45,509 bases of DNA from an uncultured Geobacter sp. Lineage in GTDB: Bacteria; Desulfobacterota; Desulfuromonadia; Geobacterales; CAIOGM01. The stretch lies in the NCBI GenBank assembly GCA_903857795.1, contig CAIOGM010000177.1, positions 1-45,509 of the forward strand, given 5' to 3'. A model generated the notes under the pieces. The model saw only the letters and a list, made by a program, of their open reading frames with translations. It was not told where the DNA came from and did no database searches. This document shows positions 1-45,509 of this stretch, in pieces (the first letter of the stretch is position 1; the number at the start of each line of letters is the position of its first letter). Made by a program: the position numbers and the translations under genes.

Positions 1-1
1 C

Positions 2-124
2 GAAGCGGTCAATGGTCTGATTCAGGCCGCCAAGCGAAGGGCACGCGGATACAAAACCACGAAGAACCTGATCAACATGGCCTACCTCATTGCGGGCAAA
101 CTCGATTTTGCGCTACCCACTTGA
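2..124 (+). CDS. ISL3-like transposase, C-terminal fragment
   Basis: The reading frame is open from the window edge and ends at TGA 122-124. It encodes 40 residues beginning EAVNGLIQAAKRRARGYKT and ending in an alanine/isoleucine-rich tail. This matches the conserved C-terminus of ISL3-family (DDE) transposases, where the N-G-x-I/L-Q-A-A-K-R-x-A-R-G-Y/F block follows the last catalytic residue. Only the tail is visible, so whether the element is intact cannot be judged. A GC-rich stretch right after the stop (about 130-152) could contain the terminal inverted repeat of the element, but the other end is outside the window. Confidence 0.7.
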   Translation, partial: EAVNGLIQAAKRRARGYKTTKNLINMAYLIAGKLDFALPT

Positions 125-203
125 AATAGCGACGGGCCCAGAAAGAGCCCTGAAGGAAGTGAATCCGACAGGGTTCATATGATTCTTGTGATGAATACGG
201 TTA

Positions 204-485
204 CTACTTCTTGGATCTTCTTCTGACAAGAGCTAAACAACTGATACCTGCACCGAGGAGAATGACGGTGGAGGGTTCAGGAACACTGCTGACATTGTCG
301 AGATAAATGCTATCGACCTTATAGTTGCCTTCAGAATGTGACATCCGTGTTAATGATATCATCATGGTGTCAATAGCGTGCAAATCTATTCCACTGAATG
401 AGCTCAATGATATACCAATGCATGTAGCCAAAGGAAGCCCATTTCCACTGAGTGCTGAAAGTTTATTCAGTATTACTTCATATTC
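204..485 (-). pseudogene. PEP-CTERM protein remnant (3' end only)
   Basis: The minus-strand frame opens after a stop at 486-488 and ends at TAG 204-206. Its only start candidate is a TTG at 431, with no ribosome binding site. The C-terminus is a textbook PEP-CTERM sorting signal: V-PEP-ST, a hydrophobic stretch (VILLGAGISCLALV) and an RRRSKK tail, which directs exported proteins to exosortase processing. The preceding residues (NYKVDSIYLDNV) look like the last strand of a secreted beta-rich domain. The signal peptide and most of the body are missing, and the gene lies 80 bp from a transposase tail. I read it as a truncated relic. A short expressed protein cannot be excluded. Confidence 0.55.
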
Positions 486-522
486 TCATGGAAACCGTCC
501 GCCGATTCTGCTAATACTCAGA

Positions 523-700
523 GAATGCGCCGGTCACTATCCCCGAATGTGCATCCTTCAAGGGCATGGTTGCTCTCAAGGGTAAGCCCGACAACCCCAC
601 GGCTCCCATCAAGCAGGGAAACACCTTGGCCTGTCCGCTCTTTACCGGTGAGCATGGTCAGCTGAAGACCTTCGACTACGTAGTGATAAAGGAAACGTAT
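523..700 (+). other. In-frame coding-like fragment upstream of the FmdB gene
   Basis: From 523 the frame that becomes the FmdB protein is already open and has coding-like composition. It reads ENAPVTIPECASFKGM, then a Lys/Pro/Asn-rich segment. There is no signal peptide, start or binding site at its left edge, and a TAA in frame lies just upstream at 514-516. It looks like the 3' part of another gene whose stop was lost, so that it now runs into the next gene. I do not recognise the family. A start at 566 would fuse this fragment to the zinc ribbon protein, which I consider an artefact. Confidence 0.35.
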
Positions 701-1090
701 ATGCCAGTCTATGAGTATCGCTGCAGCGCCTGCAATTATCAGTTTGAACTCCGTCAGAAGTTTTCAGAGGCTCCAGTCGAGTTGTGTCCCATGTGTGCCG
801 GTACTGTCCACAAGATGGTTTCTGCTTCAGCGTTCAGTCTGAAGGGAGGGGGGTGGTATGGTGATGGTTACGGTGAGAAGGCCGAGACAGCAGTCAAGTC
901 GGAATCAGATTCGGCAGCAGGAACCGGAACAACAGCAGATTCAGCACAGGCAGATTCTGAAACTGCAAAAGAAACGGCAACAACATCTGCTCAAGGTCAG
1001 ACCGAGTCGAAGAGCGTGACTGCGGAGAACGTTGCGAAGCCTGCCGCTCCAGATAAGCCTGCTGTCACAGAAAAGACCAAGGCTGAGTAG
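701..1090 (+). CDS. FmdB-type zinc ribbon protein
   Basis: This 129-residue protein starts with the FmdB/CxxC_CxxC_SSSS zinc ribbon. The motif MPVYEYRCSAC is followed by a second CPMC, giving Cys pairs at 8/11 and 29/32 that should bind one zinc. The block MVSASAFSLKGGGWYGDGY that follows is also typical of the family. After about residue 60 the protein is a low-complexity Ser/Thr/Ala/Glu/Lys tail, probably disordered. The start at 701 is preferred because an AAAGGA binding site precedes it and homologues begin MP-x-YEY. The family was first noticed next to formamidase and is often called a regulator, but its role is not settled. It stands alone here. Confidence 0.8.
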   Translation: MPVYEYRCSACNYQFELRQKFSEAPVELCPMCAGTVHKMVSASAFSLKGGGWYGDGYGEKAETAVKSESDSAAGTGTTADSAQADSETAKETATTSAQGQTESKSVTAENVAKPAAPDKPAVTEKTKAE

Positions 1091-1152
1091 AAGTTCACTG
1101 CACCCGCGGCGTGACCGTTTCTGATATTGATTCAGGACAACTTACACCGTTA

Positions 1153-1929
1153 TCAGGCGTTACTCTGTGTCGGGTATGGTATGTTCCTGCAATGTGTAAA
1201 GGTTGCATCTTCGGAAAGTAGAGTGTAGGCATTTTTTATCTCAGATGTATTTAACATTGGGGTAGCAGTTGTAATGTACGCTTCTATGCTGTTTACTGAT
1301 AAAACCAATACCCCCTCAAAATGCTCGTTTGATTGAAGGTTGACTTGTGCTTTTGTGAAACATAAAATTGATGTGAGCGAACTTGAATAGCTTCGCAATA
1401 TGGGTACTACACCAAGTGTCATTGTATTTATACTTTGAATCAGCAAATCCATGTGAAATGTGTTATTCATGATTAACGATCCGGATATATTGTCAACTGT
1501 TCCTGGATAATTGTTAGATAACACTAAAAATATACCGGTATGACCTATAACTATATTGTCGAATGACAGTCCTTTGCTGCGATAGCCGCTGATAATTATG
1601 TATTCATTTGGCAGTTTGTGTAGTGCCGCATCTGTTAAATGGTAACTTGTTTGGTCAACTGATGCTTCAGCGCTTATTTTTTTGAAATAATTCCTACGAC
1701 TTACAAAATATATGCTGTCACCCTCTTTTGTGCAAATGAAATACAAAATAATACATAAAAAAATAAATAGTAAAATCAGCGTTGGCATTACAGTTTTAGT
1801 TAGTGTGTCAATATTGCTGCCAAGAAAAAGTATAGCTACTACAGCTAATACCGAAAAAATGATCATTGAAATGATCAGAACTTTTTGAAATACCGGTTTT
1901 TTAGGTCCTGAAATATAATCTCGAGTCAT
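1153..1929 (-). CDS. Membrane protein with a NERD-like domain
   Basis: The 258-residue product has two membrane segments (about residues 16-37 and 46-66), which anchor a cytoplasmic C-terminal domain. The stretch at about 107-145 (P-N-E-Y-I-I-I-S-G, then FDNIVIGHTGIFLVLSNNYPG) resembles the core of the NERD nuclease-related domain. There an aspartate precedes I-V-I, followed by G-I-F and an E/S-x-K/N-x-x-G strand. The usual catalytic lysine position holds asparagine, so nuclease activity is doubtful. The DNA is strikingly AT-rich against its GC-rich neighbours, which suggests recent acquisition. A GGTGA precedes the ATG at 1929. The family call rests on pattern only. Confidence 0.5.
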   Translation of the reverse strand: MTRDYISGPKKPVFQKVLIISMIIFSVLAVVAILFLGSNIDTLTKTVMPTLILLFIFLCIILYFICTKEGDSIYFVSRRNYFKKISAEASVDQTSYHLTDAALHKLPNEYIIISGYRSKGLSFDNIVIGHTGIFLVLSNNYPGTVDNISGSLIMNNTFHMDLLIQSINTMTLGVVPILRSYSSSLTSILCFTKAQVNLQSNEHFEGVLVLSVNSIEAYITTATPMLNTSEIKNAYTLLSEDATFTHCRNIPYPTQSNA

Positions 1930-1984
1930 ATTATTTCACCAGATAGTCTATGCGAGAATATGGTCTATTCACGACTCTTCAATA

Positions 1985-2512
1985 TTACCCCGCAGCAAAC
2001 GCCGCCAGACCTGCAATCGCCCCACCCAGAATAAGCAGGGCAGGATTAATCCGGCTGCGCAAAAAGAAAATGAACACGACTGTGGCAATAACCGCGGCCT
2101 TCCAGCCGGTCAGCGCTCCTTTGGCAATGGTGATGGTGCCGGCAATGACGAGGCCGATGGAGACAGGAGCCAGGCCGCGCTGGATCGCATCCCGCCAGGG
2201 CCACCCTTCCAGCCGTACCCAGAGTCGCCCCACGCCGAAGGTCATCAGCCCTGATGGGAGAAAGAAGGCGATGACTACCACGAGGGCGCCGAGCGGTCCG
2301 GCGACTCGCTGACCGATGGCGGTGACCATCATCATGTTCGGTCCGGGGGACAATTGCCCAACACTGTAGAGATGTATGAGCTGCGGGAAGGTGAGCCAGT
2401 GATGCACATCGACAGTTAGGAGCTTGAGCTCCGGGAACACCGCCATGCCACCGCCGACAGCCAGCAGAGAGAGGTATGCGAACACTCCGATGAGCAAGGT
2501 GAGCTGATTCAT
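1985..2512 (-). CDS. chrA: Chromate transporter, second half-size subunit
   Basis: The 175-residue hydrophobic protein belongs to the ChrA/CHR family. It starts MNQLTLLIGVFAYLSLLAVGG and carries the family signature G-G-G-M-A-V-F-P-E-L near the N-terminus. The segment QLSPGPNMMMVTAIGQRVAG matches the conserved Q-x-x-P-G-P motif. Half-size ChrA proteins occur as pairs that together form the usual full-length permease exporting chromate or other oxyanions. Its ATG at 2512 overlaps the TGA of the upstream half by four bases (ATGA), so the two are probably translationally coupled. A longer reading from 2551 is less likely because it would overlap the other gene more deeply. The substrate is inferred from the family only. 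Confidence 0.85.
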   Translation of the reverse strand: MNQLTLLIGVFAYLSLLAVGGGMAVFPELKLLTVDVHHWLTFPQLIHLYSVGQLSPGPNMMMVTAIGQRVAGPLGALVVVIAFFLPSGLMTFGVGRLWVRLEGWPWRDAIQRGLAPVSIGLVIAGTITIAKGALTGWKAAVIATVVFIFFLRSRINPALLILGGAIAGLAAFAAG

Positions 2513-3084
2513 GGTTCGGGTCGCTCCGCTGCAGTGCGGGGGCGGTACCACCAGACCGCAGCGCCCCCCACGGCCAGCAGCAGATACGGAATGGAGAGGT
2601 GGAGCAGGTTGATGCCGGTGACGGTGAGGGTCACAAAGACGAGATCACTGGCGCGGTCCAGTGATTTCCGCCCCAGCTGGACGGTGACAGCCAGAATGAG
2701 TCCCACGGCCGCCGCCGCCACGCCGTGGAGCATGGCCGAGACGAAAGGGCGCTCTCCGTGGCCTCCGTACATCGTTCCTGCTGCGAACATGAAGAGGCCG
2801 CCCGGCAGACAGATTCCCAGCATCGCAGCAATTGCCCCCGCCGCCCCGCGCAGCCGGTCTCCCACAAGTACCGCCATGTTCGTGGCATTGAGACCCGGCA
2901 GGGTTTGGCTGATGGAAAGCATCCGGATGAAGTCGGAGTCGTCAAGCCACCGCCGCTTGCCGACGAGGCTGTCCCGCAGGTAGGCGACCACGCCACCGCC
3001 GAAGCTCGTCGCCCCGATGATCAGGAACGTCAGGAAGATCTCCTTGATCGTCACATCCGCGGGGGGTGTGGTCGGCTCACTCAT
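2509..3084 (-). CDS. chrA: Chromate transporter, first half-size subunit
   Basis: This 191-residue membrane protein is the first half of a two-gene ChrA pair. It shows the signature F-G-G-G-V-V-A-Y-L around residues 28-36 and Q-T-L-P-G-L-N-A-T-N at about 60-69, which replaces the P-G-P form seen in the second half. About five hydrophobic segments follow. Its start overlaps the stop of the upstream CYTH-like gene by eight bases, and its end overlaps the second chrA half by four. All three genes therefore look like one minus-strand operon. Paired short CHR proteins generally work together in the inner membrane. No chrB-type regulator is present. Confidence 0.85.
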   Translation of the reverse strand: MSEPTTPPADVTIKEIFLTFLIIGATSFGGGVVAYLRDSLVGKRRWLDDSDFIRMLSISQTLPGLNATNMAVLVGDRLRGAAGAIAAMLGICLPGGLFMFAAGTMYGGHGERPFVSAMLHGVAAAAVGLILAVTVQLGRKSLDRASDLVFVTLTVTGINLLHLSIPYLLLAVGGAAVWWYRPRTAAERPEP

Positions 3085-3982
3085 GGCCCAAGTGAGCGGC
3101 GCCGTTGAGCCGGTAGATGATTCCGGTCTTGGTGGAGCCGAGAGAGAGCCAGTCGCTCGCGACCTGCTGGAGTTTCAGAAAAAACTGCTCACACTGTCTC
3201 CTCGATGAGCAATGGAGTTCGCTGCTGCGCTTGAACTTGCACTGGTAGGAAAATTCGCCGACCAGAGGGGTATGGTCGGCCCGGGCGCGCCAGAGCGCCA
3301 CATTGGCCAAGGCTGAGACCCCATGGCCAAAGTGGAGTTCACCCAGGTCCAGGAGCACCTCTTCCACTGCGGTATGATTCACCAGTTGGATCTTTTCGGT
3401 GTCATCCTTCATGTAAGGCGCCAAAGCCGGAATGGCCTGTATGACGTTGTTCATCTGCAGCCGGCGCTCATCGTGTTCCCGTGAGAGATTGAACACGCAG
3501 TTGTGAGAGTAGAGGCTGCGCATCCCGCCGATGGTATCGTGGGGAGGGAGGAGCTCCTCCTTGAACTTGATCCGGAATGAGGTAGGAATGACCGGTCTGA
3601 TATCCACCCTGGCTGCCGCATCCCTATCGGGGTGACGGAACTTCACCACCACTTCCGCCGGGTCCGTGGGGAACCCGTCCAGGTAGGGGATCCGCCGGCG
3701 GAGGATGAAGGCGTTTCTGTAGAGGCTGAAGTCAGGGGTGTCGAAAAAGAGGACTTCCCTGATCCGGGGCTTCTGGCCGGCCACGAAATCCGTAGAGTAG
3801 GCTATCTCCAGTTCGGCGGCTGTATGGCGTACGAGTTTGCCGAAGTCATGAAAGCTGTGAACCGACGTGAAGCGGTCGGGCTTCAAGACAATCTTGCATT
3901 CGAGGTAGTGAACCTCATCCAGCGGATGACCGTCGGGATAGGTCTGTTTCTCTCCGTCCTGTTGCATGATTTCCCCGCGCAT
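3077..3982 (-). CDS. CYTH/VTC-like domain protein
   Basis: The 301-residue soluble protein has features of the triphosphate tunnel (CYTH/VTC-like) fold. They are YLECKIVLKPDRF near residues 26-38, FFDTPDFSLYRNAFILRRR at about 80-98 and AEVVVKFRHPD at about 108-118, followed by a long helical half. In that superfamily the Tyr/Phe-Asp-Thr strand and alternating Lys/Arg/Glu residues line a tunnel that binds phosphates and metals. The match is by pattern, so the exact substrate is unknown. A strong AGGGGAGGA binding site lies nine bases before the ATG at 3982. It is the first gene of an overlapping operon with the split chromate transporter, an unusual partner. Confidence 0.5.
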   Translation of the reverse strand: MRGEIMQQDGEKQTYPDGHPLDEVHYLECKIVLKPDRFTSVHSFHDFGKLVRHTAAELEIAYSTDFVAGQKPRIREVLFFDTPDFSLYRNAFILRRRIPYLDGFPTDPAEVVVKFRHPDRDAAARVDIRPVIPTSFRIKFKEELLPPHDTIGGMRSLYSHNCVFNLSREHDERRLQMNNVIQAIPALAPYMKDDTEKIQLVNHTAVEEVLLDLGELHFGHGVSALANVALWRARADHTPLVGEFSYQCKFKRSSELHCSSRRQCEQFFLKLQQVASDWLSLGSTKTGIIYRLNGAAHLGHE

Positions 3983-4090
3983 GGCAAATCCTCCCCTGTA
4001 TCAACGTCCGGAACTCTACCTGAGCATTTCATAGTGGTCAAGCGCGCAATTTCAGTTGCAATCGTCTCCCGCTCCCGCTAGCATCGCGCC

Positions 4091-5281
4091 ATGGGAACCG
4101 ACACGAACAGATCCTCATATGAAACTCCCCGGAACCGGCTGGCGGCGCTCCGGATCCTGATCGGGGGAATGCTCGGCATGATGGTCGCCATGGGGATCGG
4201 CCGTTTTGCCTACACTCCGATCCTGCCGCTCATGCAGCGGGATCTGGGGCTGACCCATGCCCAGGCCGGTTCTCTGGCGTCACTCAATTATGTGGGCTAC
4301 CTGCTGGGGGCCGTGGCCTGCGCCTTCTTCCCGGCGCTTTTGAGGAGCGTTCCGGTCAACGTTGGGGCGCTGGCTGCCAGCATCGCTACCACCCTCTTCA
4401 TGGGCGAGTTCACTTCACCTGTCTGGTGGGGAGCTCTCCGGATCACGGCGGGGGTCGCCAGCGCCATCCTCTTTGTCGTCATCGCCGTGGAGGTGACGGA
4501 GAGTCTGGCCCGGCAGGGGGAGAGCCGGATCGGAGGGGCGCTCTACGGTGGGATCGGCCTGGGGATAGCCCTGAGCGGGTTCACCGTGCCGCTCCTGGAT
4601 CGCCTGGGGGGGTGGCGCGGTTGCTGGCTGGGGATGGGGGGGATCTCTTTGCTCCTGGCGGTGTTGGGGCTCCTGCTGGCGCAGAAGCGGACCGCCACCC
4701 CCCCTCTCGGCCATCTCCAGGGGAAGGGGGTTGAAAAGAGTTCCGGCGTCGGCCGACTCGCGGTGGCCTACAGCTGCGAAGGGTTCGGCTACATCATCAG
4801 CGCCACATTTCTCGTGGCCATGGTGGGGCGGACCCCCGGCATCGAGCAGTACGCCTCCCTGAGTTGGGTGGCGGTGGGACTCGCCGCCGCCCCTTCTACC
4901 CTCCTCTGGCAGCAGGCGGCCCGGAGTATCGGCGTGCAGCGGGCCGCGCTCTGGGCCTTCGCCATCCAGGCTGCGGGGATCATCCTCAGCATCTACGCCC
5001 ATACCCCCCTCACCGCTGCCCTGGCGGCGGTCAGCTTCGGTGGAACCTTCCTGGGGATTGTGACGCTGGTCATGTCCGAAGGAAACCGCCGCGCCGGCAG
5101 TGACGGCAGGCGGGTCGCCGCCATCCTCACCGCCTGCTTCAGCGCCGGCCAGGTCGTCGGTCCCACCCTGGCGGGACTCGTCGCCGACCGGGGAGGTTTC
5201 ACCATCCCCCTGCTCATGGCGGCCCTCTCAGTCTGCCTGGGGGCGCTCATCATCGCCACTGACCGACGGTTCGGATGGTGA
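4091..5281 (+). CDS. MFS transporter, YbfB/YjiJ-like
   Basis: The product is 396 residues with about twelve hydrophobic segments and belongs to the major facilitator superfamily. The N-terminal stretch GMMVAMGIGRFAYTPILPLM and the following Q-A-G-x-L-A-S-L-N-Y-x-G-Y-L-x-G are characteristic of the YbfB/YjiJ group of uncharacterised MFS permeases. It is divergent from the CYTH-chrA operon and converges with the cyclophilin gene on a shared terminator. No good Shine-Dalgarno sequence precedes the ATG at 4091. An internal start is possible but would cut into the first membrane helix. The substrate cannot be inferred. Confidence 0.8.
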   Translation: MGTDTNRSSYETPRNRLAALRILIGGMLGMMVAMGIGRFAYTPILPLMQRDLGLTHAQAGSLASLNYVGYLLGAVACAFFPALLRSVPVNVGALAASIATTLFMGEFTSPVWWGALRITAGVASAILFVVIAVEVTESLARQGESRIGGALYGGIGLGIALSGFTVPLLDRLGGWRGCWLGMGGISLLLAVLGLLLAQKRTATPPLGHLQGKGVEKSSGVGRLAVAYSCEGFGYIISATFLVAMVGRTPGIEQYASLSWVAVGLAAAPSTLLWQQAARSIGVQRAALWAFAIQAAGIILSIYAHTPLTAALAAVSFGGTFLGIVTLVMSEGNRRAGSDGRRVAAILTACFSAGQVVGPTLAGLVADRGGFTIPLLMAALSVCLGALIIATDRRFGW

Positions 5282-5290
5282 GCAGAACAC

Positions 5291-5322
5291 AAAAAAGCCC
5301 CGAAAAGTTCCGGGGCTTTTTT
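5291..5322. terminator. Bidirectional intrinsic terminator
   Basis: A GCCCCG stem (5297-5302) pairs with CGGGGC (5311-5316) across a short loop. It is flanked by six A on the left and six T on the right. It therefore serves both converging genes, the MFS transporter on the plus strand and the cyclophilin on the minus strand. Confidence 0.85.
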
Positions 5323-5343
5323 GTTACAGTTACCCACTTCTGT

Positions 5344-5925
5344 TTACTTGAGCAGCTTGACCGACTTGATCACCACCGGCGTCTCGGGGGCGTCGCGGAA
5401 CCCCTTCTTGTTACCGGTCTTGGTGGCGGCGATCTTGTCCACCGTCTCCATCCCCTTTACGACCTTGCCGAAGACGGCGTAGCCGTGACCGTCGGGGTTG
5501 GGGCGGTTGAGGGCGTCGTTGTTCACCAGGTTGATGAAGAACTGTGAGGTTGCGCTGTCCGGGTCACCGGTGCGGGCCATGGAGAGGGTTCCCCGGTCAT
5601 TCTTGAGACCGTTGGCCGCCTCGTTCTTCACCGGCGCGCCGGGCTGCTTGGGAACCATTTCGGCGGTCAGTCCCCCCCCCTGGATCATGAACCCGGCGAT
5701 GACTCGATGGAAGATCGTGCCATTGTAGAATCCCTTTTCGCCGTACTCCAGGAAATTCTTCACCGAGAGCGGCGCTTCCTTGGAGAAGAGCTCGACGGTC
5801 ATGCTTCCCAGAGTCGTCTCGATCTCCACCTGGGGGTTCTTGCCGGCGGCAGGAGCATCCTTGGCCTGGAGAGGTGCGGCGCAGAGGAGCGCCAACGTCA
5901 GGGTTACCAGTATCTTCTTGAACAT
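5344..5925 (-). CDS. Secreted cyclophilin-type peptidyl-prolyl isomerase
   Basis: The 193-residue protein begins with a signal peptide (MFKKILVTLTLALLCAAPLQAKDA, cleavage probably after QA). A cyclophilin domain follows, starting V-E-I-E-T-T-L-G-S-M. Hallmarks are F-Y-N-G-T-I-F-H-R-V-I-A-G-F-M-I-Q-G-G, holding the catalytic arginine, and T-S-Q-F-F-I-N. YAVFGKVVKGMETVDKI is the usual C-terminal block. It should catalyse proline isomerisation and folding in the periplasm. The start at 5925 is chosen because AGGAGG lies seven bases upstream and homologues begin at the signal peptide. The longer frame upstream is not coding. A good sigma-70 promoter precedes it. Confidence 0.92.
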   Translation of the reverse strand: MFKKILVTLTLALLCAAPLQAKDAPAAGKNPQVEIETTLGSMTVELFSKEAPLSVKNFLEYGEKGFYNGTIFHRVIAGFMIQGGGLTAEMVPKQPGAPVKNEAANGLKNDRGTLSMARTGDPDSATSQFFINLVNNDALNRPNPDGHGYAVFGKVVKGMETVDKIAATKTGNKKGFRDAPETPVVIKSVKLLK

Positions 5926-5956
5926 CTTAAAACCTCCTGTGGATAGTGTTTCCCTC

Positions 5957-5985
5957 CTTATATGCCAAAACGCTGGAAGCGTCAA
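5957..5985 (-). promoter_or_regulatory. Sigma-70 promoter of the cyclophilin gene
   Basis: Read on the minus strand, TTGACG (5980-5985) and TATAAG (5957-5962) are separated by exactly 17 bases. They lie about 30 bases upstream of the ATG at 5925. Confidence 0.7.
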
Positions 5986-6037
5986 CCGCTTGTGGCGGAC
6001 GCTTGAGCACCCTCCGGTTTGCCTGAGTGATATTTGT

Positions 6038-6066
6038 TTGACTCCTGACCGAAAAAAAAGTACTTT
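6038..6066 (+). promoter_or_regulatory. Sigma-70 promoter of the acyltransferase cluster
   Basis: TTGACT (6038-6043) and TACTTT (6061-6066) are 17 bases apart, with an A8 run in the spacer. The pair lies 28 bases before the acyltransferase start and is divergent from the cyclophilin promoter. Confidence 0.6.
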
Positions 6067-6094
6067 ACATCGGTTTATAGTGGCGGAGTGTGTC

Positions 6095-6799
6095 ATGTGG
6101 AGAGCACTGTTTTTCTTTGTTTTTTTTGCCCCCCTCACCGCGGGGTGCAGCGTCGTCGCCATCATCGGAACCTTCTTCGACGCCACCGGGGGGTTCGCCC
6201 ACGGCTGCGCCCGCTTCTGGAGCCGCACGGCCCTCGCCCTGGCGCGGGCAAAGGTGACCACCAGGGGGACGGAGCAGATCCCTCAGGCAGGGCCGGTCAT
6301 CTACATGGGAAACCATCAGAGCAACTTCGATATCCTGGCCCTCACCAACGCCATCCCGCGCCGCTTTTCCTGGCTGGCCAAGGAGGAGCTCTTCCGGGTC
6401 CCGTTCTTCGGGGGGGCCATGCGCCGGGCCGGCTATATCCCCCTGGATCGGAGTGATGGTCGGCAGGCGCTGAAGAGCATCGAGGAGGCGGCGCGGAGAA
6501 TCCGCGAAGGGGTCAGTGTGGTCATCTTCCCCGAAGGGACCCGCACCCACGACGGAAGCCTCCTCCCGTTCAAAAAGGGGGGGTTCATTCTGGCGACACG
6601 GGCTGCCGTACCGGTGGTTCCCTTCACCATCAACGGCAGCAGGGAGATCAATCCCCGTAACCGGTTCAGGCTCCACGGCGGGGCCATCACCGTCACCTTT
6701 AGCCGACCGGTATGGCCGGAGGGGACGGGGCACGGCGCCCGGGAGCTGCTCCATCAGCAGGTCCGGGAAGCCATCGCCGCAGGAGTGGAGAGATCATGA
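6095..6799 (+). CDS. plsC: 1-acyl-sn-glycerol-3-phosphate acyltransferase
   Basis: The 234-residue protein is a PlsC/LPLAT-family acyltransferase that makes phosphatidic acid for membrane lipids. The catalytic box NHQSNFD (H74, D79) and the glycerophosphate-binding FPEGTR box (145-150) are both intact. The V-P-V-V-P-F strand follows as expected. An N-terminal hydrophobic segment (residues 5-28) anchors it to the membrane. The start at 6095 follows a GGAG and a good promoter. The frame stays open further upstream but runs through the promoter. Its stop overlaps the next gene by ATGA, so a small lipid/membrane operon is likely. Which acyl acceptor it prefers cannot be read from sequence. Confidence 0.88.
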   Translation: MWRALFFFVFFAPLTAGCSVVAIIGTFFDATGGFAHGCARFWSRTALALARAKVTTRGTEQIPQAGPVIYMGNHQSNFDILALTNAIPRRFSWLAKEELFRVPFFGGAMRRAGYIPLDRSDGRQALKSIEEAARRIREGVSVVIFPEGTRTHDGSLLPFKKGGFILATRAAVPVVPFTINGSREINPRNRFRLHGGAITVTFSRPVWPEGTGHGARELLHQQVREAIAAGVERS

Positions 6800-6978
6800 C
6801 GTATCTGTATCTGCTCGTGGCCGCAGCCGGAGCGGTGACTGCCGGATGGGGGCTCTCAGCGGCCCATCGGCTGAAGAGCCCGTGGGATTGCGGCGCCGCC
6901 CTGGCCGCCCTGATCGGGCTCGCCGGCTTCATCATCGGACTCCTCCTTAGCGTGCTCCCCAATTTCTTCACCACCTGA
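6796..6978 (+). CDS. Small two-helix membrane protein
   Basis: This 60-residue protein has two hydrophobic helices (about 3-20 and 32-55) joined by a short basic/polar loop (AHRLKSPWDCG). Its ATG overlaps the acyltransferase TGA by four bases, which points to translational coupling. I do not recognise a family. Loop residues W-D-C and a glycine-rich second helix are the only notable features. It could be an accessory of the acyltransferase, but that is inferred from the overlap alone. Confidence 0.65.
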   Translation: MTYLYLLVAAAGAVTAGWGLSAAHRLKSPWDCGAALAALIGLAGFIIGLLLSVLPNFFTT

Positions 6979-6984
6979 GAGCTC

Positions 6985-7380
6985 ATGGAACAGATCAAGA
7001 ACAGCGCCGTCACCATTGCTTTCATCGCCCTCATCTCCCTGATTCTCCTGGCTGCGGCTACCCAGTATCGTCAGTGGAGCCAGTTGGACAAGGGGGTGCA
7101 GGCTGAGAAGGGGGGTGACGTAGTCCAGGCCATGGCCGCCTATGAGGCTGCCATCCATATGTACACCCCCTTCAGCCCCCTGGTCACTACCGCGGCGGAG
7201 CGACTCTGGCGGCTGGCCGAAGTGGCCCGGCAGAGGGGGGAGACGGAGCGGGCCCTCATCACCTACCGCTCGCTCCGGAGCTCGTTCTATTCGGCCAACT
7301 GGCTGCTGCAGCCGGGGGAAGAGTGGATAAAGAAGTGTGACGACCGGATAGCAATGATCGTAGGCAACAGTAAAAAGTGA
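6985..7380 (+). CDS. Membrane-anchored TPR-like protein
   Basis: The 131-residue protein has one N-terminal membrane helix (about residues 8-26) and a soluble helical domain. The segment G-V-Q-A-E-K-G-G-D-V-V-Q-A-M-A-A-Y-E-A-A-I has the spacing of a tetratricopeptide repeat helix pair. A second, weaker unit is at about 72-95 (A-R-Q-R-G-E-T-E-R-A-L-I-T-Y). It starts six bases after the previous gene and is the third gene of the acyltransferase cluster. Such proteins usually mediate protein contacts at the inner membrane. The specific role is unknown. Confidence 0.65.
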   Translation: MEQIKNSAVTIAFIALISLILLAAATQYRQWSQLDKGVQAEKGGDVVQAMAAYEAAIHMYTPFSPLVTTAAERLWRLAEVARQRGETERALITYRSLRSSFYSANWLLQPGEEWIKKCDDRIAMIVGNSKK

Positions 7381-7493
7381 GGCGTGAGGCGTGAAGCGTG
7401 AGAGAACCTGGAACCCTAAACCTCGGCCCCTGAACCCTGAACCCTGAACCCTGAACATAGAACCCCGAACCCTGAACCCCGAACCACGAACCC
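7379..7493. repeat. GCGTGAG and GAACCYN heptamer array
   Basis: Directly after the previous stop come three GCGTGAG-like units. From 7404 there is an array of GAACCCT/GAACCCC heptamers, partly interrupted, ending 19 bases before the RNase J start. The same heptamer recurs at 23.6, 34.1 and 40.7 kb. No promoter or binding site is recognisable inside it. Confidence 0.8.
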
Positions 7494-7511
7494 AGCCTAA
7501 CCGGATACCCA

Positions 7512-9188
7512 ATGAGACCTGACCTGGCCACACACGACGGACTCCGCATCATCCCCCTGGGCGGAGTGGGCGAAATCGGCATGAACATGACCGTCTTCGA
7601 GTACGGCGATGACATCATCGTGGTCGACTGCGGCCTCATGTTCCCCGAATCGTACATGCTCGGCATCGACATCGTCATCCCCGACATCTCCTACCTCCGG
7701 GAGCGGAAGGAGAAGATCCGGGGGATCGTCTTTACTCACGGTCATGAGGATCACATCGGCGCGCTCCCCTATATCCTGAGAGACATCACCCCCCCCCTCT
7801 ATGGCACGGCGCTGACCCTCGGCTTCATCAGGGAGAAGCTCAAGGAGTTCAACCTGGAAAACGCCGTGGAGTTCGGCGTGGTCAAGCCCCGGGACAAGGT
7901 TCGGCTCGGCGCCTTTGAAGTGGAATTCATCCGGGTGACCCACTCCATCGTGGACGGCTGCGGTTTGGCCATCCGTTCCCCCGAAGGGGTGGTGATTCAT
8001 ACGGGAGACTTCAAGCTGGACCAGACCCCGGTTGACGGTGAACTGACCGACCTGGCGACCTTTGCCCGCTACGGCGAGGAGGGGGTGCTGGCGCTCCTGG
8101 CTGACTCCACCAACATCGAGACCAGCGGCTTCACCCTGTCTGAAAAGTACGTGGGTGAGGCCTTCGACGAGATCTTTCCCAAGTGTCCGGGACGGATCGT
8201 GGTGGCGGCCTTCTCCAGCAACATCCACCGGGTACAGCAGGTGGTGAATACGGCGATCCGTTTCGGCCGCAAGGTTCTCCTCAACGGCCGCTCCATGATC
8301 GCCAATGTCCAGATCGCCCGGGAGCTGGGGTATATAAAGATTCCCGACAGCATAATGATCGATCTGCGGGAGATGAACCGTCTGGATCCCCGTGAGGTCT
8401 GCATGATCACCACCGGGAGCCAGGGGGAGCCCATGAGCGCCCTCTCCCGCATCGCCATGAACGACCACAAACAGATCAAGCTCGGTCCCGGTGACACGGT
8501 GATCCTCTCCTCCAAGTTCATCCCTGGCAACGAGCGGACCATCTCGGCCCTGATCAACAACCTCTACCGGATCGGCGTGGAGGTCTTCTATGAGAAGGTT
8601 TCAGAGGTCCATGTCTCCGGACACGCCAGCCGCCAGGAGTTGAAGATCATGCACAACCTGGTCCGGCCCCGCTTTTTCGTCCCGATCCACGGCGAGTACC
8701 GGCACCTGGTCAGGCACCGGAGCCTGGCGCTGCGACTGGGGATGCCGCCGGAGAACTGTCTTGTCATCGAAAACGGCGATGTGCTCAACTTCAACAACGG
8801 CGCAATGGCCGTGAGCGACAAGGTCGAGACCGGCCGGGTCTTCGTGGACGGCAAGGGGGTCGGCGATGTGGGCAACATCGTGCTCAAGGACAGAAAGCAT
8901 ATGTCCGAGGACGGCATGGTGGTGGTCATCATCGTCATCAATCAGGCCTCGGGCGAGATCATCTACGGCCCTGACATCCTCTCCCGGGGGTTCGTCTTCG
9001 AGGACGAGAGCCAGGAGTATCTGGACGAGGCAAAAAAACTGGTGCTTGACACCTTGGCGGCCTTGAATACTTCGGTGCTGTCCGACTGGAACGAGGTGAA
9101 GCTTGAGGTCCGCCGCATCCTGCGCCGCTTCTTCAACAAGACCATCGAGCGGCGGCCGGTGATACTGCCGATGATCATTGAGATGTAG
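7512..9188 (+). CDS. rnj: Ribonuclease J
   Basis: The 558-residue product is an RNase J, a metallo-beta-lactamase/beta-CASP enzyme with endonuclease and 5'-3' exonuclease activity in RNA turnover. It shows the start block [15 protein letters not shown] and the zinc motif THGHEDHIG (H76, H78, D80, H81). The beta-CASP signature [12 protein letters not shown] and the [10 protein letters not shown] motif that holds a metal or phosphate ligand are also present. The usual C-terminal domain is complete. No Shine-Dalgarno sequence is seen before the ATG, which sits just past a heptamer array. FtsK follows 16 bases downstream. Confidence 0.95.
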
Positions 9189-9204
9189 CGCCCCCGGTAC
9201 CCCC

Positions 9205-11511
9205 ATGGATAATGACACTACCCCACGACTCATAAATGAAGGGAAAGGGATCGCCGTCGGCGCCCTGGGACTGTTCCTGGGGATGGCGCTGGTCACCTTC
9301 AACGCCTCCGACCCGACGTTCAACACCTACTCCTCCCAGGCGGGGTTCATGAACCTGGGCGGGATGGTCGGCGCCAAAGTGGCGGACCTTTTCCTGCAGA
9401 TCTTCGGGCTGGCCGCGTACCTGATCCCCCTGGCGCTCCTCTACCTGGCCTACCGCCTGCTCCGGTTCAAGTCGGCCCAGTGGAACCGTTACAAGTACGG
9501 CGCCTTCCTGCTGCTTCTCATCGTCCTCGCGGCCCTCTTCGGCTTCTCCATCGAAAAGACCTCATTCCTGGGGCAGCAGGTCCCCACGGGGGGGTTCTTC
9601 GGTTTCGGCGTCGCCTGCATCCTTCGGCGGCTCCTCGGCGCTCCCGGAGCGCTCCTCCTCCTCCTGCCGCTGTTGGCGACATCTGTCATGGTTCTCGGTC
9701 GGTTCTCCTTCACCCACGTGGCAGACTGGTGGTTCGATGCGCTCCGGCAGCAGTGGCGCCGCAGCCGGAGCCGTGCCGAACGCAACAAAGAGGGAGAGTC
9801 CGACATGGAGCCCTCTCCCCGTTCATCATCTCCTCTCAGGAACAGTCTGGTGACGGTTGCGCCTCTTGAGGCGATCTTCAGGAAGACGACGGAAAAGGTA
9901 AAGGACAAGGTTAAGGATAAGGTTAAGGATAAGGTTAAGGAGCTGCCGCTGCAGGAGGCCTTCGACTTCATCAAGTCCGAAGGGGAGTATACGACCCCCC
10001 CCCTGTCGCTCCTGGATGTGCCGCAGGTCACGGGACAGAAGGTCGACTCGGAGGTTTTGGAACTTAACTCCCGCCTGCTGGTGAAGAAGCTGGCCGATTT
10101 TGGCGTGGACGGCGAAGTCGTGGAGGTCTGCCCCGGCCCGGTCATCACCATGTACGAATTCTTTCCCGGCCCCGGCATCAAGGTGAGCCGGATCGCCGGC
10201 CTCTCCGATGATCTCTCCATGGCGCTCCAGGCGCTCTCCATCCGGATCGTGGCCCCCATCCCCGGCAAGGGAGTGGTGGGGATCGAGATCCCCAACAAGA
10301 ACCGGGAGACGGTCTTTCTCCGGGAGATCTTCAACTGCGAGGAGTTTCACAAGAACAAGATGAAACTCCCCATGGCCCTGGGAAAGGACACCGCCGGTCT
10401 GCCGGTGGTCACCGACTTGGCCAGGGCGCCGCATCTCCTGGTTGCCGGGGCTACCGGTTCGGGCAAGTCGGTCTCCATCAACACCATAATCCTGTCGCTC
10501 CTCTACACCGCCACCCCCAAGGATGTCCGGATCATCATGGTTGACCCCAAGATGCTGGAGCTCTCCATCTACGAGGGAATCCCCCATCTCCTCCTCCCGG
10601 TGGTGACCAACCCCAAGAAGGCTGCCCTGGCCCTCAAGTGGGCGGTCCGGGAGATGGAGCGGCGCTACCGGCTCATGTCTGACAAGGGGGTCAGAAACAT
10701 CGACTCCTACAACAAAAAAATCGAACGGGAGGAGAAGGAGGCGCAGGAGCATGACGCCAACCGGACCGTGACCATCGATGAAATCGAGGAGGCCTTCGAC
10801 GATCCGGTTGACGAGTTCGAGCAGGAGTTCACCGTCGAGGCCGAACCGCTGGAGCACGGCCACCTCCCTTACATCGTGGTCATCGTGGACGAATTGGCCG
10901 ACCTGATGATGGTGGCCGGCCGCGAGCTGGAGGAGTATATCGCCCGACTGGCCCAGATGGCCCGGGCAGCAGGCATCCACCTGATCCTTGCCACCCAGCG
11001 CCCCTCGGTGGATGTCATCACCGGCCTCATCAAGGCTAACTTCCCGGCCCGGCTCTCCTTCCAGGTTTCGTCCAAGACCGACTCCCGGACCATCCTGGAC
11101 TGCAACGGCGCCGAGACCCTCCTGGGGATGGGGGATATGCTCTTCCTCCCACCGGGTACCTCCCGGCTCCAGCGGCTTCATGGCGCCTTCGTCTCCGACG
11201 CTGAGGTCCAACGGGTGGTCGACTTCCTGAAAAAGCAGGGGAAACCGGTCTATGACAAGTCGATCATGGCCATGAAGCCGGGGGACGACAAGGCTTCCGG
11301 AGATGATGACGAAGTCGTGGATGACCGGTATGACGACGCCGTGGCCCTGGTGGCCGAGGCCAAGCAGGCCAGCATCTCCATGGTCCAGCGGCGTCTGAGG
11401 ATCGGTTATAACCGGGCCGCACGGATCATCGAGAAGATGGAGCAGGAAGGGATCGTGGGACCAAGCGACGGCACGAGCAAGCCGCGCGAGGTCTTCATCA
11501 ACAAGATCTGA
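9205..11511 (+). CDS. ftsK: DNA translocase FtsK/SpoIIIE
   Basis: The 768-residue protein has four N-terminal membrane segments (within residues 1-170) and a short linker. An alpha/beta motor domain follows with Walker A GATGSGKS (415-422) and Walker [11 protein letters not shown] (near 560). The C-terminal winged-helix gamma domain (about 700-768, [20 protein letters not shown]) reads KOPS-type sequences. It pumps DNA at the septum for chromosome dimer resolution. The linker contains a perfect tetrapeptide repeat (KVKD three times, then KVKE, around 9898-9940), encoded by a 12-bp tandem repeat. An acidic insert lies between the Walker motifs (near 520-550). The start at 9205 lacks a clear binding site. 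Confidence 0.95.
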
Positions 11512-11543
11512 GCAGGAGTTCAGCCATTCACGGCACGAATGAT

Positions 11544-11572
11544 TTGATTTTTTCCGGTCGAATTTATATAGT
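11544..11572 (+). promoter_or_regulatory. Sigma-70 promoter of def
   Basis: TTGATT (11544-11549) and TATAGT (11567-11572) are 17 bases apart in an AT-rich patch between ftsK and def. They lie 37 bases before the def start. Confidence 0.55.
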
Positions 11573-11609
11573 GCAGGACTCCATAGCTCATCAGCAGAAG
11601 GAATGATAC

Positions 11610-12113
11610 ATGATCAGAAAAATCCTTACCTGGCCGGATCCGGAGCTGAAGAAGAAGTCGGCCGCGGTGGTGGTCATCAACGACAGGATCAGGGAGCTCG
11701 CGCGGGATATGGCGGAGACCATGTACGACGCCCCAGGCATAGGGCTGGCCGCGCCTCAGCTCGGTGTCCACCAGCGGGTCATCGTCATCGATATCTCCGG
11801 CAAAGAAGAGCCCCCTGACCTCATCGTCGCCATCAACCCGGTGATTGTACATGCCGAGGGGGAGAGCTACGAAGAGGAGGGGTGCCTGTCGGTCATCAAA
11901 TATGCCGCTAACGTCCGGCGCCACGCCTCGGTGGTGGTGAAGGCCCTCACCCTGGAGGGGGAGGAGAAGACCTACCGGGCGGAGGAGCTCCTGGCCGTCG
12001 CCTTTCAGCATGAGATCGACCACCTGGACGGTATCCTCTTTGTGGACCACCTTTCCCCCTTAAAGCGGGAGATCTTCAAGAGAAAACAGCGTCGTCTTGC
12101 GGAGGCCGACTGA
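11610..12113 (+). CDS. def: Peptide deformylase
   Basis: The 167-residue enzyme removes the formyl group from the first methionine of nascent proteins. All three signature motifs are present: GIGLAAPQ (43-50), EGCLS (90-94, metal ligand C92) and HEIDH (134-138). The length is normal for a type 1 enzyme. A GAAGGA binding site precedes the ATG. It is followed by fmt, the gene that puts the formyl group on, an arrangement conserved in many bacteria. The short gap to fmt carries G-G-T-A-A-A repeats. Confidence 0.96.
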   Translation: MIRKILTWPDPELKKKSAAVVVINDRIRELARDMAETMYDAPGIGLAAPQLGVHQRVIVIDISGKEEPPDLIVAINPVIVHAEGESYEEEGCLSVIKYAANVRRHASVVVKALTLEGEEKTYRAEELLAVAFQHEIDHLDGILFVDHLSPLKREIFKRKQRRLAEAD

Positions 12114-12174
12114 TGAACAGGCAGGTTGAGGTAAAGGTAAAGGTGGAGCGGCGTGTTGTAGCTGGGGGTGAACG

Positions 12175-13119
12175 ATGAGCGGTTTCCGCATCGTCTTCAT
12201 GGGGACTCCTGAGTTTGCCTGCCCCACCCTGCGGCTCCTCATGGAGCGGGGGGAGAACGTCATCGCCGTGGTCACCCAGCCGGACCGTCCCAAGGGGCGG
12301 GGGCAGAAGGAAGAGCCTCCGCCGGTGAAGAGAGTGGCCCTGCAGCACGGCATCCCGCTCTTCCAGCCGGTAAAGGTCCGCACCCCGGAGTCGGTGGAGC
12401 GGATTCGGGCGCTGGCGCCTGACCTCATAGTGGTGGTGGCCTTCGGCCAGATCCTCCCCCAGAGCCTGCTGGATATCCCTTCCCGCGGCTGCATCAACGT
12501 CCACTCCTCCCTCCTCCCCCGCTACCGGGGGGCTGCGCCGCTGAACTGGTGCATCATCAACGGTGAGAGTGAAACCGGTGTCACCACCATGATGATGGAT
12601 GCGGGGCTCGATACCGGCGACATCCTCCTCATGAAGCGGACCCCCATCGATCCCGATGAGGACGCCCGGGCGCTCCACGACCGGATGTCGCTCCTGGGGG
12701 CCGAGGCGCTCATGGAGACCTTGGAGCTCCTCAAGGCCGGGAAGCTCTCGCCGCAAAAGCAGGACGATGCGCTGACCTGCTACGCGCCGCTCCTGAAGAA
12801 GGAGACCGGCGAGATCGACTGGCACAAGAGCCCCCGGGAGATCAAGAATCTGGTCCGCGGGGTGACCCCCTGGCCCGGCGCCTCCACCCGGCTCAACGGC
12901 CTGCTCCTCAAGCTCTTCCGGGTCAGTACCGCCCAAGGGTCCGGGGTTGCGGGGAGCGTGCTGGCCGCCGACAAGGAGGGGATCGAGGTCGCCTGCGGCG
13001 GCGGCAGCGTCATCATCCAAGAGCTGCAACTGGAAGGGAAAAAACGGCTGACCGCGCGGGAGTTCCTCGCCGGCTATCCTCTATCATCGGGGCTTCGCCT
13101 CGGCAAGGAATTTGCGTGA
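12175..13119 (+). CDS. fmt: Methionyl-tRNA formyltransferase
   Basis: The 314-residue enzyme formylates initiator Met-tRNA with 10-formyl-tetrahydrofolate. The N-terminal domain has the catalytic triad N108, H110 and D146 in C-I-N-V-H-S-S-L-L-P-R-Y-R-G and M-D-A-G-L-D-T-G-D-I. These correspond to E. coli N106, H108 and D144. The C-terminal OB-like domain begins near residue 205 (the I-D-W-H-K-S-P block). It lies 61 bases after def and its TGA overlaps the GTG of the DUF116 gene by four bases, so the three form one operon. Confidence 0.96.
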   Translation: MSGFRIVFMGTPEFACPTLRLLMERGENVIAVVTQPDRPKGRGQKEEPPPVKRVALQHGIPLFQPVKVRTPESVERIRALAPDLIVVVAFGQILPQSLLDIPSRGCINVHSSLLPRYRGAAPLNWCIINGESETGVTTMMMDAGLDTGDILLMKRTPIDPDEDARALHDRMSLLGAEALMETLELLKAGKLSPQKQDDALTCYAPLLKKETGEIDWHKSPREIKNLVRGVTPWPGASTRLNGLLLKLFRVSTAQGSGVAGSVLAADKEGIEVACGGGSVIIQELQLEGKKRLTAREFLAGYPLSSGLRLGKEFA

Positions 13120-13886
13120 CCGATCCCAATACATTGAACGGGCCGCCCAGAAAACGGCTCTTTGTTGCCCTCATGGGGCTGACCTGCGTCCTGATCATCG
13201 GCGGCGCCTACCTCCTCTACTGGGTCCCCACCAAGGGGCTCACCAATATCCACCCGGATCTCCCCCATCTGGCGGGGGTGGTCCTCGGCATCCTCTCCGG
13301 CGTCGCGCTCCTGGGGACGCTCCTGCTGGTGCTGACCACGGCGCTGGGGAAGGACCTCTTCTTTACCCGCTTCATGCGCGGCGTGGTCATCAAGTTCCTC
13401 CTACCGGTCATCGAACTCCTCGGCCGGGCCTTCGGCATCCCTAAAGACACCATCCGGCAGTCGTTCATCGCCATGAACAACAGCCTGGTTATCTCCCAGA
13501 AGCTCAAGGTGCGCCCCGACCGGGTCCTCATTCTCCTCCCCCACTGCCTCCAGCTCTTCGAGTGCCAGATCAAGGTGACCGGCGACATCCAGAAGTGCGT
13601 CAAGTGCGGTCGCTGTGACATCAAGGGGCTCTCGGAACTGGCGGAGAAGTACCAGATCGCCATCTCCGTGGCCACCGGGGGGACCCTGGCTCGCAAGGTG
13701 ATCATCGAGAAGCGGCCCAAGCTGGTGGTGGCGGTTGCCTGTGAACGGGATCTGACGTCGGGTATCAAGGACTGCTACCCCCTGCCGGTCATCGGCATTC
13801 TCAACGACCGCCCCTTCGGTCCCTGTTTCAACACCAAGGTGGATGTGGAGAAGATCGAGGGGGCGCTGCAGGCGATGATCGGGTAG
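13116..13886 (+). CDS. DUF116 membrane protein with Cys cluster
   Basis: The 256-residue protein has two membrane helices (about residues 15-36 and 52-75) and a soluble DUF116 domain. That domain contains conserved cysteines in L-P-H-C (144), F-E-C (150) and K-C-V-K-C-G-R-C (161, 164, 167), plus later cysteines near G-P-C-F. The cluster suggests a metal or iron-sulfur site. The family is widespread in anaerobes and commonly sits beside fmt, as here, but has no established function. The start is a GTG overlapping the fmt stop. The gene probably depends on fmt translation. Confidence 0.85.
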   Translation: MTDPNTLNGPPRKRLFVALMGLTCVLIIGGAYLLYWVPTKGLTNIHPDLPHLAGVVLGILSGVALLGTLLLVLTTALGKDLFFTRFMRGVVIKFLLPVIELLGRAFGIPKDTIRQSFIAMNNSLVISQKLKVRPDRVLILLPHCLQLFECQIKVTGDIQKCVKCGRCDIKGLSELAEKYQIAISVATGGTLARKVIIEKRPKLVVAVACERDLTSGIKDCYPLPVIGILNDRPFGPCFNTKVDVEKIEGALQAMIG

Positions 13887-13907
13887 AGCCGTTCGCGATT
13901 TCGTAGG

Positions 13908-13925
13908 GGCGACGCACGCGTCGCC
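13908..13925. repeat. Perfect 8-bp inverted repeat
   Basis: GGCGACGC and GCGTCGCC flank a two-base AC in the context GTAGGGGCG. This resembles dispersed extragenic palindromes seen in several genera. It lies between the DUF116 gene and bcp. Confidence 0.55.
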
Positions 13926-13955
13926 GGACAGAGCGTTTTTTATAAGGAGAGCCAT

Positions 13956-14426
13956 ATGTCTTTGGAAGGCGCAGCAGCACCCCCCTTCGAACTGGAGGGG
14001 AGCGACGGAAAGAAGCATACCCTGGCCGGGTATGCAGGCAAGACGATCATCATCTACTTCTACCCCCGGGACAACACTCCCGGTTGTACCAAAGAGGCGT
14101 GCGGCTTCCGCGACCTCTCACCCCCCTTCGGAGAGCTGAACAGTGTAATCCTCGGGGTCAGCAAGGACAGCCTCACCTCCCACGACAAGTTCATCAGGAG
14201 CTTCGAGCTCCCCTTCATCCTCCTCTCCGACCCCGATACCGCCATGATGACGGCGTACGGCGCCTTCGGCGAGAAGGTACTCTACGGCAAGAAGAGTCTG
14301 GGGACCATCCGTTCCACTGTGATAGTCGGCCCCGACGGAGTCGTGAGGAAGCAGTGGAAAACGGTGAAGAAGGCCGAGAGTCATCCCGAAGAGGTGCTGG
14401 CGTGGCTCAAGGGGAATCCGCTGTAA
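13956..14426 (+). CDS. bcp: Bcp-type thioredoxin-dependent peroxiredoxin
   Basis: The 156-residue protein is a PrxQ/Bcp peroxiredoxin that reduces hydroperoxides using thioredoxin. The motif YPRDNTPGCTKEACGFRD carries the peroxidatic cysteine C44 and, five residues on, the resolving cysteine C49, the typical alpha2-type spacing. Further family features are V-I-L-G-V-S-K-D-S and the late S-T-V-I-V-G-P-D-G-V-V. A strong AAGGAGAG precedes the ATG. It ends before an intrinsic terminator, so it is either monocistronic or the last gene of the def operon. Confidence 0.93.
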   Translation: MSLEGAAAPPFELEGSDGKKHTLAGYAGKTIIIYFYPRDNTPGCTKEACGFRDLSPPFGELNSVILGVSKDSLTSHDKFIRSFELPFILLSDPDTAMMTAYGAFGEKVLYGKKSLGTIRSTVIVGPDGVVRKQWKTVKKAESHPEEVLAWLKGNPL

Positions 14427-14442
14427 CCGGGGGAGTCGACGC

Positions 14443-14466
14443 AGCCGGTTCCGCTTCGCTTGAACC
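14443..14466. repeat. Inverted repeat after bcp
   Basis: CCGGTTC and GAACCGG form a 7-bp stem around a 10-base loop 16 bases after the bcp stop. It has no T tract, so it is not a terminator by itself. Confidence 0.5.
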
Positions 14467-14485
14467 GGCCTACGAATTGAGAAAA

Positions 14486-14528
14486 CAAAAAATCCCTTCC
14501 ACCGTTCATGACGGGGAAGGGGTTTTTT
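14486..14528. terminator. Intrinsic terminator after bcp
   Basis: CCCTTCC (14494-14500) pairs with GGAAGGG (14515-14521), extended by CCGT/ACGG around a 5-base loop. It is flanked by an A-rich run on the left and six T on the right. It can end transcripts from bcp and also from the converging minus-strand gene. Confidence 0.85.
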
Positions 14529-14553
14529 GTGGAACTGACTCGCTCCTGAGGGC

Positions 14554-14994
14554 TTATACCGGTTCGCCGGACAACACTCTCCGGAACAGCTGCAAAAGCG
14601 GCCTGACGGTCTCCACGGGGGTCACCCTGTCCGGACGGGCCGTCTCTACCAGCCGAAAGGTCGCAGCCTGAACCCGATCCAGGACCAGTGCCTGAATCCT
14701 CAGATCGGTATGGAGGCAGATTGACGGTCGTTCCGCCGCCGGACTCCCCAGCAGGGAGTCGATGAGCTGGTCGATCTCACGCTGAAACTTCTTTCGCAGC
14801 GTCTCAATCTCCCCTGACTTCTCGATCCGGTCGAGCTCCCGGACTACGTCCATCCGACCCAACAGCCGGGGGGTGGTGAGGGCCCTGGTGATGAAGGCGA
14901 TCCAGGCCGAGTCGATGAGGCAGCCGGCGAGTTCCTTGTCCAGGAACGGCAGTGGGGGAGACGATGGTGTGGAGTGCTCGGCGGCGATGTTCAT
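14554..14994 (-). CDS. Hypothetical protein, helical, 146 aa
   Basis: The product is 146 residues, soluble and mostly helical, with no motif I recognise. A central charged stretch (MDVVRELDRIEKSGEIETLRKK...) looks amphipathic or coiled. The end is Leu/Arg-rich. The ATG at 14994 is preferred over 15051 because GGGAGG lies seven bases upstream of it. It is divergent from the response regulator at 15254, with a 259-bp intergenic space. Its role is unknown. Confidence 0.6.
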   Translation of the reverse strand: MNIAAEHSTPSSPPLPFLDKELAGCLIDSAWIAFITRALTTPRLLGRMDVVRELDRIEKSGEIETLRKKFQREIDQLIDSLLGSPAAERPSICLHTDLRIQALVLDRVQAATFRLVETARPDRVTPVETVRPLLQLFRRVLSGEPV

Positions 14995-15253
14995 AAGTTT
15001 CCTCCCGTTACATTCAAATCCATTTCTGCGTCTTGCCGGAGTTAACTCCATAAGGATGATTAGACGTGGTCATCCTTTCAGGTTCAAAGGACTATTCATC
15101 GGCACGGATTCTAACCGTCAATTGAGAAGTTGTGTGTCAAATTGTGTAGGGAATTGTTAAGAACTGTTGCTGCCGGGCAGAAACATCCTACAAAATTTTA
15201 CGGGAGCCGTGATCAGCATTCGGATATAATCCCCGGACTATGAGGAGGAGTCT

Positions 15254-15985
15254 ATGGGAGACACCACGCAAAGAATTTTGTTGATCGATGATGACCAGGA
15301 GCTGTGTGATCTGTTGCGTGATTACCTGTCCACTGAAGGGTATTCCGTAGAGGCGGTCCATGATGGAGAATCCGGGGCGCGCCAAGCGCTGGAGCACGGG
15401 TACGATCTGGTGGTGCTGGATGTCATGCTCCCAGGCCTCAACGGGTTCGAGGTGCTCCGCCGGATCCGCTCCGGATCGGCGGTGCCGGTGCTCATGCTCA
15501 CCGCACGGGGTGAAGAGATCGACCGGATCATCGGCCTGGAGCTGGGCGCCGATGACTACCTCCCCAAGCCGTTCAACACCCGGGAGCTGGTGGCCCGTCT
15601 CCGGGCTGTACAGCGTCGCACCGCCGCGGCAAAACCGGCGGAAGAAGAGATTCTGTCGGAGATACTCCGGGTGGGGGACGTGACCCTCAACAGGGGAGGG
15701 CGGACTGTCCGCTCCGGGGATAGTGTGGTGGAGCTGACTTCAGCGGAGTTTTCGCTACTGGAGGTGCTGCTCCGCCAGGCGGGGAGGGTCGTCAGCCGGG
15801 AGGATCTCCTCCTGCAGGCCCATGGTCGCCAGCTCAGTTACAATGATCGGAGCATCGATGTGCATATGAGCAACCTTCGGAGAAAACTGGGGCCGACGGG
15901 TGAGGGAAAAGAGCGGATCAAATCGGTCCGGGGGATCGGTTACATCTACCCGATGACCGACGCCGACCCCGGGCAGTCCCCGTGA
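15254..15985 (+). CDS. OmpR/CpxR-family response regulator
   Basis: The 243-residue regulator has a receiver domain (acidic D12-D14, phosphoacceptor D56 in VVLDVMLP, switch threonine in MLTARG, K105 in LPKPF). A C-terminal winged-helix DNA-binding domain (about 143-235) ends R-S-I-D-V-H-M-S-N-L-R-R-K-L and V-R-G-I-G-Y. The linker is Ala/Glu-rich. Together with the overlapping kinase it resembles envelope-stress CpxRA systems, but the signal is not known. A GAGGAG binding site precedes the ATG. A TATAAT at 15225-15230 is a likely -10 element, without a convincing -35. Confidence 0.9.
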   Translation: MGDTTQRILLIDDDQELCDLLRDYLSTEGYSVEAVHDGESGARQALEHGYDLVVLDVMLPGLNGFEVLRRIRSGSAVPVLMLTARGEEIDRIIGLELGADDYLPKPFNTRELVARLRAVQRRTAAAKPAEEEILSEILRVGDVTLNRGGRTVRSGDSVVELTSAEFSLLEVLLRQAGRVVSREDLLLQAHGRQLSYNDRSIDVHMSNLRRKLGPTGEGKERIKSVRGIGYIYPMTDADPGQSP

Positions 15986-17082
15986 AAACTCTCTTCGTAA
16001 AACTGTTCCTCTGGTTCTGGCTCGCCTCCACCATTTCGGGACTGATCTCCTTCGCCCTGGCGGTGAACATGAGGCTCGCCGGCCACCATCGCCATTTGCC
16101 AATGGAGCACGCCCAGCGATCGCCCCATGAGGGGCGGTCGATGCCGACCTATGATCCCTCCGAGATAATTCCGATCCCTCCTGATATCTGGGTCAGGATC
16201 GTTGTCTCCATCATCTTCGGCGGGGCGTCCTGTTACGCCCTGGCCTGGTACATGACCGCACCGGTCCGCACCCTGAGAACGGCGGCCCAGCGGTTGGCGT
16301 CGGGGGATCTGTCGGCGCGGGTGGCGTTGAAGATCCGCAGCGGTCGCAACGACGAGATGGTTGACCTGGGGCAGGATTTCAACCGGATGGCCGAGCGGAT
16401 CGAGAGCCTGGTGTCGGTCCAGAAACAGCTGGTGCGTGATGTCTCCCATGAACTCCGCTCTCCCTTGGCGCGGCTCAACGTGGCGTTGGGGCTTGCCCGC
16501 CGGGGAGACGGCGCGGCGCTGGAGACGGCGCTGGACAGGATAGAGCTGGAGTCGGAGCGGCTGAACTACCTGATTGGCGACCTGCTGACCCTGAGCCTGC
16601 TGGAAGGGGGGGGGGATGTTTTGGCAAAGAGTTTGCTTCAGCTCTGCGCGCTGGTGAGCGAGGTGGTAAGCGATGCCGACTTCGAGGCTGCCAGCCGGAA
16701 CCGGCAGGTGCTGCTCACCGGTTGCGATGCGACGACCCTGTCGGGGAACAGGGAACTGTTGCGGCGGACCCTGGAGAACATCGTCCGCAACGCCGTCCGC
16801 TATACGGCGGAGGGGAGCGCCGTCGAGGTGAGCCTGGGAAGTGAGCACGGTGAGGCCGTGCTCCGGGTGAGAGACCACGGCCCTGGTGTCCCGGAATCGG
16901 CGGTGACCGATATCTTTCTTCCCTTCTACCGGGTCGCCCATGATCGGGACCGGCACAGCGGCGGCGCCGGCATCGGTCTGGCCATCGCCGAGCGGACGGT
17001 CCGCCTCTCCGGAGGGATCATCCGGGCGCGCAATGTTCCCGACGGGGGGCTGGAGATAGAAATCAGGATTCCCATCGGCTGA
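15982..17082 (+). CDS. CpxA-like sensor histidine kinase
   Basis: The 366-residue kinase starts with a GTG that overlaps the regulator stop by four bases. It has membrane segments at about 8-28 and 71-92 flanking a small periplasmic loop rich in His (G-H-H-R-H-L-P). A HAMP domain (93-145) and the H box DVSHELRSPLARL with H156 follow. The N box (ENIVRNAVRYTA), the DHGPGVP box and the GGAGIGLAI box complete the ATPase. Residues near 209-212 are encoded by an uninterrupted run of ten G (16606-16615), so one slipped base would truncate the ATPase domain. The His-rich loop could hint at metal sensing, which is inference. Confidence 0.9.
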   Translation: MKTLFVKLFLWFWLASTISGLISFALAVNMRLAGHHRHLPMEHAQRSPHEGRSMPTYDPSEIIPIPPDIWVRIVVSIIFGGASCYALAWYMTAPVRTLRTAAQRLASGDLSARVALKIRSGRNDEMVDLGQDFNRMAERIESLVSVQKQLVRDVSHELRSPLARLNVALGLARRGDGAALETALDRIELESERLNYLIGDLLTLSLLEGGGDVLAKSLLQLCALVSEVVSDADFEAASRNRQVLLTGCDATTLSGNRELLRRTLENIVRNAVRYTAEGSAVEVSLGSEHGEAVLRVRDHGPGVPESAVTDIFLPFYRVAHDRDRHSGGAGIGLAIAERTVRLSGGIIRARNVPDGGLEIEIRIPIG

Positions 17083-17165
17083 ACCTGGAAAAGGGTTGAA
17101 ACACAGGAGCAACGGAGTAAGACCAGAGCCATCCATTGAGAAAATCTTTTCAACGACCTACCGCG

Positions 17166-18578
17166 CTACAGACCCTGAGTCCGTTTCGTCTCCCTCGACT
17201 CCGCTCGGGAAACAAGCGCCTCCCGCACCTCGCCCACTACCGTCTTCCACTCTCCCATCTCTGGCTGCCGGAAAATCCGGATTACACCGGGATACCAAGG
17301 GGAATCACTCCGTCCGGTGAGCCAGCGCCAGTCGGGCTTAAATTCGGGGAGAAGGAGCCAGCACTCCTTTGCCAAGGCACCGGCAAGATGGGCGACCGCC
17401 GTATCCACGGTGATAATCAGATCAAGATTCACCACGATGGCCGCAGTATCGGCGAAGTCGGTAATCTCCGGTCCCAGATCCACCAGAGGAAGGAGGGGCG
17501 GCGATTCCAGGAGCCCCTCTTCTCCTGCCCCCTTCTGCAGGCTGAAGAGACGGATCCCCTGGATGCTCCCCAATGGCTCTAATGTCGTCAGGGAGGGGAG
17601 GGACCGCTGATCATCGTTCTCGAAACAGGGATTGCCGCGCCAGACCAGGCCGACGCGGAGTTCCCTCGGGAGCGACTCCCGGAAGAGGCGCCGGGACCAG
17701 CGTTCAACCAGACTCTCCTCGGCGGCCAGATAGGGGATCTTCCCCGGAATCGAATCGAGCCGGGTCCCGCAGTAGAGCGGCATACTCAGCGGCGGTGTCC
17801 AGAAATCCCACCCCCCGTCGGGTATCGGTTCGTCAAAAGCAAAGAGCTCGTCCACCCCGGCCAGGGTGCCAAAGAGCCTTTTCAGCGCCGGATGGCAGAT
17901 CACGGTGATCTTCGCCGCCCCCCGCTCTTTTGCCACGTTTGCATAACGGCAGAACTGGATCATGTCGCCATATCCCGCCTCAAAGCCGATCAGCAGGGAG
18001 CGCCCTTGCAGCGGTTCCCCCCGCCAGCGGGGCGCCGGGAGGACTCTTTCCAGTGCATGATACCAGTTCCGCGCCTCCAGGCGAGACCACCCCTCTGCAA
18101 ACTGTCCTTGCCGCAGCAGCAGGTAGCTCAGATTGAATGATGCAAGCCGGTACCCGGGATCCAACTCCAGCGCCCTGCGATAACTTCGTTCCGCCTCCTC
18201 TTCCTCCTTCCGGCAGGCCTGCAACACCCCCAGATTGGACCAGGCCGCCGGGGAGTCCGGGGTGAGCTCAAGGGCGCTCATGTAGGCGGCCTCGGCCTCG
18301 AGGAACCGCTTCTGATTTGCCAGCAGCACCCCCAGATTCAGCCGGGTCCGCCCCAGATCCGGAGCGAGGCTGAGGGCTCGGCGGTACTGCCGCTCCGCCT
18401 CGGCCGTCTTCCCCTCTTCATCCAGGAGCAGTCCCAGGTTGGCATGGGCTTCGGCAAACTCCGGATCAAGCCGGAGCGCCTCCCGGAAGCAGACCTCTGC
18501 CTCCTGGGGGGCGGACTCGGCCATCAGACAGCACCCCTCCAGAAAGAGGCGCCGTGCCTCCTCAAGATCGCGATTCAT
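17166..18578 (-). CDS. TPR protein with GT9-like glycosyltransferase domain
   Basis: The 470-residue protein begins with four to five tetratricopeptide repeats (about residues 8-175; recurring A-E-A-x-Y-x-x-A-L-x-L-x-P and N-L-G-x-L). A C-terminal domain follows, ending V-D-T-A-V-A-H-L-A-G-A-L, then W-L-L-L-P. The segment D-W-R-W-L and the final S-P-W-Y-P motif are those of heptosyltransferase-like (GT9/GT-B) folds. Such TPR-GT proteins are often linked to surface glycan or flagellin decoration. The start at 18578 follows AGGGGG. A small reading frame in the same direction ends eight bases upstream. No glycan gene cluster surrounds it. Confidence 0.85.
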   Translation of the reverse strand: MNRDLEEARRLFLEGCCLMAESAPQEAEVCFREALRLDPEFAEAHANLGLLLDEEGKTAEAERQYRRALSLAPDLGRTRLNLGVLLANQKRFLEAEAAYMSALELTPDSPAAWSNLGVLQACRKEEEEAERSYRRALELDPGYRLASFNLSYLLLRQGQFAEGWSRLEARNWYHALERVLPAPRWRGEPLQGRSLLIGFEAGYGDMIQFCRYANVAKERGAAKITVICHPALKRLFGTLAGVDELFAFDEPIPDGGWDFWTPPLSMPLYCGTRLDSIPGKIPYLAAEESLVERWSRRLFRESLPRELRVGLVWRGNPCFENDDQRSLPSLTTLEPLGSIQGIRLFSLQKGAGEEGLLESPPLLPLVDLGPEITDFADTAAIVVNLDLIITVDTAVAHLAGALAKECWLLLPEFKPDWRWLTGRSDSPWYPGVIRIFRQPEMGEWKTVVGEVREALVSRAESRETKRTQGL

Positions 18579-18638
18579 CTTGCCCCCTACTGAGCCACGA
18601 CCGTCACCGGGTAGCTCCCCGCCACAGTGGCGATGGTT

Positions 18639-18793
18639 GAATTGGAACGGTACTCCTGCCGGGAACCCGATGTCAATATGAGTAGCAGGCAAATGTATCT
18701 GAAATGTGTGACGGATGTATTTTTTTGATTGGACGGGGAGGGGAGGGGGATTAATCGATATTTTTCAACGGGAGGGTTGTGGTACAAATGGGG
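18639..18793. repeat. 155-bp segment homologous to 23775-23928 (copy A)
   Basis: This intergenic stretch aligns colinearly with the one before macA, at roughly 70 percent identity by eye. Shared blocks include GCAGGCAAATG, CTGAAATGTGT, TGTATTTTTTTG and TGTGGTACAAA. On the minus strand both copies carry a reading frame with the shared core EYR-(S/A)-N. Here that frame ends at TAG 18587-18589, just before the TPR-glycosyltransferase gene. On the plus strand both lie just upstream of a gene start. Confidence 0.6.
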
Positions 18794-18817
18794 CGAGGGT
18801 CAATGAGGGAGCACAAG

Positions 18818-20578
18818 ATGAGGTCGGGTGTAACCTGTAAACTATTTCTCGTACTCTTCCTGACGGTAAGCCTGGCGGTGATCAGCTCCACCCTGATCCT
18901 GCTCATCCCCTGCGTGGCGGCTCCTTTCCAAGGGGCGGAAAAGGGGGAGAAGGTGATTATCGTCGGCGGCGATAGGGACTATCCCCCCTATGAGTTCATG
19001 GATTCGGAAGGGCGTCCGTCCGGGTATAACGTGGAACTCACCAGGGCCATCGCCGACGTGATGGGAATGAAGGTCGAATTCCGGCTTGGGGGGTGGTCCG
19101 AGGTCCGGACGGCGCTCCGGTCCGGCCGAGTCGATGTGCTTCAGGGGATCTCCTGGTCCGAGGAGCGTGGTCGCGAGGTTGATTTTTCTGCTCCCCACAC
19201 AATCATAAACCATGCCGTTTTTAGCCGGAAGGATTCCCCCCTGGTCAACTCCCTGGACGAAATCAAGGGGAAGGTGATAGCCGTTCACCGGGGGGGGATC
19301 ATGCACGACTTCCTGGTCCGGCGGAAGTTTCCCTCGGAACTGGTTCTTACCGATACCCCTGCCGACGCCCTTCGCCTCCTTGCCGCCGGCAAGACCGACT
19401 ACGCCATTGTCGCCATCGTGCCGGGGATTTACCTGATTCGCGAACTGAAACTGACCAACCTGATTCCGGCGGTTCGTAACGTGGCAACTCATCGTTACTG
19501 TTACGCAGTGGACAAGGGAAATGCCGAACTTCTTTCCCGTTTCAATGAAGGGTTGGCTATCCTCAGGAAAACGGGTCAGTATGAGACGATCTACGGCAAA
19601 TGGCTGGGGGCGCTGGACCCGGATAGTCTCCAGTGGAAAACCGTGGCCAAACAGGCGGCGGTGGTGGTCGTCCCCCTGCTGTTGCTGCTGGGGGGCTTCG
19701 CGCTCTGGTCTCGGACTCTCCACCGACAGGTGGCTCTGCGCACCGCCGATCTGACCAGGGAGATCGCCGAGCGCAAGTGTGCCGAGGAGGAGCTTCGTCT
19801 CAACCAGCACTCCCTGCTGCAGGCCGACAAGATGGCGGCCCTGGGTGTTCTCGTTTCCGGCGTCGCCCATGAGATCAACAACCCCACCGGGCTCATCCTC
19901 CTGGATATTCCCATCCTGAAGCGGGCGCAGGGTGATACCGCCGTCATCCTTGAGGAGTACTACGACGAAAACGGTGACTTTACCTTGGGAGGGATTCCCT
20001 ACACGGAAATGCGGAAGGAACTCCCCCGGATACTGGAGGAGATGCAGGAGGGGGCCAAGCGGATCAAGCGGATCGTCAACGACCTGAAGGATTTCGCCCG
20101 CCGAGACGATGCCGGCGAACAGGAACCGGTGGATCTCAACGGCGTGGCCCGGATGGCGCTGCGGCTGGTGGAGCCGACGGTCCGTAGGGCGACGCACCGT
20201 TTCCTGGCCGATTTCGGCGAGGGAATGCCACTGGTCCGGGGCAACGCCCAGCGCATCGAGCAGGTGATCGTGAACCTGCTGCTTAACGCCTGCCAGGCCC
20301 TGCCGGAGCCGGAGCGGGGGATTACCCTCTCAACCCATTACAACGGTGCGTTGCGGGCCGTCGTGCTCCGGGTGAGTGATGAGGGGATGGGGATCGCCCC
20401 CGAGCATCTGTCCCGCCTCACCGACCCGTTTTTCACGACCAAGCGGACAAGCGGCGGGACCGGCTTGGGGTTGTCGGTCTCCGCCGGGATCGTCAAGGAA
20501 CATGGCGGCGTTCTCTCCTTCGATTCACTCCCCGGCGCCGGGACTACCGTCACCCTGACACTTCCCGTAAGAGGGTAG
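18818..20578 (+). CDS. Sensor histidine kinase with solute-binding (SBP_bac_3) domain
   Basis: The kinase is 586 residues. A signal/anchor helix (about 7-31) is followed by a periplasmic type-3 solute-binding domain (about 40-265). That domain starts VIIVGGDRDYPPYEFMD and has G-Y-N-V-E-L-T-R-A-I-A and D-V-L-Q-G-I-S-W-S-x-E-R. A membrane helix (near 280-300), a short coiled segment and the H box GVAHEINNPTG with H351 follow. The N box (NLLLNACQALP), F-F-T-T-K and G-T-G-L-G-L-S complete the ATPase domain. The start at 18818 is chosen because GGGAG sits six bases upstream; 18803 is an alternative. With the downstream activator it probably controls dcuB. Confidence 0.9.
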   Translation: MRSGVTCKLFLVLFLTVSLAVISSTLILLIPCVAAPFQGAEKGEKVIIVGGDRDYPPYEFMDSEGRPSGYNVELTRAIADVMGMKVEFRLGGWSEVRTALRSGRVDVLQGISWSEERGREVDFSAPHTIINHAVFSRKDSPLVNSLDEIKGKVIAVHRGGIMHDFLVRRKFPSELVLTDTPADALRLLAAGKTDYAIVAIVPGIYLIRELKLTNLIPAVRNVATHRYCYAVDKGNAELLSRFNEGLAILRKTGQYETIYGKWLGALDPDSLQWKTVAKQAAVVVVPLLLLLGGFALWSRTLHRQVALRTADLTREIAERKCAEEELRLNQHSLLQADKMAALGVLVSGVAHEINNPTGLILLDIPILKRAQGDTAVILEEYYDENGDFTLGGIPYTEMRKELPRILEEMQEGAKRIKRIVNDLKDFARRDDAGEQEPVDLNGVARMALRLVEPTVRRATHRFLADFGEGMPLVRGNAQRIEQVIVNLLLNACQALPEPERGITLSTHYNGALRAVVLRVSDEGMGIAPEHLSRLTDPFFTTKRTSGGTGLGLSVSAGIVKEHGGVLSFDSLPGAGTTVTLTLPVRG

Positions 20579-20589
20579 GAGCAGTAAAC

Positions 20590-22008
20590 ATGAGTAAAAA
20601 CAGCTGTCCCGCTTTTGGCATACTCCTGGTGGATGACGAGCCGGCCTGGCTCAACTCCCTTTCCTTGACCCTCAAGGGGTGCGCCGGACTCACCAACATC
20701 AGCACCTGTCAGGATAGCCGGGAGGTGATGGGACTCCTGGATCAAGGGAACATCGGCCTTGTCATTCTGGACCTTACCATGCCCTTCCTGTCGGGGGAAG
20801 AGCTCCTCGTTCTCATGGGTGAACGCCACCCGGAAATCACCGTCATCGTTGTCAGCGGGCTGAACCAGTTGGAAACAGCGGTCCGCTGCATGAAACTGGG
20901 TGCCTTCGACTACGTGATAAAGACCGATGAAGAGGATCGGATCGTGGGGGGGGTGCTCAGGGGGATCAGAAAGCTGGAGATGGAGCGGGAGTACCAAGAG
21001 ATGGCGGACCGGGTCATCTCCAAAGCGCTGCATCATCCCGAACTTTTTTCCGATATCGTCACCGGTGACCGCGCCATGCTGGCCATCTTTTCGTATCTGG
21101 AGGCGGTGGCGAAAAGCCCCCAGCCGCTTCTCATCACCGGAGAGAGCGGCGTTGGCAAGGAGCTGGTCGCCCGGGCCGCCCACCGGCTCAGTGGCTGCCG
21201 GGGCCGGCTTGTCACCGTGAACGTGGCCGGCCTGGATGATACGCTCTTCGCCGACACCCTGTTTGGTCACGTCCGGGGAGCCTTCTCCGGCGCCGAGCAG
21301 GTTCGGCGCGGCATGGCGGAGGAGGCGGCGGACGGGACCCTGTTCCTGGACGAGATCGGCGACCTGAGCATCTCTTCCCAGGTGAAGCTATTGCGGCTCA
21401 TTCAGGAGGGGGAATACTTTCCCTTGGGGAGTGACCTTCCCAAGCGGCTTAAGGCCCGGGTCATCGTCGCCACCCATCAAAACCTGGCGGCCAGGGAAGG
21501 GACGGGCGCGTTCCGCAGGGACCTTTACTACCGTCTCCGGACCCACCAGCTCCGTATCCCGCCGCTTCGGGAGCGGAAGGGTGATATCCCGCTGTTGTTG
21601 GATCATTTTCTGGGGGAGGCGGCCCACACCTTGGGTAAGAAGAAGCCGACCCCACCACGAGAACTGGCGCAGCTCCTGGTCACGTACGAATTTCCCGGTA
21701 ATATTCGTGAACTGCGGGGGATGGTCTTTGATGCCGTCAGCGTCCACCGCAACCGGATGCTCTCCATGGACTCCTTTGTCCGGGCGCTGGAGTGGGCCCA
21801 GGGGGAGAGTTCTCCGGCTCAGATGTCATCCCCTCGGTCGAACCCCTTTGCCGGATTCGCCGAACTCCCCACCTTCGGCGATGCTGCCGGTTTCCTGGTC
21901 ATGGAAGCGCTGGACCGGGCCGGCGGCAACCAGACTCTTGCCGCCAGATTGCTAGGGATTTCGCAGCCGGCGCTCTCCAAGAGACTGAAAATGCTGAAAC
22001 CGTCATAA
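20590..22008 (+). CDS. NtrC-family sigma-54-dependent response regulator
   Basis: The 472-residue activator has a receiver domain (D61 in VILDLTMP, K110). Its AAA+ domain has Walker A GESGVGKE (183-190), the sigma-54 contact loop GAFSGA (229-234, Ser for the usual Thr) and Walker B DGTLFLDEIGDLS. The R-F-R/R-R-D-L-Y-Y-R-L block and a Fis-type helix-turn-helix (N-Q-T-L-A-A-R-L-L-G-I-S-Q-P-A-L) complete it. It follows the kinase gene by 11 bases. Downstream lie palindromic sites and a sigma-54 promoter in front of dcuB, so its likely target is that transporter. It may also act elsewhere, for example at the sigma-54 promoter near 38.8 kb. Confidence 0.93.
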   Translation: MSKNSCPAFGILLVDDEPAWLNSLSLTLKGCAGLTNISTCQDSREVMGLLDQGNIGLVILDLTMPFLSGEELLVLMGERHPEITVIVVSGLNQLETAVRCMKLGAFDYVIKTDEEDRIVGGVLRGIRKLEMEREYQEMADRVISKALHHPELFSDIVTGDRAMLAIFSYLEAVAKSPQPLLITGESGVGKELVARAAHRLSGCRGRLVTVNVAGLDDTLFADTLFGHVRGAFSGAEQVRRGMAEEAADGTLFLDEIGDLSISSQVKLLRLIQEGEYFPLGSDLPKRLKARVIVATHQNLAAREGTGAFRRDLYYRLRTHQLRIPPLRERKGDIPLLLDHFLGEAAHTLGKKKPTPPRELAQLLVTYEFPGNIRELRGMVFDAVSVHRNRMLSMDSFVRALEWAQGESSPAQMSSPRSNPFAGFAELPTFGDAAGFLVMEALDRAGGNQTLAARLLGISQPALSKRLKMLKPS

Positions 22009-22021
22009 CCGTTGGCTATAT
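22003..22021. promoter_or_regulatory. Degenerate activator-site copy at the regulator stop codon
   Basis: The sequence TCATAACC, three bases, then GGCTATA resembles the two better palindromes at 22022 and 22092. Its left arm contains the stop codon of the activator gene. It is the weakest of the three. Confidence 0.35.
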
Positions 22022-22040
22022 CCATAACTACCGGTCATGG
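22022..22040. promoter_or_regulatory. Putative enhancer (UAS) site 1 for dcuB
   Basis: CCATAACTACCGGTCATGG is a 19-bp imperfect palindrome (one mismatch in the 7-bp arms). It closely matches the site at 22092. It is centred about 165 bases upstream of the sigma-54 -12 element, a normal place for an NtrC-type activator site. Confidence 0.55.
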
Positions 22041-22088
22041 ATAGATATCTTCTCCGAGGATCAGAGAGTTACGTCCATGAGCACCTTT

Positions 22089-22113
22089 CCCCCATAACCT
22101 ACGGTTATGGGGG
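22089..22113. promoter_or_regulatory. Putative enhancer (UAS) site 2, perfect inverted repeat
   Basis: An 11-bp perfect inverted repeat with a 3-base centre (arms 22089-22099 and 22103-22113) contains CCATAACCTACGGTTATGG, the better copy of the site at 22022. It lies about 95 bases upstream of the -12 element. A TTATTTG follows, so it might also act as a weak terminator for the regulator transcript. The repeated core favours protein binding. Confidence 0.6.
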
Positions 22114-22183
22114 TTATTTGTACCGGCGGCAGATTTTGAACTAAAACAATAACCATATCAATATGTTGACAGATTTGCAGTTG

Positions 22184-22200
22184 TTGGCACCATCCATGCT
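22184..22200 (+). promoter_or_regulatory. Sigma-54 promoter of dcuB
   Basis: TGGCAC (22185-22190), five bases and ATGCT (22196-22200) match the -24/-12 consensus TGGCAC-N5-TTGCW at all but one position. The obligatory GG and GC are ten bases apart. The leader to the dcuB start is about 60 bases and contains a small GAGCC/GGCTC hairpin (22225-22238). Confidence 0.75.
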
Positions 22201-22271
22201 CTGGAAAGATACGAGTACAAACGCGAGCCCTCCGGCTCACGTCAATCTTTCCCCCATAATGGAGGTGTCCC

Positions 22272-23600
22272 ATGGCAATGTTCTGGATTCAATTCGTGAT
22301 GGTACTCGGTGCGATTCTTCTGGGTATCCGGAGAGGCGGGGTCGCCCTGGGGCTGATCGGCGGTCTCGGTGTTTCCTTGCTGGTGCTGGGTTTCCGCAGC
22401 TCCCCTTCCGAGCCCCCCATCGCCGTGATGCTGATCATCCTGGCGGTGGTGACCGCCGCGGCAACCCTCCAGGTGGCCGGCGGCCTGGATTATCTGGTGC
22501 AGCTCACCGAACGGATGTTGCGCGCCCACCCCAAGTACGTGACCATCCTGGCCCCCCTCAGCACCTTCTTCCTGACGGTCTGCGTCGGCACCGGTCACGC
22601 GGTGTACGCACTTCTCCCGGTCATTGCCGACGTGGCGATCAAGACCGGCATTCGCCCCGAACGCCCCATGGCCATCTCCAGTGTTGCTTCCCAGATGGGG
22701 ATCACGGCCAGCCCCGTGGCGGCCGCCGTAACCTTTTTCCTCGGTTTTTCAGCCAAGGCGGGACATCCGGTAACACTCATTGAGATCCTCATGGTAACCA
22801 TGCCCGCCGGAGTCATCGGCGTGCTGGCCGCCGCGGCCTGGAGCTTCAACCGGGGGAAGGATCTGGACAAAGACACCGAGTTTCAGGCCCGTCTCCAGGA
22901 TCCCGACTTCCGGAAATCCCTGGACGCCGATGTCACCACACTTGACAAGAAGATCACCAGAAGCGCGAAAATCTCCGTCGCCCTCTTTTTCACCGGAGTG
23001 GGAGCCATCGTTCTTTTCGCCGTCTTCCCGAACCTTCTTCCGCTGAACGGCGAGGGGAAATCGGTTCCCATGACCACGGTCGTCCAGTTTGTCATGCTGG
23101 CCTTCGGCGCCTTCATCATGTTTGCCTCCGATGTGAAAGCCAAGGATATCGCCCACTCCAGCGTTTTCATCGCCGGGATGATCGCCGTGGTTTCCATCTT
23201 CGGCATCGCCTGGATGAGCGATACCTTCATCTCCGCCAACAAGAAATTCCTGGTGGACAACATCGGCATCATGGTGAAGATCGCCCCCTGGACCTTCGCC
23301 ATCGCCACGTTCTGTATCTCCGCATTCGTCAAGAGCCAGGCCGCCACCCTGGCGATCACCCTCCCCCTGGGGGTGGCCCTGGGGTTGCCGATACCGCTCC
23401 TTTTGGGGCTCGTGCCGGCCAGTTATTCTTATTTTTTCTTCGCCTTTTATCCCAGTGATCTGGCGGCCATTAACTTCGACCGCACCGGCACCACCCGCAT
23501 CGGCAAGTACCTCCTCAACCACAGTTTCATGATCCCAGGACTCATCGGCGTCGGCACCTCCACCGTGGTGGCGTATCTGATTTCGCGGCTGATCTTCTAG
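22272..23600 (+). CDS. dcuB: Anaerobic C4-dicarboxylate transporter, DcuA/DcuB family
   Basis: The 442-residue protein has about ten to twelve membrane segments and the Dcu family blocks. These are G-x-R-x-G-G-V-A-L-G-L-x-G-G-L-G, the T-V-C-V-G-T-G-H-x-V-Y-A-L-L-P-V-I segment, S-S-V-A-S-Q-M-G-I-T-A-S-P-V-A-A-A, and the late K-S-Q-A-A-T-L and F-Y-P-S-D-L-A-A-I. Such transporters exchange external fumarate or malate for internal succinate under anaerobic growth. A GGAGG lies before the ATG. The sigma-54 promoter, upstream palindromes and adjoining two-component genes suggest ligand-induced expression. DcuA and DcuB cannot be told apart safely from sequence alone. Confidence 0.93.
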   Translation: MAMFWIQFVMVLGAILLGIRRGGVALGLIGGLGVSLLVLGFRSSPSEPPIAVMLIILAVVTAAATLQVAGGLDYLVQLTERMLRAHPKYVTILAPLSTFFLTVCVGTGHAVYALLPVIADVAIKTGIRPERPMAISSVASQMGITASPVAAAVTFFLGFSAKAGHPVTLIEILMVTMPAGVIGVLAAAAWSFNRGKDLDKDTEFQARLQDPDFRKSLDADVTTLDKKITRSAKISVALFFTGVGAIVLFAVFPNLLPLNGEGKSVPMTTVVQFVMLAFGAFIMFASDVKAKDIAHSSVFIAGMIAVVSIFGIAWMSDTFISANKKFLVDNIGIMVKIAPWTFAIATFCISAFVKSQAATLAITLPLGVALGLPIPLLLGLVPASYSYFFFAFYPSDLAAINFDRTGTTRIGKYLLNHSFMIPGLIGVGTSTVVAYLISRLIF

Positions 23601-23622
23601 CAGGAAGGCCGGATGAAATAAA

Positions 23623-23658
23623 GTTCAAGGTTAAACCCTGAACCTTGAACCTGCTTTT
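23623..23658. terminator. Hairpin after dcuB built from heptamer repeats
   Basis: GTTCAAGGTT (23623-23632) and AACCTTGAAC (23641-23650) form a perfect 10-bp stem with an 8-base loop, followed by CTGCTTTT. It is the same GAACCYN repeat family arranged head to head. It sits between the ends of dcuB and the converging small minus-strand frame, where a terminator would be expected. Confidence 0.6.
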
Positions 23659-23815
23659 ACGCCCTCTCCAGTCCCGCAAACCCCGGCAGCAGCTTCTTCG
23701 GCCCCACGGAGTTGAACCAGACGATCACCTTGATAGCAACCAATTCCCTGTACGAAGCTGCTCCGCCGTATACTGGATTGGCACGATACTCCGGCAGGGA
23801 ATCCGTTGTCAACAT
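23657..23815 (-). CDS. Possible 52-aa protein or gene remnant
   Basis: An ATG at 23815 opens a 52-codon minus-strand frame (MLTTDSLPEYRANPVYGGAA..., ending FAGLERA) that stops at 23657. The same frame in copy A (18587-18690) reads LTSGSRQEYRSN and ends VVAQ. The amino acid changes are conservative in this frame, which favours past or present coding. There is no clear binding site in front of the ATG. I do not recognise the family. It converges with dcuB on a hairpin. A decayed duplicate is as likely as a live gene. Confidence 0.35.
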   Translation of the reverse strand: MLTTDSLPEYRANPVYGGAASYRELVAIKVIVWFNSVGPKKLLPGFAGLERA

Positions 23816-23928
23816 GGGGCGCAGGCAAATGCAGCTGAAATGTGTATCAATTGTATTTTTTTGTTCGACGGGAAGGGACTGAGGATTTAGCCGTGTTTTC
23901 CCCTGGGAAGGATGTGGTACAAAGGGGG
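23775..23928. repeat. 154-bp segment homologous to 18639-18793 (copy B)
   Basis: This is the partner of copy A, with the same order of conserved blocks and nearly equal length. It covers the 5' half of the 52-codon minus-strand frame and ends 65 bases before macA. The remainder of 23601-23993 holds the heptamer hairpin, the 3' part of the small frame and the macA leader. I see no clear sigma-70 or sigma-54 promoter there. Confidence 0.6.
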
Positions 23929-23993
23929 TGAGTTAACGGAGTGAGAGTAATGACAGATCGTCTGCCGTCTCGGGAGAGACCAGGAGCCAGAGA

Positions 23994-25154
23994 ATGCGAC
24001 GAACCAAAACCGGAATAACCGTGGCCAGCCTGCTCCTCCTGGCTCTGCTGGGAGGAGGCGCGGCCATCTGGAGCCGGAGCGCGGGCCAGGAGAAGAGCGC
24101 CGTCACCACGGCGGCCGTCAGCCGGATGGACCTTGAGGAGGGGGTGCTCGCCAGCGGCACCCTCACCGCCGGCAAGAGCGTGGCCGTGGGCGCCCAGGTC
24201 TCGGGGCAGGTCCGCCGGCTCACGGTAACCCTGGGAGAGCAGGTCTGGAAGGGGCAACTGCTGGCCGAGATCGATCCGGTGCTCCAGGAGAACGCCCTGA
24301 AGGAGGCCGAGGCGGCCCTGGAGAGCGTTCAGGCCCAGATCCTCGCCAAGAAGGCGCTGCTCAAGCAGTACGACCTGGCGCTGCGGCGGCTGCAGGAGCT
24401 GACCGCCCAGAACATCACCGCCCGTGCCGACCTGGAGAGCGCCCAGGCCCAGTACGATTCCACCCGGGCCGATGTGGCGGCATTGGACGCCCAGCTCCGG
24501 CGCTCCCGCGTCACCGTGGCCACGGCCACGGCCAACCTGGAGTATACGAGGATCAGCGCCCCCATGGACGGCGTCGTAGTGGCCATCGTCACCGAACAGG
24601 GACAGACAGTGGTTTCGGCCCAGTCGGCCCCCACGATCCTCAAGCTGGCCGACCTGGAGACGATCACCGTCAAGGCGCAGATCTCCGAGGCTGATGTGAT
24701 CCGGGTACGGCCGGGGCAGAAGGTCTACTTCACCATCCTGGGCGACCCGGACACGCGGCACTACGGGACGCTCCGGGCTGTTGAGCCGGCCCCCGAAGCG
24801 ACGGCCACCGGCACGGCCGTCTACTACAACGGCCTCTTCGACGTCCCCAATCCCGGCCATACCCTGAGGCTCTCCATGACCGCTCAGGTGACGGTGGTGG
24901 CGGGGGAGGCGAAGCAGGTTCTGGCCGTCCCGGTGGCGGCCCTGGGGGAAAAGAGTCCCGACGGCCGGCAGCGGGTCAGGCTCCTCACCCGTGACGGGGT
25001 GACCGAGGAGCGGGTCGTCCGGATCGGTATGACCAATCACCTCTTCGCCCAGGTAGTCGAAGGGCTCAAGGAGGGGGAGCGTGTCGTGGTCGATGCGGCC
25101 CCTCTGGTACAGAGCAGCTCCGGCATGGGGCACCCCCCGCCGGGGAGGCGCTGA
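23994..25154 (+). CDS. macA: MacA-like periplasmic adaptor of an ABC exporter
   Basis: The 386-residue HlyD/MacA-family protein has an N-terminal membrane anchor (residues 6-28). The first lipoyl half starts near V-A-V-G-A-Q-V-S-G-Q-V. A long helical hairpin with Ala/Gln/Glu heptads (about 95-170) and the second lipoyl half (RISAPMDGVVVAIVTEQGQTV) follow, then beta-barrel and membrane-proximal domains ending in G-L-K-E-G-E-R-V-V. It should bridge MacB to an outer membrane channel. A GGAG precedes the ATG. macB begins two bases after its stop. No TolC-like gene is in the window. Confidence 0.9.
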   Translation: MRRTKTGITVASLLLLALLGGGAAIWSRSAGQEKSAVTTAAVSRMDLEEGVLASGTLTAGKSVAVGAQVSGQVRRLTVTLGEQVWKGQLLAEIDPVLQENALKEAEAALESVQAQILAKKALLKQYDLALRRLQELTAQNITARADLESAQAQYDSTRADVAALDAQLRRSRVTVATATANLEYTRISAPMDGVVVAIVTEQGQTVVSAQSAPTILKLADLETITVKAQISEADVIRVRPGQKVYFTILGDPDTRHYGTLRAVEPAPEATATGTAVYYNGLFDVPNPGHTLRLSMTAQVTVVAGEAKQVLAVPVAALGEKSPDGRQRVRLLTRDGVTEERVVRIGMTNHLFAQVVEGLKEGERVVVDAAPLVQSSSGMGHPPPGRR

Positions 25155-25156
25155 TC

Positions 25157-27130
25157 ATGGCCATGCCGCTCCTGGAACTCCGGGGGATCTCCCGCAGTTT
25201 CCCCGCCGGGGATCGTGACGTAACCGCCCTGGACGACATCACCCTGACCATCCGGGCCGGCGAGATGGTGGCCATCGTGGGCGCCTCCGGGTCGGGGAAG
25301 TCGACCCTGATGAACGTCCTCGGCTGCCTGGACCGTCCCACCCAGGGGAGCTACTCCGTGGCGGGGCAGGACACCGGGACTCTGGACACGGACCGCCTGG
25401 CCTCCTTAAGGCGGGACCATTTCGGCTTCATCTTCCAACGGTACCATCTCCTCCCCCACCTGGATGCGGTGCGGAACGTTGAGATTCCTGCTGTCTACGC
25501 CGGTGTGGCGCCGGGAGAGCGCCGGGAGCGGGCAGCCCTGTTGCTGACGCGGTTGGGACTGTCCGACCGGCTCCATCACCGTCCCGGCCAGCTCTCCGGC
25601 GGTCAGCAGCAGCGGGTGAGTATTGCTCGGGCCCTCATGAACGGCGGAGCGGTGATCCTGGCCGACGAACCGACCGGCGCCCTGGACCGGGCCAGCGGCC
25701 GGGAGATGCTGGCGATCCTCCACGAACTCCACCACCGGGGGCATACCATCATCCTGGTGACCCATGACCGGGATGTGGCCAGTCATGCCCAGCGGATCAT
25801 CCAGCTTGAGGACGGCAGGATCGTCACCGACGAAGAGAATCGCTCGATCCAAGGGGAGGGTTCAGGGGCGGGGGAGGATTTACCGGCGCCGGAGGAGGCG
25901 CCGCCGGAGAGGGGGGCGCACCCTGTCAGGGCCTCCTGGGGGCGTTTCGTGGAGGCGTGCAAGATGGCCGGTATCGCCCTGGCCGCTCACCGGCTCCGGA
26001 CCCTGCTGACCATGCTGGGGATCATCATCGGCATCACCGCAGTGGTCACCGTGGTGGCCCTGGGACAAGGGGCTCGGGCCAAGGTGATCAGCGACATCAG
26101 TTCCATGGGGACCAATGTCATCGACGTCTATCCGGGGAAGGACTGGGGGGACGAGAAGGCCTCCAGCATCCGGACCCTGGCGCCTACGGACCTCACCGCC
26201 CTGCAACAGCAGGGGTTCGTGGACAGCGTCACTCCGGTGTCAGCCGGAGCGGTGCTCCTCCGTTATCGCAATGTCACGGCCAACGCCTCGGTCAGCGGCG
26301 TGGGAGAGCAGTATTTCCGGGTCCGGGGAGTGGAGATGGTTCGAGGGGGCGGCTTCCGCTCCGACGACCTCCGGCGGCAGGCCCAGGTGGCGGTCATCGA
26401 CCAGAACACGGCCAGGAAGCTCTTTGCCGGCGCCGACCCGCTGGGGGAGGTGCTCTTTCTGGGGAATCTCCCCTGCCGGGTCATCGGGGTGACCAAGGAG
26501 AAGGAGAGCCCCTTCGGTAACAACCAGAATCTGAGTGTCTGGCTCCCCTACAGCGCGGCCCAGGGGAGGCTCCTGGGGCGGCAGTATTTCGACTCCTTCA
26601 CCGTCCGGGTGAAAGAGGGGTTCTCCAACCAGGTGGCTGAGGCGAACATCGTCCGGCTCCTGACCCGGTTGCATGGCGAAAAGGACTTTTTCACCAGCAG
26701 CAGCGACACCATACTCAAGACGGTGAAGAAGACCACCGCTACCCTGACCGTGCTGATCTCGGCCATCGCGGTGATCTCCCTGGTGGTGGGGGGGATCGGC
26801 GTCATGAACATCATGCTGGTCTCGGTCACCGAGCGGACCCACGAGATCGGTATCAGGATGGCGGTGGGGGCGCGGCAGAGTGACATCCGGCAGCAGTTCC
26901 TCATCGAGGCGGTGCTGGTCTGTCTGGGGGGTGGGGTGATCGGGATTGTTCTCTCCTACGGAGTGGGATTCCTCTTCTCGCTCTTCGTCACCGCCATCGT
27001 CATGAAATTCTCTCTCCTCTCCCTCTCGTCGGCCTTCCTCTGCTCCACCCTCATCGGCGTCCTCTTCGGCTTCCTCCCGGCCCGAAACGCGGCCCGGCTC
27101 GATCCCATCGAGGCGCTGGCGCGGGAGTAG
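25157..27130 (+). CDS. macB: MacB-like ABC exporter (ATPase fused to FtsX-type permease)
   Basis: The 657-residue protein has an N-terminal ABC ATPase (Walker A VGASGSGKS 41-49, signature LSGGQQQR 146-153, Walker B VILADEPTGALD). An acidic, low-complexity linker (about 232-255) follows. The permease half has its first membrane helix near 275-300 (R-T-L-L-T-M-L-G-I-I-I-G-I), a large periplasmic MacB-PCD domain and three C-terminal helices. The last blocks, N-I-M-L-V-S-V-T-E-R-T-x-E-I-G-I-R and A-R-N-A-A-R-L-D-P-I-E-A-L, are family hallmarks. Such pumps export macrolides, peptides or lipopeptides by mechanotransmission. The substrate here is unknown. Confidence 0.93.
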   Translation: MAMPLLELRGISRSFPAGDRDVTALDDITLTIRAGEMVAIVGASGSGKSTLMNVLGCLDRPTQGSYSVAGQDTGTLDTDRLASLRRDHFGFIFQRYHLLPHLDAVRNVEIPAVYAGVAPGERRERAALLLTRLGLSDRLHHRPGQLSGGQQQRVSIARALMNGGAVILADEPTGALDRASGREMLAILHELHHRGHTIILVTHDRDVASHAQRIIQLEDGRIVTDEENRSIQGEGSGAGEDLPAPEEAPPERGAHPVRASWGRFVEACKMAGIALAAHRLRTLLTMLGIIIGITAVVTVVALGQGARAKVISDISSMGTNVIDVYPGKDWGDEKASSIRTLAPTDLTALQQQGFVDSVTPVSAGAVLLRYRNVTANASVSGVGEQYFRVRGVEMVRGGGFRSDDLRRQAQVAVIDQNTARKLFAGADPLGEVLFLGNLPCRVIGVTKEKESPFGNNQNLSVWLPYSAAQGRLLGRQYFDSFTVRVKEGFSNQVAEANIVRLLTRLHGEKDFFTSSSDTILKTVKKTTATLTVLISAIAVISLVVGGIGVMNIMLVSVTERTHEIGIRMAVGARQSDIRQQFLIEAVLVCLGGGVIGIVLSYGVGFLFSLFVTAIVMKFSLLSLSSAFLCSTLIGVLFGFLPARNAARLDPIEALARE

Positions 27131-27326
27131 CCCCCCGTGAACCTCTCTCTCCTCAGTGGTGAAAAAGACCGTTTTCAGGGCGGATTGGTTCGACAGGGGG
27201 TGCTCGCTCAGTCGCGGGAGTGGCAGGCGTTCAGGGAAGGGTGGTTACGTGATCCCGATGCTCCCATGACACGGGAGATTCGTGCCGCGGGGGCGCCGCG
27301 AAAGAAAGAAGGGTGTTGCGCGGAGA

Positions 27327-28628
27327 TCAGAAGCTGATTATGGAGAGAATTTTTCTCGTTTCCGCAATGTGCGCAGCCCGGATCTCGACGGGGAGCAGCG
27401 AGCCGTCCTTTTTGATCTGGTTGGCCCGGTAGCGGTACGTTCCGTTGTTCAGGATGATTGCCACACGGTTGCCACTATCTTCGCGCTGCGCCGCCGCCTC
27501 AAGATCCGCTACATTTTTTTCAAGAAGCTCCTCTCTGGTGTAGCCGTAAAGGGTGCACGTCCGGTCGTTTCCGAAAAGAATCTTTCCCGTTTCGTCTGAT
27601 ATCAGGACAGCATCCGTGGTTGCCTCAGCCAGAATCCGGAATTGTTCGGCAAGTTCCCGTGCCCGTATTTCAATCTGTTTCCGCTCGGTAACGTCGAGGA
27701 TAAACCCGCCGGTATAGTTGCCTGATTCGTGATGAATAGCGAACTTTGTGGTTGAATAGTATTTTCCGTCAATTTCGTCATCTTCCTGGAAAACGAAATC
27801 CGATTCCAGAACCACCCTGTCTTCCTGAACCACTCGCCGGGCGGTTTCAGGGGGCAATAATTCCGCCATTTCTCGGCCGATAATCCGGTCAAGGGGCAGC
27901 TTGAAAAGCTTTTCAAAGTTTCGGCTGAGCATGACCGGTCGCGACTCTTCATCCTTGATGTAGGTATAGACAGGGGTGTGTTCCAGGAATTGCCGCATCA
28001 GTTCCTGAGTCCGGCGCAATTCGATTTCGGTACTCTTAATTTTCGAGATGTCCTGAAACACCAGAACCAGGTGATGTTTTCCCTTTTGCGTCAAGCGGGA
28101 CATGCTGCAATAGCCCCAAAGTTCCTTGCCGAAGCTCGTGATGTGATGAAATTCACCCTGAGCCTCGATACCGGAGGCCATAACCTGCCGCGCCATGACG
28201 ATAAGACCGCTTTCCCGCCAAGATTCCAGGTCGTTATAGTTCTGCTGGAGCAGGGACTCCCGTCCCACGGCGAGAAGTGTCTCGGCGGCGTCATTCGCCA
28301 TGATGCACTGTCCGGTGTCATCGTAGGACACCATCCCCACAGAGAGCGACTCGGTCATGCGGCTTTTAAGGGTTATCGACTGAAAGAGCTCATTGTTGCC
28401 GCCGTGTTCCGACAGGTTGTAGCCGTCAGTGAAACGGTACGAGTTTTTTTGCCGGTCAAAGTAGATGGGGTAACCTGCGCCTTGCAACGAGGTCATATAG
28501 CGGTACACGGTCCGTTCGGTGACTTCCAGCGTTTCGGCCAATCGGGCAGGGGGCATTATGGCGCCGCTGTTCAGTAAGCGGAGTATTTTCAGGAGTGAGT
28601 CCATTTTTGCGGATGTGCTAGATGCCAT
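27327..28628 (-). CDS. HTH regulator with three PAS domains
   Basis: The 433-residue protein starts with a winged-helix HTH_11/DeoR-like domain (about 9-70: LAETLEVTERTVYRYMTSLQ, then Y-P-I-Y-F-D), as found at the N-terminus of WYL regulators. Instead of WYL it carries three PAS domains. The first is at about 85-200, the second at about 210-315 (with C-terminal V-T-E-R-K-Q) and the third at about 325-433. It ends within the last PAS strand (L-S-I-I-S-F) without a kinase, GGDEF or other output. It may therefore be a one-component, PAS-gated DNA-binding regulator. It is divergent from the PEP-CTERM gene. A convincing binding site before the ATG is not seen. Confidence 0.75.
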   Translation of the reverse strand: MASSTSAKMDSLLKILRLLNSGAIMPPARLAETLEVTERTVYRYMTSLQGAGYPIYFDRQKNSYRFTDGYNLSEHGGNNELFQSITLKSRMTESLSVGMVSYDDTGQCIMANDAAETLLAVGRESLLQQNYNDLESWRESGLIVMARQVMASGIEAQGEFHHITSFGKELWGYCSMSRLTQKGKHHLVLVFQDISKIKSTEIELRRTQELMRQFLEHTPVYTYIKDEESRPVMLSRNFEKLFKLPLDRIIGREMAELLPPETARRVVQEDRVVLESDFVFQEDDEIDGKYYSTTKFAIHHESGNYTGGFILDVTERKQIEIRARELAEQFRILAEATTDAVLISDETGKILFGNDRTCTLYGYTREELLEKNVADLEAAAQREDSGNRVAIILNNGTYRYRANQIKKDGSLLPVEIRAAHIAETRKILSIISF

Positions 28629-28761
28629 GATAACCAGGGATACGCCAGGATATTATTCGATAGTGCGATCTAGGAGATGCATACCCTGGCAGCTATGACG
28701 GCTGACGAGCCACCATTGTATACGCATTTTTTCCATGATAGCCAATATTTTTCACCACAAA

Positions 28762-28779
28762 CTGACATACAGTTGTCAG
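28762..28779. promoter_or_regulatory. Possible operator between the PAS regulator and PEP-CTERM gene
   Basis: CTGACA and TGTCAG form a 6-bp inverted repeat around a 6-base centre, in the middle of the 255-bp divergent region. It is a reasonable operator for the neighbouring HTH regulator, by position only. I could not place a confident promoter on either strand. Confidence 0.35.
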
Positions 28780-28883
28780 TGCTTCGCTGTATATATTGGC
28801 CCCAATTTGATACTGTGGCACACAGGATCGCGCCGTGGGACTTGATACGAGTTTTAGGCAATTGCACCCTGAGGAGTTTTGAC

Positions 28884-29462
28884 ATGAAAATTTTACTGGC
28901 AGGAATACTCGCTCTGGCCCTCACCGTGGGTTGGTCGCCCGAAAATACCCACGCCTCTGTTGTCACAGCCAACATACAGGTTGATGATGCTTTTTCTTTC
29001 TACATCAGTACCAGCGATACCGTGCCTGGCACCTTCATAGGTTCTGGTGACAGATGGGATCTTACGTACAATTTTTCCGATCTCCTGTTGACACCCCACG
29101 TTGTCAACTACCTTCATATAATGGCTTATAACAGCGGCGGTGCTACCGGTTTTACGGGTGACTTTACCCTCTCGGACACTATGTTTGCTTTTGCCAGCGG
29201 GACACAATATCTTACGACCGATTTGACTCACTGGACAGTTACACCTTATGGCTCTACCGGTTTCGGCCAAAACCCGGGCGCACCAATCATGCGCGAAGGT
29301 GGGATCTGGATGTACGACCCCGGTTATTGGGACCACCCCGCAACAGCTTATTTCTCTGCGCAGATCTATGCCACTCCTGAACCTTCTACCTATGCCCTCT
29401 TCTGTCTGGGCCTCGGTGGATTGGCAGTCATGAAACTGCGAAAGAACCGGCGAGGAGTTTGA
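28884..29462 (+). CDS. PEP-CTERM exported protein
   Basis: The 192-residue protein has a signal peptide (MKILLAGILALALTVGWSPENTHAS). A beta-rich body with many Thr, Ser, Tyr and Gly residues follows. The C-terminal PEP-CTERM signal (A-T-PEP-ST, a hydrophobic helix and a KLRKNRR tail) is complete. Exosortase would cut at the signal and release the protein to the surface or an exopolysaccharide matrix. The ATG at 28884 has GAGGAG eight bases upstream. No exosortase or EPS gene is in the window. The divergent HTH-PAS regulator is a candidate controller. The function of the body is unknown. Confidence 0.85.
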   Translation: MKILLAGILALALTVGWSPENTHASVVTANIQVDDAFSFYISTSDTVPGTFIGSGDRWDLTYNFSDLLLTPHVVNYLHIMAYNSGGATGFTGDFTLSDTMFAFASGTQYLTTDLTHWTVTPYGSTGFGQNPGAPIMREGGIWMYDPGYWDHPATAYFSAQIYATPEPSTYALFCLGLGGLAVMKLRKNRRGV

Positions 29463-29499
29463 TTTCACGGATGATTTGTTGGCTAATTCATGCTAAAAA

Positions 29500-29534
29500 A
29501 TCGCCCTGCCGGATAATCTCCTTCAGGGCTTTTT
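29500..29534 (+). terminator. Intrinsic terminator after the PEP-CTERM gene
   Basis: GCCCTG (29503-29508) pairs with CAGGGC (29524-29529), preceded by an A run and followed by five T. From here to the thiC end (29535-29764) I see no convincing gene or motif. A 60-codon minus-strand frame there has no binding site or known family. Confidence 0.7.
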
Positions 29535-29764
29535 CTTGTCAAGGGGGAGAATAGAGAGGAGGGGGCGGTGAATGATCTCGATTTCCCAATTGCTCCAAGA
29601 GCGTAAGATACTGTTTTTGACAGTCCGTCATGGCAAGCAATTGCTGGATGAAACAACTGAACTTGAGGTTTCCGGATAATGTCGCGAACCTTACCACATT
29701 CAGCGGGGAGAATCTTACCACCCCCGACCCCTCCTGAAAGAAGAGGGGAGCAACCGCGCCATGT

Positions 29765-31066
29765 CTACCCGTTAGCCGCGTCCTTCTCCATGGCGACGTC
29801 CATTACCTTGTAGGCACAGAACGCCCCGCACATGGTGCAGGCGCCGTGATCCGCCACGCCGGATTCGGCGCGGAGCCTCCTCGCCTTTTCCGGGTCCATG
29901 GCCAGGTTGAACTGCCCCTCCCAGTCGAGTTTCTTCCGGCATTTGGCCATGGCGATGTCCTTGTCAATAGCCCCCTTGAGCCCCTTGGCGATATCGCCGG
30001 CGTGGGCCGCGATGCGGGAGGCGATGACTCCTTCACGGACATCCTCCACGGTGGGAAGTCTCAGGTGTTCACTGGGGGTGACGTAACAGAGGAAGTCGGC
30101 CCCGGCTGCGGCGGCGATGGCCCCGCCGATGGCGCAGGTGATATGGTCGTAGCCGGGGGCGATGTCGGTAACCAGAGGCCCCAGGACGTAGAAGGGGGCG
30201 CCGTGGCAGAGCCGCTTCTGGAGGGTGATGTTGGCCTGGATCTGGTTGAGGGGGACATGCCCCGGCCCTTCGATCATCACCTGGACCCCGGCGGCCTGGG
30301 CCCGCTGGGTCAGTTCCCCCAGGATGATCAGCTCGTGGATCTGGGCCCGGTCAGTGGCGTCGGCCAGGCAGCCGGGACGGAAGCCGTCCCCCAGGGAGAG
30401 GACCATGTCGTACCGTTTGGTGATCTCCAGGAGCCGGTCGAACTGCTCGTAGAGGGGGTTCTCCTGTTGGTTGTGGATCATCCATTCGATGGTGAAGGAG
30501 CCGCCGCGGGAGACCACGTCCATGAGCCGCCCCTCGTTCTTCATCCGTTCCACGGTGGAGCGGGTGACTCCGCAGTGGACGGTGATGAAGTCGACTCCGT
30601 CCTCGGCATGCTTGATGATCCCTTCGAAGATGTCGTCCACGGTCATATCTACCAGGGCCTTTTTCTTGACCCGGACCGTGTCCACGGCGGCCTGATAGAG
30701 CGGGACGCTCCCGATGCACGCCTCGGTCTCGGCCACGATGGCCCGCCGAATCTCGTCCACCGGTCCGCCGGTGGAGAGGTCCATGAGGGCGTCGGCCCCG
30801 TACTTCACGGCGGCCCGGGCCTTCTCCAACTCCGTGGCGATATCCATGTCATCGGCGGAGGTGCCGATATTGGCGTTGACCTTGGTCCTCAAGCCCGTCC
30901 CCACCGCCAGGGGGCGGCCGTTCTTCCGTTTGATGTTGCGGCAGACCACGATGGTCCCGGCAGCGATCCCCGCGCGGATGAACTCGGGAGAGACCCCCTC
31001 GATGAGGGCCGCCTCCTTCATGGTCTCGGTGACGATGCCCTGACGGGCTGATTCAAGCTGGGTCAC
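29765..31066 (-). CDS. thiC: Phosphomethylpyrimidine synthase ThiC
   Basis: The 433-residue radical SAM enzyme turns aminoimidazole ribotide into HMP phosphate, the pyrimidine half of thiamine. Recognisable blocks are [21 protein letters not shown], the D-F-I-T-V-H-C-G segment and the E-G-P-G-H-V-P block. The C-terminal cysteine cluster CTMCGAFC (about 410-417) binds the 4Fe-4S cluster. Here the last spacing is three residues, against four in the E. coli-type CX2CX4C. The protein is the short form without the long N-terminal extension of enterobacterial ThiC. It follows thiED by 77 bases and should share its riboswitch. Confidence 0.96.
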
Positions 31067-31078
31067 GGAATACTCCTC

Positions 31079-31105
31079 AGGTTAAGGTTAAGGTATAGGT
31101 TAAGG
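31079..31105. repeat. GGTTAA tandem units between thiED and thiC
   Basis: Three to four units of GGTTAAGG, one altered to GGTATAGG, stand in the 77-bp gap just before thiC. A similar unit is expanded inside ftsK and before fmt. Confidence 0.65.
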
Positions 31106-31143
31106 AGAGATGGAAAGAGATCTTGCTTAACCTCGACCTGACG

Positions 31144-32610
31144 TCATCTGGTTTCTCGTGCGGCGACAAAGTGGTTGACCGGGCCGTGGCCGCGTCCCAG
31201 GGGGCGGGCGTTCTTGATGGCCGTGGTGATGAACTCCTTGGCCCGGCGCACCGCCTCCGGGAGCGGTTCCCCCTGGGCCAGGTACGAGGCGATGGCGGTG
31301 GCGAAGGTGCAGCCGGTGCCGTGGGTGTTCTTGCTCAGGATGCGAGGGACCGCATACCGGGTGAAGGCGCTGCCGTCGTAGAGGAGATCCACCGACTCCC
31401 CCTCCAGGAGATGTCCCCCCTTGATCAGGACGTTCCGTGCCCCCATGCCGTGGAGGAGGCGAGCCGCAACGGCCATCTCCTCTTCCCCCCGGATGACGGT
31501 GCCGGTAAGCCGCTCCGCCTCGGGGATGTTGGGGGTGAGAAGGTAGGTCATGGGGAGGAGCGACGAGCGGAGCACTCCCACCGCATCCCGATCCATGAGA
31601 CTGGCTCCCCCCTTGGCCACCATGACCGGATCCACTACGATGATTTTCATGTTGTATTCGATGAGTTTGTCCACCACCGAGGTGATGACCTCTGCCGAAT
31701 TGAGCATGCCGATCTTGACCACATCAACGGGGAAGTCCGAGAGGACCGCTTCCATCTGGTGTTCCACGAAGGAGGGGGGGAGGCTGTGGATGCTGCTGAC
31801 CCCCTTGCTGTTCTGGGCGGTGAGGGCGGTGATAGCGGTGGCCACGTAGCTCCCCAGGAGAGCGCCGCTCTTCAGGTCGGCCTGGATTCCGGCGCCGCCG
31901 CCTGAGTCGCTGCCGGCCACGGAGAGGACGACCCCCCGGGGCCAGGGGGCCCGGCGGTTGAAGAGGAGCGACAGCTCCGCCGCTGCCATGGCCGGGTCCG
32001 GGGCGGAGAGGATCGCCGAGATCACCGCCACGGCGTCGGCGCCGGCGTCTATCACCGAGGCGATGTTGTCCCGGGCGATGCCGCCGATGGCGACCACCGG
32101 GATGTTCAGCCTCCCCTGGAGTTCCGCCAGGCGCCCGGGGCCGGGGAGGTGGATGACCTCCTTGCTCTGGGTCGGGTACATGGCGCCGAAGCCGATGTAG
32201 TCGGCGCCGTCGGCCTCGGCCCGGATCGCCTCCTCAAGATCATGGGTGGAGACGCCGATAATCTTCTTTGGCCCCAGGAGCTTGCGGGCCGCGGCGACCT
32301 CGCCGTCGTCCTGCCCCAGGTGAACTCCGTCGGCGTCCAGCTCCTTGGCCATCTCCACGTCGTCGTTGATGATGAAGAGCGCCCCGGCCGCGGCGCAGAG
32401 CTGCTTCAGCTCCCAGGCGAGCTCCCAGCGTCGGGCGTCATCCTGCTCTTTGTTCCGGTACTGGACGATCCTGACCCGGCCGTTCAGGGCGGCCGAGACC
32501 CGTTCCACCAGGTTCTCCGACTGGTCGGTAATCAGGTAAAGCCCTTTGACGGTGAATCGGCTTTTTTCTCTGCTGACAACGAGACGCAGGGGATTCTCGA
32601 GGGTAGTCAT
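31144..32610 (-). CDS. thiED: ThiE-ThiD fusion (TMP synthase / HMP-P kinase)
   Basis: The 488-residue protein joins two thiamine enzymes. Residues about 20-215 are thiamine phosphate synthase (LYLITDQ, Q-Y-R-N-K, I-I-N-D-D, D-G-V-H-L-G-Q-D-D, G-F-G-A-M-Y-P-T and A-I-G-G-I). Residues about 225-488 are the HMP/HMP-P kinase ThiD (VLSVAGSDSGGGAGIQADLK, D-P-V-M-V-A-K-G-G, K-N-T-H-G-T-G-C-T-F). The kinase phosphorylates the ThiC product and the synthase joins it to the thiazole. GAGGAG lies four bases before the ATG. The gene is led by a TPP riboswitch with its own terminator, so it should be repressed by thiamine pyrophosphate. Confidence 0.95.
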   Translation of the reverse strand: MTTLENPLRLVVSREKSRFTVKGLYLITDQSENLVERVSAALNGRVRIVQYRNKEQDDARRWELAWELKQLCAAAGALFIINDDVEMAKELDADGVHLGQDDGEVAAARKLLGPKKIIGVSTHDLEEAIRAEADGADYIGFGAMYPTQSKEVIHLPGPGRLAELQGRLNIPVVAIGGIARDNIASVIDAGADAVAVISAILSAPDPAMAAAELSLLFNRRAPWPRGVVLSVAGSDSGGGAGIQADLKSGALLGSYVATAITALTAQNSKGVSSIHSLPPSFVEHQMEAVLSDFPVDVVKIGMLNSAEVITSVVDKLIEYNMKIIVVDPVMVAKGGASLMDRDAVGVLRSSLLPMTYLLTPNIPEAERLTGTVIRGEEEMAVAARLLHGMGARNVLIKGGHLLEGESVDLLYDGSAFTRYAVPRILSKNTHGTGCTFATAIASYLAQGEPLPEAVRRAKEFITTAIKNARPLGRGHGPVNHFVAARETR

Positions 32611-32627
32611 GGCGCTCCTCTTTACGT

Positions 32628-32653
32628 GAAAAAGCCGCGACAGGGCGCGGCTT
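32628..32653 (-). terminator. Riboswitch-controlled terminator in the thiED leader
   Basis: On the minus strand GCCGCG and CGCGGC (32646-32651 and 32634-32639) form a stem with a 6-base loop, followed by a T tract. It ends 18 bases before the thiED start. It is the expected expression platform of the TPP riboswitch. A second hairpin (GTCGTTA/TAACGAC, 32661-32677) lies between aptamer and terminator. Confidence 0.8.
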
Positions 32654-32689
32654 CCTTGGGGTCGTTACCAATAACGACAGACAGGCCGC

Positions 32690-32775
32690 TTTCCTCCGCC
32701 GGTATTAACCGGATCAGGTTCCAAGGGTCTCCGCCGACGGCGGATCTCAGTTCGCGGGAACTCCCCCAGCAGGCA
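32690..32775 (-). ncRNA. TPP riboswitch (THI element)
   Basis: On the minus strand the segment contains the conserved CTGAGA of the pyrimidine-sensing arm (32745-32750) and ACCCTTGGAACCTGATC (about 32712-32728). Next come GGTTAATACCGGCG and the closing GGAGGAAA. It starts with a G-rich P1 strand near 32770. It should bind thiamine pyrophosphate and favour the downstream terminator. Confidence 0.93.
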
Positions 32776-32790
32776 TGATGCGAGGGTGAG

Positions 32791-32819
32791 AGCCTAAAGG
32801 AAAATTACCAGTTAGTCAA
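32791..32819 (-). promoter_or_regulatory. Promoter of the thiamine operon
   Basis: Read on the minus strand, TTGACT (32814-32819) and TAGGCT (32791-32796) are 17 bases apart, just upstream of the riboswitch. The -10 match is moderate. Confidence 0.5.
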
Positions 32820-32825
32820 TGGTTT

Positions 32826-32854
32826 TTGCCTTTACACCGGCAGGGCGACATGAT
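32826..32854 (+). promoter_or_regulatory. Possible promoter of alr
   Basis: TTGCCT (32826-32831) and CATGAT (32849-32854) are 17 bases apart, 63 bases before alr and divergent from the thiamine promoter. The match is modest. Confidence 0.3.
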
Positions 32855-32917
32855 AACTTTTCGCCTCCATTCCCTGCTACAGAGACGGCTCCATCACCTA
32901 TGTGAGGCGCACGAAAG

Positions 32918-34051
32918 ATGTTCGACAGCCGTCCCACCATCGCAGAGATCAACCTCCGGTCGCTGCGCGCCAACTATGAGCGGATCAGGGGGAGCATCCC
33001 CGACAGTTGCGGCATTCTCGCCGTGGTCAAGGCGGATGCCTACGGTCACGGTTTCATGGATGTTGCCGCGGAACTGGAACGGGTCGGGGTGACCGCCTTC
33101 GGGGTGGCCTTCCTGGCGGAGGGGATTCAGCTGAGAAAGAGCGGCATCGACCGCCCGGTGCTGGTCCTGGGTGGGGTCTACCCCGGCCAGGAGCGAAAAT
33201 GCGTCGGCTTCAATCTCTCCGCGGCGGTCTTCACCCTGGAGCACGTGCGGGCGCTGGACGCCGCGGCCCGCAAGCTCTTCCGCAAGGCGCTCATCCATCT
33301 GAAGGTCGATACCGGCATGGGGCGGTTGGGGATCAGTCACGACCAGGCAGAGGAGTTCTTCCGGGAGCTCAAAGGTTTTCGCCATGTAGAGCTGGAGGGG
33401 ATCTTCTCTCACTTCGCCGCCGCCGACGAACTGGACGAGGAGAGCGAGGCGTATACGCTGCTGCAGGAGGAGCGCTTCTCCGCCGTGGTTGCCGGGGCGA
33501 GGGGGCACGGGTTCTCTCCCCGCTATCTGCATGTGGCCAACAGCGCGGCTGCCATCAGTCGCGACCTCCCCGTCTGTAACCTGATCAGACCGGGGATCAC
33601 CCTCTATGGCGCCCTCCCTTCCAGCCAGTTCCAGGGGAAGATGGAGCTCCAGCCGGTCATGAGTCTGAGGAGCAGGATCGGGATGCTCAAGTGGGTGGAG
33701 CCGGGGAGCCCTGTCAGCTACGGCCGCCGGTATGTGGCCCACCAGCGGACCCTCATCGCCAGTGTGCCGGTGGGGTATGCCGACGGCTATCTCCGGGCCT
33801 TCACCAACCGGGGGGAGGCCATCGTGCGGGGGAGGCGGGTCCGGGTCACCGGGACGGTCTGTATGGACTGGATCATGCTGGACGTGACCGCTGTCGATGG
33901 GGTGGCGGTGGGGGACGAGGTGACTCTGCTGGGGTGCGACCGGGAGGGGAACTGTGTCCGGGCCGAGGAGCTGGCGCTGCTGGCCGGGACCATCCCCTAC
34001 GAGATCTTCTGCACCATCAGCAAGCGGGTGCCGAGGGTATATGTGGAATAG
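32918..34051 (+). CDS. alr: Alanine racemase
   Basis: The 377-residue PLP enzyme makes D-alanine for peptidoglycan. The N-terminal barrel has [11 protein letters not shown] with the PLP lysine K38. It continues with [12 protein letters not shown] and [10 protein letters not shown]. The R-P-G-I-T-L-Y-G block lies in the middle. The C-terminal domain has V-S-Y-G-R, with the second catalytic tyrosine on the following strand, and [10 protein letters not shown]. The length is normal. The gene is divergent from the thiamine operon and followed by a long heptamer array. Confidence 0.95.
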
Positions 34052-34280
34052 GTTCTGGGTCCTGGGTTCTGGGTTCTGGGTTCAAGGTTCTAGGTTCTAG
34101 GTTCTAGGTTCAATGTTCCATGTTCTATGTCGTTCAACCCTGAACCCTGAACCCTGAACCCCGAACCCTGAACCCCGAACCCTGAACCCCGAACCCTGAA
34201 CCCTGAACCCTGAACCCCGAACCCTGAACCTTGAACCTTGAACCTTGAACCCTGAACCCTGAACCCTGAACCTTGAACAT
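34052..34280. repeat. Head-to-head GAACCYN heptamer array
   Basis: After the alr stop come GGTTCTG/GGTTCTA-type units on the plus strand (34053-34130). The orientation then flips: 34142-34274 holds 19 uninterrupted GAACCCT, GAACCCC or GAACCTT units. The two halves are largely complementary and could fold into a long hairpin. It ends 36 bases before the DUF4337 gene, leaving room for a short leader with AAGGAGG. Confidence 0.9.
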
Positions 34281-34310
34281 AAGAGTTTTAAGAGTTTGAA
34301 GGAGGATTGT

Positions 34311-34847
34311 ATGGCGGAGACAAACAAGGAACGGTGGCTGAGCTGGCTGGCTCTTTCTACGGCCTTCATGGCGGTTATTTCGGCGGTTACCACCATGTAT
34401 ATGGGGAAGTTCTCGTCCAAAGCGGTGCTCATGCAGGGACAGGAGACCAACCAGTGGTCCTACTACCAGGCCAAGAGCATCAAGTCGCATACCTTCGATA
34501 TGCAGAAACAGGCTCTGGAGCTGCAGCTCCTCGCCCAGGGGAAGAGTATGCCGCAGCCGGCTGCGGAAAAATTTGCCGAGAAGATCCGGGAGTATGACCG
34601 GGAGGTGAAGCGGTACGAGGGGGAGAAGAGAGAGATCAAGAGCAAGGCGGATGAGCTGGCCCGGACCAAGCTGATGGCCCAGCATATGGGGGGGAACTTC
34701 GGTTACGGCCTCCTCTTCGTCCAGGTAGCCATCATGATGACCTCCATCGCCAGTCTCATGAAGAAAAAGCCCCTCTGGTACTTCGGATTGGCCGCTATGG
34801 TCGGCTGGCTCTTCTTCTTCCTGGATGCGATCTACCTGTTTTACTGA
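34311..34847 (+). CDS. DUF4337-like membrane protein
   Basis: The 178-residue protein starts MAETNKERWLSWLALSTAFMAVISAVTTMYMGKFSS. This forms the first membrane helix (13-30). A motif E-T-N-Q-W-S-Y-Y-Q-A-K-S-I-K, a long charged helical region and two C-terminal helices (about 125-142 and 152-172) follow. The N-term block and the W-x-Y-Y-Q-A-K-S signature are those of the DUF4337 family, which has no known function. AAGGAGG lies seven bases before the ATG. Its last seven bases overlap the convergent PAP2 gene. Confidence 0.8.
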   Translation: MAETNKERWLSWLALSTAFMAVISAVTTMYMGKFSSKAVLMQGQETNQWSYYQAKSIKSHTFDMQKQALELQLLAQGKSMPQPAAEKFAEKIREYDREVKRYEGEKREIKSKADELARTKLMAQHMGGNFGYGLLFVQVAIMMTSIASLMKKKPLWYFGLAAMVGWLFFFLDAIYLFY

Positions 34848-35443
34848 CCTTTTCTTTTCTTACCGCCACTCAGCCGCCCCACCGCCTCTCCCGCCTGCCA
34901 GGCGGTGAACCCGGCCAGCACCCCCACTCCCGCGCCGGTCAGGACGTCCAGCGGGTAGTGGGCCCCCATATACACCCGGCTGAAGGCGACCCCCACCGCA
35001 AAGCTCCAGAGAGGAACCTTTCCCGCAGCTTTTCTTCCATATCCCAGGGTGTAGGCTATCATGAACGAGAAGACCGCGTGCCCTGATGGCAGGGAGTTCT
35101 TCAGCTTCAGTTCTCCCATGACCCGGACCGCGGCGTTTCCCAGGGCGGCAGCGGGTCGGGGGATCTGCAGCAGCTGTTTGATCCCCTCTTCCATGACCAT
35201 TCCCAAGAGCGTCCCGAGGATGAAGACGGCCGGGTAGCGCCACGGCATCCGCTTCCGGTCCGCCGCGGCCCAGACGATGAGGATGAGAGCGTAGAGATAG
35301 ACCATCCGTGAGCTCCCCAGGGAGGTGAGGAGCGGCATGAGCTGGTCAAAGATGGGGTTGATGCAGCGGTGATTGATGAAGAGAAACAGCTTCTGGTTGA
35401 TGCTGCCGGGGCCGTAGAGAAACTGGTAGAGATGGTTATTCAT
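34841..35443 (-). CDS. PAP2-family membrane phosphatase
   Basis: The 200-residue protein has about five membrane helices and the three PAP2 boxes: K-x6-R-P (K-Q-L-L-Q-I-P-R-P), P-S-G-H (S-L-P-S-G-H-A) and S-R-V-Y-x-G-x-H-Y-P-x-D. These form the active site of lipid phosphatases such as undecaprenyl-diphosphate or phosphatidic acid phosphatase, facing the periplasm. The start at 35443 is four bases after the stop of the upstream DUF3426 frame, so coupling is likely. The end is basic (S-G-G-K-K-R-K-G-Q). The physiological substrate is not known. Confidence 0.88.
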   Translation of the reverse strand: MNNHLYQFLYGPGSINQKLFLFINHRCINPIFDQLMPLLTSLGSSRMVYLYALILIVWAAADRKRMPWRYPAVFILGTLLGMVMEEGIKQLLQIPRPAAALGNAAVRVMGELKLKNSLPSGHAVFSFMIAYTLGYGRKAAGKVPLWSFAVGVAFSRVYMGAHYPLDVLTGAGVGVLAGFTAWQAGEAVGRLSGGKKRKGQ

Positions 35444-35447
35444 CCTC

Positions 35448-36345
35448 TCATTGACCGGACGGCTGGGACCCGGCAAGCTCCACCGCAAAATCCACGGCCT
35501 CTTTCGGCATCTTTGAGAAGACGATGACAAAGGGGATCGATTTCCCCGGGGGGACGCCGATGTTGGCGTAGGATTCGCCCAGCCGGTTGTTCATGGCCTC
35601 CTCGATCTTTGCCAGGGGGAGTGTCGCCAGCCGCTCCGGAGGGAGAGGGTTGCCGCAGTAGACGACCTTCTGGAGGATGACGGCCCCGGCGGCGTTGTAG
35701 ATCATTCCCCGAATCTGGAGTGCGGCCCGGGGGCTCTTGTACGAATTGACCGCTACGCCACGGATCACAAAGAGTTCCCCAGCTTCGCTGTTGTTCAGAT
35801 AGCTCCCCTCTACGGTCCTGATGAGGATCCGCTCCTGTACCGCACTCTCCCCGTCGAGCAGTCGGGCGACCCCGTCGAGTCCCACCGCCTTGAACGCCTC
35901 CGGCCCCTTGAGCAGGTAGAGCGCTCCTCCTCCACCCACGATCATCAGCACGATGGCGGCGAGGAGCAGGCTGACCATGGTGATGAACGGAAGACCCTTG
36001 CGGGGTGGTGCCACGGGGGGGGGGTCCCCAACGGTAAAGCTGAAGGTATCATCCGTGACGACGTCGCCAGCGGCAGGAGCAGTCGCAAGTTCTTCCTCGT
36101 GGGGCTCCTCCGCGGCAGGGGGGGCGGGCTCGGCTGCAGCCAGAGGGAGCGGCGGCGCACTCTCCGCCGGGGGCTCACTGCTCCACTGATCCATGGAAGG
36201 GGAGACCGGTTGCCCGGTTTCCTCCACGGTCGCCTCCGGGGCCGGCGGTGCTGCGGGGGGAGAGTCGGGCTCACCGGGTGACCACTCGGTGAAGTCGAAG
36301 GGCTCCTCTCCGGCGGACTCATCGGCCGGCGCCGGGGGGGGGCAG
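35448..36345 (-). CDS. DUF3426-type half of a frameshifted zinc-ribbon protein
   Basis: This frame continues the N-terminal half at 36319-37143 after one base of slip in a nine-C run. It encodes a Pro/Ala/Glu-rich linker that again contains the D-x-F-S-F-T-V block. A membrane helix (about 35942-35995, I-T-M-V-S-L-L-L-A-A-I-V-L-M-I-V) and a C-terminal DUF3426-like beta domain follow (G-E-L-F-V-I-R-G-V-A-V-N and I-P-F-V-I-V-F). The same acidic/Phe linker style on both sides of the break shows that it was one protein of about 560 residues. A start inside the overlap (36470) would be in shadow sequence. Confidence 0.75.
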
Positions 36346-37143
36346 CTCCTGGAGAAGGGGCTCGGGTTCGGGGAGGGACTCCCCGGGGAGCGCATCCGGT
36401 TGCGGCGGTTCGGTTTCGAAGCTGTCGAATCGGTCCCACCCGGACGCATCAGGCAGCTCCTCTTTCCCACTCACTGCCCCCTCATCCTCAATGGCTGGAG
36501 CCGTTTCCGCGCGTACTTCCACCTCTCCCCACTCCGCACCGGCTGCACTCTCCATACTCACCGGTACCGGTGCAGGGGGAGCCCTGACCGGCAGCGGCTC
36601 TTTTTCAAAGGTGAAGCCGAAATTGTCATCACTGTCGGGGGGAAAAGCGGGCTCCTCGGGAGCTGACGCCTCTTCAACCGGGAGGACTCCGGTTTCAGGA
36701 ACCTCTTCGTCGGAGTGAGGCTCTTCCGGCGGGAGGGGGGCGAAGGAGAAGCTGAATTCATCACGGGAGGAATCTCTTCCCGAAACAGCAGCGATGCCCG
36801 GCGCGGGAGCTACGGAAAGAGTGAACTCGTCCTCTTCATCTGCCGCCGGCGTGGTCTCTTCCTTAGGGGGGACTATCTGCTGCTCCTGGAGGGGTGACGG
36901 AGCAGCCTCGTCCTCCGTCCCGGATGTTTCCGGGGGGACTGGTGGCTGTTCCGAGGGGGAGATCTGGACAGGGCTCTCTTCCGGCTGAAGAGCCGGCAGG
37001 GCTTCCAACTCCCCCTGGGGGCGCTCCTTACGCACCACGAAGATATGCTGACAGCGCTTGCAGCGGACCTTGACACCGGACTCGGTGACCTTGTTGTCGT
37101 CGAGCCTAAACTTGGCGCTGCAGTTGTCACATCGTATGATCAT
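36319..37143 (-). CDS. MJ0042-type zinc ribbon protein, N-terminal half
   Basis: The frame starts MIIRCDNCSAKFRLDD and continues V-R-C-K-R-C-Q-H-I-F-V-V, the MJ0042-family zinc ribbon with Cys pairs at 5/8 and 28/31. A long acidic, proline-rich region follows, with a recurring D-x-F-(T/S/G)-(L/F)-(S/T)-(V/F) motif at least three times (E-F-T-L-S-V, E-F-S-F-S-F and N-F-G-F-T-F). It ends at TGA 36319 in the other half's frame, right after a C9 run at 36334-36342. Removing one C joins it to the DUF3426 half. hpt lies 21 bases upstream, so they share an operon. Confidence 0.8.
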   Translation of the reverse strand: MIIRCDNCSAKFRLDDNKVTESGVKVRCKRCQHIFVVRKERPQGELEALPALQPEESPVQISPSEQPPVPPETSGTEDEAAPSPLQEQQIVPPKEETTPAADEEDEFTLSVAPAPGIAAVSGRDSSRDEFSFSFAPLPPEEPHSDEEVPETGVLPVEEASAPEEPAFPPDSDDNFGFTFEKEPLPVRAPPAPVPVSMESAAGAEWGEVEVRAETAPAIEDEGAVSGKEELPDASGWDRFDSFETEPPQPDALPGESLPEPEPLLQELPPPGAGR

Positions 37144-37164
37144 AGCGAACTCCGCCTCTGAGAG

Positions 37165-37695
37165 TTACCCCAATTCGTAGATCCCCGGAAGGTTCCGAAG
37201 CCGTTCGTCACAGTCGAGGCCGTAGCCCACGAGAAAACCGCCATCCCAGGTGAGGCCGTAATAATCGGGGAGAATGGGGACGGTACGGTCGACATTTTTT
37301 GTTATGAGTACGCAACTTTTCAAGGAGGCAGGCTGCTCCGCCGCCAGCATCGATAGCAGATACCCCAAGGAGAGACCGCTGTCCAGTATGTCTTCCACGA
37401 TGAGCACCTCCTTGCCCTGAAGCCCGGTCAGCTGCTTCTCCGCAAGAGTGACACCTCCGGTGGAGTCCGTCCCGGAGTAACTGGAGATTCTGATGAAGTC
37501 GATAGTTATCGACAGGTCGAGGGCCCGCGCCAGGTCGGCGGCGAAGAAGAGAGCCCCCTTGAGGACAACCAGAAGGTGCAGCTCTTTTCCTGCATAGGCG
37601 GCGGATAGTTCCGCTGCTACTCTGCGGACTGCCGCAGCGATCTGCTCTGCTGAAAAGACCGGCCGCAACAGTGGTCCAGATGACACCCTTTTCAT
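37165..37695 (-). CDS. hpt: Hypoxanthine phosphoribosyltransferase
   Basis: The 176-residue enzyme salvages hypoxanthine and guanine with PRPP. It has the V-V-L-K-G-A-L-F-F strand-loop, the flexible-loop S-S-Y motif (R-I-S-S-Y-S-G-T), the PRPP box VLIVEDILDSG and the base-binding GFLVGYGLDCDERLRNLPGIYEL end. The length is typical. It is the first gene of a minus-strand run with the zinc-ribbon/DUF3426 gene and the PAP2 gene. A purine salvage role is firm from the motifs. Its link to the downstream genes is unknown. Confidence 0.95.
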   Translation of the reverse strand: MKRVSSGPLLRPVFSAEQIAAAVRRVAAELSAAYAGKELHLLVVLKGALFFAADLARALDLSITIDFIRISSYSGTDSTGGVTLAEKQLTGLQGKEVLIVEDILDSGLSLGYLLSMLAAEQPASLKSCVLITKNVDRTVPILPDYYGLTWDGGFLVGYGLDCDERLRNLPGIYELG

Positions 37696-37855
37696 GGAAA
37701 ATCCTCTGGATTTTGCCGGGGTCCCCGGCTCAAACGGGGAAAAAGTAGCATATCGGGGGGTGAAAGTCCAGAAACCTCTTGCCGTTAATCAGGGAAGTCG
37801 TCGCGTTTCTCGGCGAGCGACTCCTGAAACAGATCATCAGGGAGATAGCGGCTGG

Positions 37856-38359
37856 TTACGGGCTGTTCTTGGGATGATCCGCTGCCCCTTTGGTCTGTTT
37901 CTTCGTCTGTTTTTTGGTCTGTTTCTTCGTCTGTTTCTTGGACTGTTTCTTCGCCTGTTTCTTGATCTGCCGGGCGTTACTGGTCTGCTTGGATTTTTTG
38001 ACCCGCTTCGATTTACCCGCACTCTTGCTCTTCTTTGTCTGCGTGCTCTTTTTTACCTGTTTCGACTTCTTTACCTGTTTCGACTTCTTGACCTGTTTCG
38101 ACTTCTTGACCTTTTTGGTTTTTTTTGATGTACGGTGTGCCGTGGTTTTCTTGGCGGGCGGACTCTTGATCTCCGGTTCGGGAGAGGTAATGGGAGCGGG
38201 GTCTGCCGGAGCAAATGTCGGCAGTGTGATATCCGGGGCAGCAGCAGGAGTAATAGTCGTCGGTCCTACGGCAAAAGGGGGCGGATCAGCGGCGCAGACC
38301 GCAGCGGCAAGAGCAACGGCAACAATGGCGGCAACGAGCGAGGGTACAACATTTTTCAC
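37856..38359 (-). CDS. Lysine-rich repeat secreted protein
   Basis: The start is a GTG at 38359, eight bases after AAGGAG. It gives a 167-residue protein with a signal peptide (MKNVVPSLVAAIVAVALAAAVCAAD). A Pro/Thr/Ile-rich segment follows, then an extremely basic tail. That tail has three K-S-K-Q-V-K units (15-bp DNA repeat) followed by six K-K-Q-x units (12-bp DNA repeat), with no aromatic core. It may bind polyanions such as DNA, polysaccharide or cell wall. A smaller relative lies directly upstream at 38509-38745. The gene ends 160 bases before hpt, with no clear terminator. Confidence 0.7.
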   Translation of the reverse strand: MKNVVPSLVAAIVAVALAAAVCAADPPPFAVGPTTITPAAAPDITLPTFAPADPAPITSPEPEIKSPPAKKTTAHRTSKKTKKVKKSKQVKKSKQVKKSKQVKKSTQTKKSKSAGKSKRVKKSKQTSNARQIKKQAKKQSKKQTKKQTKKQTKKQTKGAADHPKNSP

Positions 38360-38375
38360 GGTACTTCTCCTTCGT

Positions 38376-38402
38376 TGATACGACGATCTTTCGTCCGTAT
38401 CG
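38376..38402. promoter_or_regulatory. Hairpin in the leader of the lysine-rich gene
   Basis: On the minus strand GATACGGACGA and TCGTCGTATC can pair with one bulge around a 4-base loop, 17 bases upstream of the GTG. It could be an operator or an mRNA structure. Confidence 0.35.
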
Positions 38403-38451
38403 ATTATGTGAAATGAATCATTCAATGGAGTCGGCTCTGCATGAAGACAAG

Positions 38452-38485
38452 AAAAAAGCCGTACCCTTTCGGATGCGGCTTTTTG
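38452..38485 (-). terminator. Terminator after the Lys/Ala-rich gene
   Basis: On the minus strand AGCCGCATCC and GGGTACGGCT form a 10-bp stem with one mismatch around GAAA, followed by six T. It separates the two lysine-rich genes. Confidence 0.8.
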
Positions 38486-38508
38486 TTCGGCGTATGACTT
38501 AAAGCGAA

Positions 38509-38745
38509 TTACTTGGCGGCAGGAGCAGCGGCGTCGGCGGCAGGAGCAGCGGCGTCCTTAGCGGGTTTCTTGGCTTTTTTTGCTTTTTTCTTTTTGGCCG
38601 GTTTGGCGGCTTTTTCTTCTTTTTTCACGTCGGCGGCAGGAGCAGCGGCGGGGGCGGCAGCCGGAGCAGGCTCAGCGGCACAGACGATCCCGGCGAAAGA
38701 AAGAGCAACAAGGGCGGCAACGATCGAGGACAGGACTTTTTTCAT
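38509..38745 (-). CDS. Lys/Ala-rich low-complexity secreted protein
   Basis: The 78-residue protein has a signal peptide (MKKVLSSIVAALVALSFAGIVCAAEP). An A-A-P repeat, a run of Lys/Ala (K-K-E-E-K-A-A-K-P-A-K-K-K-K-A-K-K-A-K-K-P) and a second acidic Ala/Pro run follow. The mature part looks histone-H1-like in composition. The signal peptide resembles that of the gene at 37856, suggesting paralogy. AAGGAG lies before the ATG. A sigma-54 promoter lies 46 bases upstream and a terminator follows, so it is an independent unit. Confidence 0.7.
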   Translation of the reverse strand: MKKVLSSIVAALVALSFAGIVCAAEPAPAAAPAAAPAADVKKEEKAAKPAKKKKAKKAKKPAKDAAAPAADAAAPAAK

Positions 38746-38789
38746 GATATTTCTCCTTGGGTTGAGTGTGGCAATACTGTTTTGGTATA

Positions 38790-38807
38790 TAGCAGCTATC
38801 GTGCCAA
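38790..38807 (-). promoter_or_regulatory. Sigma-54 promoter of the Lys/Ala-rich gene
   Basis: On the minus strand TGGCAC (38801-38806), GATAG and CTGCT (38791-38795) match TGGCAC-N5-TTGCW with one mismatch, and the GG and GC are ten bases apart. The start codon lies 46 bases downstream. Confidence 0.65.
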
Positions 38808-39026
38808 ATAGTGCTAAAATATAAAACCATTAATTTTCAATATGTTACCTGCGCACGGCGGTACGGTGCAGGCAGGGCCATACCCTTTTTGCTCCGACTG
38901 ATGACTCATATCGGGTATGTGCCACTGCGAATCGTCGTCGATTTTTCAGTTTTTCACATCGCTTATGGTCTTGGCGTGAGCTTTGTGGTAAGCTCTCGCC
39001 ACTTATTAAAATGCGAGGTAAACGGC

Positions 39027-39704
39027 ATGAAACAGGTTATTTTCGGGTATCTCTTCCTGCTCATCGCGGCACCGGCATGGGCCGCGTCGTCGATCTCGGT
39101 GGAGAAACCGGTATACGATTTCGGGTCGGTCAACCAGGGGGAAAAGGTCGATCATCGCTTCCTGGTCAGGAACCGGGGGGACGAACCCCTTACCATCACC
39201 CAGCTTCACAGCTCCTGCGGCTGTACGGCGGCTACCCTGTCGGTTAAGAGCATCGCCCCGGGAAAGAGCGGAGAGGTCAAGGTCACCTTCGACAGCGCCA
39301 ACTTTGCCGGTCAGGTGAACAAGACGGTCACTCTGGACAGTAACGATCCCCGGAACCCGTCCACCGTGCTTACCATGCAGGGCAAGATCACGGAGCTTAT
39401 TGCCGCCAATCCCCACACACTCAACCTGGGGAGTGTCAAGGCCGGCTCCAGGAAAGAGGCCGTACTCACCGTGGGAAACAGGAGTAGCAGACCGTTTGTC
39501 GTCACCGGCGTCCGTTCGTCCATGGTGGCGATTGTCGCCACGGTCAGGGAGGGGAGGGTTAACCCGGGGAAGAGCGGAGAGATTGCCGTCACGGTGAACG
39601 TTCCCCTAGAAGGGCGATTTCTCAGTGGCTATTTGACGATCTTGACCGACAGCCCGCTGAAACACGAACTGGTGGTGCCGGTCTACGCTACGGTTATACC
39701 GTGA
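39027..39704 (+). CDS. DUF1573 secreted protein
   Basis: The 225-residue protein has a signal peptide (MKQVIFGYLFLLIAAPAWAAS) and two immunoglobulin-like ASH/DUF1573 repeats. The first has Y-D-F-G-S-V-N-Q-G-E-K-V-D-H-R-F-x-V-x-N and the characteristic S-S-C-G-C-T dicysteine. The second (N-L-G-S-V-K-A-G-S-R-K-E) lacks the cysteines. The family is common in exported proteins of anaerobes, without known activity. The start at 39027 follows GCGAGG. The 280 bp upstream hold a hairpin near 38851-38875 and the sigma-54 promoter of the opposite gene. I found no riboswitch there. Confidence 0.85.
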   Translation: MKQVIFGYLFLLIAAPAWAASSISVEKPVYDFGSVNQGEKVDHRFLVRNRGDEPLTITQLHSSCGCTAATLSVKSIAPGKSGEVKVTFDSANFAGQVNKTVTLDSNDPRNPSTVLTMQGKITELIAANPHTLNLGSVKAGSRKEAVLTVGNRSSRPFVVTGVRSSMVAIVATVREGRVNPGKSGEIAVTVNVPLEGRFLSGYLTILTDSPLKHELVVPVYATVIP

Positions 39705-39737
39705 GGCGTGAGGTGAGAGGCGTGAGAGGCGTGAGAG
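39702..39737. repeat. GCGTGAG heptamer cluster
   Basis: Three GCGTGAG copies, in a GTGAGAG/GCGTGAG pattern, follow directly on the DUF1573 stop, as they do after 7378. They lie between two converging genes. Confidence 0.65.
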
Positions 39738-39754
39738 GATTGAAGGGGTAAGGG

Positions 39755-40591
39755 TCAGCGCTGCTTCAGCTCTCGCCAGGCCCATTCGATATTCTCCTTC
39801 CTGTAGCGGGAGAAGTTGGGAGGGAGCTTTTCCGGGGGGAGGCTGAAATTCCGGTCGCTCTCCGCGGCGGACTCTCCCCGCTCCAGATGGCCCAGCAGTT
39901 CGGTGAGAAATTCCTGAAGGAAGGTGCGGAACCTGCGGAGTCCCGCACTGTCGGTGACGTCGCCTCTTCCCGGCACCACCCTGGTGACGACCAGGTTCTC
40001 CAACTGCAGCAGGTCCTGGACCCACCCCAGGGGAGAGCCGTCGGCCATGTATCCTCCTTGATTATTGTACAGGAGGTCCGACGCAAAGAGGAGCGCCTGA
40101 TCGGGAAGATAGAGCACCAGATTTCCAGAGGTGTGTCCGGTTGCCATGCTGTTGAGCAGGATCTTCTGAGTTCCCCCCTGGATGGCCATCCCCCTGTCGA
40201 AGGAGAGCAGCTGATTCTTCAGGGACCGTTTTCCCGATCGGAGCTTTGTCCCGGTCTCGGTGGAGGCGATGAGTTCCACGGTGGAGGGAAAATCGAAATC
40301 GACACTGCTCTCCGCCTGATGGTGATGGGTAATAATCACATAGCGGAGCGGCAGCGGGGTGAGTCCGGCGATGATCCGGGTGATCTCGCCGGTCGCCTCG
40401 GCGGAGAAGTGAGCTCCGGCCAGGACAACGTAGGTAGCGGTCACCACGATGATGGCGTTACTCGCCATGGCTACAGACGGGTTGGCCACGGCGGCGTAGA
40501 CCCGGTCATCAACCTTCGTGACGGTGTACAGTCCGGCATGGGTTCTCATTGGAAGAGCGAAGAGGATGATGATGGCAAGCAGGAGTCTCAC
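39755..40591 (-). CDS. Metallo-beta-lactamase-fold secreted protein
   Basis: The start is a GTG at 40591, after GAGG nine bases upstream. The 278-residue product has a signal peptide (MRLLLAIIILFALPMRTHA) and a metallo-beta-lactamase fold. The first metal motif reads THHHQAES where H-x-H-x-D-H is expected, so Asp and the last His are replaced by Ala and Glu. Later G-H-T-S-G-N, the L-L-F-A-S-D-L block and V-P-G-R-G-D are in place. Metal binding is therefore altered or reduced. Homologues act on many substrates. The role here is unknown. Confidence 0.8.
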   Translation of the reverse strand: MRLLLAIIILFALPMRTHAGLYTVTKVDDRVYAAVANPSVAMASNAIIVVTATYVVLAGAHFSAEATGEITRIIAGLTPLPLRYVIITHHHQAESSVDFDFPSTVELIASTETGTKLRSGKRSLKNQLLSFDRGMAIQGGTQKILLNSMATGHTSGNLVLYLPDQALLFASDLLYNNQGGYMADGSPLGWVQDLLQLENLVVTRVVPGRGDVTDSAGLRRFRTFLQEFLTELLGHLERGESAAESDRNFSLPPEKLPPNFSRYRKENIEWAWRELKQR

Positions 40592-40660
40592 GTGGTTTGA
40601 CCTCGGCCGGGAGTGTACCAGAGATACCTGAAAAAAAGCAACGGTCACAGACCAGACCCT

Positions 40661-40765
40661 CGAACTCCGAACCCAGAACCCAGAACCCAGAACCTAGAAC
40701 CTTGAACCCAGAACCCAGAACCTAGAACCTAGAACCTTGAACCCCGAACCCCGAACCCCGAACCC
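40661..40765. repeat. GAACCYN heptamer array before the CHASE kinase
   Basis: Fifteen uninterrupted heptamers (GAACCCA, GAACCTA, GAACCTT and GAACCCC, first unit GAACTCC) occupy the 105 bases ending eight bases before the kinase ATG. There is no Shine-Dalgarno sequence between array and start. Confidence 0.9.
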
Positions 40766-40773
40766 CGGATCCT

Positions 40774-43428
40774 ATGCCCTTCCCGTCACTACCTCATCTG
40801 GAGCATCGCTCCCACCTCATCAAGGTGCTCCCCTTCGTGGTTCTTGGTCTCTCCCTGAGCGTGACCCTCTATGCGTGGCGCACGGACTCTGCCAATAACC
40901 GCCTCAAGGCCTCATACCTCTATGACGAGAAAACCAGGGAGATTGCCGATCAGATCCTCAGGCGGTTTCACGAACACGATCAGCTGCTGCGGGGAGGGGT
41001 CGGGCTCTTCACCGTGAAACCCGCAGTCACCCGTGGCGACTGGCGCGACTACGTCTCGGCGTTGCAGCTTGATCAGTACCATCCGGGTATTCTCGGTGTC
41101 GGTTATGCGGCGTGGCTGACCACGGCGGAAAAGGAGGCCAACGAGCGGGAGATCCGCACCGAAGGGTTTCCCAACTACACCATCCGCCCCATGGGGAATC
41201 GGCAGTTCTACTCTGCCGTAATCTATCTGGAACCGTTCGCCTGGCGCAACCAGCGGGCCTTTGGCTATGACATGTATTCGGAACCTCTGCGTCGCACCGC
41301 CCTGGAGCAGGCCCGGGACAGGGGGATCACCACCGTCGCCGCACCCGTCACCCTGGTGCAGGAGAGCGCCGTGGGGAGACAGAGCGGCATGCTGATGTAT
41401 CTGCCGGTCTACCGCCGGGGGATGGCTACCGACTCGGTGGCCCAGCGGCAGGCCGCCCTGAAGGGGTTTGTCTACAGCCCCATAAGGATGAACGACTTTG
41501 TCTTCGGCACCCTGGGGAAATTACCAGGAGCCATCGCCTTTGAGATTCATGCCGGAACCGCCCCTACTCCTGGGACCAGAATGTTCAGCAGCCAGGAGAG
41601 TGAACATAGTACTCTTCCCGCAGGATACCGCCCTACGTTTTCCAGCAGCAGGACCATGGAGGCCTTTGGCGGCAGCTGGCTCTTTACCTTCAGGAGTCTA
41701 CCTCCCTTCGACAAAGTCCTCTCCGAGGGGCGATCTCCGGTGACTCTCATCGGTGGCGGGCTCTTCGTCAGCGTGCTCCTCTCGGTGATCACCTTCATGC
41801 TCCTGGCAACCCGCGACAAGGCGCTGGCCCTGGCGCGGGAGATGACCGGCGAGCTCCGGGCAAACGAACGGATCATCCAGGCGAGCCGGGAGCACTTTCA
41901 GACTCTGGTTACTACCTCCCCTGTGGGGGTCTTCGAGACCGACGCCGGCGGCGCGTGCCTCATGGTGAATGAACAGTGGCTGCGGATCACCGGACTGACC
42001 GTTGATCAGGCGCAGGGCGACGGGTGGGCCGCCGCCCTGCACCCCGGTGACCGGGAGCGGGTTGCCGCGGAGTGGCAGGCCACCTTGGCGGAACAGCTCC
42101 CTTTCCGGCTGGAGCACCGTCTGCTGACCCCTGACGGCATCGAGAGCTGGGTTCTGGCGCAGGCCGGCGCCATGCGGGATGAAACGGGAGAGATAACCGG
42201 CCATATTGGCACCCTCACCGATATCACCGAACTCAAGCGGGTGGAGCGGGAGTTGCAGGAGAGCAATCAGCGCTTTTCCACCATCTTTCGCCGCAGCCCG
42301 GTGGCCATCGGCATCAGTGACCTGGAGAGCGGCGCCTTCATCGATGCCAATGAGACCTTTCTGCGGCTGTTCGGCTATGAGCTGAATGAGGTCATGGGTC
42401 ACACGGCGCAGGAGCTGGGGTTCTGGCCCGACCAGGAGCGGCGGGTCGCCCTCCTCAACGAGTTGCGTGACCAGGGGCGGGTGCCGCAGTATGAAGGGGC
42501 GTTCTTTAACAAGTCTCGGGAGCTGGGCCATCTCCTGGTCTCCATGGAGCTGATCAACCTCTCAGGCAGGCAGTGCATACTCGCCATGCTCACCGACATC
42601 TCGACCCGGAAGAGAGCCGAACTGCTCCTGACCGGGATCAACGAGGAGCTGGAATATCAGGTGAATGAGCGGACCGCCGCTCTCTCCCTGGCCAACGGGC
42701 GGCTCCTGCTGGAGATAGAGGAGCGGCGCAAGATCGAGCAGGAGATTCTCGACCATCAGCGACTTCTCCAGGCCATGTCGCTGGAGCTGGTCATGGCCGA
42801 GGAGCGGGAGCGAGACCGGATCGCCGGAGAGCTCCACGACCAGGTGGGGCAGCGCCTGATTCTGGCGAAGATGAAGCTCGATCTGCTGACCAGCCGGCTG
42901 ACGGGACAGCTGTTGGAGAACGAGGCCGAAGAGGTCGCCTGCCTGGTGGCGCAGACTATTCAGGACACCCGATCGCTGACCTTCCAGATCAGGCCGCCGC
43001 TGTTGGCCAGTGCCGGGCTTGAGGCGACGGTACAGTGGCTGGGGGAGGAGCTGAAGGAGAACTACGGACTCCGGATGGCGTTCACCGCGGATCCCTCTCC
43101 GCAAACGCTCTCCTATGAGATCCGCTCCACACTCTTTCAGGCCATGAGAGAGCTTCTCCTGAACGTGGCCCGACACGCCGGTACCGACCAGGTCTGGGTC
43201 CAGATGCAGCGGCATGGCGCACAGCTGATCATTACCATCCAGGACGAAGGCCTCGGGTTTGACGCCGCGGAAGCTCGGGCGCGAAAGGCGAGAAACGGCG
43301 GTTTCGGCCTCTTCAATATCCAGCAGAGAATCGAATATCTAGGCGGCTACCTGGTGATCGACTCCAGGCCGGGGGAGGGGACTAGGGCAATCATCACCAT
43401 ACCGCTGGAGGAGAGATCCCATGAGTGA
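40774..43428 (+). CDS. CHASE-PAS-PAS sensor histidine kinase, NarX-type
   Basis: The 884-residue kinase has two membrane helices (about 16-35 and 322-345) around an extracellular CHASE domain (F-x-V-K-P-A-V-T-R-G-D-W, G-I-L-G-V-G-Y, and Y-L-P-V-Y-R-R-G near 210). Two PAS domains follow (about 375-490 and 500-620), then a coiled linker. The HisKA_3 dimerisation domain (EERERDRIAGELHDQVGQ, H688) and an ATPase domain ending D-x-G-L-G-F and G-G-F-G-L-F-N-I-Q-Q-R complete it. Its stop overlaps the LuxR-type regulator by eight bases. CHASE domains sense small extracellular ligands. The ATG stands right behind a heptamer array and has no visible binding site. Confidence 0.92.
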   Translation: MPFPSLPHLEHRSHLIKVLPFVVLGLSLSVTLYAWRTDSANNRLKASYLYDEKTREIADQILRRFHEHDQLLRGGVGLFTVKPAVTRGDWRDYVSALQLDQYHPGILGVGYAAWLTTAEKEANEREIRTEGFPNYTIRPMGNRQFYSAVIYLEPFAWRNQRAFGYDMYSEPLRRTALEQARDRGITTVAAPVTLVQESAVGRQSGMLMYLPVYRRGMATDSVAQRQAALKGFVYSPIRMNDFVFGTLGKLPGAIAFEIHAGTAPTPGTRMFSSQESEHSTLPAGYRPTFSSSRTMEAFGGSWLFTFRSLPPFDKVLSEGRSPVTLIGGGLFVSVLLSVITFMLLATRDKALALAREMTGELRANERIIQASREHFQTLVTTSPVGVFETDAGGACLMVNEQWLRITGLTVDQAQGDGWAAALHPGDRERVAAEWQATLAEQLPFRLEHRLLTPDGIESWVLAQAGAMRDETGEITGHIGTLTDITELKRVERELQESNQRFSTIFRRSPVAIGISDLESGAFIDANETFLRLFGYELNEVMGHTAQELGFWPDQERRVALLNELRDQGRVPQYEGAFFNKSRELGHLLVSMELINLSGRQCILAMLTDISTRKRAELLLTGINEELEYQVNERTAALSLANGRLLLEIEERRKIEQEILDHQRLLQAMSLELVMAEERERDRIAGELHDQVGQRLILAKMKLDLLTSRLTGQLLENEAEEVACLVAQTIQDTRSLTFQIRPPLLASAGLEATVQWLGEELKENYGLRMAFTADPSPQTLSYEIRSTLFQAMRELLLNVARHAGTDQVWVQMQRHGAQLIITIQDEGLGFDAAEARARKARNGGFGLFNIQQRIEYLGGYLVIDSRPGEGTRAIITIPLEERSHE

Positions 43429-44089
43429 AGAGACGCAGGCGACGCTGACCATACTGCTTGCCGATGACCACAAGATCGTCCGCGAAGGGCTCCGGGCGCT
43501 TCTTGAGCGTGAGCCTGATCTGATTGTAGTGGCGGAGGCGGGGACCGGGAGGTCCACCGTGGAGCTTGCCCGACTTCACCGTCCCGATGTGGTTGTCATG
43601 GATATCTCTATGCCTGACATGAACGGGATTGACGCCACGAGGGCAATCACTGCAGAGATGACCGGAGTGCGGGTGCTGGCCTTCTCCATGGAGTCCGACC
43701 GGCGCTTCATCGTGGAGGTGCTGAAGGCCGGGGCCTGCGGGTATGTGCTCAAGGACTCCGCCTTTGCCGAGCTGACCACGGCGATCCGAACGGTGGCCGC
43801 TAATGAGACCTATCTGGGGCCGCGGATCTCCGATATCATCATCCGGGAGTACCTGCAGCGTGTTCCCGTGGGGGGGCTTGAGACCTCTGTCCTGCTGACG
43901 CCGCGCGAACGGGAGGTCCTGCAGTTGATCGCCGCTGGCGGCAACACCAAGGAGATCGCCGCCCTGTTGGATATCAGCATCAAGACCGTGGAGAACCAGC
44001 GGCATACCATCATGACCAAGCTCGATCTCTTCAGCATCGCGGCCCTGACTAAATACGCCATCCGTGAGGGGTTGACCACCCTCAGTTGA
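43421..44089 (+). CDS. NarL/LuxR-family response regulator
   Basis: The 222-residue regulator has a receiver domain (D15/D16, phosphoacceptor D61 in VVVMDISMPD, then K in Y-V-L-K-D). A C-terminal LuxR helix-turn-helix (about 148-215: LTPREREVLQLIAAGGNTKEIA, S-I-K-T-V-E-N-Q-R) follows. It overlaps the upstream kinase, so the two form a cognate pair. Targets may include the genes downstream, but no site was identified. It is followed by 133 bases without recognisable terminator or promoter. Confidence 0.93.
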   Translation: MSEETQATLTILLADDHKIVREGLRALLEREPDLIVVAEAGTGRSTVELARLHRPDVVVMDISMPDMNGIDATRAITAEMTGVRVLAFSMESDRRFIVEVLKAGACGYVLKDSAFAELTTAIRTVAANETYLGPRISDIIIREYLQRVPVGGLETSVLLTPREREVLQLIAAGGNTKEIAALLDISIKTVENQRHTIMTKLDLFSIAALTKYAIREGLTTLS

Positions 44090-44222
44090 GTTCCTCCCCT
44101 CATGGGACTTTTAGCAGATGAGTTGCGCAATTCCCCTATGGAATCTTCATCCCTGCCGGAGCATAATCCCCCCTGCAAAAATACTGTCTGGTGCTGAACC
44201 ACGTCCGACGGGAGGAGCGAAT

Positions 44223-44441
44223 ATGCCATTGGCAGCAGAACCTGTACCGGGCGAGAGCGCAGCTGTGACCGTTGTCGTTGCGGATGACCCCTGTGGCGGC
44301 CACTGTCTCACGAAAGCTGAGGTCGCGGGGTATTCCGAATGCCTGATGAACTGGCCGGAGTGCCGCCACGCCAGGCTCTTCGGCTATACTTCGCTCTGCC
44401 GGCATCCCCGTCACCGGGAATTCCGGATCCCCCGAAAATGA
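44223..44441 (+). CDS. Small cysteine-rich protein, 72 aa
   Basis: The 72-residue protein has a strong GGGAGG binding site seven to eight bases before the ATG. It carries five cysteines at 24, 28, 40, 47 and 59 and several His residues in the second half (D-D-P-C-G-G-H-C, G-Y-S-E-C-L, W-P-E-C-R-H-A, S-L-C-R-H-P-R-H). The pattern suggests metal or cofactor binding, or disulfides. There is no signal peptide. I do not recognise the family. It lies 79 bases before a chemoreceptor gene in the same direction and may share its transcript. Confidence 0.6.
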   Translation: MPLAAEPVPGESAAVTVVVADDPCGGHCLTKAEVAGYSECLMNWPECRHARLFGYTSLCRHPRHREFRIPRK

Positions 44442-44520
44442 CCATGACCGTCTTATCTTCCAAGAGAGTATCAATGTGTAACGATGCGACACAGTCAACC
44501 GCAGTAAAAGGAGATCGCAC

Positions 44521-45509
44521 ATGAACTGGTATTACAACCTGAGACTCGGCACGAAACTGATCAGCGGCTTCGTCCTGGTGGCGCTCATCGCCGTGAGCAT
44601 CGGCTTGATCGGAGTCATGAACATCCAGAAGATGGAAGCGGAGGGGGCCAGGGTCTACGAGAAGATCACAGTGCCGCTGGCCGCCCTGCAGGACATGACC
44701 TGCGCCTATCTGCAGATCCGCGTTGCGGTGCGGGACATGGTTCTGGAGACGGATCCAACAAAAAACAAGCCCTATATCGCCAGAATTCGTGAATTGTCGA
44801 GTGCGGTGGAAAAAGACGCCATCGACCTGGAGAAGACGATCCTCACCGATGAGGGGCGCAAGCTCTTCGCAGAGTTCACCGACTCCTGGAAAAAGTACAG
44901 GGGCGTCCTTGACAGGGCGCTGCAGTTGGGTGAACAGGACCAGGATGTGGAGCTCAAGGTACTCATGAAGGGGGATCTGGCTACGTACGGCGTGGCCGCC
45001 TATGAGGCCCTGGACAAGATTGTGACCGCCAAGGTGACCCAGGCCAAGCTGACCGCCCAGAGCAACGCCGCACTGGCCAAGGACGCTACCCGCTCCACGA
45101 CCATCCTCGCCCTGTTCGGCGCCCTGCTGGCCGTTGGGTTGGGCTTCTTCATCACCCGCATCGTCCAGAGTCAACTGGGGGGGGATCCTCTGGAGGTGGT
45201 CGCCATCACCCGCAAGGTGGCCGTGGGCGACCTGGAGCTGGAGATCGATACCAGGGGGAAACGGGATGACAGCCTCATTGTCGCCATGAATACCATGGTT
45301 GCCACCATCCGGGCGCTGGTGGCTGATGCGGGGATGTTGACCAAGTCGGCGGTGGCGGGTAGGCTGGCGACCCGGGCCGACGCAGAAAAGCACCAGGGGG
45401 AGTACCGCAACATCGTCATCGGCTTCAACGAGACCTTGGACGCGGTCATCGGCCCCCTGAACGTAGCTGCGGAGTATGTGGACCGAATCTCCAAGGGGGA
45501 TATCCCCCC
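44521..45509 (+). CDS. Methyl-accepting chemotaxis protein, partial
   Basis: The frame starts at 44521 after AAAGGAG and runs off the window. The N-terminus MNWYYNLRLGTKLISGFVLVALIAVSIGLIGV is the first membrane helix. A four-helix-bundle ligand domain (about 35-190, 4HB_MCP-like) follows, then the second helix (about 198-216). HAMP-type segments follow (starting near 220), including a second copy-like unit around M-L-T-K-S-A-V-A-G-R-L. The methylation and CheW-binding domain lie beyond the edge. The preceding CHASE kinase pair and Cys-rich gene are on the same strand, but a functional link is unproven. Confidence 0.88.
   Translation, partial: MNWYYNLRLGTKLISGFVLVALIAVSIGLIGVMNIQKMEAEGARVYEKITVPLAALQDMTCAYLQIRVAVRDMVLETDPTKNKPYIARIRELSSAVEKDAIDLEKTILTDEGRKLFAEFTDSWKKYRGVLDRALQLGEQDQDVELKVLMKGDLATYGVAAYEALDKIVTAKVTQAKLTAQSNAALAKDATRSTTILALFGALLAVGLGFFITRIVQSQLGGDPLEVVAITRKVAVGDLELEIDTRGKRDDSLIVAMNTMVATIRALVADAGMLTKSAVAGRLATRADAEKHQGEYRNIVIGFNETLDAVIGPLNVAAEYVDRISKGDIP

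Follow-up and report, generated by a model that had tools for sequence, protein, structure and literature searches.

An apparently split zinc-ribbon/DUF3426 gene in an uncultured Geobacter assembly is probably an intact gene with a run-length discrepancy at a C9 tract

The window analysed here, a stretch of 45,509 nucleotides that makes up one entire contig (C177) of an uncultured Geobacter sp. draft genome, contains a gene that is assembled in two reading frames. The question raised by this locus is whether the break reflects a sequencing error, a broken gene, or a tract-length switch that turns expression on and off, which were the three options offered by the initial annotation. The closest named relatives found by a contig scan are uncultured Geobacteraceae and Geobacter MAGs and Geobacter sp. 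AOG1. The whole coding stretch spans 37143 to 35448 on the minus strand, and the features in and around it are the following:

37165..37695, minus strand: upstream neighbour, a phosphoribosyltransferase-like gene (Pribosyltran, E 1.4e-25)
36319..37143, minus strand: 5' part of the split gene, with an MJ0042-type zinc ribbon and an acidic, proline-rich linker (ORF; Pfam; TIGR02098)
36334..36342, minus strand: C9 run at which the frame changes (sequence; switch point of the coding frame)
35448..36345, minus strand: 3' part of the split gene, with the remaining linker, a transmembrane-like segment and DUF3426 (translation; Pfam; identity to same-genus orthologues)
36015..36024, minus strand: second run, C10, within the open downstream frame (sequence)
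34841..35443, minus strand: downstream neighbour, a PAP2-family phosphatase (PAP2, E 5.4e-18; translation), with an approximate start, set at the ATG that directly follows the DUF3426 stop codon

Both runs are present in the sequence as the initial annotation had it, reading as C9 and C10 on the minus strand, and its coordinates for the two halves proved right on the basis of the ORFs, as did the joined reading LPPPAPAD on translation across the run. The 5' ORF comprises 274 residues and ends in LPPPGAGR, its frame closing just past the C9 run, and its overlap with the downstream frame falls at this run; when both frames are joined there, they read LPPPAPADES. The C10 run is harmless, as the downstream frame stays open through it, and it is at the C9 run that the assembled gene splits, so that the zinc ribbon and DUF3426 do not lie in one open frame. 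A coding model based on hexamers, for which 594 long ORFs from the same genome served as the training set, placed the frame change best at 36329, with positions 36325-36348 within 3 nats; the upstream frame scored 40 log-odds units before the run and the downstream frame 100 after it, and the other frames were strongly negative. As the coding model thus maps the frame change to the C9 run, the two halves can be regarded as one gene, and the model supports a one-base length change in this run as the cause of the split. Furthermore, there is no sign of decay, because both halves fit the genome's own codon model.

The domain content agrees with a single protein. The N-terminal CxxC..CxxC ribbon matches Zn_ribbon_4 (PF13717; E 2.3e-16, above the Pfam cut-off), and the 5' part also matches Zn_ribbon_5 (Pfam; E 6.6e-14) and TIGR02098 (E 3.6e-12, above cut-off), while the 3' part has one transmembrane-like segment alongside a C-terminal DUF3426 (PF11906; E 8e-13, 49.1 bits versus a Pfam cut-off of 27.7). 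A match to the adventurous gliding motility protein GltJ (NF033761) was limited to the N-terminal zinc ribbon, residues 4-44, and with 33.9 bits versus an NCBIfam cut-off of 450, the protein is not a member of this family. Its closest counterparts are the membrane proteins of Geobacteraceae and relatives that combine an MJ0042-type zinc ribbon (TIGR02098/PF13717) with DUF3426 (PF11906), with which it has in common the domain order, the size range and a conserved C-terminal motif, and from which it differs only by the break that the assembly shows within the linker and by its C-terminus, which reads SQPSGQ here and SQPVGELIIIK or SQPVGELLQKK in the same-genus copies. The same-genus genes also share a neighbourhood with PAP2 and DUF4337 genes; the order with the PAP2 neighbour is kept in three same-genus genomes, and at least one of these also keeps the phosphoribosyltransferase-like gene upstream. 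No paper on DUF3426 together with a zinc ribbon came up in a literature search. The gene looks like that of an ordinary, conserved and uncharacterised membrane protein, and its layout, with a cytoplasmic zinc ribbon, a long flexible linker and DUF3426 across the membrane, might perhaps suit a membrane-anchored scaffold or sensor.

Some other features of the window were noticed in passing. Arrays of tandem heptamers of the GAACCCT/GAACCCA type, in part intergenic, are found at 34049-34278, where the array comes after alr, at 7404-7493 and at 40652-40767, and similar arrays occur elsewhere in the same genome and in one same-genus genome. The ORF at 37856-38425 has a lysine-rich tail of KKSKQVK / KKQTK repeats that arises from tandem repeats of 12-18 bases.

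The initial annotation had pointed to orthologues of about 560 residues as a comparison, and orthologues in 17 distinct other genomes are all intact, each a single frame of 459-670 residues with both ends present. Three of them, of 459, 530 and 534 residues, are from the same genus and are 59-61% identical to the C-terminal part, and the remaining 14, from other genomes, are open frames of up to 670 residues. These comparisons bear on the possibility that the break is a real and recent slipped-strand mutation, in which case the population would have nine bases at this site and the protein would stop short of the membrane segment and DUF3426, with loss of function. Slippage does mutate long G/C runs, and the split gene is one without known essentiality, but neither half shows other decay in the coding model and the gene is whole in 17 related genomes, and we consider this explanation unlikely, although it is the next most probable after an error or minority length in the assembly.

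A different question is whether the C9 run itself is unusual enough to suggest phase variation, in which a reversible change in its length would turn the protein on or off in part of the population. A coding C9 run is the right type of tract, and a one-base change would suffice. However, the linker is proline-rich (proline makes up 12-13% of the full-length same-genus orthologues), and CCC runs are therefore expected: 52% of synonymous-codon shuffles of the split gene contained one or more G/C runs of at least 9 bases, and 15% contained two or more, so the tract is not longer than composition predicts. Among the long ORFs, 61 runs of at least 9 compare with a shuffle mean of about 43, which is a modest excess. 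The orthologue comparison did not reveal a run held at a fixed place with a varying frame; relatives have C7, C8 or C10 runs elsewhere in the gene, all in frame, and some have no run of 7 or more. A search of the open-access literature for homopolymer phase variation in Geobacter found no paper. Phase variation thus appears very unlikely, and the genome-wide data described below, with about 70 scorable coding runs of at least 9 in the sampled third and with the other broken genes being housekeeping ones, the sole ribF included, also speak against it. The initial annotation is thus supported in part: the coding signal and the 17 intact orthologues favour a single gene split by a one-base change in the run, but switching finds no support.

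How often long runs coincide with frame breaks was analysed in 1.48 Mb, about a third of the 4.05 Mb draft genome (179 contigs), taken in stretches; this sample is not fully random, because 20 stretches were chosen for long G runs. Breaks were scored by a switch-point test with the coding model, which replaced an earlier flank-based frame test. A Viterbi gene finder with frameshift states was left unused, as its 260 calls were mostly minus-strand gene junctions that resulted from asymmetric transitions. The frame was uninterrupted at 66 of the 71 scorable G/C runs of at least 9, and it changed at the other five, which include the C9 run of the split gene. At random sites, 25 of 1079 showed a frame change, most of them presumably at gene junctions, and the enrichment at long runs is thus only modest (5/71 versus 25/1079; one-sided Fisher p 0.03). 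The argument rests on the broken genes that were checked by homology. One candidate, at L066:2676, looks like two overlapping neighbour genes, and another, at L117:244, adjoins a contig end.

The homology check covered three of the four other frame changes at runs of at least 9, namely those in ribF, pilB and a second ftsH. The FAD synthetase/riboflavin kinase gene ribF, for which the genome yields a single match, is interrupted at a G10 run (L062:4730-4739, contig C92) and has an open frame of 217 residues, compared with 356-372 in three same-genus relatives, where the run is G7 or G8. A G11 run (L047:863-873, contig C66) divides the main pilB into two parts in different frames, and the same-genus copies are single frames of 569-589 residues. 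The second ftsH changes frame at a G9 run (L043:4048-4056, contig C51) and has 349 residues compared with 631-643 in same-genus copies; an intact ftsH paralogue is encoded on contig C26. Across the other broken loci, the departures in length go in both directions. A radical-SAM-like gene also looks broken at a G8 run (L118:3069-3076, contig C148), judged from the translation alone.

RibF is essential for FMN/FAD synthesis in nearly all bacteria, and because the sole copy is affected, living cells are unlikely to carry this break. A few per cent of the long runs would therefore have a wrong or mixed length; this reasoning carries over from ribF to the split gene only by analogy. Like lesions in pilB and the sole ribF also argue against a real slipped-strand mutation, which in turn gains from the fact that long runs in this assembly are mostly in frame; as 66 of 71 are unbroken, the error rate must be modest. 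Because similar breaks occur in other genes, including the sole and essential ribF, a miscounted run is favoured over an on/off switch, and either an error, which was one of the options raised in the initial annotation, or a mixed length offers the best fit to the split.

The character of the assembly is compatible with such miscounting. Several contig ends have exactly 141 bases in common, which is the default largest k of MEGAHIT; this suggests a de Bruijn assembly that used k = 141 and hence short reads. Nine-base runs are usually counted correctly in a short-read consensus, but a few per cent of runs can still be miscounted as a result of PCR stutter, low coverage or a mixture of strains, a proportion that would match the observed rate of breaks. 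One-base departures at long runs in unrelated genes, one of them essential, would also be in line with the homopolymer-run frame breaks of draft assemblies. A G21 run (L148:571-591) that lies about 13 bases from the end of contig C81 is possibly a sequencing artefact.

Two further explanations would produce functional protein from the sequence as assembled. Recoding, either by a +1 ribosome shift on CCC-C proline codons or by a slip of RNA polymerase on the C9 run, could yield the full-length protein, and both the required direction (+1) and the site (CCC CCC CCC) would be suitable; proline sites of this class are known to be +1-prone when tRNA-Pro lacks m1G37 (PMC7577736; related PMC4519876). 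However, the other broken loci shift in both directions, and there is no conserved frameshift, as 17 of 17 orthologues are single-frame, which makes recoding highly improbable. For phase variation and recoding alike, the existence of the run is all that speaks in their favour. It is also conceivable that the genome truly has one-base run changes in several genes including the sole ribF, and that enough product is still made through slippage or frameshifting on long runs of G or C, as in some endosymbionts at A runs, but we give this the least credence of all.

In summary, we regard an ordinary intact gene, whose C9 run has been assembled with an erroneous length or as a minority variant, as the most probable explanation (probability roughly 0.68). 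The one ordinary protein that it encodes has a zinc ribbon at its N-terminus, followed by a long linker that is disordered and rich in Pro and Glu, a transmembrane segment and DUF3426, and the C9 run consists of proline codons; the assembly would have the wrong length at this run, or the assembler would have picked a minority length, and the organism itself would carry the intact gene. The discrepancy thus appears to be located in the data, not in the cell, and single-base breaks at G/C runs of at least 9 in the present draft genome should have the support of reads before they are called pseudogenes or switches.
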